In this document: piece after piece, positions 1 through 64,000 of the stretch
How positions within the stretch are numbered: position 1 is the first letter of the stretch
Layout of the letters: each line of letters opens with the position of its first letter
From: Idiomarina sp.
GTDB taxonomy: Bacteria > Pseudomonadota > Gammaproteobacteria > Enterobacterales > Alteromonadaceae
DNA length: 64,000 bases
NCBI GenBank assembly: GCA_020831965.1
Contig: JAFIFP010000010.1
Location: 1-64,000 of the forward strand
Reading direction: 5' to 3'
The notes under the pieces: generated by a model
Databases searched by the model: none
The model's input: only the letters and a program-made list of their open reading frames with translations
What the model was told of the DNA's origin: nothing
Translations under genes and position numbers: made by a program

Positions 1-38
1 CAGCGCATCGCAAGAATTCCACAGGGCGGAGCGCGGCA

Positions 39-142
39 GTCCAACAAGGCGATGAAAAGGCGCTTTCTGGTTTTGTGAAGCATCCTGAAGTGAGGGTGTT
101 TTTTTAGTGCCGGTTTGGCGCCTATTATCTAAAGCGTTAGAG
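39..142 (+). repeat. attC-like integron recombination site
   Basis: The left end carries GTCCAAC and the right end GTTAGAG, matching the RYYYAAC / GTTRRRY core pair of attC sites. The outer 25 bases of both sides can be paired with bulges; the shared stretch is AGGCGC on the left and GGCGCC on the right. The cassette that owns this site lies left of the window, and the next cassette begins inside the right core. I judged this by eye; no folding was run. Confidence 0.6.
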
Positions 143-149
143 TTCAAGA

Positions 150-539
150 ATGTTTTCAACAGTAATTCGCTATACATACACTGAATACAAGTCGATAGTA
201 GACGCGGTTATGTTGCATGAGTTGTGCTACGCTGCTGTTACAAAGTGGCACTTTAAGTACTTTTCGCATCCGATTTGCTTTTGTATTTTCATGTTTAAAT
301 CAATAACTGAGGGTACTTGCCAGTTTGTTTTTACCGAAGATGGCTTTGAACGTAAATCAAATTCAGGAAGTACTCAGACGCAATGGTCAGAGATTGGCAA
401 GGTTGTTGACATAAAAGATGCGTTTCTACTTGTTGGTGCAATTGACGGTATAGCGCCATTGCCAAAGCGATGCTTATCGCAAGAGCAAATCAGTCTTATA
501 AAAAGCTGGGCCGGGAGTAAATTAGTAAGTGAACTCTAA
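150..539 (+). CDS. YcxB-like hypothetical protein (integron cassette)
   Basis: A 129-residue protein. The second half (about residues 53-120) reads like the C-terminal domain of YcxB-family proteins: a short beta-rich stretch with a WSEIGKV segment, then a FLLVG strand, then PLPKR followed by a predicted helix. No function is established for that family; members are usually membrane-attached and of unknown role. The N-terminal half is richer in aromatic residues and Cys and may be a degenerate membrane segment. The gene starts 8 bases after one attC core and its last codons overlap the next attC, the usual packing of a cassette gene. Translation probably depends on a weak upstream site, because no clear Shine-Dalgarno is seen. 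The family call is moderate. Confidence 0.65.
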   Translation: MFSTVIRYTYTEYKSIVDAVMLHELCYAAVTKWHFKYFSHPICFCIFMFKSITEGTCQFVFTEDGFERKSNSGSTQTQWSEIGKVVDIKDAFLLVGAIDGIAPLPKRCLSQEQISLIKSWAGSKLVSEL

Positions 540-632
540 CAAATTGCTTAATTTCGTTCCGGCCACAAACGGCGTGGCCTCCACTGGACTGCCTACGCTG
601 CGCTGCGGCAGCCAATTAGCAAAGCGTTATGC
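534..632 (+). repeat. attC integron recombination site
   Basis: Begins CTCTAAC and ends GTTATGC. The inner boxes TTGCTTAATT on the left and AATTAGCAA on the right are complementary apart from one extra base, which is the extrahelical-base arrangement typical of attC. The middle holds a second GC-rich imperfect hairpin. The site closes the YcxB-like cassette and opens the SRA-HNH cassette. Confidence 0.75.
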
Positions 633-652
633 ATCAGTAGTAAGAGGAAGTT

Positions 653-1531
653 ATGTCAGATAAGAAGAAGGAGCGTGTCTTTGGCCATATTCCAGGTACC
701 ACGGTAGGCCAACTATTCCCAGACAGAGTATCGCTTGCTAAGTCAGGTATCCATTCCCCAACACAAGCTGGCATAAGTGGTGCTGCATCTGAAGGCGCAG
801 ACTCAATTGTCCTGTCTGGTGGATATGAAGATGATGAAGATTACGGCTCTGAAATTATCTATACAGGAGCCGGTGGCCGTGACCAAAACACGGGAAAGCA
901 GGTTGCTGACCAGACATTAGAGAGAAGCAATCTTGCGTTAGCAAAGAGCAAGATTGAAGGCTACCCTGTTCGTGTCATACGTAGCCACACTCACAAGAGC
1001 CCATACTCACCAAAAAAAGGCTATCAATATTCTGGTCTGTACTTCGTTGATGATTACTGGCGTGAGCGAGGTCATTCAGGTTTCGACGTGTGGCGGTAAC
1101 GTCTCCTGTCCTACGACCAACAGCCGAACCTCAGTACTGTCAATGAGCCGCCTCCTGAATACGGTAAAACCAAACGGAAAGAAACCACTGTCCAGCGTTT
1201 AGTGAGAGATACAGCTGTCGCAAAAAATGTTAAGCGCTGGCACAAATATCAGTGCCAAGTCTGTGGAGTCGCACTGGAAACGAGCGCAGGCCTCTATGCT
1301 GAAGCAGCTCATATACAACCGTTGGGTGAGCCTCACAATGGGCCTGATGTAGAGAACAACGTTATCTGCCTTTGCCCAAATCACCATGTGCTCTTTGATA
1401 ATGGCGGGTTCGCCATTGCAGATGATCTTAGCTTGATAGGTTTGAGTGGCACGCTAAGGACATTGAAAAAACACACCATTGGCCTTGAGTTCATCAGATA
1501 CCACCGCGAGCACTATCAGGCCAATACATAA
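653..1531 (+). pseudogene. SRA-HNH modification-dependent endonuclease, one in-frame stop
   Basis: One 293-codon reading frame is interrupted by a single TAA at 1097-1099 (codon 149). Before the stop, residues 7-148 form an SRA/YDG domain, which flips out and binds modified cytosine: HIPGTTVGQLF, then GADSIVLSGGYEDDEDYG, IIYTGAGGRD and KQVADQ. After the stop, in the same frame, comes an HNH nuclease with CQVCG (about residue 201), AAHIQPLG (about 219) and ENNVICLCPNHHVLFDNG. Joined SRA-HNH proteins are known restriction enzymes that cut DNA with modified cytosine, acting against modified phage DNA. The stop follows VWR, where the domain continues RLLSYDQQP, so a sense codon (probably Tyr) was lost by one substitution. 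A GTG at 1202 could restart the nuclease half alone. Either the gene is dead, or it is read through, or the base is an assembly error. Confidence 0.85.
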
Positions 1532-1582
1532 CCAGTAACATCACCGGTCGCGCGGAACGCGCCGGTGTGCTTGGCGTTAAAT
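1526..1582 (+). repeat. Short attC-like integron site
   Basis: 57 bases from ACATAAC to GTTAAAT. The core contains a strong hairpin with CACCGG on the left and CCGGTG on the right around a GC-rich loop. The left core overlaps the last codons of the HNH gene. Its size equals that of the shortest well-known attC sites. The left seven bases (ACATAACC) recur at the start of the site at 3631. Confidence 0.65.
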
Positions 1583-1592
1583 AGGATACCCG

Positions 1593-2894
1593 ATGAATAA
1601 ATTTCTTTGCATCACACTTACTCTGCTCTGTATTTCATGTGCCAAAGACACTACGACTCATAATGTTGCCTATATCAATGGGCAATGGTTCGATGGCGAA
1701 ACGTTTGTCGATCGTACATTATACAGCTCAGACGGATATTTTACTGACCAAGAACCATCACGTATTGATTCTACGGTAGATTTAAACAGAAAATTTGTTA
1801 TACCGCCATTTGGAGATGCACATACTCATAATTTAGAAGCTCCGGAACAGCTAAATGAGATGGAATCAAAGTACATAAAAGACGGTATCTTTTACGTTCA
1901 GGTCCTTACAAATCACGCCTCGAAAGTCGCAAGCTTTCGCGATGAGTTTAATAAACCTGAAACTATCGATGTAATGTATGCAAATGGAGGGCTCACGAGC
2001 ACTTTAGGCCATCCGTTTGTTGCTTTTGAGACGTCTGCAATGGGTTTACACTGGTCTGCTATGTTCACGCAAAGAGACAGAGTTATGCAAAGCCGTCTGG
2101 TTGAAAATGATGCCTACTGGTTTTTGGATAATCCCGAAGAAGTACAAGAAAAATGGGATAACATAATGGCTACTAATCCCGATCTCCTCAAGATCTATCT
2201 TATTAGAACTTCTGAACATGATGATTTAATTAATACGAATAACATGGGGAATTTCGGACTTTCAGCAAGTACTGCACAGGCTATTGTAACAAAAGCCAAA
2301 GAACGTGGATTGCGTGTTGTAGCTCATGTTGAAACAGCCGAAGATTTTCGCATTGGTCTTGATATAGGAGTAGATGGATTCGGACACTTACCCGGTTACA
2401 GCTGGAATGCTGAAGCAGATAGTGAAGAATACAGGCTCACAGATGAAGACTTGCGAAGAGCTGCACAGGCAAATGTATATGTAACCCCAACCGTAAATTT
2501 CGCTCGTGTTTATGCAACAAAATATGACAAAAATGGAATGTCGAGTGTGGATGATGAACGGCTAAGGATAGTCAACCAATTCTTAAAAAGTGAACTCAAG
2601 CGTCTGCACGAAGCCGGTATCACTATTGCGATGGGATCAGATCAGCAGGGTGAGACCAGTCTGCTTGAATTGAATTATATTCACGAAGAACTCCAGATAT
2701 TTGACAATGCTACTTTGCTGCAAATGGCTACTTATACTACGCCACAGGCGATTTTCCCTGGTCGTTTAATTGGTAAATTTGAAAATGGATACGAAGCCAG
2801 TTTTTTAGCTTTAGACAGTAATCCATTAATTCATTGGTCTGCGCTAAAAGAAATATCTATGCGAATAAAGCAGGGAAATATTATTGAGCCTTAA
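1593..2894 (+). CDS. Amidohydrolase-family lipoprotein
   Basis: A 433-residue protein with a lipoprotein signal peptide: a hydrophobic run after MNKF and a lipobox ISC with Cys at about 16, so it should be membrane-anchored outside the cytoplasm. The rest is a metal-dependent amidohydrolase barrel of the imidazolonepropionase-like type: a GDAHTHN motif (HxH metal ligands, about residue 75), VVAHVETAEDF and GHLPGYSW for the later histidines, and AMGSDQQGE for the catalytic Asp near residue 351. Key residues look intact, so a hydrolase of an amide, ester or cyclic substrate is likely; the substrate cannot be told. The gene is visibly more AT-rich than the chromosome to the right, which suits acquired cassette cargo. 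The start is an ATG preceded by AGGATA. Confidence 0.75.
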   Translation: MNKFLCITLTLLCISCAKDTTTHNVAYINGQWFDGETFVDRTLYSSDGYFTDQEPSRIDSTVDLNRKFVIPPFGDAHTHNLEAPEQLNEMESKYIKDGIFYVQVLTNHASKVASFRDEFNKPETIDVMYANGGLTSTLGHPFVAFETSAMGLHWSAMFTQRDRVMQSRLVENDAYWFLDNPEEVQEKWDNIMATNPDLLKIYLIRTSEHDDLINTNNMGNFGLSASTAQAIVTKAKERGLRVVAHVETAEDFRIGLDIGVDGFGHLPGYSWNAEADSEEYRLTDEDLRRAAQANVYVTPTVNFARVYATKYDKNGMSSVDDERLRIVNQFLKSELKRLHEAGITIAMGSDQQGETSLLELNYIHEELQIFDNATLLQMATYTTPQAIFPGRLIGKFENGYEASFLALDSNPLIHWSALKEISMRIKQGNIIEP

Positions 2895-2916
2895 AGAATT
2901 GATAGTTTAAGAAAAA

Positions 2917-3003
2917 TAATAAGCAAATCAAGCGGACGCGTTTGCGTTTAGTTGCTTACATTCAAGGATTTAGTCGTGCCGCTTTTTTTCCAGACCGTTA
3001 TGC
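2917..3003 (+). repeat. Possible degenerate attC site
   Basis: The right end has GTTATGC, the same core as the site ending at 632, and CCGCTTT there pairs with CAAGCGG near 2929. The left core lacks a clean AAC. The position between the amidohydrolase and the Phd gene is where an attC is expected. Confidence 0.35.
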
Positions 3004-3023
3004 CTCTTGACTGGACCTGTTAA

Positions 3024-3045
3024 CTGGTGCTATTAATAGCACCAG
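3024..3045. promoter_or_regulatory. Perfect palindrome, likely antitoxin operator
   Basis: A perfect 22-base palindrome with half-site CTGGTGCTATT lies 22 bases upstream of the Phd-like antitoxin start. Type II toxin-antitoxin pairs are usually repressed by the antitoxin, or the complex, on such palindromes. Autoregulation is inferred from position and symmetry. Confidence 0.6.
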
Positions 3046-3066
3046 ATTGTTGGTTAGGTAATCACT

Positions 3067-3336
3067 ATGCAAGTGAAATTTTCTGAGGATGTTATTCCTC
3101 TATCAGACCTGAAGGTCAATCCCGGAAAGGTGGTTGGTCGAGCACAGGAAACGCATCGCCCAATCCTGCTCACCAGTCGTGGTCGTGGCATAGCTGTGGT
3201 TCAGGGGCTCGAGGATTATGAGAGAACCGCAGAGGAATTGCGGTTTGTAAAGGCGGTGGCGCAAGGGCTTATGGATGTTCGCGAGGGAAACACCGTATCG
3301 TTGGAGGACGCCAAGAATACGTTGGGCATCAAGTAA
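3067..3336 (+). CDS. Phd/YefM-family antitoxin
   Basis: An 89-residue protein. The N-terminal two thirds matches the Phd/YefM fold: DVIPLSDLKVNPGKVVGRA, then RPILLTSRGRGIAVVQGLEDYER, the strand-helix dimer that binds operator DNA. The C-terminal tail after residue 60 would wrap and block the toxin. It is encoded directly before a ParE-like toxin: its stop TAA is followed at once by the toxin ATG. The ribosome site AGG at 3056-3058 sits inside a GTTAGGT sequence. Such pairs are common stabilisers of large cassette arrays. Confidence 0.85.
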   Translation: MQVKFSEDVIPLSDLKVNPGKVVGRAQETHRPILLTSRGRGIAVVQGLEDYERTAEELRFVKAVAQGLMDVREGNTVSLEDAKNTLGIK

Positions 3337-3636
3337 ATGGAATTACGCATCGCACAGTCCGCTCTTGAGGATTTACAGGCTATTCAGGAATATTACAGAG
3401 AACAGGATGTGCCACATATTGGCAATGATTTTGTGGCTGCTATTCTGGAGCATTGTGAAATGCTTCAAATCCACCCTGATGCTGGCCGAGTTGTTCCTGA
3501 ATTCAACATAGATCATATTCGCGAATTGATTCACGCGCCATTTCGAGTTGTCTATCTCAGGCAGGCTAAAGAGGTTGTGCTGATAAGAGTCTGGCGGAGT
3601 GAGAGGCAGCTCGAGGTACCAGCAAACGAAACATAA
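3337..3636 (+). CDS. ParE/RelE-superfamily toxin
   Basis: A 99-residue protein with the ParE-type layout. Two N-terminal helices (SALEDLQAIQEYYREQD and the following FVAAILEHCEMLQIHPDAGR) lead into a beta sheet, RELIHAPFRVVYLRQAKEVVLIRVWRSERQL. The pattern HPDAGR, then RELIHAPFRVVY, then VWRSER is typical of ParE toxins, which poison gyrase, although relatives cut mRNA. The target is not settled by sequence. It starts immediately after the antitoxin stop, so translation is coupled. It looks full-length and intact. Confidence 0.85.
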   Translation: MELRIAQSALEDLQAIQEYYREQDVPHIGNDFVAAILEHCEMLQIHPDAGRVVPEFNIDHIRELIHAPFRVVYLRQAKEVVLIRVWRSERQLEVPANET

Positions 3637-3708
3637 CCAAGCTATGAACCGGAAGCTAAACCTTCCACTTCGCCGGGGTTTTGTTACCGGTGAACGCGGG
3701 CGTTAGCG
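3631..3708 (+). repeat. attC-like integron site
   Basis: Starts ACATAACC, overlapping the toxin stop codon, and ends GTTAGCG. An inner GAACCGG on the left can be aligned with the reverse complement of ACCGGTGAAC on the right. It closes the Phd-ParE cassette. Confidence 0.55.
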
Positions 3709-3791
3709 AATGTCTGGGTATGCTAGTGATGCATTTTGCGGAAGTCGCCTTGTAAATACCCCATTTATAACACAGTCATCTCGTAGAATAT

Positions 3792-4601
3792 TTATGCCGC
3801 ATTTCGGTACTCAAATGGCGTCATATCATTGAGTGAATCGTGCGGTCGTTCGTTGTTGTATAGCTCAATCCAGTCTTCGGTTATTTGTTTTACTTCATTC
3901 AGGTTGTTGAAAATGTAGCAGTCGAGTACATCGTCACGATAAGTTCGGTTGAACCGTTCAATATATGCGTTCTGATATGGGCATCCGGGCTTAATGTAAT
4001 CAATCATAATGTCATGGGCTTTTGCCCAGTTCACGAATACTTCTGAGGTGAATTCGCTGCCACTATCAACCCGAATTTTTTCAGGGTAACCGTGCCATTC
4101 AGCAAGTTGGTCAAGATAGCGTATGACGCGCAATGACGGCATGCTGGTCGCAATATCAATACCCAATACTTCGCGATTAAAATCATCAATCACGTTAAAT
4201 GTGCGAAACCTAACTTTGTTGTGCAGGCTGTCGCTCATAAAGTCCATTGACCAAGACTTACCCAGGGCATCTGGAGCAGCTAATGGCTCTGGATTGCGGT
4301 TGGGTAAGCGCTTTTTACCTTTGCGCCGCAGGTTCAGTTTTAGCTCAGTGTAAACGCGATAAACACGCTTGTGATTCCAGCGGTGGCCTAGCTTACGAAG
4401 GCGTTTGAAGCACTTCGGGAAGCCCCACCGATGATGCCTTTCGACTAAAGCATTCAAAACATCAATGATTTCATCATCATCGGTCAGCTTCGGCTCGTAA
4501 TAGTAGGCGGTTCGGCTGATGCCAACCACATCACAGCACTTTACAACGCTTGCTTTATACTGCACCTGCAACTCGCGTGCCCAGATTTTTCGTTCTGTCA
4601 C
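3792..4601 (-). CDS. IS3-family transposase OrfB (DDE)
   Basis: A 269-residue part with a helix-turn-helix-like leader (KCCDVVGISRTAYYY) followed by an rve-type integrase core. The first catalytic Asp is in WSMDFMSD, the second in RVDSGSEFT, and the Glu in NAYIERFNRTYRDDVLD; the tail ends NNERPHDSLNDMTPFEYR. It carries out strand cleavage and transfer when fused to OrfA. The GTG at 4601 gives a stand-alone start, but the active transposase is expected from a -1 frameshift on orfA, which joins KK from orfA to ALAPVTERK. Confidence 0.9.
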   Translation of the reverse strand: MTERKIWARELQVQYKASVVKCCDVVGISRTAYYYEPKLTDDDEIIDVLNALVERHHRWGFPKCFKRLRKLGHRWNHKRVYRVYTELKLNLRRKGKKRLPNRNPEPLAAPDALGKSWSMDFMSDSLHNKVRFRTFNVIDDFNREVLGIDIATSMPSLRVIRYLDQLAEWHGYPEKIRVDSGSEFTSEVFVNWAKAHDIMIDYIKPGCPYQNAYIERFNRTYRDDVLDCYIFNNLNEVKQITEDWIELYNNERPHDSLNDMTPFEYRNAA

Positions 4602-4606
4602 AGGTG

Positions 4607-4867
4607 CTAGAGCTTTTTTATAATGTCTTCTTGCATCTGTGATTTGAGGCTCAGCTCTGCATACATCTGCTTAAGCCGGCGGTTTTCTTCTTCAAGCTCT
4701 TTTAAGCGGCGCACATCCGATGCTTCCATACCGCCGTACTTTTCGCGCCATTTATAAAACGTTGAATTACCGATACCGTACTTACGGCAGATGTCTTTTA
4801 CCGGCATGCCGGCTTCGGCTTCTTTTAAAATCGCCACAATCTGGCTTTCTGTCATGCGTTTGCTCAT
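4607..4867 (-). CDS. IS3-family OrfA, DNA-binding subunit
   Basis: An 86-residue protein: a helix-turn-helix (QIVAILKEAEAGMPVKDIC, then RKYGIGNSTFYKWREKYGG) followed by a leucine-zipper-like coiled coil, RRLKELEEENRRLKQMYAEL. This is the terminal-repeat recogniser and dimerisation half of IS3-type transposases. The stop TAG lies four bases beyond a slippery run of A, so a fraction of ribosomes should shift into orfB. Confidence 0.9.
   Translation of the reverse strand: MSKRMTESQIVAILKEAEAGMPVKDICRKYGIGNSTFYKWREKYGGMEASDVRRLKELEEENRRLKQMYAELSLKSQMQEDIIKKL
4613..4619 (-). other. A6G slippery site for -1 frameshifting
   Basis: On the minus strand the end of orfA reads ATTATAAAAAAGCTCTAG. The heptamer AAAAAAG is the standard IS3 slippery sequence. 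A -1 shift there continues into the orfB frame with no stop before its GTG. Confidence 0.8.
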
Positions 4868-5044
4868 CGTAAAACCCCTTTGTTTTAGTTTAAAAGAAAT
4901 TCTACGAGCAAGCTGTATTATTTTACTGGGTAGTTACATGATGCCGTTGAATAAAAAATGGAATATATGGGTAAAAGTCCTTAAGGCTAAGGGAAAATGT
5001 CCGCTTTTGACAAAAATTGGATATGGCGAAGTGATGCAGGTAAC

Positions 5045-5116
5045 GTATAACAAGCGCAATCAGTCGGAAAAATTACTCGCTGCGCTCCCAATTTTCCGCT
5101 GTTGCGAGCGTTAGCA
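5045..5116 (+). repeat. attC integron recombination site
   Basis: Starts GTATAAC and ends GTTAGCA. The inner boxes CAAGCGCAA on the left and TTGCGAGCG on the right pair, followed inward by GGAAAA / TTTTCC. It is one of the clearest sites in the array. It closes the short cassette that holds the IS and opens the BrnT/BrnA cassette. Confidence 0.75.
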
Positions 5117-5143
5117 ACCGCACTTTTCTACCCTTCTTGCTAA

Positions 5144-5173
5144 ATGAGTAAAAAAGCAATAATTTATACTCAT
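5144..5173. promoter_or_regulatory. Inverted repeat over the brnT start
   Basis: Arms ATGAGTA and TACTCAT are separated by 16 AT-rich bases. The right arm contains the brnT start codon. BrnA is a known repressor of its own operon, so this is a candidate operator; the match to any known BrnA site was not tested. Confidence 0.4.
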
Positions 5174-5435
5174 GCACATTTTTGAGTTTGATAATGATAA
5201 GAGCCAAGCGAATCTAAAGAAGCATGGAATCGACTTCCGTGACGCGCAGGCCTTATGGGGTGACCAGGATTTACTTGAGATTCAAGCAAAGACTGCCGAT
5301 GAACCTCGCTACCTCGTTATTGGTCTTATTGGTAGCAAACACTGGTCCGCTGTTATCACTTACCGAGGGGAGAAAATTCGTCTCATCTCGGTAAGGCGCT
5401 CGCGTAAGAGAGAGGTAGAGTTGTATGAAAGCTAA
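5172..5435 (+). CDS. brnT: BrnT-family ribonuclease toxin
   Basis: An 87-residue protein with the BrnT pattern: MHIFEFDNDKSQANLKKHGIDF at the start, DDxKxxxNxxKHGI-like, then a region with DLLEIQA and EPRYLVIGLIGSK, and a C-terminal VITYRGEKIRLISVRRSRKREVELYE. BrnT has a RelE-like fold and is a type II toxin that cuts RNA. The toxin gene precedes the antitoxin, as is usual for brnTA. It overlaps brnA by 11 bases. All family landmarks are present, so it should be active. Confidence 0.9.
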   Translation: MHIFEFDNDKSQANLKKHGIDFRDAQALWGDQDLLEIQAKTADEPRYLVIGLIGSKHWSAVITYRGEKIRLISVRRSRKREVELYES

Positions 5436-5691
5436 AGATTTTGACGCCAAATTTGATGAAGGCGCTGACGATATTATTGACGAGCTAAACGTTAAGAGTG
5501 CGCGCCGAGTAAATCAAGAAGCGAAGCGCATCAATGTCGACTTCCCTGCCTGGGTGGTTGAATCGCTGGACCGTGAAGCTGCTCGAATTGGCGTGACTCG
5601 GCAATCGATTATTAAAGTTTGGCTTGTAGAGCGTTTACGGGCTGAAGCTGCTAACAAACCGCTGAAAGATGACGCCGCAAGCAGAAGTTGA
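5425..5691 (+). CDS. brnA: BrnA-family antitoxin
   Basis: An 88-residue protein. An acidic N terminus (KFDEGADDIIDEL) leads to a ribbon-helix-helix DNA-binding part, RINVDFPAWVVESLDREAARIGVTRQSIIKVWLVERL, as in BrnA. It should neutralise BrnT and repress the operon. The start lies inside brnT behind a GAGAGGTAGAG ribosome site. The last dozen residues (KPLKDDAASRS) overlap the start of a second, broken antitoxin-like frame. Confidence 0.88.
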   Translation: MKAKDFDAKFDEGADDIIDELNVKSARRVNQEAKRINVDFPAWVVESLDREAARIGVTRQSIIKVWLVERLRAEAANKPLKDDAASRS

Positions 5692-5927
5692 ACAGCATCT
5701 GGAAGCAATCGCCAGCAGGCTGCTGCCGTAGCAAAGACTAGGCGATCAACCAGGCATTGTTGGAATACATAGAAAAGCAGCAGCTTGAGCAAGAGCGGTG
5801 GAAACAAACGTTAGAGGCAATGGAGTCTGCTGCCCAAAGCAAGGTTGTTGATGCCATCGAGGTTCACAGTTGGCTTAATAGCTGGAGAATCGAAAACGAG
5901 CAGGATGCGCCGCGATCAGGTAAGTGA
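5669..5927 (+). pseudogene. Remnant of an antitoxin gene
   Basis: The ATG at 5669 opens a frame reading MTPQAEVEQHLEAIASRL that stops at TAG 5729. From about 5733 a different frame reads AINQALLEYIEKQQLEQERW and ends SWRIENEQDAPRSGK at TGA 5925-5927. Joined, these resemble CopG/RelB-type antitoxins with a helix rich in Q, E and W. At least one frameshift separates the halves, so no full protein is made. The end overlaps a ParE-like start by four bases, the usual coupling of such pairs. Confidence 0.6.
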
Positions 5928-6036
5928 AGCTGGTTTACACGGACGAAGCCATTGATGATTTGAAACGCCTTAGGGAGTTCATTGCGGATCACAGCCCGCA
6001 TAACCAGTCGCATCAATGCGCGCCTTGAGCGTTAGG
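5924..6036 (+). pseudogene. Truncated ParE-like toxin remnant
   Basis: From GTG 5924 the frame reads VKLVYTDEAIDDLKRLREFI, then ADHSPH, matching the N terminus of ParE toxins. After that the homologous residues (SRINARLER) continue in another frame, consistent with loss of two bases. The sequence then meets TAG inside GTTAGGT at 6031-6037. The remaining two thirds of the toxin is missing. A short CGCAT/ATGCG hairpin with CATAAC on its left makes the end look attC-like. Confidence 0.55.
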
Positions 6037-6066
6037 TTCTTACAAACCGGAAATGATGAGTCAAAG

Positions 6067-6654
6067 ATGAAATTTCGAATGTTCGCCTGCTTACTTAGCA
6101 CCCTACTTTTGGTTAGCTGCACTACAGCGCTCTGGTCTCCTAACTACTATAGCGAGAAAATCGACGGTTTCTATCTCACGCCCGAAACGCTTGACTTAAT
6201 TGTCACAAGCCAGAATACAGCTTATATTTTCCCTGTCACGGACCAGTTCGCCAACGCGCTGCTTCTCTCGAGAGAGATCAACTTTCATCCCTCATTTCCT
6301 GACTTCGCCCTTGATAACGAAAATCAAATCAGCGGCACGGTCAGACTTGTCTATCGTGACGAGCAGTCATCCCCCGAACTCTTAGACCAACTTCACGCAC
6401 TTGGCTTCCGACAGGCTGGATTAAATAGCTACGTACTTAACACTCACATTTCTGGAAAAAAGTATCAGATTCAAGGCGAAATTCCGTTGGAGAAACTAGA
6501 ACAACCCGTTATTGTGAGCATCGCACAGCCGCTAACGCGCAGTGACACCGTGAGAAAACTCGTCGCCACGCCGGTAACAATAACTTACGACGCTGTGGTT
6601 GTAGTTCCGCTGACGGTTGTGGTTTTTACCTTTGTCGGATTGTTAAGTCGTTAA
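6067..6654 (+). CDS. Hypothetical lipoprotein
   Basis: A 195-residue protein beginning MKFRMFACLLSTLLLVSC, a clean lipoprotein signal with lipobox LVSC and Cys at about 18. The ATG at 6067 is preferred to upstream in-frame starts because it places the signal at the very N terminus. The mature part has no motif I recognise and contains a hydrophobic C-terminal stretch (VVVVPLTVVVFTFVGLL) that may be a second membrane contact. The function is unknown. It sits just beyond the last attC-like core and could be the final cassette or the start of flanking DNA. Confidence 0.6.
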   Translation: MKFRMFACLLSTLLLVSCTTALWSPNYYSEKIDGFYLTPETLDLIVTSQNTAYIFPVTDQFANALLLSREINFHPSFPDFALDNENQISGTVRLVYRDEQSSPELLDQLHALGFRQAGLNSYVLNTHISGKKYQIQGEIPLEKLEQPVIVSIAQPLTRSDTVRKLVATPVTITYDAVVVVPLTVVVFTFVGLLSR

Positions 6655-6783
6655 AGTCGCCACGTTCCAGGTCATCTTCGAGTCTAGATTCAGTATGAAT
6701 TACGACGAATTATTTGCTGGTTACTGAACTACCAAGTAGAGTTAGAAAACAACAACATTGTGCTAGCCGCCGGAGATTCAAGA

Positions 6784-7161
6784 ATGATTAAACTATCCGT
6801 ATCGCTTCTTTTGTGCGCCCTACTTCTCGGCTGCTCATCCCCTATGGTTCATGAAATTACAGGCCAAGTGCGCCCGGCAATCTCTCCCTCCGAAGTTGTG
6901 GTTTACCGCAATATTCCACCAAACTACGAAGAGATCGCGATTCTTATTGCCTCAAGCCCAAAAACCGCAACTGTGGGTGATGAGTCGACTACTCAAGCCT
7001 TGTTTAATCAACTCCAAATCGAAGCGGCGGCTCTGGGCGCGAATGGCGTAATCGTAACCGAATTGGTGGACGAGCCAGTCGACGTTCGAACAACCAATTA
7101 CGATGGGACGAGCTACAACTCTAGGCTTGAAACGCGGTTTCAAAGAACTGCAAAAGCCTAA
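6784..7161 (+). CDS. Small hypothetical lipoprotein
   Basis: A 125-residue protein. Its signal peptide MIKLSVSLLLCALLLGC has lipobox LLGC with Cys at 17. The mature part includes VVVYRNIPPNYEEIAILIAS and LQIEAAALGANGVIVTEL; an AxxLGAN motif of this kind occurs in small envelope lipoproteins with a YbjQ/RcsF-like fold. That resemblance is weak. The start at 6784 follows GGAGATTCAAG and fits the signal peptide. Role unknown. Confidence 0.6.
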   Translation: MIKLSVSLLLCALLLGCSSPMVHEITGQVRPAISPSEVVVYRNIPPNYEEIAILIASSPKTATVGDESTTQALFNQLQIEAAALGANGVIVTELVDEPVDVRTTNYDGTSYNSRLETRFQRTAKA

Positions 7162-7231
7162 GCGGTTTATATTGAGTAACTCCCGCTAGCTGCGTCCGCG
7201 AATTCTGACGCTTCAATAAAAGGAAGAGCTC

Positions 7232-7681
7232 ATGACCGCTACCCATAAATGCATGTGGACCGGACAACAGGATTCGCGCACCATTGCCATCAGTCTGCTA
7301 ACGGTCGATCGCGTAGGCAAACCTGTAGAGAAAACTGCCTACGTATTGCCCGAGCATGAGCAGGCACTACGTCGCTCTAATCGTAGTTTTGCCAACCACG
7401 GTCGGCTTTTCTTTAGAGTGATGATGATTCTTGTCTTCACCAGTTTGCTCACCGCTATTCTCTCAATTTTTGCACCCGTGTCCGATGACCTGTTATTGAG
7501 CTTTATGGGTATCTGTCTAGCCCTTGCTGGCGGGCTATTTATCGTTTTTCCTTTTGCAAGTCACGAAACCATCGACTGGTTGGGCACTCGCAAAGCGAGT
7601 CTATTGTCGCGCAGCCTCGGAGTCGCTATTGCCGTTGTTGGCATCGTTATCTTGGCCTACGCGAATCATTTGATTTGGTAG
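7232..7681 (+). CDS. Hypothetical inner-membrane protein
   Basis: A 149-residue protein with a soluble N-terminal part of about 60 residues and three predicted membrane helices near residues 62-83, 88-108 and 128-147. A good ribosome site (AGGAAGAG) precedes the ATG. I do not recognise the family. It reads in the same direction as its neighbours but is separated by about 70 and 185 bases, so an operon is not clear. Confidence 0.55.
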   Translation: MTATHKCMWTGQQDSRTIAISLLTVDRVGKPVEKTAYVLPEHEQALRRSNRSFANHGRLFFRVMMILVFTSLLTAILSIFAPVSDDLLLSFMGICLALAGGLFIVFPFASHETIDWLGTRKASLLSRSLGVAIAVVGIVILAYANHLIW

Positions 7682-7865
7682 ATTGAACGCTACGAATCCA
7701 TGCCCGTCACCTTTGGTGGTGTGCTACCTCTGTTGGTTGTTAGGGTGGTCAGTCTCTGGTCTTTCGTTGCACGCTTTATTGGCGTACAGATTTTAGGTAT
7801 GTTTAGAAGAGTTAAGTCAGGCTCATAGTTTCCACTTCATAAAAACAACTAATAAAGGATATCTC

Positions 7866-8219
7866 ATGACTTTGTTCACCCGCTTGTTGGCATTAGCTGC
7901 GTTTCTGCCCTTTGCAACAGTTGCAGAGACCTACTCGGTTTCCGCCACCCTGTCCCATCAAGGCGCGCCCTTCGCAAGCCCATCGGCAGTTGTTCGCAGT
8001 GATACCCCGGCTGCTATCGAGGTCACGGGTGACCAAGGCTTCCGCCTCACGTTGACACTCACCGACTTAGACGCGGATCAGATTAAAGTGAACACCTCAC
8101 TTGAGTCAGCATTTGGTAGCATGGCCCCGGAAGTAACCTTGCGGCCCGGTGCCCCTGCAACCGTCATTATTGGCGACCTAGGCTTAACTTTATTAGTTCA
8201 ACGCAACTCGCAAGAGTGA
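7866..8219 (+). CDS. Hypothetical periplasmic protein
   Basis: A 117-residue protein with a Sec signal peptide (TLFTRLLALAAFLPFATVAE, cleavage near AETYS). The mature part is beta-rich (ETYSVSATLSHQGAPF, then GFRLTLTLTDL and GDLGLTLLVQ) with no Cys and no catalytic motif. AAGGATATCTC precedes the ATG. It ends 16 bases before a gene for an outer-membrane-like protein, so the two are probably co-transcribed. Function unknown. Confidence 0.6.
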   Translation: MTLFTRLLALAAFLPFATVAETYSVSATLSHQGAPFASPSAVVRSDTPAAIEVTGDQGFRLTLTLTDLDADQIKVNTSLESAFGSMAPEVTLRPGAPATVIIGDLGLTLLVQRNSQE

Positions 8220-8235
8220 ACCGGTATTTCATAGT

Positions 8236-9423
8236 ATGAAGGGTTTTGTGCCCGCATTACGCTCATTATGCTTCTGTGCGCTTTGCATTGGTTTATTTGC
8301 GTCCGGCTGGATCAATACCGCCAATGCGAGCGACGCGCTAGAGAATGGTGCGGAGCAAGGCTCTCCTGAAGACGAAGTACCACTTTTCGATGAAGACGAC
8401 GCTTTTATTGATCCCGTTAGCCTCTATTACACACCTGCCATAGAGCGGACCTTTCGCTATCGCATAGAGCAGATTATTAGTGAGAGAGCACGTCTTGGCG
8501 TCTCAATGTTTCACGAAGACTTTCCTATTATTCCGGGCTGCGTACCCGTTGAAGGCTTTCATCAACTTGCTGTAGCCGATCGCACTCACCACCTAGCTTC
8601 TCGTGGTGTTTGTTTCCCTGGCCAATGGCTTGATAATTTCTTTGCCGATGAAGACAGCCCTCCCTATGCCGCAAGCACCCTAGTGCGCGTAATGTATTTC
8701 TCGCGCTGGCAACAAGGTGAGTCGCACATTGGTGGCACGCGGATCGACGGGCAAATTAGTCTGAACAACATTTCTAACCGGCTCTCGTTAGTCTTGCGCA
8801 GTGCCGACAAAGACGACGACTTACTGCGTGAACGGGTCGACATTGCGAGTCCAGATGATCGGGGGAAAGCCCGAGCAGCGGTGCGCTGGGCCACGTCGCT
8901 CGGACGCCAAGCAAGTTCTCGTACAGACGTGGGAATGCGTGGAAGTACGCCCTTCGTGCGCACTCGCTTTCGCTATAACCAAGCATTAGTCGGCGGTATT
9001 CATGGGCGGTTTAATCAGGAGTTTTATTGGCGAGGTAATGACGATCGGCGTGGCATGGTTTCAGAGCTACAACTTGGCCGTCGTTTAACCACTAATACCA
9101 CGTTGCGTGCTACCTCTACCGCAGAGTCCAACAGCGCGCTCCGCGACGAAGGCACCCCTTGGCAATGGTCTCAGAGTGTGAGTCATTTCTGGCGCATTGC
9201 ACATCGGACAGGTGTGCAAACTTTAGCAAGGGTCGAAGGCAATTATGAGGATCAAAACCGAGTGCAGAGCCGTCAGTACAGCATGCGGTTCCGAAGTAGC
9301 GTATTACGCCCCTGGATTTACTACGAAATTGAGCCCTTTGCGTTACAAATGCGTGAGAATGACTTTCGCACCTCGCGCGGTATTATGTTTCGATTTGAAG
9401 TGCAGTTCGGCGACTACCACTGA
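8236..9423 (+). CDS. Hypothetical outer-membrane beta-barrel-like protein
   Basis: A 395-residue protein. An N-terminal signal (LCFCALCIGLFASGW ... ANA) is followed by an acidic segment, then from about residue 150 a long series of alternating, amphipathic strands rich in Arg, Ser, Thr and aromatic residues (TRFRYNQALVGGIHGRFNQEFYWRG split over two strands), ending EVQFGDYH. This strand pattern suggests an outer-membrane barrel. Two Cys pairs in the N-terminal part could form disulphides. I know no function. It pairs with the small periplasmic protein upstream. Confidence 0.6.
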   Translation: MKGFVPALRSLCFCALCIGLFASGWINTANASDALENGAEQGSPEDEVPLFDEDDAFIDPVSLYYTPAIERTFRYRIEQIISERARLGVSMFHEDFPIIPGCVPVEGFHQLAVADRTHHLASRGVCFPGQWLDNFFADEDSPPYAASTLVRVMYFSRWQQGESHIGGTRIDGQISLNNISNRLSLVLRSADKDDDLLRERVDIASPDDRGKARAAVRWATSLGRQASSRTDVGMRGSTPFVRTRFRYNQALVGGIHGRFNQEFYWRGNDDRRGMVSELQLGRRLTTNTTLRATSTAESNSALRDEGTPWQWSQSVSHFWRIAHRTGVQTLARVEGNYEDQNRVQSRQYSMRFRSSVLRPWIYYEIEPFALQMRENDFRTSRGIMFRFEVQFGDYH

Positions 9424-9517
9424 GCTATATCCGCAATCCGTTATGTCAGCACAATTTAATCCTTTTCCCCGTAAACTCGAGTCCCAAGTTCATTGCTTAA
9501 ATAGCACTCACCCACTA

Positions 9518-9542
9518 AACTGTACGGTAACTCCGTACAGTT
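9518..9542. promoter_or_regulatory. Inverted repeat, likely YefM operator
   Basis: Arms AACTGTACGG and CCGTACAGTT flank five bases and end 11 bases before the antitoxin ATG. The E. coli YefM-YoeB operator is built from palindromes centred on TGTACA; the TGTAC/GTACA cores here fit that. Binding is inferred. Confidence 0.65.
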
Positions 9543-9553
9543 GAGGCTTTATT

Positions 9554-9826
9554 ATGGATTCGGTCAGCGTAAACCAGTTTCGAGATAACTTAAAAGCTTA
9601 TGTAGAACAAGCTGTTAGCAACCATACCCCACTGAAAGTGACCCGCCGTTCAGGCGAGGCATTTGTGGTGATGAGTGCCGATGACTGGGAGCGCGAACAG
9701 GAAACCCTTTATGTGCTCCAAAATACCAACCTGATGCAACAAGTTGCGGAGTCTGCTGTAACTCACGCGCAAGGCAAAGGATATTCCCCCAAGGACGAGG
9801 ACATCCATGAGATCACTGGTCTTTGA
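9554..9826 (+). CDS. yefM: YefM antitoxin
   Basis: A 90-residue protein of the Phd/YefM family: VNQFRDNLKAYVEQAVSNHTPLKVTRRSGEAFVVMSADDWE is the DNA-binding dimer part, and the tail LYVLQNTNLMQQVAESA then GKGYSPKDED wraps the toxin. It is encoded just before yoeB and overlaps it by 20 bases, as in many yefM-yoeB modules. It should repress the pair through the inverted repeat upstream. Confidence 0.9.
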   Translation: MDSVSVNQFRDNLKAYVEQAVSNHTPLKVTRRSGEAFVVMSADDWEREQETLYVLQNTNLMQQVAESAVTHAQGKGYSPKDEDIHEITGL

Positions 9827-10079
9827 AAGTAACTCTTGGGCTGCCTATGAGCGACTCCGTGACAAAGATAGAAAGTTACACCAAACGCTGTGCAAACAAC
9901 TGACAGAAATGTTGCGCGCGGATCCCGCAAAAGGCTTAGGTAAGCCTGAACAACTCAAGCATAATCTATCAGGTCTTTGGTCGAGAAGAATCTCACAGAA
10001 AGATCGCGTGGTTTATAAATTCGATGAGCACCATGTCTATATTTTTGCTACTGGCGGCCACTATGATCAAATACCTTAG
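9807..10079 (+). CDS. yoeB: YoeB toxin (ribosome-dependent mRNA interferase)
   Basis: A 90-residue protein of the YoeB/Txe family. It begins RSLVFESNSWAAYERLRDKDRK, carries GLGKPEQLKHNLSGLWSRRI with the conserved LxGxWSRRI core, and ends RVVYKFDEHHVYIFATGGHYD. In E. coli YoeB the catalytic residues are a Glu in the LKHxLxG region, an Arg in SRRI and a C-terminal His and Tyr; the equivalents (E, R, H, Y) appear present. It cuts mRNA in the ribosomal A site. The start lies inside yefM. Confidence 0.92.
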   Translation: MRSLVFESNSWAAYERLRDKDRKLHQTLCKQLTEMLRADPAKGLGKPEQLKHNLSGLWSRRISQKDRVVYKFDEHHVYIFATGGHYDQIP

Positions 10080-10129
10080 ATTAAACAGCTTAACGAAAAG
10101 CACCAGCCCCTTGATTCATCGCCATTTCA

Positions 10130-10158
10130 TTGCGTGAGCCCGCTAACAGTGATAGAAT
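10130..10158 (+). promoter_or_regulatory. Sigma70-type promoter for rplY-pth-ychF
   Basis: TTGCGT, a 17-base spacer and TAGAAT. A small hairpin (CCCTG-AAAA-CAGGG at 10166-10179) follows in the leader before rplY. It marks the return to core chromosome after the accessory region. Confidence 0.55.
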
Positions 10159-10234
10159 GCGCCGCCCCTGAAAACAGGGATTTTGCTATGTCTTGGTCGC
10201 GGGACGTAGCCCATTTATTTTTGGAGATAACTCA

Positions 10235-10879
10235 ATGAGTAAACCAGTTTACGAATTCCAAGCTGAGATCCGTAACGACTTAGGTAAAGGTGCGAGCCGC
10301 CGCCTGCGTCGCGAAAACTTAGTCCCAGCTATTTTATACGGCGGAAACGCTGAAGCGGTCTCTTTGACCCTTCAACACGATAAAGTAAACAATGCTGCTG
10401 ATCACGAAGGCTTCTACAGCCACATTCTGACTCTGCATATTGACGGCAAGAAGCATCAAGCTATCGTGAAAGACATTCAGCGTCACCCATTCAAGCCGAA
10501 AATCAATCACCTAGACTTCCAACGCGTTAGCGCGAAAGAAGAGCTACACACCAACGTACCGCTTCACTTCCTGAACGAAGAAGCGATTCAGAAAACTGGT
10601 GCTGTGATTGTTCACCACTTGAACGACGTGGAAATCACCTGTTTGCCAAAAGACCTGCCAGAGTACATTGAACTTGACCTGGCTGGCTTAGAAATTGGTG
10701 ACAACCTGCATTTGAGCGACATCGTTGTGCCTAAAGGCGTAACTTTGGTTGAGCTTACGCGCGGTGACGACCACAACCAAACCGTCGTAACCATCACGGC
10801 TCCGAAGGTTGAGAAAGAAGTCTCTGAAGACGAAGCTGCCAGCGACGCCGCTGACAGCAGCGAAGACAACGCCGAATAA
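10235..10879 (+). CDS. rplY: Ribosomal protein bL25, CTC form
   Basis: A 214-residue protein with the L25 domain ([20 protein letters not shown] at the N terminus, then LVPAILYGG) that binds 5S rRNA, plus the extra C-terminal beta domain of the longer CTC form and an acidic tail. E. coli L25 is only the short domain; the long form is usual in many other gammaproteobacteria. The ATG at 10235 is preceded by GGAG and matches the family start. It is followed by pth and ychF, a very common order. Confidence 0.95.
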
Positions 10880-10894
10880 GCGAGTCTCGCTAGG

Positions 10895-11488
10895 ATGTCC
10901 GCAGACATTCGTCTTATCGTGGGCCTGGGGAATCCAGGCCCCGAATATGAACAAACCCGGCATAACGCCGGGTTTTGGTTCATAGAAGCCCTTGCCCGCC
11001 AATTTCAAGCTTCACTTGCTACCGATCCAAGTTATTTCGGCATGACAGCACGCCTTGCACCGCCATTTCAGGATGTGCGCCTGCTAATGCCTATGACTTT
11101 TATGAATCGGAGCGGAAAATCGGTCGGCGCCCTCGCCTCTTTCTTTAAAATTAGCCCCGAGCAAATGCTGGTCGTTCACGACGAGTTAGATTTGCCGCCA
11201 GGAGTCGCTCGTTTTAAACAAGGTGGTGGTCACGGTGGTCATAACGGCCTGCGTGATATCATTCCTGCGCTTGGGAATAACAACAACTTTCATCGCTTGC
11301 GGATCGGCATTGGCCACCCCGGTCATAAAGACCGTGTGACCGGCCATGTGCTTGGGAAACCGCCCGCAAACGAACGTGAACTCATTGAAGCCAGCATTGA
11401 CGAGTCTGTGCGCGGCGTAGAACGTGCATTGCGTGAAGGTTGGCGCGAAGCAAAACAGTACTTACATTCAGTTCGCTTAAGCGACTGA
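10895..11488 (+). CDS. pth: Peptidyl-tRNA hydrolase
   Basis: A 197-residue cytosolic enzyme that frees tRNA from peptidyl-tRNA dropped by ribosomes. Motifs: [21 protein letters not shown] with the catalytic His in RHNAG, FMNRSG, and [11 protein letters not shown] with the catalytic Asp, then [15 protein letters not shown]. Length is normal. It starts 15 bases after rplY and is probably co-transcribed. Confidence 0.97.
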
Positions 11489-11516
11489 CACACTGAGACG
11501 ACATACGGATTAAATT

Positions 11517-12608
11517 ATGGGATTCAAATGCGGAATCGTTGGCTTGCCCAACGTAGGAAAATCAACCTTGTTCAACGCTTTAACCAAAGCGGGCATTGAT
11601 GCTGCGAACTTCCCTTTCTGTACCATTGAGCCGAATACCGGCGTGGTTGCAGTGCCTGATACGCGTTTGGATGAGCTTGCGGCGATTGTGAAGCCACAGA
11701 AAATCATTCCAACCACGATGGAATTCGTCGACATTGCCGGTCTAGTGAAAGGTGCCTCAAAAGGTGAAGGTCTTGGTAACCAATTCCTTGCCAACATTCG
11801 TGAAACCGACGCCATTGGCCATGTGGTGCGTTGCTTTGACGACGAGAACATTGTGCACGTGGCCGGCCGCGTTGACCCACAAGACGACATCGACACCATT
11901 AATACTGAACTCGCGTTGGCCGACCTCGACTCTGTTGAGAAAGCTATTCATCGCTTAGGCAAGAAAGCCAAAGGCGGCGACAAGCAAGCTAAAACCGAAA
12001 TGACTGTTCTCGAGCGCTTGCTGCCTGCTTTATCTGAAGGCCACATGGCACGTTCCGTGGAGCTTAGCGACGACGAGCGTAAGGTCATTCGTTCGTTCAA
12101 TCTGTTAACTCTCAAGCCGACCATGTACATCTGTAACGTCGCGGAAGACGGCTTTGAGAACAATCCATTCTTGGACCAAGTGCGCGAAATCGCCTCACGG
12201 GAAAACGCCATTGTGGTGCCTGTATGCGCCGCCATTGAGTCTGAAATTGCTGAGCTAGAAGACGAAGAAAAGACCGAATTTCTCGATTCGATGGGTCTGA
12301 CCGAACCAGGTCTGAACCGTGTCATTCGTGCCGGCTACGAACTCCTGAACTTGCACACCTACTTCACTGCCGGTGTCAAAGAAGTGCGCGCGTGGACGGT
12401 GAAGAAGAATTCTACCGCACCGCAAGCCGCGGGCCGTATTCATACCGACTTCGAGAAAGGCTTTATTCGCGCTGAAATCGTTGGCTATGACGACTACATT
12501 AGCAATCAGGGTGAGCAAGGTGCAAAAGACGCAGGGAAATGGCGCTTAGAAGGAAAAGAATACATCGTAAAAGACGGTGATGTGATTCACTTCCGGTTTA
12601 ATGTTTAA
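11517..12608 (+). CDS. ychF: Redox-regulated ATPase YchF (Obg family)
   Basis: A 363-residue protein, the full family length. G1 is [14 protein letters not shown]; the switch region holds [21 protein letters not shown]; NxxE (NVAED) replaces NKxD, which is why this member prefers ATP. The C-terminal TGS-like domain ends [12 protein letters not shown]. It associates with ribosomes and takes part in translation and stress responses. It ends the rplY-pth-ychF group before a terminator. Confidence 0.97.
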
Positions 12609-12635
12609 CGCTAGCCTGTAGCTTCATTTAATACG

Positions 12636-12662
12636 AAAGCCCAGCAGACGCTGGGCTTTTTT
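12636..12662 (+). terminator. Intrinsic terminator after ychF
   Basis: Stem AAGCCCAGC / GCTGGGCTT with a four-base loop followed by a T run. It lies between the convergent ychF and haemoglobin genes and may serve both. Confidence 0.85.
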
Positions 12663-12693
12663 GTGTGTGCTTTCAGCGTTTCAGCACACGGGA

Positions 12694-13116
12694 TTACAAC
12701 CCAACAATTTCATGATGCATGGGTGCCAACAATGCCAATAAGCGGTTCTGCGCCCCCACCGAAATACCATGATCATCCATCGCGAGTTGCAGGTTTTCCA
12801 CCAGCGCATTGAAGTCTGCGCGGGTGACGCCCATACCAGTATGGGAGGTCACCATATCATCGCCCGAATACGTACAAGGACCACCTGCAAGTTCACAGAT
12901 CTGCTCCGTCAGCATGCGGTGTAAGCGCTCCATATCTGTATCGGCAAAATGATGACGAATACGGCGATCGTCCGCAATATTAAAGAGTAACTCTTCGACC
13001 AAGTTCGCAATGCCCTCTTGCTCACCTAAATCCTGATACAAGCTGTTCGCCTGTGCCGTTGCCATGAACAACATGCAACCAGCTAACAAACCTACTAAAC
13101 GTGTCATCATGTTCAT
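12694..13116 (-). CDS. Exported group 1 truncated haemoglobin-like protein
   Basis: A 140-residue protein with a signal peptide (TRLVGLLAGCMLFMATAQA, cut near residue 23) followed by a truncated-globin fold: LYQDLGEQEGIANLVEELL, DDRRIRHHFADTD, then TSHTGMGVTRADFNALVENL. The His of SHTGM (about 92) is the proximal haem ligand. The usual B9-B10 Phe-Tyr, seen in most trHb1 proteins, appears as Leu-Leu, which would change distal-pocket chemistry. An exported globin with extra Cys (ICELAGGPC) may bind haem, NO or oxygen in the periplasm. AAGGAG stands 7 bases before the ATG. It is the last gene of the cluster read from 17.0 kb leftward. Confidence 0.85.
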   Translation of the reverse strand: MNMMTRLVGLLAGCMLFMATAQANSLYQDLGEQEGIANLVEELLFNIADDRRIRHHFADTDMERLHRMLTEQICELAGGPCTYSGDDMVTSHTGMGVTRADFNALVENLQLAMDDHGISVGAQNRLLALLAPMHHEIVGL

Positions 13117-13127
13117 CTGCTCACTCC

Positions 13128-13978
13128 TTAAAATGCAGCTTGAATACTTAAGTAATAACCTTGCTGGCTTGTCAGCCCCGCAATGTCACCCAAATCGAGA
13201 AATGCGCCAGTGATAGACACCGACTTAGTTGGGAACCAAGCCACAAATAGCGTCATCCAATCGTCTTCGTCAGCGAAACCCAAATTGTTAGGTTTTTGAC
13301 GATATTCAGCACCAATCGCGAGCGTTCGATGCAGAAATACACCACCTGCAAGTTCCGCAACCAGCTCATGGCTATCCGACTGATCGCCTCCAAAACCTAG
13401 CAATCCTGTTTGATTCGCTCGGGTCGCACGTACTGTCGCATTGGCTAGCCACGTCCGATCAAAGGGCCCAGACAACCACGCCCGGCTGACCGCAATATAA
13501 GCGTCAAAATCTGAATCGCGCTGCGCGCCTACTGCTTCAGGTAAGCCAAAGCGAGTGTTGTGTTTGTATTGCACACCGCCGAAATTTGCGGCAAACTGCC
13601 ATAAATCAAGTCACCCGCCACACGGTACTTAACGCCAAAAATATTTTGATTCAGCTCACCACCGATGGTGTTCAATTCAAAAGTTTGGCGCGCTGCCGAG
13701 AACTCCACTCGGTTACGCCAAGTCATGTTGACGCCTGTCACATTCAAACGAAAATCATCGACTGAGGCGCGGCTCATCGTCACCGTTGCGCCCCACTCGT
13801 CATCTTCCGCATAGCTACCGAGTACGGCCCATGGCACAATGCCGCCACCGGCAGTGCCCTCAATGGTAGTGACGCCACCGGTCGCTAGTAAGCGACCACC
13901 GGATGCTTCAGCAGCCGTACTCGCGAGAGTCAGGCTTGACGCCATACAGGCCATGGCGAAATAAGTCCTAAGCTTCAT
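13128..13978 (-). pseudogene. DUF3034-family protein, frameshifted
   Basis: Two frames form one protein of about 283 residues. The first part (from ATG 13978; AAGGAG is 7 bases upstream) has a signal peptide ending AEASG, then RLLATGGVTTIEGTAGGGIV and DDEWGATVTMSRASVDDF, typical of DUF3034. At about 13573 the frame changes: PQIS is followed in the new frame by GVQYKHNTRFGLPEAVGAQR, the continuation expected for the family, ending QQGYYLSIQAAF. One base seems to have been lost. The protein would be an outer-membrane-like barrel of unknown role. A true mutation or an assembly error are both possible. The next gene starts 11 bases downstream, so the cluster is compact. Confidence 0.75.
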
Positions 13979-13989
13979 AGACATTCTCC

Positions 13990-16344
13990 TTATGTTTCAG
14001 TGCCTGAGCTCTTCGGCTCTGGACTGAACTTGCTGTATTCAAATGTGCTCAACCATGACTCAAGATCTACCGCAGTCATTGGTTTGCTAATGTAATACCC
14101 TTGCAGCACATCACATTGATGCACTGCTAATTCGTGCCACACTTCAGCTGTTTCCACGCCTTCAGCCACCACTTTCAAACCTAAGCGATGTGCCAAATCA
14201 ATGGTCGACGAAACTATGGTTTGATCATCTTTATTGGTATCCAGCTCCATCACAAAAGCACGGTCGATCTTCAATTCATCCGCCGGTAATTTACGTAATT
14301 GTGACAAAGACGAATACCCCGTGCCGTAGTCGTCTATTGCGACGCCAATTCCTCGAACACGCAAGGCCTCCAGAAGTTGCACAGCAACAACTGGATCTTG
14401 CATCACTGCGCTTTCTGTTACTTCTACGGTAAGGGCTTCAAACGGCACTTGATGGTGCTCTAAAAGAGCAAAGATATGTTCTGCTAAATCGCTGTCCACT
14501 AGATCTGCTGCAGACAAATTCACAGATAACGCAATATCAAAGTCTTTACGGCGCCACTCAGCTAGCTGCTCAATTGTGCGCGCTAAAATCCAATGGGTGA
14601 TCAGGCTAATTTCCCCCGACTGTTCTGCTAGCGGAATAAACTCAACGGGGCTAATAAACCCAAGCTGCGGATGTTGCCACCGAATCAACGCTTCAACACC
14701 CGACACGGCCTGCTTCTCTAAGCTAATTTGTGGCTGATACACCACCGACAAGCCATTGTCTGCAACTGCGTCCGCAAGTGCCGCTGAGACCGCCAATTTA
14801 CGCATATGTGGCTCGTCTTCGCCCGCTTGATATACACCAAAGTCTTTACGCTCGCCGCGAGCCTGAATGCGGGCAAATTGCGCACGCCGCAACAAGGTAT
14901 CTAGGTCTTCACCTGAATGTGGATAGTGCGCAATACCGGCCGACAAATGAATGTTGTAACTCAGCCCATCTAACCGCAGCGGCGTGTTAGTAATTGAAAG
15001 AATCTGAGGAATACTTTGTACCGTTCGTTGCTCGTTACCACGCAGTACCATCACAAATTCATCGCCGTGCAAACGTGCAGGCCAAAGATCCAGACTTGCC
15101 AGCTCTTGCAGGCGCTTGGCCAAAACAATTAACAGCTGGTCACAAATTGTCTGACCAAACATGTCATTGAGCTGTTTAAAGTTATCGAGATTAAGAATGA
15201 GCAAACCAAACGGCTCCCCCTTCTCAAACAAGTCGCCCACGAAGCGACCTAAATAACGTCGGTTAGGTAAGTCCGTAAGTAAATCGTGGTCTGACTGATG
15301 AGAAATTCGCTGCTCACGCCCGGAAATCGCCACCTGCATCTGATTAAAGCTGGTGGCCAGCTGACCGAGTTCATCTTTTGAACCATATTCCACATGCGTG
15401 TCATAACGTCCGCGGGCAATACGCTTGGCTGCGTCAGCCAACATGCGCACCGGCTCCACCACTTGCCGTCCGGTGATCAAAGCCACCAGAATGGTCGCGA
15501 TTAAGGTAAATAGTGACACCACGACTAATTGTTTTCTTAGTGGCGTGAAGGGCGCGGAAGCCTCCGGCACTGAGGCTGACAAAAGCACCCGCAACTGAGC
15601 ATTAGGAGAGAGTTGATCATAACTACCAGCCAATAGGTCGATCCACTTACCACGCAGCTCGGTCTCTTTTAACCAACGCGTAAGTTCAGGCTCTGCCAAT
15701 ACCGCTTCATACAAGCCCGCTTTTGTGAGTGACTCAGAAGATGTAACGACCAGCATGCCTTCACCAGACATGCTAGCAACGAAGCTGATTTGCGTATTGG
15801 TTAACTGCTGAAGTTCACTCGCAAGCTGGTTATCAACCACAAACCCGAGTAAAACCAGCGCAATCAAATGGGGCGCACGCACGGGTACTGCTACAAGCTG
15901 ATAGATTTCCCCTTCCACCACAATCATGCCGAAATCCGCATCACTGCGGCCTTGGCCAAGTCGTAACAATGCATCTGGCTCATCGATTTCATGGGTACTG
16001 ACAATGACCTCACCGGTGGGTGACAATAAGGTAATGAGATCAGCTTCCATGCGCTGGCCGTGGTTAACTAGCGCGCTCAGTATGGTGTTTTCGTCTGCTG
16101 AGGCGACCGCTTGGCGAAAACCAAAGTCGTCAGCCAAGACAGCTGCTGACTGCGTTAACTGAGTTTCTCGTAACTCGAGAAGCTGCAAGAATACCCGCTC
16201 ACTCACCCCAAGTTCGCGGTCAATATTGCTCTGCACGCTCGTGTTCGTGGCCCACAGAATGGCAAAAATAACGATGCCCAGTGACACTGCAACCAGTCCA
16301 CTGAGTAGCAACAATAGGCGTGCTCGGAAACTAATTCCCGCCAC
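13990..16344 (-). CDS. Membrane GGDEF-EAL protein with extracytoplasmic sensor and HAMP
   Basis: A 784-residue protein: a membrane helix near 7-31, a periplasmic sensor region of about 245 residues, a second helix near 278-298, HAMP, a GGDEF domain (about 370-515) and an EAL domain (about 530-775). The GGDEF signature reads RLHGDEF, with His in place of the first Gly, so cyclase activity is doubtful. The EAL domain keeps VEALIRW, NLSA, EVTES, IDDYGTGYSS, LKIDRAF, AEGVET and QGYY, so it should hydrolyse cyclic di-GMP. The start is GTG with AGGAG 8 bases before. It overlaps the upstream cupredoxin-like gene by 14 bases, indicating translational coupling. Confidence 0.9.
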   Translation of the reverse strand: MAGISFRARLLLLLSGLVAVSLGIVIFAILWATNTSVQSNIDRELGVSERVFLQLLELRETQLTQSAAVLADDFGFRQAVASADENTILSALVNHGQRMEADLITLLSPTGEVIVSTHEIDEPDALLRLGQGRSDADFGMIVVEGEIYQLVAVPVRAPHLIALVLLGFVVDNQLASELQQLTNTQISFVASMSGEGMLVVTSSESLTKAGLYEAVLAEPELTRWLKETELRGKWIDLLAGSYDQLSPNAQLRVLLSASVPEASAPFTPLRKQLVVVSLFTLIATILVALITGRQVVEPVRMLADAAKRIARGRYDTHVEYGSKDELGQLATSFNQMQVAISGREQRISHQSDHDLLTDLPNRRYLGRFVGDLFEKGEPFGLLILNLDNFKQLNDMFGQTICDQLLIVLAKRLQELASLDLWPARLHGDEFVMVLRGNEQRTVQSIPQILSITNTPLRLDGLSYNIHLSAGIAHYPHSGEDLDTLLRRAQFARIQARGERKDFGVYQAGEDEPHMRKLAVSAALADAVADNGLSVVYQPQISLEKQAVSGVEALIRWQHPQLGFISPVEFIPLAEQSGEISLITHWILARTIEQLAEWRRKDFDIALSVNLSAADLVDSDLAEHIFALLEHHQVPFEALTVEVTESAVMQDPVVAVQLLEALRVRGIGVAIDDYGTGYSSLSQLRKLPADELKIDRAFVMELDTNKDDQTIVSSTIDLAHRLGLKVVAEGVETAEVWHELAVHQCDVLQGYYISKPMTAVDLESWLSTFEYSKFSPEPKSSGTET

Positions 16345-17002
16345 GAATTACTCTCCTACGAAATCGCGATTCAAGTTCAGACTGCCGCGCTTCAGGCGGC
16401 GGTGTGACGTCCAACTGTATCGAGTCACTAGTAAAAGAGAAGGGTACCGGCTGCTGACCCGCGTTCAACATCCAAGCATGCCACAAGTACCAGTCACCAC
16501 CGTTCTCTTCACTCACAAAACTCTCGGGGAGTGCCAGTTGTCCCTCCGCACTCGAGCGTGCGGCCTCACCTGCCCCGACTAAGATATAACCTTCCATTTG
16601 ATCGTGAATATTACAGCCTACAACGACGACACCTTGCATGGGGAAATCCACATCCGGCGATTCACCTGCAGAATAAAGTTAAAGTTCGAACACCTTAGGC
16701 TTAGAAAAAGAATACACATGGTGACGGACGTTATCGCTATTTGGAAAAGCAACTAAATCGCCTTGTTGTATAACCAAAAGTTGCGGTGAAAACTGTCGAT
16801 TGACCTGATCCATAATATGCTGCTTGGGCACCTGTCGACGGTCATTATCAGTAGTAAAACGAATAAGAACCGCGTCTTTCAATGCACTTCCTTCGGCATC
16901 TACAATGGTCACAGTTTGAGGCTCTGCAATAGCGTTCGACATGGCGGCAAGAGTCACCATTACAAAACTAATACCCAGTTTGTACAGCCTTCTTAATAGC
17001 AT
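16331..17002 (-). pseudogene. Cupredoxin-like (methylamine-utilisation type) protein, one in-frame stop
   Basis: A single 224-codon frame is interrupted by one TAA (plus-strand 16679-16681). Before it: a signal peptide (to about AIAEPQ) and an N-terminal domain ending LVAFPNSDNVRHHVYSFSKP then KVFEL. After it, in frame: LYSAGESPDVDFPMQGVVVV then GCNIHDQMEGYILV. The family reads FELKLYSG here, so AAA became TAA. The His of VRHHVYS, Cys of GCNIHD and its His are the expected copper ligands. The protein would be a periplasmic copper-binding protein. GGAG precedes the ATG by 7 bases. As it stands only the first 107 residues are made. Confidence 0.8.
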
Positions 17003-17057
17003 TCGATTACTCCCAATATACTACTCCCATAGTTAACCTTGCACGTTGAAAAATCAA

Positions 17058-17111
17058 ACGTAAACTTATCTTTTACCCCCTCTAACGTAAACTTATCTTT
17101 TACCCCCTCTA
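17058..17111. repeat. Perfect 27-base tandem duplication
   Basis: Two identical 27-base units (17058-17084 and 17085-17111), each beginning ACGTAAAC and ending CCCCCTCTA, directly abut in the 229-base gap between the divergent cupredoxin-like gene and fumC. The rest of the gap is AT-rich upstream sequence for both genes; I see no certain promoter in it. Confidence 0.85.
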
Positions 17112-17231
17112 GAGCGTAAAGGTTCACAATGTTACCGTAAGGATTAACAGTTGAGTGTGAACGCGAAGAAGCCGTTACACTGTTATTTCAGGATTAAGTT
17201 TTAGACGCACACAAAGGAAGGGCCAGAAAAC

Positions 17232-18605
17232 ATGACGCAATTTCGCACAGAAAAAGACAGCATGGGCAGCGTGCAAGTCCCCGACGATGCTTTATATGGT
17301 GCGCAGACGCAACGCGCCGTTGATAACTTTAAGTTAAGCGAACTGACCTTACCTTTTGCCTTTATTCGCGCCGTCAGTCTGATTAAATACTGTGCCGCCG
17401 AAGCCAATGCTGAGCTCGGCCTGTTACCCCGCAATAAAGCTGACGCCATTATGCAAGCCGCACTCGAGGTCTTTGAAGGCCGCTGGCAACAACAGTTTCC
17501 CGTAGACGTTTTTCAAACCGGTTCGGGCACCAGCACCAACATGAATGTCAATGAGGTGCTTGCTACGTTAGCAACGCGATATAGCGGTATCACCATTCAT
17601 CCCAATGACGATGTGAACCTCGGACAAAGCAGTAATGACGTAATTCCCACGGCAATTCAATTAAGTGCTGCTCGGCGGATTACTCGCAAACTCCTGCCCG
17701 CGTTGCAGCATTTGCGCAGTGTGATTGACCACAAAGGCGAACAATACCGTCATGTGGTTAAAACGGGGCGGACTCACTTAATGGACGCAATGCCACTGAC
17801 GGTGCAACAAGAACTGTCCGCGTGGAGCTTTCAAATTCAGCAGGCAGAAGAACGTCTCACCTCGCTGTTGCCCCAATTACGGGCGCTGCCGCAAGGTGGT
17901 ACTGCGGTTGGTACGGGCGTCAATTGCCATCCTGACTTTGCTCAACGCTTCTGCGCCAGCCTAAGTGCTTTTACAGAACAAGAGTACACACCCTCCGCCA
18001 ATCCCTTTGCGGGGATAGCGGGCCAAGACGTTGCGGTCGCAACATCTGGCTCAATGACCTCACTGGCAACTGCCATGATGAAGATCAGTAATGACCTACG
18101 TTGGATGAACAGTGGCCCATTGGCTGGGCTAGGTGAGATTCAGCTCCAAGCCTTGCAACCCGGCTCGAGCATTATGCCAGGTAAAGTGAATCCGGTGATT
18201 CCTGAAGCGGTGTGTATGGCTTGCGCGCAAGTACTTGGCAACCACACGACTATTAGCGTTGCAGGTCAGTCCGGCAACTATCAACTCAACGTCATGCTGC
18301 CTTTGATTGCCTATAATTTATTACAGAGCATTGAGCTGATTACGCATAGTGCCTATGCCCTCGCCGACCAAGCGATCGCAGATTTTCAATTGCAAGAAGA
18401 CAACCTAAAACATGCGTTAACTCGTAACCCAATCTTAGTGACCGCACTCAATGCTGCGATTGGCTACAACAACGCGGCGGAAATTGCGAAAAAAGCCTAT
18501 GCCGAGAATCGGCCTGTAATCGACGTTGCAGCGGAACTCACTGAACTGTCACGCGACGAACTTGAACGCTTGCTCGATCCGGCAAACCTGACTCAACCAC
18601 GCTAA
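17232..18605 (+). CDS. fumC: Class II fumarase
   Basis: A 457-residue cytosolic enzyme of the TCA cycle that interconverts fumarate and malate without an iron-sulphur cluster. Landmarks: EKDSMGSVQVPDDALYGAQT, TGSGTSTNMNVNEV, GQSSNDVIPTA, the catalytic His of KTGRTHLMDA, and the superfamily signature GSSIMPGKVNP (about 318-328) with its mobile loop. Length and motifs are normal. It is followed 16 bases later by a dehydrogenase gene on the same strand. Confidence 0.97.
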   Translation: MTQFRTEKDSMGSVQVPDDALYGAQTQRAVDNFKLSELTLPFAFIRAVSLIKYCAAEANAELGLLPRNKADAIMQAALEVFEGRWQQQFPVDVFQTGSGTSTNMNVNEVLATLATRYSGITIHPNDDVNLGQSSNDVIPTAIQLSAARRITRKLLPALQHLRSVIDHKGEQYRHVVKTGRTHLMDAMPLTVQQELSAWSFQIQQAEERLTSLLPQLRALPQGGTAVGTGVNCHPDFAQRFCASLSAFTEQEYTPSANPFAGIAGQDVAVATSGSMTSLATAMMKISNDLRWMNSGPLAGLGEIQLQALQPGSSIMPGKVNPVIPEAVCMACAQVLGNHTTISVAGQSGNYQLNVMLPLIAYNLLQSIELITHSAYALADQAIADFQLQEDNLKHALTRNPILVTALNAAIGYNNAAEIAKKAYAENRPVIDVAAELTELSRDELERLLDPANLTQPR

Positions 18606-18621
18606 CTGAAAGGGAGATATT

Positions 18622-19290
18622 ATGACTCAGCATGTTTTGATTACCGGCGCCAACCGCGGTATTGGGCTCGCCCTCACAGAGCAATACGCAAAGGCGGGTT
18701 TTCAAGTATGGGCGGTCTGCCGTAAACCATCGACTGAGTTGCAGGCCATCGAAGGCATTCAGATCATCGATGGTGTGGATGTGACCGACAGCGAAGCAGT
18801 TCACATGATTCAAAATCAACTGGCAGACACACAGCTCGACATCCTGATTCAAAACGCTGGAGTGCTCAGTCGAGAGTCGGCCGATGACGCACCCGCGGGA
18901 GCCATACGCAAACAATTTGAGATCAACGCACTCGCCCCACTCCTGTTGACCTTGGGGTTGCGTAAAAACTTGGGCGCTGGCAGCAAGGTTGCGCTCATTA
19001 CGAGTCGCATGGGTTCACTCACAGATAATGGGAGTGGTGGTTACTATGGCTATCGCATGTCCAAAGCCGCACTGAATGCCGCAGGTGTCTCACTCTCGCA
19101 TGATTTAAAAGCGGATAAGATCGCTGTGGCCCTTCTTCACCCTGGCTTTGTACAAACCGACATGGTGAATCATGCCGGTGATATCAGCGCCAATGAGGCG
19201 GCTCAGCGGCTGCGCCAGCGTATTCACGAATTGACCCTCGAAAACTCGGGCTCATTCTGGCATAGCAATGGTGAGATTTTGCCTTGGTAA
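18622..19290 (+). CDS. Short-chain dehydrogenase/reductase
   Basis: A 222-residue classical SDR. The N-terminal TGANRGIGLAL binds NAD(P); NAG (LIQNAGVLS) and the catalytic Ser (ITSRMGS), Tyr and Lys (YYGYRMSKAAL) are present. It ends PW like CsgA/carbonyl-reductase-type SDRs. The substrate is unknown. GGGAGAT precedes the ATG, and the gene is probably co-transcribed with fumC. Confidence 0.88.
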   Translation: MTQHVLITGANRGIGLALTEQYAKAGFQVWAVCRKPSTELQAIEGIQIIDGVDVTDSEAVHMIQNQLADTQLDILIQNAGVLSRESADDAPAGAIRKQFEINALAPLLLTLGLRKNLGAGSKVALITSRMGSLTDNGSGGYYGYRMSKAALNAAGVSLSHDLKADKIAVALLHPGFVQTDMVNHAGDISANEAAQRLRQRIHELTLENSGSFWHSNGEILPW

Positions 19291-19373
19291 CTCTCGATTT
19301 GGTGCAGAATTCGCCAAAGTAGTGCTTTTTTGAACAAACGCGCGGTCATTACCGCTTTTTTTCCGAAAAGGTG

Positions 19374-19402
19374 TTGACGGGCGGGGCGTGGATTCGCATA
19401 AT
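19374..19402 (+). promoter_or_regulatory. Promoter of the tRNA operon
   Basis: TTGACG, 17 bases, CATAAT, followed by a GC-rich discriminator (ACGCGCCGCG). That discriminator is typical of stable-RNA promoters under stringent control. The first tRNA begins 44 bases downstream of the -10 box. Confidence 0.8.
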
Positions 19403-19445
19403 ACGCGCCGCGCTGAGATGCAGTTTTAGAACACTTCAGTGGCAT

Positions 19446-19522
19446 GGCTACGTAGCTCAGTTGGTTAGAGCACATCACTCATAATGATGGGGTCGCAGGT
19501 TCGAATCCCGCCGTAGCCACCA
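19446..19522 (+). tRNA. tRNA-Met (CAT), elongator
   Basis: 77 bases including an encoded CCA. Acceptor GGCTACG / CGTAGCC is fully paired and the anticodon loop is CTCATAA. It has a paired first base and lacks the three G-C anticodon-stem pairs of the initiator, so it is the elongator. Confidence 0.95.
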
Positions 19523-19534
19523 GCTTTAAATGAT

Positions 19535-19619
19535 GCGGACGTGGTGGAATTGGTAGACACGCTGGATTTAGGTTCCAGTGCCTCACGGTGTGAGAGTTCG
19601 AGTCTCTCCGTCCGCACCA
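19535..19619 (+). tRNA. tRNA-Leu (TAG)
   Basis: 85 bases with CCA. Acceptor GCGGACG / CGTCCGC, anticodon stem CTGGA / TCCAG, loop TTTAGGT, and a long variable arm (CCTCACGGTGTGAG region) as in class II tRNAs. Confidence 0.95.
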
Positions 19620-19640
19620 ACTAATACGATTCTTCGTTGT

Positions 19641-19715
19641 TGGGGTATAGCCAAGTGGTAAGGCAGCGGGTTTTGATCCCGCCATTCCCAGGTTCGAATC
19701 CTGGTACCCCAGCCA
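19641..19715 (+). tRNA. tRNA-Gln (TTG), copy 1
   Basis: 75 bases with CCA. Acceptor TGGGGTA / TACCCCA, anticodon TTG in loop TTTTGAT. Identical to the next copy. Confidence 0.95.
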
Positions 19716-19767
19716 TTTTCTCGCTTACTCTTGAAATTGGTTATCACGAAAATCCGTACAAGACTGC

Positions 19768-19842
19768 TGGGGTATAGCCAAGTGGTAAGGCAGCGGGTTT
19801 TGATCCCGCCATTCCCAGGTTCGAATCCTGGTACCCCAGCCA
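19768..19842 (+). tRNA. tRNA-Gln (TTG), copy 2
   Basis: Sequence identical to the copy at 19641, including CCA. The spacers around the two copies differ, so the duplication is old or only the gene is kept identical. Confidence 0.95.
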
Positions 19843-19848
19843 TATTTT

Positions 19849-19964
19849 GCCCCTCGGATTGCGGTGGTGGCGGAATTGGTAGACGCGCTAGCTTCAGGTG
19901 CTAGTGTCCGAAAGGACGTGGGGGTTCAAGTCCCCCCCTCCGCACCAATCCGGGGCATATTTTT
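19849..19964 (+). terminator. Stem enclosing the last tRNA, followed by a T run
   Basis: GCCCCTCGGATT just before the tRNA pairs with AATCCGGGGC just after it (one bulged T), extending the acceptor stem by about ten pairs, and ATATTTTT follows. The right arm plus T run may end the transcript. The pairing would also mark both tRNA ends for processing. Confidence 0.5.
19861..19947 (+). tRNA. tRNA-Leu (CAG)
   Basis: 87 bases with CCA. Anticodon stem CTAGC / GCTAG, loop TTCAGGT, long variable arm, T stem of five G-C pairs. The acceptor GCGGTGG / CCTCCGC has one T-T mismatch at the fifth pair. It is the last tRNA of the operon. Confidence 0.93.
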
Positions 19965-20026
19965 CAACCTCCCCCGTTTCTTTCTACTCCAATACTCACA
20001 ATGTCCATTGCTTGAAGCTATATCAG

Positions 20027-21187
20027 TTAGCCTTTCCAGCGTGCGCCTGCGTAATAGCTTACCCAACGTTTGGCTATTGAATGAGGTTGCGCCAGCGCCA
20101 AACCAAGACGTCGAGCAACTTGCAGTAATGGATTCTGGCTCCGAAAAATTCGTGACACTGAATGTAGCGATTGCCCCATTAACAAGTTATCCAACTGACG
20201 CTGCCGTAGCTTTCGCTCCAATCTCGCCCAGCTAAACTCGCCATCAAGACAAGTCATGAGTGCATGCACATCGCGCAAACCAAGGTTCACGCCCTGCCCG
20301 GCGAGCGGATGAATGCTATGTGCGGCGTCACCAAGTAGTACCACCCGACTGTCTGGCTCACTATAACGCAAGGCATGTTGCTGCTTGAGCGGGAAGTGGC
20401 CGAATGACTGCACCTCAAAAGGACCAATAGTCGACGTAAAATGTTCTCTCATGTATTCCGCCACCTGCTGCTCATCAGCAGTCAGTGTTTTGAGCATTGG
20501 TGTATCGGCATAAACAATGAGGCAGGCGTCATGCAAGGACAAGGGCAACAACGCATGAATGACCTTCCCTTGAAAACGCTGCCACGTGCGCGTGGGCAGC
20601 AACGCCTCAGTTCTCACATTCACCAAGAGGCACCGCTCGTGATAGGCATTTCCCGCCACACCAATTCCACTCAGTGCCCGCACCTTGGAATTGGCACCAT
20701 CACAACCCAAGAGTACTTCATAAGGAATCACCCTATCGTTGCTGAGCGTAACCGTTTTTGCGCTTGCATCGAGCGCCGCAATTGCCGCCGGCACAATCTC
20801 AGCATTTGGGTATTCCGACAAGGTATCGAGCAATGCCTGCTGTAACACCGCATTCTCGACCATGTACCCAAGCGGTTGATCGCTACCGTTATCAGACGCC
20901 GAAAACTCTAACCACTCGGACTGTCCCTCAGTCACCGCGAGCTCCGTGAATGGATTCACGCGCATCGCTTCGACTCGTGACCATGCGGTCAGCGTTTGCA
21001 GCATGCTGACATTGTCTAAGGTAATAGCTGAAATTCTCAGGTCATACGGTGCTTCGGGAACAAAGCTTGGCGCTGGTGCTGGTTCCAAGACTTTTACCGA
21101 CCGTCCTGTTCGAGCTACCGCGAGTGCCGCCGCCGCGCCAACCATTCCACCGCCAGCGATTACCCATGTTGGGTGTTCTGTATGCAT
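20027..21187 (-). CDS. ubiF: Ubiquinone-biosynthesis FAD hydroxylase, UbiF-like
   Basis: A 386-residue flavoprotein of the UbiH/UbiF/COQ6 family. The Rossmann motif WVIAGGGMVGAAAALAVAR binds FAD; LLGCDGANSKVR is the middle DG motif; VVLLGDAAHSIHPLAGQGVN is the C-terminal GD motif. The family hydroxylates the quinone ring. UbiF rather than UbiH is chosen because it lies between a Met-Leu-Gln tRNA operon and miaB, exactly as in E. coli. It faces the EamA gene divergently. Confidence 0.85.
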   Translation of the reverse strand: MHTEHPTWVIAGGGMVGAAAALAVARTGRSVKVLEPAPAPSFVPEAPYDLRISAITLDNVSMLQTLTAWSRVEAMRVNPFTELAVTEGQSEWLEFSASDNGSDQPLGYMVENAVLQQALLDTLSEYPNAEIVPAAIAALDASAKTVTLSNDRVIPYEVLLGCDGANSKVRALSGIGVAGNAYHERCLLVNVRTEALLPTRTWQRFQGKVIHALLPLSLHDACLIVYADTPMLKTLTADEQQVAEYMREHFTSTIGPFEVQSFGHFPLKQQHALRYSEPDSRVVLLGDAAHSIHPLAGQGVNLGLRDVHALMTCLDGEFSWARLERKLRQRQLDNLLMGQSLHSVSRIFRSQNPLLQVARRLGLALAQPHSIAKRWVSYYAGARWKG

Positions 21188-21355
21188 ACTGAGTACACCG
21201 AGAATTGTCTTTAATAACGCCTATTATGCCACAGCAATTCTTTGATGTGTGCTAGACTCCGCAGCATTGATGAGGTTGTTTTTAGCGTTATTTTTTCACC
21301 TGTTCTGGCGTTTTTTTGGTGTCAGCCTTCGCTAAGAATCTAAGAGGGTCCATTT

Positions 21356-22219
21356 CTGAATCCGGTCATTGTCGCGTCGCTATTTATTCTTGCTGCGGAA
21401 CTCTGTTTTGCTGGCACGAGTGCGCTCGTAAAACACCTGTCAGGCGATGTCCCCTTTCAACACTTAGTGTTTTTCCGTAATTTCTTCGCTTTCATTGTGT
21501 TGCTCCCTTGGCTGTATCGCAAAGGCCCGGCTGCACTCAAAACCACCCGATGGGGGCTACATCTTCTGCGTGCAATTGCGGGCATTGCCGCCATGTATTT
21601 GTTCTTCTTGGTGATCGCCAACGTGCCACTTGCTCAGGCAACGCTTGTCCTCTTAATGGCCCCCTTCTTTATTCCAATCATTGCCTGGTTCTGGCTTAAA
21701 GAGCGTATTTCCCGCCGCCTACTAGTTGCGATTCTGTTTGGTTTCTGTGGCGTACTCGTGTTTTTAAACCCACTTTCAGCTCCCTTTGAGCTCATGATTG
21801 GCCTTGCGCTTATCGCTGCAGTACTGGCGGCTTTCACGAAAACAGTCATCCGCCAACTCGCAACCACAGAGTCTTCCGGGAAAATTGTATTCTTCTTCTC
21901 TGGACTCGCGACAGTCGGCTCGGCTCTACCGGTGCTATTGGCTTGGCAATCCCTCGAACTGCATTTATGGCTGCTTATTATGGGCATGGGCGCCTTAGCG
22001 GTCAGCGGACAACTCCTAATGACCCGTGCATTTAGCATGGCGAGCCCCTCGCAAGTAGGCGTCTTCACTTACAGCTCCGTCATTTTTGCGGCCCTGCTTG
22101 GTTACTTCATTTGGGGCGAGCTCATCACTTGGCACATGCTCGTCGGCTCCGCCATTATCATCGCCGCAGGCTATTTGGCCTTGCAGCGAAACCGAGTGAA
22201 CCCAAACCTTACAACTTGA
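21356..22219 (+). CDS. EamA/DMT-family transporter with probable CTG start
   Basis: From CTG 21356 the product has 287 residues and ten predicted helices in two EamA halves, the normal family size. The first ATG-like option, GTG 21467, would remove helix 1 (PVIVASLFILAAELCFAGTS) and part of helix 2. An in-frame TAA at 21341-21343 bars any start further up, and AGAGGG stands 7 bases before the CTG, so CTG is favoured. Later landmarks are PLAQATLVLLMAPFFIPI and the second-half QLLMTRAFSMASPSQVGVFT. It would export small metabolites; the substrate is unknown. Loss of a former ATG is an alternative reading. Confidence 0.8.
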   Translation: MNPVIVASLFILAAELCFAGTSALVKHLSGDVPFQHLVFFRNFFAFIVLLPWLYRKGPAALKTTRWGLHLLRAIAGIAAMYLFFLVIANVPLAQATLVLLMAPFFIPIIAWFWLKERISRRLLVAILFGFCGVLVFLNPLSAPFELMIGLALIAAVLAAFTKTVIRQLATTESSGKIVFFFSGLATVGSALPVLLAWQSLELHLWLLIMGMGALAVSGQLLMTRAFSMASPSQVGVFTYSSVIFAALLGYFIWGELITWHMLVGSAIIIAAGYLALQRNRVNPNLTT

Positions 22220-22340
22220 GTTCTAGCATCGGCACCCTGAACGCGTTAAAATATGCGCCCTTTTCGGGCAAGTAAGTCGCAACGGAACGAATAGTCGAGC
22301 GAGTTTCTTTAAGCGAATATGAGAGCGAGTGAGTAAGCGA

Positions 22341-23783
22341 ATGGCTAAGAAGGTTTTTATTAAAACGTGGGGCTGCCAAATGAACGAATATGATTCGGGC
22401 AAAATGGCTGATCTACTTCATGCACAACTGGGTTACGAGCCTGCAGCGGAAGCTGAAGAGGCAGACCTGATCCTGTTGAATACCTGCTCCATTCGTGAAA
22501 AAGCGCAAGAGAAAGTATTTCACCAACTCGGCCGCTGGAAGCTGTTGAAGCAATCCAAGCCCGACCTGGTAATTGGTGTTGGCGGCTGTGTTGCTTCCCA
22601 AGAAGGTGACGCAATTCGTGAACGTGCGCCTTTCGTTGACTTAGTCTTCGGACCGCAAACCTTACATCGCCTTCCTGCTATGCTCGCGCAGCTGCAAGCC
22701 GGTGAAGGTTCAGTCGTCGACGTGTCCTTCCCTGAAATCGAAAAATTCGACCGTTTACCTGATCCTGTGGCGGATGGCCCTTCGGCCTTCGTCTCCATTA
22801 TGGAAGGTTGTAGTAAGTATTGTACCTTCTGCGTGGTGCCTTACACCCGCGGCGAAGAAGTCAGTCGTCCAGTGGATGACGTGTTGTACGAAATTGCCCA
22901 GCTCGCGGAACAAGGCGTGCGGGAAGTCAATTTGCTTGGCCAAAACGTAAATGCTTATCGTGGTGACTACTACGATGGCGCAATCTGTACTTTTGCTGAA
23001 TTACTGCACTTGGTTGCAGCTATTGATGGTATTGACCGTATCCGCTACACCACGTCGCATCCAGTGGAATTCACGGACGACATTATTGCCGCCTACGAAA
23101 CAATTCCAGAACTGGTGAGTCACCTACATTTGCCAGTGCAAAGCGGATCAGACCGTGTCTTGGCACTCATGAAGCGTGGCCACACCGCTCTTGAGTACAA
23201 ATCACAAATTCGTAAATTGAAGAAAGTGCGTCCAAACATCGCCATGTCCTCAGACTTTATTATCGGCTTCCCCGGAGAAACCGATGACGACTTCCAGCGC
23301 ACTATGGATCTGATTCAAGCGATCGACTTTGACCTGAGCTTCAGCTTCATTTATAGCGCCCGCCCTGGTACGCCAGCAGCGGATTTACCGGATGATGTGA
23401 CTGAAGACGCGAAGAAAGAGCGTTTGTATATTCTACAGAACCGGATTAACCAGCAGGCACAGCGTCATGCACGCCAAATGCTAGACACCGAGCAACGAAT
23501 TTTAGTTATCGGCCCGTCGAAGAAGAATCCAATGGAACTGGCCGGCCGTACCGAGAACAATCGCGTGGTGAATTTTGAAGGTCGCCCCGATATGATCGGG
23601 CGTTTCGTTGATGTAAAAATTACCGAAGCACTTCCGAACTCATTACGTGGTGTAGTGATTCGTGAAGAAGCAGAGATGGGCTTACGCGTGAATACCTCGC
23701 CACAGGCTATCCTGCAACGTCAGGCCCCTGAAATCGCAGCAGAGCAACCCGATACCACGGGTGTAATGCACTTTACGCCGTAA
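22341..23783 (+). CDS. miaB: tRNA-2-methylthio-N6-isopentenyladenosine synthase
   Basis: A 480-residue radical-SAM methylthiotransferase that thiomethylates position 37 of tRNAs reading UNN codons. The N-terminal UPF0004 domain has [24 protein letters not shown] and GGCVASQ (three Cys for the second cluster); the radical-SAM motif is [11 protein letters not shown]; a TRAM domain ends the protein. The ATG at 22341 gives the family N terminus; a GTG four codons upstream is less likely. Together with the tRNA operon it keeps E. coli-like neighbours. Confidence 0.96.
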
Positions 23784-23799
23784 CAATCGGAGAGTTTGG

Positions 23800-24822
23800 T
23801 TGAGCACGTCAACAAGTACTTTTGAGTTATATCTAGAGCCCGCAGACAGTAAACGCATTGCGAGTTTATGCGGGCCGTTCGACGAGAACATCCGTCACTT
23901 AGAACGTCGACTGGGTGTCGAAGTGAGCTACCGCGATAACCATTTTATGATTATCGGTCACAACGACGGCATTACCGCGACCACCAAAATCCTTAAAGAT
24001 CTCTATATCGAGACCGCGCCTATGCGTGGCCGTCAACAAGTCATTGAACCCGATCAAGTTCACATGGCTATTCAGGAAAGCAAAGCGCTTGAGCAAGACT
24101 TCACCCCTGATGATGACAAACAAAGTGTCATCAAGACCAAACGCGGGTTAGTGAAGCCGCGTAACAAGAACCAACAAGATTACGTGCGCGCCATGATGGT
24201 GCATGACATCAATTTTGGTATTGGGCCAGCAGGCACAGGAAAAACCTACCTCGCTGTAGCTGCTGCGGTGGACGCACTCGAACGGCAAGAAGTACGGCGT
24301 ATTTTGCTAACCCGTCCGGCGGTTGAAGCCGGTGAAAAACTCGGCTTTTTACCGGGTGACCTCGCACAGAAAGTCGACCCTTATTTACGCCCGCTCTACG
24401 ACGCCTTATTTGAAATGCTAGGCTTCGAGAAGGTCGAGAAACTTCTTGAGCGCAATGTGATTGAAGTTGCGCCACTCGCATATATGCGTGGTCGCACACT
24501 CAACGACGCCTTTATTATTTTGGATGAAAGCCAGAACACCACACCGGAACAAATGAAAATGTTCCTTACGCGGATTGGTTTTAATTCAAAAGCGGTCATC
24601 ACCGGCGACATTACCCAGATTGATCTCCCCCGCGGACAACGCTCTGGCCTGCGCCAAGCGATCGAAATTCTGCATGATGTTGACGACATCAGTTTCACGT
24701 TCTTCAATGCTGCCGACGTGGTTCGCCATCCGGTAGTGCAGCGTGTGGTGCAAGCCTACGAAGTATTCGACCGGAAGAAGAAAGAACAAAACTCTGAGGC
24801 CAGTCGTGACCATCACAATTGA
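23800..24822 (+). CDS. ybeZ: PhoH-like ATPase YbeZ
   Basis: A 340-residue protein. After an N-terminal KH-like part it has the PhoH P-loop [19 protein letters not shown], then [34 protein letters not shown] (Walker B) and GDITQIDLP. It works with YbeY in RNA metabolism and is always next to it. The start is TTG preceded by CGGAGAG. The end overlaps the ybeY start by 17 bases. Confidence 0.95.
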
Positions 24823-25294
24823 TATTCAGCACGCCTGTGACGGCCCAGTGCCCAGTGACCATGAACTGACTCACTGGGCTTCTAGCGCACTTCAGGCACT
24901 GCAAGTTGAAGACGCTGAAATGACCATTCGCATGGTCTCTACCGAAGAAAGCCAAGCGCTGAATCACACCTACCGGCAGAAAGACAAGCCAACCAATGTC
25001 TTGTCGTTTCCATTTGAAAGTGACATACCACTCGATCTGCCTTTACTCGGTGATTTGGTCATTTGTGCTCAGGTTGTAGAACAAGAAGCCGATGAACAGA
25101 ATAAACCTGTCGCCAACCATTGGGCGCATATGGTTGTTCATGGCACCTTGCATTTGCTAGGTTATGACCATATAAACGACGAAGAGGCTGCCGAAATGGA
25201 GCAGCTCGAAACTCAAATTCTCGCATCTTTTAACATGCCCGATCCGTATCAGCCGGTAAACCCGCCCCTGAGCGCCTCGGAACAAGGAGACTGA
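24806..25294 (+). CDS. ybeY: Endoribonuclease YbeY
   Basis: A 162-residue zinc enzyme in 16S rRNA maturation and ribosome quality control. The signature [15 protein letters not shown] carries three metal-binding His; [10 protein letters not shown] is the conserved N-terminal loop. The GTG at 24806 is chosen because GAGG lies 5 bases upstream and the family N terminus begins here (VTITIDIQ). It overlaps ybeZ, so translation is coupled. Confidence 0.95.
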
Positions 25295-25301
25295 TCACCG
25301 C

Positions 25302-26174
25302 ATGAGCGATGACAACCCCCCGTCGAGTCCCAGTCCGTATAGACGTTCATGGGCCAGCCGGTTATTACAAAGCTTCACTGGTGAACCCAATACCCGTGAG
25401 GAACTGGTAGACCTCATTCAAGACGCTGAAAGTCGCGACTTGATAGACCTCGACACCAAGGAAATGATTGAAGGTGTGCTCGATGTAGCGGAATTGAAAG
25501 TTCGCGACATTATGATTCCACGCTCCCAAATGGTCACTATAGATAAGAATCAAGCTGTCACCGAGTTCTTACCCATAGTGATAGAGACTCAACATTCCCG
25601 TTATCCTGTGGTCAGCGAGAACAAAGACCATATTGAAGGCATCTTACTGGCCAAGGATCTCCTCCCCTATGGGTTTGGCATGTCTGAAGAGCCCTTTTCA
25701 ATTGAAGCCGTGATGCGCCCTGCAGTGATTGTTCCGGAGAGTAAACGGGTTGATGCACTCCTCAAAGAATTTCGCTCCAAACGCTACCACATGGCCATTG
25801 TGGTGGACGAGTACGGCGGAGTTTCAGGCCTAGTAACCATTGAAGACGTGTTGGAAGAAATTGTTGGTGATATCGAGGACGAGACGGACGACGAAGAAAG
25901 CCGTTCTAATATTCGCCGAATCAGTTCAAGCCGTTATTCAGTGAAAGCACTGACACCCATCGAAGACTTCAACGACTACTTACACTCGGATTTTCCAGAC
26001 GAAGAGCACGACACTGTGGGTGGTTTAGTGTCACAAGCCTTTGGCCATTTACCCGAAGTTGGCGAAGCAGTCACCATCGGCCAGTATCAATTCAAAGTCA
26101 CAGGAGCTGACCGCAGACGTATTCAGCAACTTCAAGTGACCGAATTAAGTTCTGTTGACGCCGATACGGACTAA
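25302..26174 (+). CDS. ybeX: CorC/HlyC-family protein (YbeX)
   Basis: A 290-residue cytosolic protein: [17 protein letters not shown] opens the first CBS domain, [20 protein letters not shown] closes the second, and the C-terminal CorC_HlyC domain follows ([15 protein letters not shown]). Long called a magnesium/cobalt efflux factor, it has more recently been tied to ribosome metabolism, which fits its constant place between ybeY and lnt. It starts 7 bases after ybeY. Confidence 0.93.
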
Positions 26175-26177
26175 TCA

Positions 26178-27701
26178 ATGCTCACCCGTTGGTTAAACAA
26201 TCCTAAGTATCGCAATGGCGCCGCCTTCATCAGTGGCGCACTGCTGTTGTTTGCCTATGCCCCTTTTCATTGGGGTTGGATTACCCCTTTCTTACTCGCC
26301 ATATTCCTACTTTTACTCGTGCGCGCACAAAGTGCGAAGCAAGCAGCCTGGACCGGATTTTGGTTCGGTTTTGGCTGGTTTGGTACGGGTATCAGTTGGG
26401 TCTTTGTCAGCATCGATCAGTTTGGTGGCCTGCCACTTGTTGCTTCGGTCGGGCTGATGGTGCTGCTCTGTGCCTACTTAGCACTTTATCCCGCCCTTGC
26501 GGGGTGGCTATGGTTCCGTGCGAGAACTTTTACCGCTGGATATCACCTGTTCCTTTTCCCGCTTATCTGGTTGCTCACGGAATTCTTGCGGGGCTGGGTC
26601 CTGACAGGGTTCCCTTGGCTCAGTGTGGGCTATACCCAGACGGATCTCACGCTAGGGGCATTAGCGCCCCATATTGGCGAAACTGGCATTACGGTATTGC
26701 TTTGGGTCACTGCAATTGCGCTGGCCACGCTCATTCTGCGGCGGCGCCCAGAGTGGCTTGCGGTACCTTTGCTCGTGTATAGCGCGGGTTTAGTCAGTAG
26801 CTATATCAACCCGATGCAGCCCACGGGTGAATTTAAGCAGGTGGCGCTGGTTCAGGGAAACATTTTGCAGGACTTGAAATGGGACAGCGCCCAAGAATGG
26901 CCTAACTTCATGACCTATCAGGACTTGTCACGGCCCTATTACCGCACCCACGACATTATTGTTTGGCCAGAGTCTGCCATTACCTTTATTGAGCCTTTCG
27001 CCCAAGCCCCATTGCGTGATTTAGATCATCGCGCCCGTAGTCACGGCACCACCATTATCAGCGGCATCATTGATTACCGGCGCTACACTCGCGAGTACTT
27101 CAACACCATTGTGGTATTTGGTGACCAAGAAGAGCCTTACCGCGATCGTCATCGCAACAGATACCAGAAGCATCACTTATTGCCCATTGGAGAATTCGTA
27201 CCCTTTGAGAATTTTCTGCGACCCGTAGCACCGCTCTTTAACCTGCCAATGTCATCATTCAGTCGAGGACCTCGTTGGCAACCAGACCTAACCGCCAACG
27301 GCGTACAGCTCGCTGCTAACATTTGCTACGAAGTCGCCTTCCCGCGTCTGATTCGCAGCAATATGAAAGACGATACTGACGTGCTTCTGACTGTGAGTAA
27401 CGACTCTTGGTTTGGGGACTCTCATGGCCCACATCAACATTTGCAGATTGCCCAAATGCGCGCAGCTGAGTTAGGCCGCCCCATGCTGCGAGCAACCAAC
27501 AATGGTGTGACTGCAATAATTGACGAGCGTGGACGCGTTTCCAATAAGTTGCCACAGTTCGAGGCAAGCGTACTCAGTGGCACTGTTACCCTAGTTGAAG
27601 GCAACACCTGGTACTACCGCTTCGGTAACCTCAGCGCATGGTTGCTCGCAGGCCTTATTGCCTTGATCAGTCTACGCAGAAGAAAGGCTCAGCGAGCATA
27701 G
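26178..27701 (+). CDS. lnt: Apolipoprotein N-acyltransferase
   Basis: A 507-residue inner-membrane enzyme that adds the third acyl chain to lipoproteins. About six N-terminal membrane helices are followed by a nitrilase-like periplasmic domain and one C-terminal helix. Catalytic triad: Glu in VWPESAITF, Lys in RYQKHHLLPIGEFVPFE and Cys in ANICYEVAFP; SNDSWFGDSHGPHQHLQIA is also conserved. It acts on the lipoproteins encoded nearby, such as LptE, RlpA and NlpI. Three bases separate it from ybeX. Confidence 0.96.
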   Translation: MLTRWLNNPKYRNGAAFISGALLLFAYAPFHWGWITPFLLAIFLLLLVRAQSAKQAAWTGFWFGFGWFGTGISWVFVSIDQFGGLPLVASVGLMVLLCAYLALYPALAGWLWFRARTFTAGYHLFLFPLIWLLTEFLRGWVLTGFPWLSVGYTQTDLTLGALAPHIGETGITVLLWVTAIALATLILRRRPEWLAVPLLVYSAGLVSSYINPMQPTGEFKQVALVQGNILQDLKWDSAQEWPNFMTYQDLSRPYYRTHDIIVWPESAITFIEPFAQAPLRDLDHRARSHGTTIISGIIDYRRYTREYFNTIVVFGDQEEPYRDRHRNRYQKHHLLPIGEFVPFENFLRPVAPLFNLPMSSFSRGPRWQPDLTANGVQLAANICYEVAFPRLIRSNMKDDTDVLLTVSNDSWFGDSHGPHQHLQIAQMRAAELGRPMLRATNNGVTAIIDERGRVSNKLPQFEASVLSGTVTLVEGNTWYYRFGNLSAWLLAGLIALISLRRRKAQRA

Positions 27702-27772
27702 TCAACAGGCTCGAAAGCGGATAAACTTACCTTATCTCTTTTCCCCAATAATTCAGACGAAGGATGTGAATT

Positions 27773-30616
<2,844 letters not shown>

Positions 30617-30617
<1 letters not shown>

Positions 30618-31120
30618 TGTCATATCTTGGTCACCGCCTCACCCAATGGAGTGTCATCGGCTTGATGGCACTTCTATTGAGTGCTTGTGGTTTCCATTTA
30701 CGCGGTGATTTTCAAGTACCTGATGGTTTGACTGAACTCTATGTGGATGCGCCCTCTCGCAGCCAGGCCGCTCGTTTCTTGGAACAAGCGCTCGAACTGC
30801 GCGGTGTTGAAGTTCAAGGCGTAAGCGGTAACATACCGCAAATCCGACTCGAAGAAGACAGCTTAGATCGGCGCATTATGTCCTTGCTCCCTTCAGGACA
30901 AGTGGCGGAATACGAACTCATCTATACCTTACCCGTGACCTTCATTAATGTGGACGGCACAAGTCACAGCCAAACTATTCAATTGTCCCGCGACTATCAG
31001 GACGACCCGAATTTCGCTTTGGCGAAAACACGAGAGTTAGAATTAGTGGTTTCAGAAATGCGTCGTGATGCCGTTCAGCGTATTCTCATTCTCATGAACC
31101 AGTATATTCAGGTGAATTAA
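30617..31120 (+). CDS. lptE: LPS-assembly lipoprotein LptE
   Basis: A 167-residue protein, an outer-membrane lipoprotein that plugs LptD and delivers LPS. The signal ends in lipobox LLSAC (Cys near 24), followed by the family start GFHLRGDFQVP. It lies between leuS and holA as in E. coli, with one-base-type TAATG overlaps on both sides, so it is translated from the leuS message. Confidence 0.94.
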
Positions 31121-32196
31121 TGCAGATTCGCGCTGAGCAAATTGAAAAAACGCTTGAGCGCGGCATCGCGCCAGTTTACCTCTTGTTTGGTGATGAGCCT
31201 TTTCTAGTTCAGCAAGCCCTCGACCAATTGCGTGCTGCGCTTCGAAACGCGGGTTTCGATGAACGCATTCGATTAGTACAAGACAAAACTTTCCAGTGGG
31301 CTGAACTGCGTAACCAAGGTCAGACTCAGTCGCTGTTCTCGAGCCAACAACTCATCGAACTTGAGCTGCCTGACGCCAGCCCTGGCAAAGAAGGTGGCGC
31401 GGCCCTCAACGAATTCCTTGAGCATCAATCTCCGGATCAGGTACTGCTAATTCACGGCCCGAAAATCACTAAGCAAAGCCAAGGTACCAAGTGGTTTAAG
31501 TCCCTTGAGAAAGTGGGTGTATTTGTTCCTATTTATGCGCCAAGCAAAGACCAGCTACCGGCTTATGTGCGGCAACGTGCCAGTCATCATGGTGTCAACC
31601 TTGCACCAGACGCGGTCGACCTCTTGTCCTTGTGGTTCGAAGGGAACTTACTTGCGCTCGATCAGGAACTGATGAAATTAAGCCTGCAACAAGAAGGCCG
31701 CGAGCATCCTTGGCATGCCACCGATCTCGAAGCTGCAAGCTCTGACCAAAGTCGTTATGACATTTTTATGTTGCGCGATGCCTTGGTTGCCGGTGAGCTG
31801 CAACGTTATCTGCATTGCCTTGAGCGCCTCCATGAAACGGGGACCGAACCAGTGCTGATGCTTTGGACGTTAAGCAAGCTGCAGCAAGCTTTGGACGCTA
31901 TGGCGCGAGCCATTGGGCAACAGCAACCATTGAACACTATCTTTCGCAACGAACGTATTTGGCCGCAGCAGCAAGGGAATTATGAACGCCTCGCTCGCCA
32001 ATACTCCTTGCCGCTCAATGCGCAACTTGTCACTTTACTCGAACGAGCTGAGTATTCCATAAAGCGCGAAAGTGGCGAGTCAACGATGGTGCTATTTGCC
32101 CATTTTGGTATTGCCTTATTACGCCCTAATCAACGCGAAAATTTACTGCCCTTTTGTCATGCCACACCTAACTTCAACAGCATGTATGCCGGCTAA
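31120..32196 (+). CDS. holA: DNA polymerase III delta subunit
   Basis: A 358-residue clamp-loader subunit that opens the beta ring. The N terminus has PVYLLFGDEPFLVQQALDQLR, the usual GDEPxLxxE-like region, and the middle contains the AAA-lid part and DIFMLRDALVAGELQR. Delta binds no ATP, and no P-loop is present. It overlaps lptE by one base and nadD by 11 bases. Confidence 0.94.
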   Translation: MQIRAEQIEKTLERGIAPVYLLFGDEPFLVQQALDQLRAALRNAGFDERIRLVQDKTFQWAELRNQGQTQSLFSSQQLIELELPDASPGKEGGAALNEFLEHQSPDQVLLIHGPKITKQSQGTKWFKSLEKVGVFVPIYAPSKDQLPAYVRQRASHHGVNLAPDAVDLLSLWFEGNLLALDQELMKLSLQQEGREHPWHATDLEAASSDQSRYDIFMLRDALVAGELQRYLHCLERLHETGTEPVLMLWTLSKLQQALDAMARAIGQQQPLNTIFRNERIWPQQQGNYERLARQYSLPLNAQLVTLLERAEYSIKRESGESTMVLFAHFGIALLRPNQRENLLPFCHATPNFNSMYAG

Positions 32197-32830
32197 CGCG
32201 ATCGCCCTCTTTGGTGGCACCTTCGACCCGGTACACCAAGGCCATATTTTGCCACTCCTAGAACTTGCTGATCAGTTTCACTGGCAAGAGATACATTTGC
32301 TCCCGACGTTCGCGCCACCACATCGTCCACAACCGGAAGCTTCCCACCAGCAACGTCTTACGATGTTGCAGTTAGCATGTCAGCAAGATCCGCGGCTCAA
32401 GGTAAATGATTGGGAACTGCGCACCGCCGAGCCATCACGTACCATTCGAACCTTACGCTATTTTCGCGACAGCTTTCCTCAGCAGCCGATTTACTTCGTG
32501 ATGGGCATGGATAGCTTAGTTCAGCTCGATCAGTGGCTCGATTGGCAGCAACTGACAGATTATGCACATCTCGTCGCCCTGCCGCGTCCTGACTATTACC
32601 TCGACGATGCCAGTGCAACCTTGCACGACTGGCTTGCGAGCCGAATCTGCAAAGTGGGCGAGGAGCACGGGCTTGCTGGCCAGGTTCTCCTTCCAGAAAC
32701 CTGCTTACAGGACATCTCTGCTACCGAAATTCGTCAGTGGTTTGCAGAGCACCCTCACCACGACGAAACACCCCACTTTCTCGATGCCGCCGTTTTTCGC
32801 TATATTCACGAACAGAATCTCTATCGTTAG
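32186..32830 (+). CDS. nadD: Nicotinate-mononucleotide adenylyltransferase
   Basis: A 214-residue NAD-biosynthesis enzyme. IALFGGTFDPVHQGHI contains the nucleotidyltransferase HxGH, and ISATEIRQW is the C-terminal SxTxIR motif. The ATG at 32186 is chosen because it places the GGTFDPVH motif about 10 residues in, as in homologues. It starts inside the end of holA with no separate ribosome site, so coupling is likely. Confidence 0.93.
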   Translation: MPANAIALFGGTFDPVHQGHILPLLELADQFHWQEIHLLPTFAPPHRPQPEASHQQRLTMLQLACQQDPRLKVNDWELRTAEPSRTIRTLRYFRDSFPQQPIYFVMGMDSLVQLDQWLDWQQLTDYAHLVALPRPDYYLDDASATLHDWLASRICKVGEEHGLAGQVLLPETCLQDISATEIRQWFAEHPHHDETPHFLDAAVFRYIHEQNLYR

Positions 32831-32894
32831 CTGCCGAGACAGGGAACTCATGGTAAACTTTACAGGTCATACCCACTAACGGAGAACGTGAGCA

Positions 32895-33218
32895 TTGCAA
32901 GCAGAAGAATTACGTAACTTTATTGTCGATAAAGTAGAAGATTTAAAAGCCCGAGATATCGTCGTTATGGACATCAGAAAGAAATCTGATGTAACCGACT
33001 TTCTATTGATATGCTCTGGAAATTCAAAGACTCACGTTCGTAGTATTGCGAATCATGTAGCCACTGAAGCCAAACAGGCTGGCATTACGGCCATTGGTAT
33101 TGAAGGTGAGTTAGATTCAGAGTGGGTGCTAGTCGACTTCGGTGACTTAGTCGTGCATATCATGCAAGACGCCACTCGCGACTTTTACCAACTCGAGAAA
33201 TTGTGGGGACATCCCTAG
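32895..33218 (+). CDS. rsfS: Ribosome silencing factor RsfS
   Basis: A 107-residue protein that binds L14 and blocks subunit joining in starvation. Family landmarks: DLKARDIVVMDI, VTDFLLICSGNSKTHVRSIA, and GDLVVHIMQDATRDFYQLEKLW. The start is TTG with GGAG 10 bases before; GTG 32888 is out of frame. It is followed 3 bases later by rlmH. Confidence 0.95.
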   Translation: MQAEELRNFIVDKVEDLKARDIVVMDIRKKSDVTDFLLICSGNSKTHVRSIANHVATEAKQAGITAIGIEGELDSEWVLVDFGDLVVHIMQDATRDFYQLEKLWGHP

Positions 33219-33221
33219 AAA

Positions 33222-33692
33222 ATGCGATTACAGCTGATTGCTGTAGGCCAGAAAATGCCCTCGTGGGTCACGGAAGGATTTTCTGAGTACAGCAAACGTT
33301 TTCCGCCAGATATGCCGATGGATCTTGTAGAGATTCCGGCCGGAAAACGAACAAAGAAAGCAGATATACAACGTTTGACTGATCGTGAAGGCGAACTCAT
33401 GCTCAACGCGGTTAATCGACAAGCACGCATCGTGACTCTGGAAGTGAACGGCAAACCTTGGGACACACATCAGCTCGCAAAGCGTATGGAAGCTTGGCAG
33501 CATGATGGTCGTGATGTCGCCTTTTTGATTGGCGGCCCCGAGGGACTCTCTTCTGCTTGCCAAAGCGCAAGCGAAGAACGCTGGTCACTGTCGCCCTTAA
33601 CGTTACCCCATCCCATGGTTCGGGTCGTTATGGCTGAGGCACTCTTTCGAGCCTGGAGTTTACTAAACAATCATCCATACCATCGCGAATAA
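33222..33692 (+). CDS. rlmH: 23S rRNA pseudouridine-1915 N3-methyltransferase
   Basis: A 156-residue SPOUT methyltransferase. [16 protein letters not shown] begins the family; [12 protein letters not shown] and the C-terminal [20 protein letters not shown] form the trefoil-knot SAM site. It lies between rsfS and mrdA, the standard order. Confidence 0.96.
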
Positions 33693-33694
33693 TA

Positions 33695-35632
33695 ATGATA
33701 AGAAAACGCGTACCCATAAGAGACCACCAAGCAGAAGCACAGCTCTTCTTCCGCCGTGCCGTTTTTTGTATGGTCTTGGTCACTGTTGTTTTCATGATCC
33801 TGCTGTCCAATCTCTATCGCCTGCAGGTTACTGGCTTTCAAGAGTTTCAAACTCGCTCTAACTCAAACCGCATCACCGTGCTACCTGTCGCCCCAAATCG
33901 CGGGTTAATCATGGATCGCAATGGCGAACTGCTTGCCGAGAACATCCCTGTCTACAGCCTAGAGGTCATTCCCGAAGAAGTCCGTAATTTGGCTGAACGA
34001 CTCCAAGCCGTTTCCGAATTACTCGACATTGAACCCGGTGATATTGATCAGTTTGTGCGCCAAGCGCGAATTTCACGCCGCTTTCCACAGCTTTCCTTTG
34101 CCGACAACCTGACGGAAGAACAAGTGGCCCGCTTTGCGGTAAATCAGCATCAGTTTCCAGGATTTTCTGTCGAAGCACGGTTGCAGCGCCACTACCCCCA
34201 TGGCGAACTCTTTACGCATGCCATTGGCTATGTCGGCCGCATTAATCAACAGGACGTCATTCGACTGCGCGAGCAAGAGCAGTATGCGAATTACGCAGCG
34301 ACGCGAACCATCGGTAAACTGGGTATTGAACGCTATTATGAAGACGTACTGCACGGCAAAGTCGGCTACCAAACCGTTGAAGTAAACAACCGGGGCCGTA
34401 TTATTCGCACCCTCGACTTCTCTCCCCCTAGCCCAGGCCGCGATATTTACCTTGAGCTCGACGTTGGGCTACAGCAAGTGGCCAAAGAACAACTGCAAGA
34501 CCGGCGCGGTGCCATTGTGGTACTCGACGCGAACACTGGCGGTGTGTTAGCCATGTACTCCAACCCCAGCTACGACCCAAATTGGTTTGTGGGTGGGATT
34601 TCACGAGACCGTTATAGCAGTCTTACGAGCAACCCCAATAACCCACTCATCAACCGCGCGACGCAGGGGCGCTATCCACCGGCTTCTACAGTTAAACCGC
34701 ATCTGGGCTTACTCGGGCTGATGGATCAGATTGTCACGCCGACGACACGCATTTGGGACCCTGGCTATTACGAAATTCCAGGCGTTGAACGACGCTTTCG
34801 CGACTGGCGGCCGCACGGCCACGGCTGGGTAGATCTGAATAAAGCCATTGTCGAGTCCTGTAATACTTACTATTACGACCTTTCCTTAAAGCTTGGCATC
34901 GATCGGATCAGCGAGTTCATGAGTGAAATTGGCTTTGGGCGACGCACCGGCTTAGACATTCGCGAAGAAAATGCAGCGTTGTTGCCGTCTCGAGACTGGA
35001 AACGGGGACGCTTTGGCGAGCCTTGGTATGCGGGCGAAACGCTCTCCGTAGGTATTGGGCAAAGTTATTGGACGGTTACGCCAATTCAAATGGCGACAAC
35101 AACGCAGGTGTTGGCAACCCAAGGACGTCGGATTGAACCACGCTTATTGAAGGCCACCGAGTCCGCTGAAGGACTTATTTATAATGCGCCGCGCGAACAT
35201 CCTCCCATCATGATTGAGAACACCGAGCATTGGCAAACCGTCAAACAAGCGATGGCGAATACCGTGAGTACCTTACAAGGTACCGCTCATACCGCCTTTC
35301 GTGGTGCGCCCTACCTAGCGGCTGGAAAAACAGGAACGGCGCAAGTCGCGCGCATTGCCGACGACATTGAAGAGCGTCCAGATATTGAGGACGTCGCAGA
35401 ACGATTACGAGATAACGCGACATATATCGGTTATGCCCCCACCACGCGCCCCGAAATTGTGGTCGCTATCGCAATTGAAAACGTCGGCGGCGGCGGTCGC
35501 AATGCGGCGCCTGTCGCACGCGCCTTGATGGACCATTATTTCAAGCATCAGCGTGAAGATGAGCGCCCGCGAACCGCCATTGCACGTTATTTGGTGCAGC
35601 CTGAAACGGAGCTTGCAGATGCAGACCACTGA
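33695..35632 (+). CDS. mrdA: Penicillin-binding protein 2
   Basis: A 645-residue inner-membrane transpeptidase of the elongation complex. One N-terminal helix (VFCMVLVTVVFMILLSNLY), a pedestal domain starting NRGLIMDRNGELLAEN, and the transpeptidase domain with STVK (PASTVKPHL, active Ser), SCN (VESCNTYYY) and KTG (AAGKTGTAQV). It pairs with RodA, whose gene starts inside its last codons. Confidence 0.97.
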   Translation: MIRKRVPIRDHQAEAQLFFRRAVFCMVLVTVVFMILLSNLYRLQVTGFQEFQTRSNSNRITVLPVAPNRGLIMDRNGELLAENIPVYSLEVIPEEVRNLAERLQAVSELLDIEPGDIDQFVRQARISRRFPQLSFADNLTEEQVARFAVNQHQFPGFSVEARLQRHYPHGELFTHAIGYVGRINQQDVIRLREQEQYANYAATRTIGKLGIERYYEDVLHGKVGYQTVEVNNRGRIIRTLDFSPPSPGRDIYLELDVGLQQVAKEQLQDRRGAIVVLDANTGGVLAMYSNPSYDPNWFVGGISRDRYSSLTSNPNNPLINRATQGRYPPASTVKPHLGLLGLMDQIVTPTTRIWDPGYYEIPGVERRFRDWRPHGHGWVDLNKAIVESCNTYYYDLSLKLGIDRISEFMSEIGFGRRTGLDIREENAALLPSRDWKRGRFGEPWYAGETLSVGIGQSYWTVTPIQMATTTQVLATQGRRIEPRLLKATESAEGLIYNAPREHPPIMIENTEHWQTVKQAMANTVSTLQGTAHTAFRGAPYLAAGKTGTAQVARIADDIEERPDIEDVAERLRDNATYIGYAPTTRPEIVVAIAIENVGGGGRNAAPVARALMDHYFKHQREDERPRTAIARYLVQPETELADADH

Positions 35633-36734
35633 AGAACGTAACCGGCATCCGTGGTTGGCCCGGCTTCATATTGACGGGCCACTGCTACTGGCTTTGCTGG
35701 CATTGTCCATTGTCAGCCTCTTTGTTATATACAGCGCTGGCGGTCAGCAAAGCGACTTAGTGGTTCGCCAAATCGCACGTATCGGTATTTCATTCGCTGT
35801 ATTATTTTTTGTCGCGCAAATAAATCCGGCAAACTACCGACAGTTTTCAGTGCTCGTGTATCTGTTTGGTATTGCCCTACTGATTGCGGTGCTTTTAGTG
35901 GGTGAAACAGGTAAAGGTGCGCAGCGCTGGCTCAACATTGGTGTGACCCGTATTCAGCCCTCTGAAATTCTCAAATTAGCAGTCCCCTTAATGTTGGCGT
36001 GGTATTGCTCTCAAGGCGCAACACCGATTCGATTTGGTCAAGTCCTAGTAGGGCTTATCTTAATCATGATTCCAACGGCACTCATTGCTCAGCAGCCGGA
36101 CCTCGGGACTTCCATCTTGGTCGCATGCTCTGGCATTTTCGTGCTATTTCTTGCCGGGATGAGCTGGCGAGTAGTCACAATGGGCGGATTACTTGCCGCG
36201 GGCTCACTGCCATTGCTATGGTTCTTTGCGTTGCGAGAATACCAACGCCAGCGAGTACTGACATTCCTCAACCCTGAGAGCGACCCTTTGGGCGCGGGTT
36301 ATCACATTATTCAATCCAAAATCGCCATCGGGTCCGGCGGCTTAGAAGGCAAAGGTTGGCTGCAAGGCACGCAGTCTCAACTTGAGTTCTTGCCCGAGCG
36401 ACACACCGATTTCATTTTCTCAGTCTTTAGCGAAGAGTTTGGGTTGTTTGGCGTCATTGCCCTACTCGCTCTTTACGGATTTATTATTTTCCGTGGCTTG
36501 CTCATCGCAATCCGAGCGCAGAGTATGTTCAACCGTCTGTTAGGCGGCAGCATTACGCTGACAGTATTCGTTTATGTACTGGTCAATATTGGTATGGTCT
36601 CAGGCTTGCTACCTGTAGTGGGTGTGCCGCTTCCTCTCATTAGTTATGGCGGAACCTCAATGGTGACCATGATGGCCGGCTTTGGTATTTTAATGGCGAT
36701 TGCGACGCATCGGCGTCTCAATATCAGTCAGTAA
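35619..36734 (+). CDS. mrdB: RodA peptidoglycan glycosyltransferase
   Basis: A 371-residue SEDS-family protein with about ten membrane helices that polymerises glycan strands for elongation together with PBP2. Conserved loops: LQGTQSQLEFLPERHTDFIF and PVVGVPLPLISYGGTSM. The start ATG 35619 overlaps mrdA by 14 bases and gives the family N terminus (a short cytosolic part, then helix 1). Confidence 0.96.
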   Translation: MQTTEERNRHPWLARLHIDGPLLLALLALSIVSLFVIYSAGGQQSDLVVRQIARIGISFAVLFFVAQINPANYRQFSVLVYLFGIALLIAVLLVGETGKGAQRWLNIGVTRIQPSEILKLAVPLMLAWYCSQGATPIRFGQVLVGLILIMIPTALIAQQPDLGTSILVACSGIFVLFLAGMSWRVVTMGGLLAAGSLPLLWFFALREYQRQRVLTFLNPESDPLGAGYHIIQSKIAIGSGGLEGKGWLQGTQSQLEFLPERHTDFIFSVFSEEFGLFGVIALLALYGFIIFRGLLIAIRAQSMFNRLLGGSITLTVFVYVLVNIGMVSGLLPVVGVPLPLISYGGTSMVTMMAGFGILMAIATHRRLNISQ

Positions 36735-36743
36735 GGAAACACT

Positions 36744-37730
36744 ATGTTAAAAGCTTTTTCGTTCGTCTGTTGTAGCGCGCTTCTTTCGTTTTCATTCATA
36801 AGCAAAGCGGCACCGCCCGCGGAGCTAGAGACCTTCTACCAGCAGCTACAAGAGCAACATCAAGTGAGTCGCGCTGACGCCGAAGCGATTCTTGCCGGCG
36901 CCAAAGTCAGCGAAGAGGTGCTTGAAGCTATCGCTCGCCCTTGGGAAGCGCGGCCTTGGTATGAGTATTATCCTATCTTCTTAACTGAACGCCGCGTTGA
37001 ACATGGCTTGGCTTTTTGGAAAGAGCATAAAGAAACGCTCGAACGTGCCGAGCGTGAATACGGAATTCCGGTTGAGATCATTGTTGCTATTATCGGTGTT
37101 GAAACTTCCTACGGGCAATTTATGGGCCGCCACCGTGTCCTCGACTCGCTCTACACTTTGGCCTTTCACTACCCTCCGCGTCAGCGCTTTTTTCGCAGTG
37201 AACTCGGTCATTTCTTAGCGTTAGTCAGTGAAGAAAACCTCCCAGCGGAAGAACTTATGGGCTCGTATGCAGGCGCTATGGGCTATGGACAGTTTATTTC
37301 TTCCAGCTACCGTGCGTATGCGGTGGACTTTAGCGGCAATGGTCAGCGTGACCTGTTGCGTAACCTAGTCGATGCGATTGGCAGTGTTGCTAACTACTTT
37401 GCTCGCCATAACTGGCAAGCCGGTGCACCTGTTGCCAGCCCTGCTTGGGTCAGTCCAGAAACGGATGTGGCGGCACTCACCTCTGGTCGCGGGCAACAGC
37501 TTACCCATACTGTGGCGCAACTTCGTGAAGCCGGTGTTCACTTTATTACCGATGCACCAGACACGACTCGCGCTCGCTTATTTGCATTTCAAGAGCCTGA
37601 CGAGCAGATGTCTTACTGGGTTGCGATGCCAAATTTCTATAGCATTACCCGCTATAACCACAGTCCGCTCTATGCCATGGTCGTATTTCAGCTGGCCGAG
37701 CAACTTCGTCGTAAGGCCCCATTCGCATGA
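36744..37730 (+). CDS. mltB: Lytic murein transglycosylase B
   Basis: A 328-residue protein with a signal peptide ending SKAAP (no lipobox, unlike the E. coli lipoprotein form). VEIIVAIIGVETSYGQFMGRHRVLDSL carries the catalytic Glu; SYAGAMGYGQFISSSYRAYAVD is the second conserved block. It cleaves glycan strands to 1,6-anhydro ends. GGAAACACT precedes the ATG. It overlaps rlpA by 4 bases. Confidence 0.93.
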   Translation: MLKAFSFVCCSALLSFSFISKAAPPAELETFYQQLQEQHQVSRADAEAILAGAKVSEEVLEAIARPWEARPWYEYYPIFLTERRVEHGLAFWKEHKETLERAEREYGIPVEIIVAIIGVETSYGQFMGRHRVLDSLYTLAFHYPPRQRFFRSELGHFLALVSEENLPAEELMGSYAGAMGYGQFISSSYRAYAVDFSGNGQRDLLRNLVDAIGSVANYFARHNWQAGAPVASPAWVSPETDVAALTSGRGQQLTHTVAQLREAGVHFITDAPDTTRARLFAFQEPDEQMSYWVAMPNFYSITRYNHSPLYAMVVFQLAEQLRRKAPFA

Positions 37731-38578
37731 TGCGCAGGGTTATCATTGCGGTAAGTGTCGCCACTTTACTCGCAGGATGTTCCAGTAAACCGGAGGGGCG
37801 TTATCATATTGCGCAGGATCGTGCGCCTTTGCGCACGCCAACACCTGCCGAGCTTGTTGATCCTATTCCACGAGTCGAAGCCCACAGTCGCCAAGGGAAT
37901 GCGCCTTACACCCTGTTCGGTCAGCGCTATGAAATACTGGAAACCGCAGAAGGCTACGAAGAAGAAGGCATTGCTTCTTGGTATGGTCAGAAATTTCATG
38001 GTCATCTCACGTCGAATGGCGAATTTTTCGATATGTTCAGCATGACTGCTGCTCATAAAACATTACCCTTGCCTACCTATGCTCGGGTTACCAACTTAGA
38101 TAATGGCCACGAAGTGATAGTGCGCATTAATGATCGTGGACCATTCCATGACAACCGTATTATCGATTTGTCGTATGCCGCAGCCTATCGGCTAGGTGTC
38201 GCACAGCGCGGTACTGCGCGCGTCCGAGTTAAAGCTATTACTCCCGCGCCAGCACCATTGTTGGATACGGTGCAAGCTCCTCAAGAAGCACTGTTTATCC
38301 AAGTTGCCGCTGCTCGTAACCCAGAGCATCTCGCTCAGCTCCAATCTCATTTACAGGAAATTTATCCCCTGAGTGCAACCACCCATGAACGGGACGGTCT
38401 ACATCGTTTGTTACTTGGTCCTTTGTCACCAGTAGAATCCGCTAAGTGGTTGGAAACCTTGAGAGATGATGGACATTCAGGTGTTTTTCGGGTGAGTTTA
38501 CCCTACCCCTTTGAAACATCTAAAAGTAACGACGAAACACCCGAAATGCAGTCATTGGAAAGTACCGAAGTCCATTAA
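37727..38578 (+). CDS. rlpA: Septal-ring lipoprotein RlpA
   Basis: A 283-residue lipoprotein: lipobox LLAGC, then a double-psi beta-barrel (EGIASWYGQKFHGHLTSNGE, then RVTNLDNGHEVIVRINDRGPF) and a C-terminal SPOR domain from about residue 185 that binds denuded glycan at the septum. In Pseudomonas the enzyme is a lytic transglycosylase on stemless glycans; the Asp of NDRGPF and the His in KFHG fit that. ATG 37727 or 37730. Confidence 0.93.
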   Translation: MMRRVIIAVSVATLLAGCSSKPEGRYHIAQDRAPLRTPTPAELVDPIPRVEAHSRQGNAPYTLFGQRYEILETAEGYEEEGIASWYGQKFHGHLTSNGEFFDMFSMTAAHKTLPLPTYARVTNLDNGHEVIVRINDRGPFHDNRIIDLSYAAAYRLGVAQRGTARVRVKAITPAPAPLLDTVQAPQEALFIQVAAARNPEHLAQLQSHLQEIYPLSATTHERDGLHRLLLGPLSPVESAKWLETLRDDGHSGVFRVSLPYPFETSKSNDETPEMQSLESTEVH

Positions 38579-38583
38579 ATATC

Positions 38584-38592
38584 TGCTATAAT
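38584..38592 (+). promoter_or_regulatory. Extended -10 promoter upstream of dacA
   Basis: TGCTATAAT has both the TGn extension and a consensus -10 box, 65 bases before the dacA ATG. I see no good -35, as is usual for extended -10 promoters. Confidence 0.55.
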
Positions 38593-38656
38593 CGGCGCCC
38601 ATTGCGGTTTCCCGCTTCGCCTTTTTATTTTCCTAAAGAAGAGAGTTCACAAACAG

Positions 38657-39820
38657 ATGAACAAGCTGCGACTAAAATCCCTACTCGGCGCTGCCGCTTT
38701 CGCCCTGACACTCACGTCATTCACTGCAGCCGCTGTTGTTCCTCCTGCGCCTAGCGTGAATGCTCGAAGCTATATCCTGATGGATTATGCCACTGGACAA
38801 ATCATTGCGTCGGGGAACGAACATCAACCGCACGGGCCAGCGAGTTTAACCAAAATTATGACCGGCTATATTGCAGGTCGTGAACTCCAACAAGGTCGCA
38901 TTTCGCTAACTGACCAAGTAACCGTCAGTGAGCGTGCTTGGGCGCGTAACTTCCCTGGCTCTTCACTCATGTTTATCGAAGTGGGACGTCAAGTCAGCGT
39001 ACAAGACCTTCTCTACGGCATTATTATTTCGTCTGGTAATGACGCTTCAGTAGCCATGGCAGAGCACATCGCTGGCACTGAGGACGCATTTGCCGACCTG
39101 ATGAATGCTCACGCACAGCAGCTGGGCATGGAAAATACCGTATTTCGTAATAGTCATGGCTTACCGCACGCAGAGCAAGTGACTACAGCATATGACATGG
39201 CGTTACTCGCTCAAGCACTGATCCGCGATGTACCTGAGGGTTACAGTATTCATAGCGAGCGTGAATTTACCTTTAATGATATTCGTCAGTACAACCGGAA
39301 TTCCTTGTTGTGGGACCGAAGCCTGAACGTAGATGGCATTAAAACCGGTCACACACGCGACTCTGGATATAGCTTAGTCACCTCAGCCACTGAAGGTGAG
39401 ACGCGATTGATTACCGTCGTGATGGGCACTGACAGCGAGCGCTCACGAGCTGCAGAGTCGAAGAAACTACTGAACTATGGCTTCCGCTTCTTCGAGACAG
39501 TGAAAGCTTATGAAGCACGCGAAAGTTTTGTGACCCACCGCATTTGGGGTGGCAGCCGTGATGAAATTGAACTTGGCGTGCAAGATGATGTGGTTATCAC
39601 GTTGCCACGTGGTAATCGCCAAAACCTGCAGGCGAACTTTGTCCTTGATAAGCCATTGGAAGCACCTTTAGCCGAAGGTGAAGTCGTGGGTACTGTCTTC
39701 TTAACCCTAGCGGGTGAAGATATTGCAAGCTTCCCACTCGTAAGCTTACATAGTGTTGAACGCGGCGGCTTCTTCAAGCGCATTATCGATAGCATTAAAC
39801 AGAGCTTTAGCGACGAATGA
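38657..39820 (+). CDS. dacA: D-alanyl-D-alanine carboxypeptidase (PBP5 type)
   Basis: A 387-residue periplasmic enzyme that trims the terminal D-Ala of peptidoglycan. Signal peptide to about AAAVV; SxxK is PASLTKIMTGY, SxN is SSGNDASVA, KTG is DGIKTGHTRDS. The beta-sandwich C-terminal domain ends in an amphipathic membrane anchor (GGFFKRIIDSIKQSF). A separate promoter precedes it, though it sits in the same block as rlpA. Confidence 0.96.
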   Translation: MNKLRLKSLLGAAAFALTLTSFTAAAVVPPAPSVNARSYILMDYATGQIIASGNEHQPHGPASLTKIMTGYIAGRELQQGRISLTDQVTVSERAWARNFPGSSLMFIEVGRQVSVQDLLYGIIISSGNDASVAMAEHIAGTEDAFADLMNAHAQQLGMENTVFRNSHGLPHAEQVTTAYDMALLAQALIRDVPEGYSIHSEREFTFNDIRQYNRNSLLWDRSLNVDGIKTGHTRDSGYSLVTSATEGETRLITVVMGTDSERSRAAESKKLLNYGFRFFETVKAYEARESFVTHRIWGGSRDEIELGVQDDVVITLPRGNRQNLQANFVLDKPLEAPLAEGEVVGTVFLTLAGEDIASFPLVSLHSVERGGFFKRIIDSIKQSFSDE

Positions 39821-40668
39821 GCCAAGTCTTTCTAAATGGGCACTGGTTGCGCCCAGAAGAAGCCGCAGTATCCGTATTTGACCGCGGCTTCCTTTTTGCG
39901 GATGGCATGTATGAAGTCATGCCCTTTTATCGTGGTCATGTGCTGCTATTTGCTAAGCATTACGCCCGTTTAGAGCGCAGCTTAAAAGCACTCGAGATCC
40001 CAAATCCTTATTCTGAGGATGAATGGCTCAGCATCTGCCAAACGCTTGCTGAGCAAGTACCAGACGCAAACGCCATCATCTACATTCAGATCACTCGAGG
40101 CGCAGAGTACCCGCGCCAACATTTACCAAGCCCTGATCTTGAGCCGACAGTAATGGCCACGGCGACCCATTGGACGCCACCAGCAACTACCGCACTGCCC
40201 GTGCGCACTGAACTGTTGGAAGATATTCGTTGGCTGCGGTGCGACATTAAGAGCATCAGTTTACTTGGTAACATCATGCTGAAGCGTGAAGCGAGTCGTT
40301 TGGGTGGTTTTGAACCCGTACTTCACCGCGCTGGACGAGTCACTGAAGGTGCGTCTTGTAACTATTTTATTGTAAAGGATGAAGTGGTCTACACACCGCC
40401 CGCTGACGAATTAATCCTGGGTGGAGTGACTCGTGATTGGGTGATTCAAGTGGCCAAAGAGGCAGGACTTGAAGTCCGTGAAGAAGCCTTTTCCGTAGCT
40501 GAATTAATGTCTGCAGACGAATGTTTCCTGACAAGTTCAACGCGGGAAGTACAGCCCGTAGGCCAGATTGGTGACAACCAAATTGGTAACGGTCAAATTG
40601 GACCGGTGACCGAACGTATCGCCACAGCCTTCCGTGCCAGCCGCCCCTACAGCCTAAGCGAGGAGTAG
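39817..40668 (+). CDS. Class IV PLP aminotransferase, D-amino-acid transaminase-like
   Basis: A 283-residue protein of the branched-chain/D-amino-acid transaminase fold. FDRGFLFADGMYEVMPFYRG and RGAEYPRQH match D-amino-acid transaminases; the PLP Lys is in LGNIMLKREASR, and EGASCNYFIV then FLTSSTREVQPV follow. The likely reaction is D-alanine plus 2-oxoglutarate to pyruvate and D-glutamate. This is plausible beside dacA, whose product releases D-Ala, but cytosolic use of that D-Ala is an inference. It overlaps dacA by 4 bases. Confidence 0.85.
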   Translation: MSQVFLNGHWLRPEEAAVSVFDRGFLFADGMYEVMPFYRGHVLLFAKHYARLERSLKALEIPNPYSEDEWLSICQTLAEQVPDANAIIYIQITRGAEYPRQHLPSPDLEPTVMATATHWTPPATTALPVRTELLEDIRWLRCDIKSISLLGNIMLKREASRLGGFEPVLHRAGRVTEGASCNYFIVKDEVVYTPPADELILGGVTRDWVIQVAKEAGLEVREEAFSVAELMSADECFLTSSTREVQPVGQIGDNQIGNGQIGPVTERIATAFRASRPYSLSEE

Positions 40669-40671
40669 TCG

Positions 40672-40935
40672 ATGCAAACCAAGTTTGATGAGCTGCTAGA
40701 GTTCCCTTGTGAATTCACCTTTAAAGCCATGGGTGTTGCCCGCGATGACTTAACCGATGATTTGGTTGCCGCAGTACAGCCGTTAGCGCCCGGTGATTAT
40801 GTGCCAGAAGAGAAAGTTTCCAGCAAAGGAAACTACCTTTCGGTAACGCTTCGCGTGCAAGTCACCAGCAAGGATCATATTGAATCGGTCTATAAAGCAC
40901 TCGCTGCGGTCGAAGGAATTCGCCACGTTCTGTAA
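40672..40935 (+). CDS. ybeD: YbeD/DUF493 family protein
   Basis: An 87-residue ferredoxin-like-fold protein ([20 protein letters not shown], then [22 protein letters not shown]) always found between dacA and lipB. It may tune lipoate ligation; no catalytic residues are known. Three bases separate it from the aminotransferase gene. Confidence 0.93.
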
Positions 40936-40976
40936 AACCCTACATCTCGTCGGGTGTAGTCTTGCTTGGCAATAGG

Positions 40977-40982
40977 TATAAT
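40977..40982 (+). promoter_or_regulatory. Consensus -10 box just before lipB
   Basis: TATAAT lies only six bases before the lipB ATG, so transcription from it would begin at or very near the start codon. No good -35 is seen. It may be chance. Confidence 0.3.
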
Positions 40983-40988
40983 ACTCCT

Positions 40989-41651
40989 ATGAACACATTA
41001 ATCATTCGGCAACTTGGGCGTATGGACTACGTGCCTGTCTGGGAAGCCATGCAGCAATTTACCGACGAGCGTGATGAGTCGACTCTCGACGAACTTTGGA
41101 TTGTCGAGCATCCTCCTGTGTTTACGCAGGGGCAAGCCGGTAAAGAAGAGCATCTGCTCGCGCCGGGCGATATTCCCGTAGTGCCAGTCGATCGTGGTGG
41201 TCAAGTGACTTATCACGGCCCCGGCCAATTAGTGGTCTACTTTCTAGTAGATATTCGCCGCCGTAAGCTTGGCGTGCGGGGTCTCGTGACCGCTATTGAA
41301 GAAACCGTCGTGGCTAGCCTTGCAGACTATGGTATTGAATCTGCACCCCGTCCAGATGCCCCCGGTGTCTACATTGGTGCAGAAAAAGTATGTTCATTGG
41401 GGCTGCGTATTCGCAAAGGCTGCTCGTTCCACGGCCTGGCACTCAATGTAAACATGGACTTAAGTCCATTCCAGCGCATTAACCCTTGTGGTTATGCCGG
41501 TATGATTATGACCCAATGCGCCGACCATGGTGGACCGCAACATATCGATGAAGCGGCGCCATTGATCACAAAACACTTTGCTGAACGTATTCAGTACGCA
41601 ACCACTGAACAGCACATGGGATTAGCGAGAAGTTATGTCAAAGCCAGTTAA
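40989..41651 (+). CDS. lipB: Octanoyl-[ACP]:protein octanoyltransferase
   Basis: A 220-residue enzyme that moves the octanoyl group to lipoyl domains. [20 protein letters not shown] contains the conserved Gly-rich and His region; [22 protein letters not shown] and [13 protein letters not shown] include the catalytic Lys and Cys. ATG 40989 gives the family start. It overlaps lipA by 17 bases. Confidence 0.96.
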
Positions 41652-42600
41652 GATCGAACCAGGAGTAAAACTCCGCGACGCAGACAAGATGGCACTGATT
41701 CCGGTGCAAATCGTTCCGACTGAACGCGAACAGATGCTGCGTAAGCCAGAATGGCTGAAGGTCCGTTTACCTGCGTCAACCGAGCGTATTGACCATATTA
41801 AGAAAGCCATGCGCAAGCATGGCCTGCATTCGGTGTGTGAGGAAGCTTCCTGCCCTAACCTGCCAGAGTGCTTCAACCACGGCACTGCCACCTTTATGAT
41901 TTTGGGTGACATTTGCACACGTCGCTGCCCGTTCTGTGACGTTGCTCACGGTCGTCCCCTGGCACCGAACCCGGAAGAGCCTAAAAAGCTGGGTCTTACC
42001 ATCGCTGACATGGGCGTAAGCTATGTAGTGGTCACTTCCGTAGACCGCGACGACTTGCGCGACGGTGGAGCACAACATTTTGCGGACTGTATACGAGAAA
42101 TTCGCGCCCACAGCCCAGCTATTAAAGTAGAAGTGTTAGTTCCTGATTTCCGTGGTCGCATGGATATTGCGTTAGACATTCTTGAGGCCGAAGCGCCTGA
42201 CGTGTTTAACCATAACCTGGAAACTGTGCCACGGATGTATAAAGCTGCTCGGCCTGGAGCTAACTATCAATGGTCTCTTGATCTCCTCGAGCGCTACAAA
42301 GAGCGTCGACCTGATGTTCGTACCAAGTCTGGTTTAATGGTTGGCCTAGGTGAAACCAACGAAGAGATTCTCGAGGTTATGGAAGATCTACGTCGGCATA
42401 ACGTTGATATGTTGACCATTGGCCAATACCTGCAGCCAAGCCGCCATCATATTCCAGTAGCACGCTATGTCACGCCAGACGAATTCGCAATGTTTAAGCG
42501 CGAGGCTGATAAGATGGGCTTTACCCAAGCGGCTTCTGGACCACTCGTACGCTCTTCTTATCATGCTGATTTGCAAGCGGCAGGAATTGAAGTGAAATAG
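41635..42600 (+). CDS. lipA: Lipoyl synthase
   Basis: A 321-residue radical-SAM enzyme that inserts two sulphurs into octanoyl chains. The auxiliary cluster Cys are in [13 protein letters not shown]; the radical-SAM motif is [10 protein letters not shown]; the C-terminal RSSYHAD Ser ligand is present. It follows lipB with overlap, completing lipoate synthesis. Confidence 0.97.
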
Positions 42601-42618
42601 TGACAGACTGAAACAACC

Positions 42619-42643
42619 AAGGGGAGCCAAGGCTCCCCTTTTG
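42619..42643 (+). terminator. Intrinsic terminator after lipA
   Basis: Stem AAGGGGAGCC / GGCTCCCCTT with an AA loop, then TTGTTTG. It lies between convergent lipA and the peptidase gene. Confidence 0.85.
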
Positions 42644-42661
42644 TTTGCGAAGCACTGATGA

Positions 42662-43900
42662 TTACTGCACTGGTATCATCAGATCAATGTAGAGCTCAGG
42701 CACCGCACCCGTTTCGGCACGCTCCATGAAAGTCGTGTAATCCACTGGTCGCCACGCTTGATAATTCGTACGCTCACAAGTTGCTGCTGGATAGAGCCCT
42801 ATCCCACCAGGTTCGCTTGTTCCTAGCCGCCAGTAGGTTGCCCCATTAATATTCATTGGTGTACCGATAGGCCGTGTAAGCGCACCTAACCAAGGCAAAT
42901 TGGCCTCGAAGCGTTCAAATTCTGCCTGACTAAGCAAATCTTGCCGTGACTTCACCACATTCAGCGCTCGAAACCGGAATTCCCCGGCACAGAAACGCTG
43001 TGCAATATCACCTGCCATAGGATATTCATCGGCGAGATCTAATGCATGCCCCATTTCGTGAAAAAGGATTCGCCATGACGACGATTCCGACATGTAGACA
43101 ATACGATTACGCGTATTCGCCTGACCTTGTCGCGCGACAATCACATTGACACTGTGATCGTCGAATTCGAAAGTATGGGGGCAGAAAGCGCGTGTTCCGT
43201 CTGGTGTGCAGGGCTCGGGTAGCCATTCCTGCACGCGCGAGTAACAACTATGGACATCGAATTGTGCGAGCCTGTCATACATCTCGGCCGCCCACTGATA
43301 CATGGCACGAAGGCCTCGTTGGCGCTCCAGTTGAAATAAAAAATGCACATCACATGCCACCGGCATACGCCGAAATAACTCAGCACCTTCCTGTAAACGC
43401 CGCCAACGGGGAGTTGTTGGCGCAACACTACGCCAATGTGGTAGGTGGCCCGGTTCGCCCGCATCGAGTAGCAAGTCCGCCAAAAATGTACGCTCATCGT
43501 AACTTAAAGCGCTTAATTGTTGCTCGGCGAGGGTTTGGCTTAAGAGTTCAGTGAAGGGCTCATCTTGGTCGAAACGTCGTTTTAAAACCGCCCAACGGGC
43601 TGGCTGCCACCCTAACGCAGCCCCCGATCGCAACCACTCGTCAGCGCGCTGCGGATTTAGCTCCGCAAGCTGTTCAGAAGCTTCACCCACGCCACGCGCT
43701 AATGCCGTTTGAAAGGCAGTAATAGCAGCGCTACGCTGTCCCCGTTCTAAATAGTGGTAGCCAAGAGCCAGACTGGCACGCCCATGCCCCTGCAGATGCG
43801 CGAGCTTCAGCGTAACTTCGTATGCATGCGCCGTCGCCGCCGGTGCGCTCGCTGTCAAAGCAACCCAAATAAGGACACTTAACACTAACAGTGCGCGCAT
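42662..43900 (-). CDS. Secreted M64-like zinc metallopeptidase with N-terminal repeats
   Basis: A 412-residue protein with a signal peptide to about ATAHA. Residues 30-110 look like Sel1/TPR-type helical repeats (RASLALGYHYLERGQRSAAI). The catalytic motif HEMGHALDLADEYP (281-294) matches the HExGH...LADEY pattern of the M64 (IgA peptidase-like) family, so it should be a zinc peptidase. Several Cys (ACDVHF, SCYSRV, PCTPDG, FCPHTF) suggest disulphides and periplasmic or outside location. It begins 8 bases after nlpI and is very likely co-transcribed. The substrate is unknown. Confidence 0.75.
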   Translation of the reverse strand: MRALLVLSVLIWVALTASAPAATAHAYEVTLKLAHLQGHGRASLALGYHYLERGQRSAAITAFQTALARGVGEASEQLAELNPQRADEWLRSGAALGWQPARWAVLKRRFDQDEPFTELLSQTLAEQQLSALSYDERTFLADLLLDAGEPGHLPHWRSVAPTTPRWRRLQEGAELFRRMPVACDVHFLFQLERQRGLRAMYQWAAEMYDRLAQFDVHSCYSRVQEWLPEPCTPDGTRAFCPHTFEFDDHSVNVIVARQGQANTRNRIVYMSESSSWRILFHEMGHALDLADEYPMAGDIAQRFCAGEFRFRALNVVKSRQDLLSQAEFERFEANLPWLGALTRPIGTPMNINGATYWRLGTSEPGGIGLYPAATCERTNYQAWRPVDYTTFMERAETGAVPELYIDLMIPVQ

Positions 43901-43908
43901 TTACTTAC

Positions 43909-44850
43909 TCACTCAGCAGAGGAAAATTCTGCGTCGGAGTCGTTCTCGCGCAAGCGATATAACTCAGTCCGAGCAAACCGATGCTCTAGGAAATCGTGTT
44001 TGTTAGTCATCAGTGCCAACTTGAAATAGTTCATCGCAACTTCGATTCTGCCCTGCTGCACGGCACGTTTACCCATATAGAAATACGCTTCGCAAAGACG
44101 GTCGATGAGCTCGGCATGACTGTCAATGCCAGCAAAGGCTCGTTCCATTAACTCTTGCTCGACAATCTCGCCAGCGAGCAGCTGCAAAATAGCTTTCCCC
44201 CACTGTCCTTCGGGTACCGCACGCATTTGCTCACGCAATTGCCGGGCTGCACGTTCAGCGTCCACCTCATAGGCGGCAAAGTAATACCATGCCACTCGAA
44301 AGGGGTCGGAGGGATCTTGGAAGTAGAAGTCGGCTAAATCATTCAGAGCAAACTCGTATTGCCCATCATAGTAAGACGCAATACCGCGGTTTAGATACAC
44401 GTAGTCATGATCGGGTGCCAACTCTATGGTGCTGTCAAACGACTCATAGGCGCTCGAGTAGAAACCATGCTGAGTGTAATACACGCCCATATAGTGCCAG
44501 CCATCGGCCAACGCAGGCTGGATTTCCAATGCTTGGTTCATATCTACTAGGGCTAAGGTAGGTAATCCTAGCGCGTCATACAGGACGCCGCGGCGATAAT
44601 GCACCACCGCTCGTTGATCCCGGCTTAGCTCACCATTCTGTAGGAGTTCCGTGAGCTGCGCTACTTCCGCCTGCCGTGCTTGTGAGGGTGGCAATGGCTC
44701 AATGAGCGCCAGTTCGGTATTACTCCGATCAGCTGCAGCAGTTCGCTCTGCAGAGACCGGAGTTCGATCAGCCATATCACCGCGCTGAGGGGTAGCTTCG
44801 CACCCCAGCAGCACTAGAGGAAAGACAAGTACACTCCAACGTATGGACAC
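43909..44850 (-). CDS. nlpI: NlpI-like TPR lipoprotein
   Basis: A 313-residue lipoprotein: lipobox VLLGC, then TPR repeats (HYRRGVLYDALGLPTLALVD, GWHYMGVYYTQHGFYSSAYE, YVYLNRGIASYYDGQYEFAL) and a C-terminal helix bundle. E. coli NlpI is an outer-membrane adaptor that hands murein hydrolases to the protease Prc, and its gene follows pnp. Here it is on the same strand about 4.4 kb downstream of pnp with other genes between. The start is GTG with AAGGAG 6 bases before. Confidence 0.88.
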   Translation of the reverse strand: MSIRWSVLVFPLVLLGCEATPQRGDMADRTPVSAERTAAADRSNTELALIEPLPPSQARQAEVAQLTELLQNGELSRDQRAVVHYRRGVLYDALGLPTLALVDMNQALEIQPALADGWHYMGVYYTQHGFYSSAYESFDSTIELAPDHDYVYLNRGIASYYDGQYEFALNDLADFYFQDPSDPFRVAWYYFAAYEVDAERAARQLREQMRAVPEGQWGKAILQLLAGEIVEQELMERAFAGIDSHAELIDRLCEAYFYMGKRAVQQGRIEVAMNYFKLALMTNKHDFLEHRFARTELYRLRENDSDAEFSSAE

Positions 44851-44922
44851 TGCTTACTCCTTAACTATCGATTTAATTCATTACATCACAGGCGATAGAA
44901 AAAATCAGTAAGCATCAGCCTA

Positions 44923-45978
44923 TCAGATTCGCGCGTTAATCCATTGCTTTAATCGTGTAATGAGCTCTGGACTTACATGCATTTTACCAAACGCATGTTG
45001 GCCCGGCTCAAGCTCGTCACTGCGTAGGAAAAAGTGGTCCTGACCAGGCATCACCTCAACGGTAAAATCATTCGTTGGCGCCATCAATAACGCCTTCAGA
45101 AGCTCTTCTGCATTCAAAGCGGCAGATGTGAGGGTATCAAGGCTACCATACACTGCAAGCACGGGTTGCTTAATCCCGACATACGCAACACGCGGATCAT
45201 AACTCAAGAAATACTGACGCCAGGGTGCCAACATTGTGGTGCTAAAGCCTTCAATCATGCCTTGCGATCGCGCCGTTTCTTCATCAATACCGCCAATTCC
45301 AAAAAGCTCGACCGCTAGTTCTTCCATCTCTGTCATGGAACCACCCGCAATTGATAAGTCAGCAATCTCGATCAAGCTATTTCTTGCCAACGGAACAGAC
45401 GGGTGTTCGACACCAAATTGACGAACAAAATTTGCAACCTGTTGATCGACCCAAACTGTTTTCCCAGGCAAAGCAGGTGTACCCAGTAAGACTAGCAGGC
45501 TAACGTTTGACGGGCGTTGATTCGCCACCGAAGGCGCGATCATTGCGCCTTCACTTAATCCAACAAGAATAATTTCTGAGGTGTTAAAAGTAGAGAAGTC
45601 CTGCGCAAGAAAATCAACTGCCGCAATCATATCTTGAACTCGATCTGCAGTTGTAGATGCCGTGGTGTTAGGTCCTGTTGATTCAGCGGTGCCCCGATCA
45701 TCCAATCGTAAGGAGGCGATTCCCTCATCAGCAAAGGTCTCAGCCAGCACCTTAAACATAGGGGTGCCAGAGATGACACCATCACGCGGATGATCCCCCG
45801 AACCGGTAACAAAGATAATGACTGGTCCAGCTTCTACAGCCCTTGGCTTAACGAAGGTTCCAGCGAGAATCACTCTCTCATCTGGCGTTTGAACTCTTAT
45901 CTCAATACTCTCGTGCGCCGCGACAGGGGCTGCGATCACAGCGCACCAAACAAACATTATTGCAAATACAGACTTCAT
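44923..45978 (-). CDS. Exported alpha/beta hydrolase
   Basis: A 351-residue protein with a signal peptide (VFAIMFVWCAVIAAPVAA). The nucleophile elbow is LVGLSEGAMIAP, the acid likely in YGSLDTLTS and the catalytic His in MPGQDHFFLRSDE. The oxyanion region VTGSGDHPRDG follows a beta-rich N-terminal segment as in BAAT/dienelactone-type hydrolases. Substrate unknown. AGGA stands 8 bases before ATG 45978; a GTG one codon upstream is less likely. The 240 bases before it hold the terminator of the next gene and little else. Confidence 0.8.
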   Translation of the reverse strand: MKSVFAIMFVWCAVIAAPVAAHESIEIRVQTPDERVILAGTFVKPRAVEAGPVIIFVTGSGDHPRDGVISGTPMFKVLAETFADEGIASLRLDDRGTAESTGPNTTASTTADRVQDMIAAVDFLAQDFSTFNTSEIILVGLSEGAMIAPSVANQRPSNVSLLVLLGTPALPGKTVWVDQQVANFVRQFGVEHPSVPLARNSLIEIADLSIAGGSMTEMEELAVELFGIGGIDEETARSQGMIEGFSTTMLAPWRQYFLSYDPRVAYVGIKQPVLAVYGSLDTLTSAALNAEELLKALLMAPTNDFTVEVMPGQDHFFLRSDELEPGQHAFGKMHVSPELITRLKQWINARI

Positions 45979-46137
45979 CACATAATTCCTTAAATCGACA
46001 GTTTCTAGGTTCTGGAGAAGTCCAAGTGCGGACTCCTCCTACAGCACTGTCGTAAGGCAAATCATGTGCCATCCTTAATAACTCTTAAAAAACAATGATT
46101 TATAAAAAACAGCCATTTTAACCATAGTAAAAATAAA

Positions 46138-46166
46138 GAGAAGTTAGCGAAATTCACTAACTTCTC
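46138..46166 (-). terminator. Intrinsic terminator after the oligopeptidase gene
   Basis: Stem GAGAAGTTAG / CTAACTTCTC with a nine-base loop, followed on the minus strand by TTTATTTTTA. Confidence 0.75.
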
Positions 46167-46225
46167 GGCACTTTTTCAGAGAAGCACCAAGCCCGAAGCG
46201 ACTGGTGCCTGTAGCATTATTCGAA

Positions 46226-48367
46226 CTAGCGGCGGCTCGCCTTTTGGCGCTCGACCCAATGCAGTACTAAAGCGTATTCTTCAGCAATTTGCGCGCGGCG
46301 GGCGAAACGGCCTGAACGTCCGCCATGACCGGCTTCCATTGTGGTGTTGAATAGAATCGGCTGATTCGATGTGTTGTGCGTACGTAACTTCGCCACCCAT
46401 TTCGCTGGCTCAAAGTACTGCACCTGTGAATCATGAAATCCTGTCGTTACATACAACGCGGGGTAACTTTGACGTGTTACTTGATCGTATGGTGAGTAAG
46501 ACAACATATACTCGTAGTACTCGGCATAATTCGGGTTGCCCCACTCGTCGTACTCGTTCGTAGTCAATGGCAAAGTATCATCAAGCATTGTGCTCACCAC
46601 ATCCACGAATGGCACGTGCGCAATCAAACCAAGGTACTTCTCTGGCGCCATATTCGCCACAGCGCCCATCAGTAAGCCTCCGGCACTACCACCCATGCCT
46701 ATGACCAGATCAGGTGCAGCATAGCCTTCTGCAACGAGGTGATCAGTCACGTCAATGTAGTCTGTGAAGGTGTTCATCTTGTTTAACAGCTTACCTTCTT
46801 CATACCAATGACGTCCCATTTCCTGTCCGCCTCGAATATGGGCAATGGCGTACACAAAACCGCGATCAATCAATGACAGAATGTTCGAGTTGAACCACGG
46901 GTCCATGTTGATGCCGTACGAACCATAGGCGTATTGATACAAGGGCGCAGTACCATCACGCTCAAAACCGTTGCGATAAAGTAACGTCACTGGGATCTTC
47001 GTGCCGTCTCGCGCTTCAGCCCACACCCGCTCTGTCACGTAGTTGTCGCTGTCAAACCCTCCAAGCACCTCGTCTTGCTTCAGCATGCGACGTTCATCGG
47101 TGGCCAGGTTCACTTCATAAATTGTTTGCGGCGTAGTAAGTGAGGTATAGGAATAGCGCAGCCATTCACTGGAGGTGTCATAGTTCACTGAGAAACGCAT
47201 CACGTAAGCGGCTTCATCTGATGAAATGTAGCGACTATCTGCTGGGTTACTCCACGACACTAGGCGAATACGCAACAGTCCGTTGCTGCGCTCTTGAATC
47301 GCTAAGTGAGATTCAAAGGCAATCATGCCGTCGATAAAGACAAACTCATTATGAGGAACGAGTTCACGCCAATAAGCACGGCTGCCGATTTGATCAGAAT
47401 CCACCATCATCAAACGGAAGTTTGGTGCCATCCAGTCGGTACGAATAATCCAACGACCGTCCATGTGGTCAAGGAAATACTGCACATCGCGCTCACGCGC
47501 AGCAAATACCTTTGGCTCAGCAAGCGGCGTACTAGCGTCAATAATCCGATACTCACTAGCAACGGTACTGACCACGATAATCATCACATACTTGCCATCA
47601 CGGGTGTTGTCGAGTCCCATATAGAAGGTGTTGTCGTGCTCTTCGTACACTAGCGCCTTATTGTCTGGCGCACCGCCTACCGCATGACGCATCGCGCGCA
47701 CGCTCAATAACGTCACCGGGTCATTCTCAATCACATAGAGATAATCACTATCCGCACTCCACGCTAATGAGGACGATAAACCTACCAGTTCATTCGGTAA
47801 GTCTTCACCGGTCGTTAGATCGCGAATACGTAAGGTGTACTGGCGACGGCCCGTGGTATCAACCAAGTAGGCTAAACGGTTCTGGGAAGGACTGACTTCC
47901 CAGTTAGCGACTGCAAAATAGTCATGGCCTTCCGCGAGTTCGTTCACGTCGAGCATGACTTCTTCCGTACCACCCGCAATAGGGCGACGAATATAGATGG
48001 GATACTCTTTACCCGTTTCAAACCGAGTCGAGTACTCGTAATCACCCATGACATAGGGCACGGAGCTGTCGTCTTGCTGTACTCGCCCGATAATTTCGTC
48101 CGTCAACTCATCAAGTTTACCGCGGTACTGGTCTGCATAGGCCTGATAGTAAGCATTCTCGGCTTCCAAGTAGGCAATGACCTCCGGGTCAGTGCGAGTG
48201 TCGTCACGCAGCCAATGATAGGGATCTTCACGATCACCGTGAGGCGAAGTCACTACATGAGGACGCTGCTCCGCAATCGGCGGCGACATCCATGAATGGG
48301 GGATAATTGCGCAGCTAACAACAAACAGCAGCGAAAGAGCCATTACACTTATAGTACGAGCGGTCAT
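46226..48367 (-). CDS. Prolyl-oligopeptidase family (S9A) lipoprotein, oligopeptidase B-like
   Basis: A 713-residue serine peptidase. The N-terminal part is a beta-propeller beginning HVVTSPHGDREDPYHWLRDD; the C-terminal hydrolase has IGMGGSAGGLLMG (active Ser), ALYVTTGFHDSQV (Asp region) and TMEAGHGGRSGR (His). It cuts short peptides, in oligopeptidase B after basic residues. ATG 48367 is chosen because it yields a lipoprotein-like signal (SLLFVVSC) at the N terminus; the ATG 30 bases upstream has no ribosome site. Membrane anchoring is therefore likely but unproven. Confidence 0.88.
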   Translation of the reverse strand: MTARTISVMALSLLFVVSCAIIPHSWMSPPIAEQRPHVVTSPHGDREDPYHWLRDDTRTDPEVIAYLEAENAYYQAYADQYRGKLDELTDEIIGRVQQDDSSVPYVMGDYEYSTRFETGKEYPIYIRRPIAGGTEEVMLDVNELAEGHDYFAVANWEVSPSQNRLAYLVDTTGRRQYTLRIRDLTTGEDLPNELVGLSSSLAWSADSDYLYVIENDPVTLLSVRAMRHAVGGAPDNKALVYEEHDNTFYMGLDNTRDGKYVMIIVVSTVASEYRIIDASTPLAEPKVFAARERDVQYFLDHMDGRWIIRTDWMAPNFRLMMVDSDQIGSRAYWRELVPHNEFVFIDGMIAFESHLAIQERSNGLLRIRLVSWSNPADSRYISSDEAAYVMRFSVNYDTSSEWLRYSYTSLTTPQTIYEVNLATDERRMLKQDEVLGGFDSDNYVTERVWAEARDGTKIPVTLLYRNGFERDGTAPLYQYAYGSYGINMDPWFNSNILSLIDRGFVYAIAHIRGGQEMGRHWYEEGKLLNKMNTFTDYIDVTDHLVAEGYAAPDLVIGMGGSAGGLLMGAVANMAPEKYLGLIAHVPFVDVVSTMLDDTLPLTTNEYDEWGNPNYAEYYEYMLSYSPYDQVTRQSYPALYVTTGFHDSQVQYFEPAKWVAKLRTHNTSNQPILFNTTMEAGHGGRSGRFARRAQIAEEYALVLHWVERQKASRR

Positions 48368-48547
48368 AGTTTTAATTCCCACGAGAGGTCTCAACATAAT
48401 TAGAAAAATCTACACCTGAATCGACGAACTACCAATGCCTTATTGTCGAAACATGATGAAAAAGATGTAAAGAAGTCTGTTCTTGATTAGCATTCCATTT
48501 ATTTTCTAGCACGGTACACTGCCAGAGAACCAGCACAGGACAGCACA

Positions 48548-49177
48548 ATGAAGCAAAAAATCCACCTAGCGAGCTGGCCGCGACGCCAACATTTCGAATT
48601 CTTTAATGCTTTTGAAGAGCCCTTCTTCGGCATCACCACCAACCTGCGCTGCACTGGATTAAGACAGCAAGCGAAGTCGCATGGGCAATCATTTTATCTG
48701 CTCTATTTACACAGCATTCTAACAGAAGTGAATCAACATGACGCATTGCGGATGCGCATCGAGGGAGCAGACGTGATGCAATATGAACGTATTGACGTCA
48801 GCATGACCGTCTTGAAACCCAACCAAACCTTTGGCTTTGGCTATGTGGAATTTACAGAGGATTTTGCTCTGTTCGCGCAACGAGCGTTGACTGAAATCGC
48901 TCGTGTAGAAGCCAGTGACAATCTCATGCCCTCGCGAGGCACGGACAATGTCATCCATTTCTCAGCCCTACCCTGGATACAATTTACCAGCCTATCCCAT
49001 GCTCGCCCATTCTCACGCCCGGACAGCTGTCCAAAAATCAGTGTCGGCAAGCTCTTTCAACAAGACGGCGACGACTTTCTACCCATTTCCATTCATGTGA
49101 ATCACGCGCTCGCCGACGGCTATCATGTGGGACTTTTTTTTGAAGGGCTAGAGCAGCGGTTTAACCCACTCATTTGA
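48548..49177 (+). CDS. Chloramphenicol-acetyltransferase-family protein
   Basis: A 209-residue protein with the CAT fold pattern: WPRRQHFEFFNAFEEPFFGI at the start, FHFSALPWIQFTS-like middle, KISVGKLF, and the catalytic HVNHALADGYHVG (His and DG). The family includes the CatA resistance enzymes, which acetylate chloramphenicol, but also relatives of unknown role. Similarity is typical of the less-characterised chromosomal branch, so resistance is not claimed. It is the only + strand gene between lipA and the window end. Confidence 0.8.
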   Translation: MKQKIHLASWPRRQHFEFFNAFEEPFFGITTNLRCTGLRQQAKSHGQSFYLLYLHSILTEVNQHDALRMRIEGADVMQYERIDVSMTVLKPNQTFGFGYVEFTEDFALFAQRALTEIARVEASDNLMPSRGTDNVIHFSALPWIQFTSLSHARPFSRPDSCPKISVGKLFQQDGDDFLPISIHVNHALADGYHVGLFFEGLEQRFNPLI

Positions 49178-49196
49178 TAGCTATCCCAAGCAAAAA

Positions 49197-49220
49197 AAAG
49201 GCCACCCGAAGGTGGCCTTT
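49197..49220. terminator. Bidirectional terminator between the CAT-like gene and pnp
   Basis: Stem AAAGGCCACC / GGTGGCCTTT with a CGAA loop. A run of A on the left and T-rich sequence on the right allow use from both strands. Confidence 0.88.
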
Positions 49221-49237
49221 CTCTTTGTTTTTACCGC

Positions 49238-51352
49238 TTATTCAGCAGATTCTTGCTCAGTTGCTTCAGACTTTGGTGCAGCTTCTTTCATACTTAAGCG
49301 CACACGGCCTTGACGGTCGATTTCAAGAACTTTCACTGCAACGGTTTGACCCACTTCAAGGTAGTCACCAACATTCTCTACGCGCTCTTCAGCGATTTGA
49401 GAGATGTGTACCAGACCATCTTTACCCGGCAGGATTGTAATGAACGCACCGAAATCAACGATACGTGCAACCTTACCTTCGTAGATACGGCCAACTTCAA
49501 CTTCTGCAGTTAAGGCTTCGATACGAGCTACAGCGGCTTTCGCATCTGCTTCGTCAGTTGCAGCAATCTTAATAGTGCCGTCGTCGCTGATTTCGATATT
49601 GGTGTTAGTTGACTCAGTCAACTCACGGATAACCGCGCCACCTTTACCGATAACGTCACGAATCTTCTCTGGGTTGATCTTCATGATGTGGAAGCGTGGA
49701 GCGAATGAAGAAACTTCATCACGTGCGCCGCTGATTGCTTCGTCCATCACGGTAAGGATGTGCAAACGCGCAGCTTTCGCTTGAGCCAAAGCCTGTTGCA
49801 TGATGTCTTTCGTGATACCTTCAATCTTGATATCCATCTGCAACGCAGTCACGCCGTCTTTACTTCCAGCAACTTTAAAGTCCATGTCGCCAAGGTGATC
49901 TTCATCACCCAAGATGTCAGAAAGAACAACAAACTTGTCGCCCTCTTTCACCAGACCCATCGCGATACCAGCGACAGAAGCTTTAATTGGAACACCCGCG
50001 TCCATCAATGCTAACGAAGTACCACAGACTGACGCCATGGAGCTCGAACCATTTGATTCAGTGATTTCAGAAACCACACGAATGGTATACGGGAATTCTT
50101 CAGGTGAAGGCATGACTGCCAATACACCGCGCTTGGCGAGACGACCGTGGCCGATTTCACGACGCTTCGGTGAGCCAACCATACCCGTTTCACCCACACA
50201 ATACGGAGGGAAGTTGTAATGCAACATGAAGCGGTCTTGACGCGCACCGAGGATTTCATCGATGTTCTGTGCGTCACGCTCAGTACCCAGAGTCGCTACC
50301 ACTAACGCCTGCGTTTCACCGCGAGTAAAGATTGCAGAGCCGTGAGTGCGCGGTAATACGCCAGTACCCACATGAATAGCACGAACCATATCGGGTTCAC
50401 GACCATCAATGCGCGGCTCACCAGCAATAATGCGGCTGCGCACAACGTCAGATTCGATATCGTGGAAGATGTCGCCTGCTTCTTTCTCGTTCAAGTCTGC
50501 GTCTTCTGTTTTCAATGCAGTAATCAGCTCGTTACGTAACGCGCTTAAGGCGTCACGACGTTCTGTTTTATCGGTAATCAAATAAGCTTCACCGATTTTT
50601 GCAGCGCTCAAGTCGCGGATCTTCGCAATCAATGGCTCGTTTTTCGCCGCTGGTTGCCAATCCCACTTGGGTGCATTTACTTCTGCAGCAAACTCAGTCA
50701 CGGCATTGATCACGGTCTGAATTTGTTCATGACCGTACATGACCGCACCAAGCATTACGTCTTCACTGAGCAGGTTCGCTTCAGATTCAACCATCAATAC
50801 TGCAGCTTGAGTACCCGCAACCACGAGGTCGAGGTCAGAGGTAGTGAGTTCGGTTTGTGACGGATTCAGCACGTATTCGTTGTTGATAACACCAACGCGC
50901 GCAGCACCGATTGGTCCGTTGAACGGCAGACCAGACACGGCCAATGCCGCTGAAGTACCAATCAACGCAACGATATCGGGAGCAATTTCAGGATTTACTG
51001 ATACAACAGTCGCAATAACCTGAACTTCGTTGAAGAAACCTTCTGGGAAAAGTGGGCGAATTGGACGGTCGATCAAACGACTGGTCAGAGTCTCGCCTTC
51101 ACTTGGACGGCCTTCACGCTTGAAGAAACCACCTGGAATTTTACCAGCCGCGTAAGTACGCTCTTGGTAATTTACAGTCAGCGGGAAGAAGTCGGCGTCT
51201 GGACGCGCTTCTTTTTTACCGACAACAGTCACGAGTACTGTGGTGTCGTCCATGCTAACCATGACAGCACCTGACGCTTGACGAGCGACTGCGCCCGTTT
51301 CAAGAGTGACTGTATGCTGACCGTATTGGAATTGCTTAATAGTAGGATTCAC
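49238..51352 (-). CDS. pnp: Polyribonucleotide nucleotidyltransferase
   Basis: A 704-residue 3'-5' phosphorolytic RNase of the degradosome. Two RNase PH domains ([34 protein letters not shown]), then KH ([17 protein letters not shown]) and S1 ([20 protein letters not shown]). GTG 51352 is chosen because AAGGA lies 8 bases upstream and the family N terminus ([11 protein letters not shown]) begins there; the in-frame ATG 17 codons upstream adds an unrelated leader. Confidence 0.96.
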
Positions 51353-51504
51353 GTTTTCTTTTCCTTCGCTTACATAATTGCCCAAACCCGGGCTTGCTGA
51401 CATGCACGTTTTTCGTGCCTTACTTTTACTTCACTTGATTACTTATTTACCGCACGCAGTATAACCAATAATGCCTGCAGACAAAAACTTCCGCTGGATT
51501 CTTT

Positions 51505-51521
51505 CTGAGTTTCTGAAACTC
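51505..51521 (-). other. Hairpin in the rpsO-pnp spacer
   Basis: TGAGTTT / AAACTCA around CTG directly follows the rpsO terminator in transcription order. In E. coli the pnp leader carries an RNase III stem used in autoregulation; this could be part of an equivalent, but the stem is short. Confidence 0.35.
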
Positions 51522-51545
51522 AAAAGGGGCCACAAGGCCCCTTTT
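51522..51545 (-). terminator. Intrinsic terminator after rpsO
   Basis: Stem AAAAGGGGCC / GGCCCCTTTT with a four-base loop. Some read-through into pnp is expected, as in E. coli. Confidence 0.85.
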
Positions 51546-51560
51546 GTTCAAAATGCTTTC

Positions 51561-51830
51561 TTAGCGACGCAGTTCTAGACGCTGAATCAGGTCTACATAG
51601 CGCGCTTCATCTTTACGCTTTAAGTAGTCCAACAACTTACGACGTTGGCTAACCATGCGTAACAGACCACGGCGTGAATGGTGATCGTGGATGTGCTTTT
51701 TGAAGTGGTCTTGCAAATGGTTGATCTGAGCAGTCAGAAGAGCAACCTGCACTTCAGGAGAACCCGTATCGCCTTCCGCACGTGCGTAATCTTGTACGAC
51801 TTGAGCTTTTTGAGCAGCTGTTAGTGACAT
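51561..51830 (-). CDS. rpsO: Ribosomal protein uS15
   Basis: An 89-residue protein, the full family length. [22 protein letters not shown] and [28 protein letters not shown] match S15, which nucleates the 16S platform. In E. coli it represses its own translation through the leader. Confidence 0.98.
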
Positions 51831-51897
51831 AATTTTTACTCCAGTTAATAAATGGGCTCAGCCGATCACTAATTCAGCCAAGCAGATAAGGCTGCGC

Positions 51898-51926
51898 ATT
51901 ATACGCAGTCACACCATGACTTACAA
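51898..51926 (-). promoter_or_regulatory. rpsO promoter
   Basis: On the minus strand: TTGTAA, 17 bases, TATAAT, ending about 68 bases before the rpsO ATG and just downstream of the truB stop. It lets rpsO-pnp be made apart from the nusA operon. Confidence 0.75.
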
Positions 51927-51931
51927 TAAGT

Positions 51932-52840
51932 TTATTGGTCGCGAACCACGACGCGACGCGGCCAATAGCGCCCATCCTCACGACGTTCGGCGATGCCCCA
52001 GAATTCGCCATTGTCTGCGTCATACACGCGTAACAATTGTACTTGGTGCTCATGCTCAAAAGGTTGTCCGTGACGAAAGCCACGCAAGTCTTCTTGATGC
52101 AACTCACGCTTAGGCAAACTGAATGCTGGCGTGTCGAGAGGCAGTAACAAGTGATCAGGCGGTTCAACCTCAGCTAATTGCTCCAAGACTTCCAACGTGA
52201 TCATCTGATCAATAGGATAATCCGCAACTGCAGTGCGACGCAGTACCTGCACATGCGCACCACAACCGAGCACCTGACCCAAATCATCCACTAAAGTACG
52301 AATGTAAGTGCCTTTGCTACAATCCACATCCAGTGTCACCGTGTCGGTGGTCATCTCGACCACGTCCACGCGGTAAATCTCGATACTCCGCGGTTCTCTG
52401 GGGACGGTTTTACCGGCACGGGCATACTCATACAAAGGCTTCCCTTCGTATTTCAACGCGGAGAACATAGAAGGAATTTGCTGAATAGAGCCACGGAATT
52501 GCACCAAAGCGGCATCGAGCTGCGCCCGTGAAACGTCGACTGACTTTGTTTCTACCACAGTACCATCGGCGTCGCTGGTATCCGTGCGTTCACCCAGTTT
52601 AGCCACCACGCGATAACTCTTATCGGCGTCGAGCAAAAACTGTGAGAACTTGGTCGCTTCGCCCAAACAGACCGGCAACATACCTGTCGCCAAGGGATCA
52701 AGTGCACCAGTGTGCCCGGCTTTATTCGCATTAAAAAGCCGGCGGACAACCTGAACAACACGGTTCGAAGTCATGCCCTGAGGCTTATCGATGAGGATCA
52801 TGCCGTGAATGACACGCCCTTTACGATGACGACGCCCCAC
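51932..52840 (-). CDS. truB: tRNA pseudouridine-55 synthase
   Basis: A 302-residue enzyme. [18 protein letters not shown] opens the family, [22 protein letters not shown] contains the catalytic Asp, and a PUA-like C-terminal part follows. The start is GTG with AGGAGG 5 bases before; that site lies in the end of rbfA, whose stop directly abuts. Confidence 0.96.
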
Positions 52841-53218
52841 TTAATCCTCCTGGTTCTTCTTCCGCTCGTCTTCTGCACGAGCTTCGTTAACCAGGCGTGA
52901 CATCCGCATTCCTTCAGAGGTTGAGGTGTCGAGGACAAACTTCAAATGCGGGGTAATTCGCGAGCTGATCCGTTTGCCCAACAACGAACGGATATAACCA
53001 CTCGCTTCATTGAGTACATCAACCGCTTTATCCAAACCATCGGAATCCTCTAGCAAAAAAGTAATAAACACTTTTGCATAGGCAAGATCGCGGGACACTT
53101 CAACGTCTGAAACCGTCGGCATAACCACGCGCGGATCTTTAATTTCGCGTTGCAGAATCATAGCGATTTCACGCTGTAGCTGCTGAGCGAAACGATCGGA
53201 TCGACTAAAATTACTCAT
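52841..53218 (-). CDS. rbfA: 30S ribosome-binding factor A
   Basis: A 125-residue KH-type protein for 16S 5'-end maturation and cold growth. [42 protein letters not shown] (split motif) and [20 protein letters not shown] match the family. It lies between infB and truB as usual. Confidence 0.95.
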
Positions 53219-53281
53219 GAGAAACTCCTAAAAATAGAAAACCGACCGGTGCGTGCACCGGCCGGTTTCAGTTGTCGAACC

Positions 53282-55936
53282 TTAGAGTGTGCGCTCAACC
53301 TGTACGGTTTCGAACACCTCGATTTGATCGCCAACTTTCACGTCATTGTAGTTCTTGACGCCGATACCACATTCCATGCCGTTGCGAACTTCTTGTACAT
53401 CGTCTTTGAAACGACGTAGTGATTCAAGTTCACCTTCGTAAATCACCACGTTCTCACGTAGGACACGAATTGGCGCAGAACGCTTGACGATACCTTCAGT
53501 CACCATACAACCGGCGATAGCGCCAATCTTCGGCGATTTGAAGACGTCACGAACTTCAGCCAAACCAATAATTTGTTGCTTGAATTCAGGCGACAGCATA
53601 CCGGTCATCGCTTGCTTGATTTCATCAATCAAGTCGTAGATAACGCTGTAGTAACGCAACTCAATGCTTTCGTTCTCGACAATCTTACGTGCCGTGGCAT
53701 CTGCCCGAACGTTAAAGCCAAGTACAATGGCGTTTGAAGCACCCGCGAGTGATACGTCAGTTTCCGTAATACCACCCACACCGCTACCAACGATATTCAC
53801 TTTCACTTCATCAGTAGAAAGCTTAGTCAGTGAGTCGGTAATAGCTTCCAACGAACCTTGAACGTCAGACTTCAGAACAATATTCAGTTCTGACACGTCG
53901 CCTTCTTCCATGTTGCTAAACATGTTTTCTAGCTTCGCTTTTTGCTGACGTGCTAGTTTCACGTCACGGTATTTACCCTGACGATAGTTAGACACTTCAC
54001 GCGCTTTACGCTCATCTTTCACCACAGTCACTTCATCGCCCGCGGCTGGAACACCAGACAAACCGAGAATCTCAACTGGGATAGATGGACCTGCTTCGTT
54101 CACATCACGACCAAGTTCATCGCGCATGGCTCGAATACGACCGTATTCCAGACCACATAGCACGATATCACCTTTGTTCAATGTGCCGCCTTGCACCAAG
54201 ATAGTTGCCACTGGGCCACGACCTTTGTCCAAACGTGATTCAATTACCAGACCGTGTGCCATGCCTGCATGATCCGCTTTCAAATCAAGCAGTTCAGCTT
54301 GTAACAGAATCGCTTCCAACAAGGCGTCAATATTCTCACCAGACTTTGCTGATACGTGAACAAACTGGGTGTCACCGCCCCACTCTTCAGAGAGGACATC
54401 ATGCTGCGACAACTCAGACTTCACGCGATCAGGATCGGCTTCTGGCTTATCCATTTTGTTCACCGCAACCACCAGTGGTACACCTGCCGCTTTGGCATGT
54501 TGGACCGCTTCGATGGTTTGTGGCATCACACCGTCATCCGCCGCAACTACGAGGATAACCACGTCTGTTGCGCTTGCACCACGTGCACGCATAGAGGTAA
54601 AGGCCGCGTGACCTGGTGTATCAAGGAAGGTGATCATGCCGTGACCCGTGTCTACGTGGTAGGCACCAATATGCTGCGTAATACCACCCGCTTCACCGTC
54701 GGCAACTTTGGTTTTCCGAATGTAATCAAGCAATGACGTTTTCCCATGGTCGACGTGACCCATAACGGTGACGACTGGCGCGCGAGCGCTCAATTCACCC
54801 TCGGTGCCACGGTCACTCAGTACCGCTTGCTCGAGTTCGTTATCGCTCACTACAACTGGCTTATGGCCCAATTCTTCAACCACCAGTGATGCAGTTTCCT
54901 GATCAAGGACTTGGTTGATGGTCACCATTTCACCCATTTTCATCATGGTTTTAATCAGTTCAGATGCTTTTACCGACATCCGGCTGGCCAATTCGCCCAC
55001 AGTAATGGTTTCCGGTACACGAACATCACGAGTCACAGGTGCGGCCGGCTTATTAAAGCCATGCTGCAATGACTGTGGCGCACGCATTTTGCCACCTTTG
55101 CGGCGACGCTCACGACGTGGCTGATCTTCGTCTTCCTTCGTTTTACGCTGCTTCGTCTTCTTACGACGCGCGCTACGCTCTTCTTCAGTATCTTGTTGCT
55201 CTTCTGCGTACTTCGCCGTTTCCGACGTAGTGAAGTGAACATCCGCTTCTTCTTCTTTCTTGCGACGACGTTCTTCTTCTTCCCAGCGAGCTTGGTTTTC
55301 TTCCGCTAGCTTGCGTGCTTCTTCCGCTTGACGCTTGGCTTCTTCTTCAGCTTTCTTCGCTGCTTCAGTTTCTTGAATCTTGCGTAGACGCTCAGCTTCT
55401 GCACGTGCAGCTTCAGCCGCAGCTTTCTCTTCCGGAGTTTTCTCCGGCATTGCTTTCGCTTTTGCTGCTTCTTGTGCTTTACGTTTTTCTTCGCGCTGCT
55501 TGCGCAATTCCGCTTCTTTCTCTTCAGCTTCCGCTTTTGCTTTTGCACGTGCTTCCGCTTCGGCTTGCGCCTTTTCGGCTGCTTCACGCTCTGCAGATAA
55601 ACGCTCTTCTTCCAAGCGTTGCTCTTCTTCAGCAGATGGACGCTTCACATAAGTACGCTTCTTGCGTACTTCAACTTGCACAGCTTTAGCGCGGCCTGGG
55701 CCCGCACCCACACTCAGGGTACTGCGGCTTTTCCGCTTCAGAGTCATTCGCTCAGGTGCAGATGCACCGTCACCACCGTGCTGCTTATTTAAGTGCACGA
55801 GCAGTTGCTGTTTCTCATCTTCCGTGACCGAGTCACCCTCTTTCTTGGTGATACCCGCTTCACTGAACTGTTTTAGCAAGCGATCAACGGAGGTACCGAT
55901 ATCACTGGCAAGTTTCTCAATTTTAACTTCTGCCAT
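53282..55936 (-). CDS. infB: Translation initiation factor IF-2
   Basis: An 884-residue GTPase that brings fMet-tRNA to the 30S subunit. An N-terminal IF2_N domain (residues 1-50) is followed by a long Lys/Glu/Ala-rich charged region (about 90-300), a second IF2_N copy ([20 protein letters not shown]), and the G domain with [25 protein letters not shown] and NKMDK. The low-complexity region makes long spurious frames on both strands. Confidence 0.97.
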
Positions 55937-55948
55937 TTAACTCTCACC

Positions 55949-57457
55949 TCACTTGTTTTCTTCTTCACTGAACCAGCAAATATTGCGGGCCTTCATAATT
56001 AACTCACCCGCCTGCTCCGCTGTCAGCGATTCAATCTCAGATAAATCATCAATGCCTTGCTCAGCAAGGTCTTCAAGCGTACGAACACCTTTCGAGGCCA
56101 ATTCAAACGCCAAGTGACGCTCCAGCCCTTCCAGGTTTAACAGAGTCTCGTCTGGCTCAGCACCTTCCAATGACTCTTCGTTCGCTAATGCTTGTGTTGT
56201 TAAATAATCACGAGCGCGAGCACGTAATTCTTCAACAGTATCTTCATCAAGGCCGTTAATCGCGAGTAACTCCGCCACTGGGACATAAGCCACTTCTTCT
56301 AATGAAGAGAAACCTTCATCAATTAACAGTCCTGCGAAATCTTCATCGATATCCAAACCATCGATAAACAATTTAGTCAGGCGCTCAGACTCAGCTTCAT
56401 TGCGCGCATTGAAGTCTTCCACCGTCATCACGTTCAAATCCCAACCGGTCAATTGACCTGCCAAGCGTACGTTCTGACCGTTACGGCCAATGGCTTGCGC
56501 CAAATTGCCTTCTTCGACCGCAATGTCCATCGTATGGGTTTCTTCGTCCATGACGATAGAGACAACCTCAGCCGGTGCCATGGCATTAATAACGAACTGT
56601 GCAGGGTTATCATCCCACAGGACGATATCTACACGCTCGCCAGCTAATTCGCCCGACACGGCTTGTACGCGCGCACCGCGCATACCCACACACGCGCCTA
56701 CTGGGTCAATGCGACGATCATTGCTTTTCACAGCAATTTTCGCGCGCGAACCTGGGTCACGTGCTGCACCTTTCACTTCAATCATTTCTTCGCCAATTTC
56801 TGGCACTTCAATGCGGAACAGCTCAATCAAGAAATCTGGATGTATGCGGCTCACGAACAACTGAGCGCCACGCGCTTCAGGACGCACAGCAAAGAGTAAC
56901 CCACGTACACGATCGCCAGGGCGAACATTCTCGCGTGGCAGCATATCTTCACGGAAAATAACTGCTTCAGCGTTGTTGCCCAAATCAAGGATAACGTTGT
57001 CACGTGACGTCTTCTTGACGATACCACTGATCAAACTACCCACTTGGTCTTCGTACTGCTCAACCACTTGCGCACGCTCAGCTTCACGGACCTTCTGGAA
57101 GATCACTTGCTTAGCGGTTTGCGTGGTAATGCGGTCAAACACAATGGAGTCAATTTGTTCTTCAACATAATCGCCCGCCTTCACTGACGGATCTTCATAT
57201 TGTGCCGCTGACAGAGAAATCTCTGAATAAGGATTCTCTAAACCACCATCAGATGGGTCTTCGACCACCATCCAACGACGGAATGTATCAAATTCGCCTG
57301 TTTGGCGATTAATCGCCACGCGCACATCGATGTCGCCATCGTATTTCTTCCGGGTCGCAGTCGCGATTGCAATCTCTAATGCCTCAAAGATTTTTTCTCT
57401 TGGCACGGCCTTCTCGTGAGAAACGGCCTCTGCAACCAGCAAAATTTCTTTATTCAT
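55949..57457 (-). CDS. nusA: Transcription factor NusA
   Basis: A 502-residue protein binding RNA polymerase in pausing, termination and antitermination. [20 protein letters not shown] starts the family; then S1 ([16 protein letters not shown]), two KH domains ([29 protein letters not shown]) and two acidic C-terminal repeats. ATG 57457 is used because the family begins there; upstream codons overlap rimP. Confidence 0.96.
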
Positions 57458-57482
57458 GCCCCTTGCCTCGTCAACTCTTGGT

Positions 57483-57941
57483 TCAATCAAACTTCGGAAC
57501 TAAGTGCGCTTTCTTAACTACTGGAAACGCCACTTCGAATGGTTGGTCTTCAACAGTGAACTTCAGTAGTTCACCTTCGACCGCAGTCAAGGTACCTGTA
57601 AATTTACGGCGATTCGCCACAGGCACTTGTAATTGCACACTAATCTCTTCACCGATTAACGGTTCATAATGTGCGAGTTTAAACAATGGGCGATCCATCC
57701 CAGGGGAGGACACCTCAAGATTGTACTCAGAACTAATCGGGTCTTCGACGTCTAACAACGCACTCACCTGACGGCTCACGAGTGCGCAGTCTTCAATCAC
57801 CACACCATTTTCATGATCGATATAAAGACGCAGCGTGGAATGTTTTCCCGCACGTACAAACTCAATCCCTAACAACTCAAACCCAGTGGCTTCCACCGCG
57901 GGCTCAAGCATCGATGTCAAACGTTCTACCAACGTTGCCAA
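57483..57941 (-). CDS. rimP: Ribosome maturation factor RimP
   Basis: A 152-residue 30S-assembly protein. [40 protein letters not shown] and GMDRPLF are family blocks. The start is TTG 57941: GGAGG (57947-57951) lies 5 bases before it and the product begins MATLVERL, close to E. coli RimP. An ATG at 57959 lies upstream of that ribosome site and inside a terminator T run. Confidence 0.93.
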
Positions 57942-57957
57942 CGCAACCTCCAGAAAC

Positions 57958-57977
57958 AAAAAAAGGGCATAATGCCC
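57958..57977 (-). terminator. Second terminator/attenuator in the rimP leader
   Basis: GGGCA-TTA-TGCCC followed by seven T on the minus strand, ending only 17 bases before the rimP start. It would limit expression of rimP-nusA-infB. NusA autoregulation through leader terminators is known in E. coli. Confidence 0.65.
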
Positions 57978-58017
57978 AGTTCGCAGGTCAACTTACCAGA
58001 GTCGAGGCCTAGATAGC

Positions 58018-58045
58018 AAAAAGCCCCGTACGCTGTCGGGGCTTT
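58018..58045 (-). terminator. First terminator between tRNA-fMet and rimP
   Basis: Stem AAAGCCCCG / CGGGGCTTT with an eight-base loop, followed on the minus strand by TTTGCT. Confidence 0.8.
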
Positions 58046-58112
58046 ACAATCATTTTCAGCCTGTCGACCCGAGTTTTGCAACCGCTTACGCCGTTGTCTT
58101 ATAAACTCGAAC

Positions 58113-58189
<77 letters not shown>

Positions 58190-58202
58190 TCCGAATGTCT
58201 TT

Positions 58203-58230
58203 ATTATACCGTGGCGCACCCTAATTGCAA
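58203..58230 (-). promoter_or_regulatory. Promoter of tRNA-fMet and the nusA operon
   Basis: On the minus strand TTGCAA, 16 bases, TATAAT, about 13 bases before the tRNA. Confidence 0.7.
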
Positions 58231-58280
58231 CCGCTGCTGCCCTTAGAAAGCCCGTTTTTACTGATATAACAAAGATTTAT

Positions 58281-58367
58281 TGGTGCCGAAGACGAGACTT
58301 GAACTCGTACGCTCAGAAGAGCACCACCCCCTCAAGATGGCGTGTCTACCAATTCCACCACTTCGGC
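58281..58367 (-). tRNA. leuU: tRNA-Leu (GAG)
   Basis: 87 bases with CCA. Acceptor GCCGAAG / CTTCGGC, anticodon stem CCATC / GGTGG with a T-G pair, loop TTGAGGG, long variable arm. It follows secG by 21 bases, like leuU in E. coli, and is probably co-transcribed with it. Confidence 0.94.
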
Positions 58368-58388
58368 AATTCTTGTACTACGTCTTCC

Positions 58389-58703
58389 TTAGTTAACCGG
58401 TGGTAATTCGTTGCGATCTGATGCTTGCTCAGACGCTGGAACTTCCAAATCCATCCAGTCTTCTTCACCGCCGGTATTTGCGGCCATGTTACCTAACATA
58501 AGGCTGAGTAGAAAAAAGGTTACGGCCATAATTGCCGTCATGCGCGTCAGGAAGTTACCTGAACCGCCAGAGCCAAACACTGTGTTTGACGCACCCGCAC
58601 CGAAAGAGGCACCCATTTCTGCGCCTTTTCCTTTTTGAAGCAGGATCAGAGCGATGAGACCAACCGCTACGAGTAAATAAATAACCATCAATAGTTCATA
58701 CAT
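58389..58703 (-). CDS. secG: Preprotein translocase subunit SecG
   Basis: A 104-residue protein with two membrane helices (LLMVIYLLVAVGLIALILLQ and RMTAIMAVTFFLLSLML) joined by KGKGAEMGASFGAGASNTVFG, the SecG signature. It aids SecYEG protein export. Three bases from tpiA. Confidence 0.95.
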   Translation of the reverse strand: MYELLMVIYLLVAVGLIALILLQKGKGAEMGASFGAGASNTVFGSGGSGNFLTRMTAIMAVTFFLLSLMLGNMAANTGGEEDWMDLEVPASEQASDRNELPPVN

Positions 58704-58706
58704 AAA

Positions 58707-59456
58707 TTAACTATCCTGTGCTGCCTTGCATATGGCGGCGAATTGATGCGGCTCTAAACTTGCGGCGCCAATCAAACCACCATCGATGTCGACTTGACTA
58801 AACAAGTCCCGGGCATTATCCGGCTTCACACTGCCACCGTAGAGTAATTGCATGTTCTCGGCGACACTTGAATTCTGTTTCTGCAGCCAACTCCGAATCA
58901 ATGCATGCACTTCTTGTGCTTGTTCGGGGCTTGCTGTTTTGCCTGTGCCAATGGCCCAAACGGGTTCGTATGCAATGACCAGTTTCGCTAAGTCAACGCC
59001 CTCGAGCCCTGCTTCCAGCTGCTTCAGAATCACCGCGGACGTTTCATTGCCGTCACGCTCAGCTTCTGTTTCACCAACACACACTACAGGTGTCATGCCG
59101 GCTTGCTGGATGGCTTTCGCTTTTGCTGCAACTTGAGCATCTGTTTCACCAAAAAGAGCTCGGCGTTCAGAGTGTCCAACTAACACGTAGCGACAACCCA
59201 CACTTTGCAGCATGCCGGTAGAAGTTTCTCCGGTAAACGCGCCGCTTGTGTGTTCGCTGCAATGCTGTGCACCAAATACCATATCCGGGTATTGGCGAAC
59301 GGCTTCAGCCAAAAAGATTACAGGTGGACAAATCACTTGTGCAACCGGTAGCGTAGCGCTCTCTGCTGATTGGCTCGTTGCGTAATCCGCAAAAGCTTTC
59401 AACAAGTCTCGACTACCATTTAGCTTCCAGTTTGCAATGACCAGTGGTTGGCGCAC
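58707..59456 (-). CDS. tpiA: Triosephosphate isomerase
   Basis: A 249-residue glycolytic enzyme. NWKLNGS (active Lys), VLVGHSERR (active His), VIAYEPVWAIGTGKT (active Glu) and the LLYGGSVKPDN phosphate loop are intact. GTG start with AGGAGG 4 bases before. Its place between glmM and secG differs from E. coli but is common in other gammaproteobacteria. About 100 bases with no clear signal precede it. Confidence 0.97.
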   Translation of the reverse strand: MRQPLVIANWKLNGSRDLLKAFADYATSQSAESATLPVAQVICPPVIFLAEAVRQYPDMVFGAQHCSEHTSGAFTGETSTGMLQSVGCRYVLVGHSERRALFGETDAQVAAKAKAIQQAGMTPVVCVGETEAERDGNETSAVILKQLEAGLEGVDLAKLVIAYEPVWAIGTGKTASPEQAQEVHALIRSWLQKQNSSVAENMQLLYGGSVKPDNARDLFSQVDIDGGLIGAASLEPHQFAAICKAAQDS

Positions 59457-59558
59457 AAGGCCTCCTGTCCTGTTCTCTAAGCGGCGCAGATAGTACCGAA
59501 CATCCCGTTCGGATACAAGCTCCGCTCACAAGTTTTTGTAAAAATCATGACTGATTGG

Positions 59559-60896
59559 TTACTCTGCATTCACTGCTTCAACTTCTTGCGCAATTTGCTG
59601 TGCATAAGCGCGCACAGCGCTTAATTCTTCACCTTCAACCATGACGCGGATTAAGGGTTCTGTACCAGACTTACGAAGGAGCACACGTCCCTTCTTACCC
59701 AGCGCACGTTCTACTTCTTCGGCCGCCGACTTTACGTTGTCAGCCGCAAGTGGTTGCGTACCTTTTTGGAACCGCACGTTCACAAGTATTTGCGGGAATT
59801 TCGTCATACCTTCGAGCAATTCGCGAGCACCGCATTCTTTGCGGGCCATGGCAGTCAAAAACTGTAAAGCAGCGAGAATGCCGTCGCCGGTCGTGTGATG
59901 TTTCAGGTTAATAATATGCCCTGAGTTCTCGCCACCGATAGCCCAGCGGTGTTCTGCCAGCGCCTCCATGACATGGCGGTCACCAACATTTGTACGAATA
60001 AAGGGAACACCCAAACGCTCAAGCGCAAGCTCTAAGCCCATATTCGACATTAAGGTGCCAGCAACGCCGCCCTCAAGATCGCCATCGGCAAGCGCTTGCT
60101 TCACCAGTGCATAAACAATTTCATCACCATCAATCAATTGCCCTTTCGCGTCGACCACCATTAATCGGTCACCATCACCGTCTAACGCCAGGCCTACCTC
60201 AGCTTTATGTTCAACTACCGCTTTGGCAAGTGCCGCGGTGTTCGTCGCGCCGCAGTCCTTATTAATGTTCAAACCGTCTGGCCGGGTGCCAACTTCAATC
60301 ACTTCTGCACCGAGCTCACGAAACACATTCGGGGCAATGTGATAGGTGGCGCCGTTGGCGCAATCCACCACAATCTTGCGCCCAACAAGCGACAGCTCAG
60401 ACGGGAAGATACTCTTACAAAACTCGATGTAGCGACCTGCAGCATCATGCACGCGAGATGCACGCCCGAGCTGTTCTGATGGAACACAGTCCATCGGCTC
60501 ATCCATCATCGCTTCAATTTGCTGCTCAATATCATCAGAGAGCTTGTAACCCGCGTCGGAGAAGAACTTAATTCCATTGTCATAATAAGGATTGTGCGAG
60601 GCGCTAATCACAATACCAGCGGCCGCTCGGAACGTCCGCGTGAGATAGGCAATAGCAGGCGTTGGCATGGGGCCTAAAAACTCAACATTCACACCCGCAG
60701 CGGAAAACCCAGCTTCAAGCGCTGACTCCAACATATAACCAGAAATGCGTGTGTCTTTACCGATCAGTACCCGCTTATTGCCTTGTGCAGCAAATACTTT
60801 TCCTGCCGCCCAGCCAAGTTTCAATACAAACTCAGGTGTGATCGGATAGTCACCAACATGGCCACGAATGCCATCTGTTCCAAAATACTTCCCCAT
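59559..60896 (-). CDS. glmM: Phosphoglucosamine mutase
   Basis: A 445-residue enzyme making glucosamine-1-phosphate for peptidoglycan and [12 protein letters not shown] starts it, the phosphoserine loop is [22 protein letters not shown] binds metal, and GGENSGH and [12 protein letters not shown] bind sugar and phosphate. ATG 60896 gives the family start and length; GTG 60908 would overlap folP but lies too close to AGGAGA. Confidence 0.96.
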
Positions 60897-60901
60897 TGTA
60901 C

Positions 60902-61714
60902 TTAACACTCTCCTGTTAGTGTTGCAGTGACCACTTTCAGTGCGTCTACTGTTTCCGCAACATCATGAACTCGAATAATTTGGGCACCTTTTAACGCTGC
61001 AATCACCGCCGCAGCCAGGCTGGCGGCCAAGCGCTCATCGACAGCCCGACCAGTGACATGCCCCAACATTGATTTACGCGAAATGCCAGCTAACACAGGC
61101 AACCTAAACTCTTGAAATGCCTGTAACCGCTGCAATAATTCGTAATTGTGCCGCATGCTCTTACCAAAACCAAACCCTGGATCAAGAATAAGTCGCTGCC
61201 GCTCAATCCCGACGCGCTCACAGTCTCGAATCCTGGACTCAAAAAACTGCTTCACTTCATTCACTACATCTTCATATATCGGATTATCTTGCATATTTCG
61301 AGGTTTGCCCTGCATGTGCATCAGGCAAATCTGTGCTTGCGTTGCAGCAGCAGCCTCTAAAGCTCCTTCTTCACGCAACGCTCGAACATCATTAATCATT
61401 GCAGCCCCTGCAGCCACCGCAGCGGTCATCACTTGCGCTTTACTGGTATCAATAGAGACCTGCACATTCAGCTCAGCACGCAGCCGCTCAATCACCGGAA
61501 TCACGCGTTTAAGCTCATCGTCTAGGGCAACATCAGGCGCACCGGGTCGAGTTGACTCTCCACCCACATCAATCCAATCCGCGCCTGCCGCTACCATGGC
61601 TTCAGCGTGGCGTAGTGCCATATCGAGTCGATGAAATTGACCCCCATCAGAAAACGAGTCTGGGGTAACATTCAAGATCCCCATGACCTGAATCGGTACG
61701 GTTGAGACGGGCAT
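60902..61714 (-). CDS. folP: Dihydropteroate synthase
   Basis: A 270-residue folate enzyme, the sulfonamide target. [46 protein letters not shown] and the DPGFGFGKS pterin site are present. AGGAG 7 bases before ATG. It sits between ftsH and glmM. Confidence 0.96.
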
Positions 61715-61758
61715 GGACAGGCTCCTCTGTATAATTTACCAGCAGCGTCATTGAACCT

Positions 61759-61786
61759 AAAAAAATGCCCCGTAAACGGGGCATTT
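61759..61786 (-). terminator. Intrinsic terminator after ftsH
   Basis: Stem AAATGCCCCG / CGGGGCATTT with a four-base loop, then a run of seven T on the minus strand. Confidence 0.85.
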
Positions 61787-61792
61787 AATTAT

Positions 61793-63739
61793 TTAACTTG
61801 CGGGCGACTCATCGGGTTTATCTAACCCAAGCTTCGGCTCATCTTTATCTTTCGCCTTTTCCGCTTCGCCGCCAGAGCTTCCTGAGCTCTTTTTGTCATC
61901 TTTATCGTGCCAGCTCTCTGGCTCACGAACTTCACGACGCGCCATTAAATCGTCAATCTGCGCCGCATCAATGGTTTCATACTTCATCAATGCATCTTTC
62001 ATAGAGTGCAGAATGTCGATATTTTCTTCGAGTATGTTCTTCGCACGCTGGTAGTTGCGATCAATAACTTCGCGGATTTCTGCGTCAATCGCCCGCATTG
62101 TGTCATCCGACATCTGTTTATTTTGCGCAACCGAACGTCCTAAGAATACTTGGCCGTCATCTTCGGCATACAGCAACGGTCCCATTTTATCGGACAGTCC
62201 CCATTGGGTCACCATCTTACGTGCGATCGCAGTCGCCCGTTCGATATCATTCGATGCGCCCGTGGTAACTTTTTCATCACCATAAATAATCTGTTCAGCC
62301 AAACGCCCACCGTACAAGCTTGACAGCATACTTTCTAAATGTTGCTTGCTATGGCTCCAGCGGTCTTGTTCAGGTAAGTACATGGTCACACCCAGCGCAC
62401 GACCGCGCGGAATGATAGACACTTTGTACACTGGGTCATGATCAGGGACTAAGCGCCCAACAATGGCATGTCCTGCTTCATGATAAGCCGTCATTTCTTT
62501 CTCAGACTCAGTCATGACCATCGACTTGCGCTCGGAACCCATCAAAATCTTATCTTTGGCTTTCTCAAACTCGGCCATAGAAACCATGCGACGATTCTCG
62601 CGTGCTGCAAACAGCGCGGCTTCGTTCACCAAGTTAGCGAGATCCGCACCAGAGAAGCCAGGCGTACCACGAGCGATAAGTGCTGGCTCAACGTCGTCAG
62701 CAATTGGCACTTTGCGCATATGTACTTTCAAAATTTGTTCACGGCCACGAACATCTGGCAAACCAACAGTCACCTGACGGTCAAAGCGACCTGGACGCAA
62801 CAACGCTGGATCGAGTACGTCTGGGCGGTTGGTCGCGGCAATCACGATGATGCCCTCGTTCCCTTCAAAGCCGTCCATTTCTACAAGCATCTGGTTCAGT
62901 GTTTGCTCACGCTCATCATGTCCGCCACCTAAACCGGCGCCACGTTGGCGACCTACCGCGTCGATCTCATCGATAAAAATGATACAAGGTGCGGCTTTCT
63001 TCGCTTGCTCAAACATGTCACGCACGCGTGACGCACCAACACCCACAAACATTTCGACGAAGTCAGAGCCGGAAATCGTGTAGAAAGGTACTTTCGCTTC
63101 ACCAGCAACTGCCTTCGCAAGCAATGTTTTACCGGTTCCCGGAGGACCAACCATCAGGACGCCCTTAGGAATACGACCACCCAGTCGTTGGAATTTCGAT
63201 GGGTCGCGTAAGAAGTCGACCAACTCAGCAACTTCTTCCTTCGCTTCTTCACAGCCAGCAACGTCCGCTAGCGTCGTTTTAACTTGGTCTTCACCCATCA
63301 AGCGGGCCTTGCTTTTACCGAAGGACATCGCGCCTCGGCCACCGCCGCCCTGCATTTGACGCATGAAGAAAATCCACACGGCAATCAGGAGTAACATGGG
63401 GAACCAGGAGATAAAGATGGTTCCTAACAGGCTACGCTGTTCAGGTTCGACATACTGAATTTGAACATTGCCTTGGCTGAGCAGTTCATTAAGTAGGTCT
63501 GGGTCTTGGGCAGGCATGACGCTGCGGAACTGGTCACCTGTCCGCATCGTACCTGTGATGGTTCTCTTCGATTCATTAATCGTGACTTCACGCACATCGC
63601 CGCGGTTCACATACTGCACAAATTCTGAGTATGTGTACGAGCGGGCGTCACCACCACCTGTGTTAATTCCCTGGAACACGCTCATCAGGACGACGGCGAT
63701 AACCAACCAGAGAATAAGATTCTTAGCCATGTCGCTCAC
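61793..63739 (-). CDS. ftsH: ATP-dependent zinc metalloprotease FtsH
   Basis: A 648-residue inner-membrane AAA protease. Two N-terminal helices enclose a periplasmic domain; Walker A is [13 protein letters not shown], Walker [10 protein letters not shown], the [21 protein letters not shown], and the zinc site HEAGH ([11 protein letters not shown]). It degrades membrane proteins, LpxC and sigma32 in E. coli. GTG 63739 has AGAGG 8 bases upstream; ATG 63730 (MAKNLILW) is the alternative, the same ambiguity as in E. coli. Confidence 0.97.
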
Positions 63740-63777
63740 TGCTGTTACCTCTCACTACTTTGCTACCCTCAAGGGTA

Positions 63778-64000
63778 CTACACTTTATACCCGGTCGCTA
63801 CCAAGTACACCTCGCGTGAACGGGCTCTAGACGAGTCCGGTTTGCGTACACGAACTTGCTTAAACGCACCTCGTACATCTTTCAGGAAGGGATCAAATCC
63901 TTCCCCTTGAAATACTTTGACGACAAAAACACCGTCAGGTTTCAATACTTGCCGACACATATCCAATGCCAACTCAACCAAATACATTGACCGAGGAATG
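63778..64000 (-). CDS. rlmE: 23S rRNA U2552 2'-O-methyltransferase, C-terminal part
   Basis: The last 73 residues or so of RlmE (FtsJ/RrmJ); the rest lies beyond the window. [40 protein letters not shown] and [20 protein letters not shown] match the family C terminus, including the catalytic Lys (VVKVFQG) and Glu (SREVYLV). It precedes ftsH as in E. coli. Confidence 0.93.

Follow-up and report, generated by a model that had tools for sequence, protein, structure and literature searches.

A cassette array of Idiomarina sp. as the probable second arm of a two-headed chromosomal integron

Main finding

The cassette array at the left end of the window (the whole stretch of 64,000 nucleotides analysed, on contig C4) very probably forms the second arm (arm 2) of a chromosomal integron with two heads, in which two working attI sites lie back to back around a single integrase gene, intI. 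The two-headed anatomy is well supported, and an array and intI on single contigs are seen directly in relatives. In the genome of the window, arm 2 would run from C14:458 down to position 1 of that contig, through an unsequenced gap and then over window positions 1-6037, all of it 3' of intI; arm 1 would be the usual arm on the 5' side. IntI would recombine the attC sites of circular cassettes with attI1 or attI2, and cassettes would build up outward on both sides, so that genes are collected in two opposite directions. We infer that attI2 is acted on by IntI, that C14 and the window join across the gap and that arm 2 is expressed. A search of the open-access literature, with most subscription journals outside its reach, returned no earlier description of a two-headed integron.

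The attC sites of the window

The sites were searched with two attC models and a position/pair scan. Model R1 was trained on 27 attC with the central loop trimmed, none from Idiomarinaceae; they remained from 36 hits in 21 of 63 loci after eight had been left out by eye (seven non-canonical, one near duplicate) and one at alignment. Because R1, with its trimmed loop, penalises long central loops and missed long sites, model R2 was built with full loops from 39 attC of other genomes, none from the genome under study and 19 from other Idiomarinaceae loci. Its rows were drawn from sites whose spacer is 5 nt long (39 of 40 used); the 27 sites with a 6-nt spacer were left out. The training sets pair in 87% of cells, compared with 25-41% when slid, and two of five measures for R2 were no higher than those of shuffles. 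A crude consensus descriptor lacking the bulge was rejected as blind to most sites, since true attC carry an extrahelical base and their outer R' bases derive from the neighbouring cassette.

The attC and attC-like sites are as follows.

39..142, + strand: attC site 1, 104 nt (R2 E=1.4e-3; position/pair scan 38.0)
534..632, + strand: attC site 2, 99 nt (R2 E=7.1e-6)
1526..1582, + strand: attC site 3, 57 nt (R2 E=2e-6; R1 E=3.3e-4)
3631..3708, + strand: attC-like site 4, 78 nt, weak L arms (scan 21.1; R2 E=6.9 only)
5045..5116, + strand: attC site 5, 72 nt (R2 E=4.3e-9)
5998..6037, + strand: terminal short attC-like site, 40 nt (marginal; R2 E=0.23, R1 E=0.14)

Sites 1, 2, 3 and 5 stand well above chance in the R2 search of all 64 kb on both strands with filters off (E=4.3e-9 to 1.4e-3), and these four, together with one site on C14, show the R''-L''-L'-R' architecture with an extrahelical base. 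The proposal of the sequence-only reading that 39..5116 is an integron cassette array is thus borne out by the R2 matches, and the covariance-model search that it had suggested recovers four of its five sites. It had called all five convincing, which stands for those at 39, 534, 1526 and 5045 (R2 E<=1.4e-3) but not for the weak one at 3631. In the position/pair scan, decoys score about as high as the latter, a minus-strand match in window 1-9000 reaching 22.4 and one background match in 140 kb-strand reaching at least 20; in its favour, the ParE homologue of A. celeris is followed by a site of equal length (L047:8385-8462), itself weak (R1 E=0.45). R1 matched only the window sites at 1526 and, marginally, 5998. 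The candidate at 5998-6037, a sixth site absent from the earlier list, probably marks the outer end of the arm. Neither the scan nor R2 found an attC between the amidohydrolase end (2894) and the phd start (3067), and Rfam gave no relevant match in window 1-10000.

Cassette cargo

The genes carried between these sites are listed below.

150..539, + strand: cassette ORF, YcxB-like (PF14317, E=6.4e-9)
653..1531, + strand: SAD_SRA half (653-1099; PF02182, E=2e-48) and HNH_2 half (1202-1531; PF13391, E=3.1e-14), same frame
1593..2894, + strand: cassette ORF, amidohydrolase family (PF01979, E=1.6e-11)
3067..3636, + strand: cassette of a Phd/YefM antitoxin (3067-3336) and a ParE toxin (3337-3636), by Pfam
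3751..4937, - strand: IS3-family insertion sequence within a cassette (orfA 4607-4867, orfB 3792-4601), by Pfam
5172..5691, + strand: cassette of a BrnT toxin (5172-5435) and a ribbon-helix-helix protein (5425-5691), by Pfam

The cassette at 653..1531 is probably a broken SRA-HNH nuclease, its two halves being separated by a single in-frame stop (frame read by eye). The protein at 5425-5691, whose RHH_5 match (E=7e-4) is below the cut-off, is probably the antitoxin of BrnT. Also by eye, the amidohydrolase ORF has a lipoprotein-like N-terminus, and the IS3-family element ends in TGTAAATACCCC / TGTAACTACCCA, with no target duplication seen in its flanks. As to the several sources that the sequence-only reading had proposed for the cassettes, on the strength of the differing lengths and sequences of their sites, two window cassettes have relatives in other integrons of the same genus (77-94% protein identity) and the rest are without a match among the loci compared; relatives of the BrnT cassette occur in A. 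celeris arm 2 and in genomes G006 and G011.

An intact integrase between two inverted attI sites

The sequence-only reading had reported no visible integrase and pointed to the contig to the left as the place to look for one. An intact integron integrase of 322 amino acids is in fact encoded in the same genome, close to the left end of contig C14 (704-1642, - strand), which synteny places just left of the window. It is the genome's one protein passing TIGR02249 (399.6 bits, cut-off 265), a threshold passed by none of 14 control genomes. Residues 4-318 align with 2A3V (E=7e-85) and the R-K-H-R-H-Y motifs are present, which we take to be the catalytic motifs expected of an integrase.

Either side of intI lies one copy of a 36-nt inverted repeat, 100% complementary (C14:456-491 and 1926-1961), that terminates at the cassette junction; the two copies are attI sites adjoining intI, with the junction at G/TT. 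In the core, attI2(-) is separated from intI by about 200 nt, and intI from attI1(+) by about 265 nt; attI1 and arm 1 lie on the 5' side of intI and attI2 on the 3' side. No clear cassette promoter was found for arm 2 (two promoter-like sites, 2.1 expected by chance), nor, in seven loci, any CTG-N10-CAG LexA-type box between intI and either core.

Placing the array beside the integrase

We placed the array by means of core genes of the window.

10193..12608, + strand: rplY, pth and ychF (ychF present in all 17 genomes of the genus; neighbours of C14 genes in relatives)

The name pth, between rplY and ychF, is assumed from the gene's place. Conservation is lacking in the C14 genes closest to the join, so gene order was compared over C14 27-54 kb. 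The segment C14:36934-37977 adjoins rplY directly in three of four relatives; in the fourth (G012) other C14 genes lie near rplY, 4-12 kb off and in mixed orientation. GC skew is continuous across the proposed join (-0.076, then -0.067), and none of the remaining 26 contig ends carries an attC scoring at least 20. A search for a protein bridging the ends of C14 and C4 found none; across 246 genomes of the family, the ORF at the C14 end has a single weak match (E=6.7e-4) apart from its own genome. Gene order in relatives and the GC skew suggest that, across the unsequenced gap, the left end of C14 faces that of the window, which would put the array 3' of intI. An integron should have no array there, and the second attI accounts for it. 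This position, with its inverted second attI, lies beyond what the sequence-only reading had seen.

The window might instead hold the array of an ordinary one-armed integron cut by a contig break, or a CALIN, as it begins at a contig end without intI and lone attC exist elsewhere in the genome (on C11 and C7). We consider this very improbable, given that C14 already has intI, attI1 and an arm of its own, that the end opposite this arm is the one facing C4, and that unbroken contigs of relatives show attI2 with 3'-side arrays.

Two-headed loci in relatives

An inverted attI pair (at most 9 mismatches of 36) flanks intI in seven loci of the Aliidiomarina/Idiomarina group, and outward-running arrays lie on either side; six of these loci are each contained in one contig. 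Of 19 core-pattern matches, those lacking a partner were excluded from the two-headed set, and the G001 match, without GTT, from the attI. R1 found attC (E<=0.05) on both sides of intI, all directed away from it, in five of the six two-headed loci searched; an arm-1 attC of bin40 has E=0.86. Two one-armed congeners have R1 attC on the 5' side only, and 3'-side attC occur in 5 of 5 Idiomarinaceae loci compared with 0 of 58 other intI loci. The IntI tree groups the seven loci in one clade (support 0.982), among gammaproteobacterial sequences.

Both sites look equally maintained. Over the 21 locus pairs, the 32 nt leading up to the cut have a mean identity of 0.85 for attI1 and 0.87 for attI2, and nt 3-50 after it of 0.32 and 0.30; the sequence past the cut differs among all seven loci. 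Within a locus, the attI1 and attI2 flanks outside the core resemble each other more than shuffles do in six of seven loci (at most 2/300), with the best match at equal offset in five. It lies at a different offset in A. celeris locus B, and in G013 the two flanks lack similarity beyond the core (the score is reached by 224/300 shuffles).

Some cassettes are also shared between opposite arms. The Phd/ParE cassette of the window, in arm 2, corresponds to one in A. celeris arm 1 (91-93%), an arm-2 gene pair of bin40 to one in arm 1 of A. celeris locus B (94-96%), and a C14 arm-1 ORF to one in bin40 arm 2 (98.8% over 83 aa, up to the contig end).

These data bear on whether the second head is a frozen relic, i.e. 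a head-to-head fusion of two integrons, one of which lost its intI and left attI2 and arm 2 as inactive fossils. Four of the seven two-headed loci have a broken intI, so that the arms there may be inert, and two further two-headed cores (L163, L164) lack intI or have only a fragment of it. Intact intI is found in 3 of 7 two-headed loci and 47 of 58 others (Fisher p=0.044, counting both one-armed congeners as intact, G011 included, where the gene is split close to its end), a value given little weight because the loci were found via exact peptide patterns and are not independent. The relic reading is nevertheless improbable: attI1 and attI2 are equally conserved up to the cut, the sequence past it differs among all seven loci, and cassettes in arm 2 of one species have near-identical counterparts in arm 1 of another. 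It describes, moreover, an origin and does not preclude use.

Alternatively, arm 2 could owe most of its content to the intI core flipping between the attI copies, the arms changing sides each time, rather than to capture at attI2. According to the available text of PMC8946536, integron integrases do recombine attI with attI, a reaction that has been studied, and the side on which a cassette lies does vary between species. Conservation of the stretches that separate intI from its two attI is no argument against inversion, because these flanks would travel with intI. We hold this reading to be unlikely, as single cassettes, never whole arms, are seen on the opposite side. It overlaps with the two-headed reading that we prefer, both needing two working attI.

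The arm codirectional with the replication fork, judged by GC skew, carries more attC in two of four loci (A. halalkaliphila, bin46) and fewer in the other two (the genome of the window, G013); replication orientation was thus rejected as a predictor of arm size.

Comparison with known integrons

The two-headed integron shares with sedentary chromosomal integrons of the Vibrio/Shewanella/Xanthomonas type an IntI of the TIGR02249 family, attI, attC arrays and toxin-antitoxin cargo, and differs from them in having two inverted attI and two divergent arrays for one intI. The window alone resembles a CALIN, but its genome has intI and attI2, adjacent to the array on the strength of the synteny that sets C14 beside C4. 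The attI copies of In104-type elements presumably belong to segments duplicated within the element, and so differ from an inverted pair that flanks one intI. Complex class 1 integrons such as In104 of SGI1 are alike in having more than one attI per element, described as first and second attI (PMC7056807, available part). Integrons are described with one attI per integrase in the accessible text of PMC3607928; here, in departure from the canonical one-armed form with its array 5' only, attI2 lies 3' of intI, as does an array in relatives. The same text describes the Treponema reverse integron, in which intI is transcribed toward attI and the cassettes lie 3' of intI and are transcribed in its direction (PMC3607928). 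The 3'-side cassettes are shared, but that integron is one-sided as described there, with attI on the 3' side only, whereas here the normal attI1 and arm 1 are retained on the 5' side and IntI is gammaproteobacterial in the tree.

Experimental inversion of the array in V. cholerae led to more cassette excision, a fitness cost and integrase loss, according to the available part of PMC11023631. The two-headed lineage offers a natural matched pair, with the same cell, the same IntI, an overlapping cassette pool and opposite fork direction. As both array orientations coexist, the role of orientation in storage and shuffling becomes testable without engineered inversion. It is conceivable, though doubtful, that the inverted attI pair also permits IntI to invert its own gene (attI1 x attI2), that the arms have opposite fates, the recombining attC strand lying on the leading-strand template in one (a store) and on the lagging-strand template in the other (a shuffling arm), and that the cost of the second arm drives the repeated breakage of intI in the group. 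Second arms severed by a contig end, as here, would pass for CALINs.

Integrase and inverted attI sites

The sequence-only reading had described the cassette array at the left end of the window as lacking a visible integrase. An intI is present in the same genome on another contig (C14:704-1642(-)), and its product is the one protein of the genome that passed the integron-integrase model (399.6 bits). Residues 4-318 of the 322-residue IntI align with the solved integron integrase 2A3V. Among named genomes, those of Aliidiomarina carry its nearest relatives (91-93%), and the host is called Aliidiomarina on that basis. The gene is enclosed by a perfect 36-nt inverted repeat (C14:456-491 and 1926-1961) that includes the core of attI and extends 4 nt beyond the cut point. 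A core search found such a pair around intI in seven loci, namely those of this genome, Aliidiomarina bin40, A. halalkaliphila, A. celeris (two loci), Idiomarina bin46 and genome G013; the integrase is intact in three of them. In five related loci, an attC scan showed intI flanked to either side by attC; those of the two sides lie on opposite strands and point outward, and a few low-scoring matches have other orientations. We refer to this organization as two-headed, with arm 1 beyond attI1 on the 5' side of intI and arm 2 beyond attI2 on its 3' side.

Across the seven loci, mean identity is 85% (attI1) and 87% (attI2) over the 32 nt before the cut, and 32% and 30%, respectively, over nucleotides 3-50 after it. 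Such a drop at the cut of both attI would be the trace expected of cassette insertion at both sites; attI2 is presumably active and arm 2 presumably expressed. The sequences separating intI from either attI can be aligned across loci, with identities of 0.58 and 0.49 at -60 to -41. In 6/7 loci, the two flanks of intI are more alike outside the core than shuffled sequences are, at the same offset in five; in G013 the shuffle test detected no likeness outside the core. The likeness of the two flanks suggests that a longer attI copy lies behind it.

A divergent attI pair, with attC to either side, was also observed at L163:9718-10206 (contig C8 of G005, probably Aliidiomarina bin40), which has no intI, and at L164:5431-6128 (G015:C2), which has only an intI fragment; both are relics of two-headed cores located elsewhere. 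G013 contains solitary attI sites with arrays (L165, L166), and G015 and G003 (L168, L169) have attI whose intI is fragmentary or missing. A. celeris has a third attI (L063:4383-4418, + strand), separated by about 5 kb from the two-headed core; behind this attI, at 4506-5050, are relatives of the window Phd/ParE (34-36% identity).

attC sites

The attC models were trained on sites beside the intI of other bacteria, the window's own sites being left out. A search of 63 intI loci in named genomes gave hits in 21, from which a trimmed-loop model of 27 sites (R1) was built without any Idiomarinaceae sequence. The full-length model (R2) comprises 39 sequences and 13 base pairs; 87% of its alignment cells are paired vs 25-39% with the partner column slid, a contrast partly built in because sites were selected partly by pairing. 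By two of five measures, covariation in R2 was no higher than in shuffles (453/500, 225/500).

When the whole window was searched on both strands with R2, sites 5045, 1526, 534 and 39 ranked first (E from 4e-9 to 1.4e-3), followed by a short candidate at 5998-6037 (E=0.23), and site 3631 appeared only at E=6.9. The five sites lie at the positions given in the sequence-only reading, the one at 3631 being weak. A whole-genome R2 search, with 150 of 537 candidates scored, listed 5045, 1526, 534, 5998 and one site on C14, and neither 39 nor 3631; C9 gave one weak match. The same search returned two lone attC far from the integron, G000:C11:148760-148837 (33.6 bits) and G000:C7:147230-147315 (33.0 bits).

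On C14, attI1 leads into an arm in which a single attC is clear (2581-2652, E=4.6e-7). Beyond it lie two cassettes with seemingly damaged sites, as judged by eye; the product of one is 92.6% identical to a cassette protein of A. halalkaliphila, and the other encodes a YefM/YoeB pair.

Placement of the window array

The window forms the left end of contig C4. C14:1 falls within the first arm-2 cassette; in the ORF at this end a GIY-YIG-like pattern was recognized by eye but not confirmed by Pfam. In G008, G006 and G005 (the last probably Aliidiomarina bin40), the gene corresponding to C14:36934-37977 directly adjoins rplY of C4, and the C14 block leads away from rplY in the order expected for reversed C14 then forward C4. 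In G012, probably A. halalkaliphila, it is other C14 genes (27-34 kb) that occur near rplY, at distances of 4-12 kb and with mixed orientations. GC skew is unbroken across the join (-0.076 then -0.067), and with skew as the sole guide a replication direction can be proposed. In the remaining 26 contig ends, each covered over 6 kb, no attC reached a score of 20; five matches scored 16-20. Taken together, synteny, skew and contig ends without strong attC lead us to infer that C14:1 faces window position 1 over an unsequenced gap, and therefore that the window array is arm 2.

Cassettes common to both arms

The Phd/ParE pair of the window arm 2 is found in arm 1 of A. celeris (91-93%), and the first C14 cassette ORF, in arm 1 here, is in arm 2 of Aliidiomarina bin40 (98.8% over 83 aa). 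An unannotated gene pair is shared by arm 2 of bin40, arm 1 of A. celeris locus B and the one-armed locus of G011 (94-100%), and BrnT cassettes by arm 2 of this genome and of A. celeris and the one-armed loci of G006 and G011 (77-95%). An overlapping cassette pool reaches both sides, via insertion at either attI or inversion of the core.

Distribution and origin

In the position scan, outward-strand attC 3' of intI were found in 5/5 Idiomarinaceae loci and 0/58 others; of these 58, 31 have one or more attC on the usual side, and a few have short downstream sequence. With R1, eight loci gave 48 matches at E<=1, none wrongly oriented, and both arms were detected at E<=0.05 in five of six two-headed loci, the exception being bin40 (arm-1 site, E=0.86). 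G006 and G011, congeners with a more distant IntI, carry an array on one side only. A FastTree phylogeny built from 61 IntI sequences groups the seven two-headed loci in a single clade (support 0.982); G006 branches next and G011 farther out; a single origin of the second attI is therefore most likely. The attI core motif occurs in 8/295 family genomes, seven of the eight in the genus of this genome, and the reversed-pattern control gave one match.

The excerpted text of PMC3607928 gives one attI only per integron and describes a Treponema reverse integron type. The open-access matches listed for additional, inverted or two-sided attI sites contained nothing on such an arrangement in the text available, nor did those listed for integrons of Idiomarina or Aliidiomarina mention a two-headed one; the portions available of PMC7056807, PMC8946536 and PMC8876359 likewise had nothing on it.

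Other features of the window cassettes

The cassette at 653-1531 encodes SAD_SRA and HNH domains (Pfam) in one frame (by eye) with a single in-frame stop between them, and is probably an inactivated modification-dependent nuclease. An IS3-family element (3751-4937) without evident target duplication lies within an arm-2 cassette; according to the abstract of PMC11023631, an inverted V. cholerae array can be turned back when two of the IS that it contains recombine. Positions 5757-6000, which lie between the genes of the BrnT cassette and the terminal site, contain a short ORF with no Pfam match and, by eye, a ParE-like fragment, perhaps a decayed second toxin-antitoxin pair.
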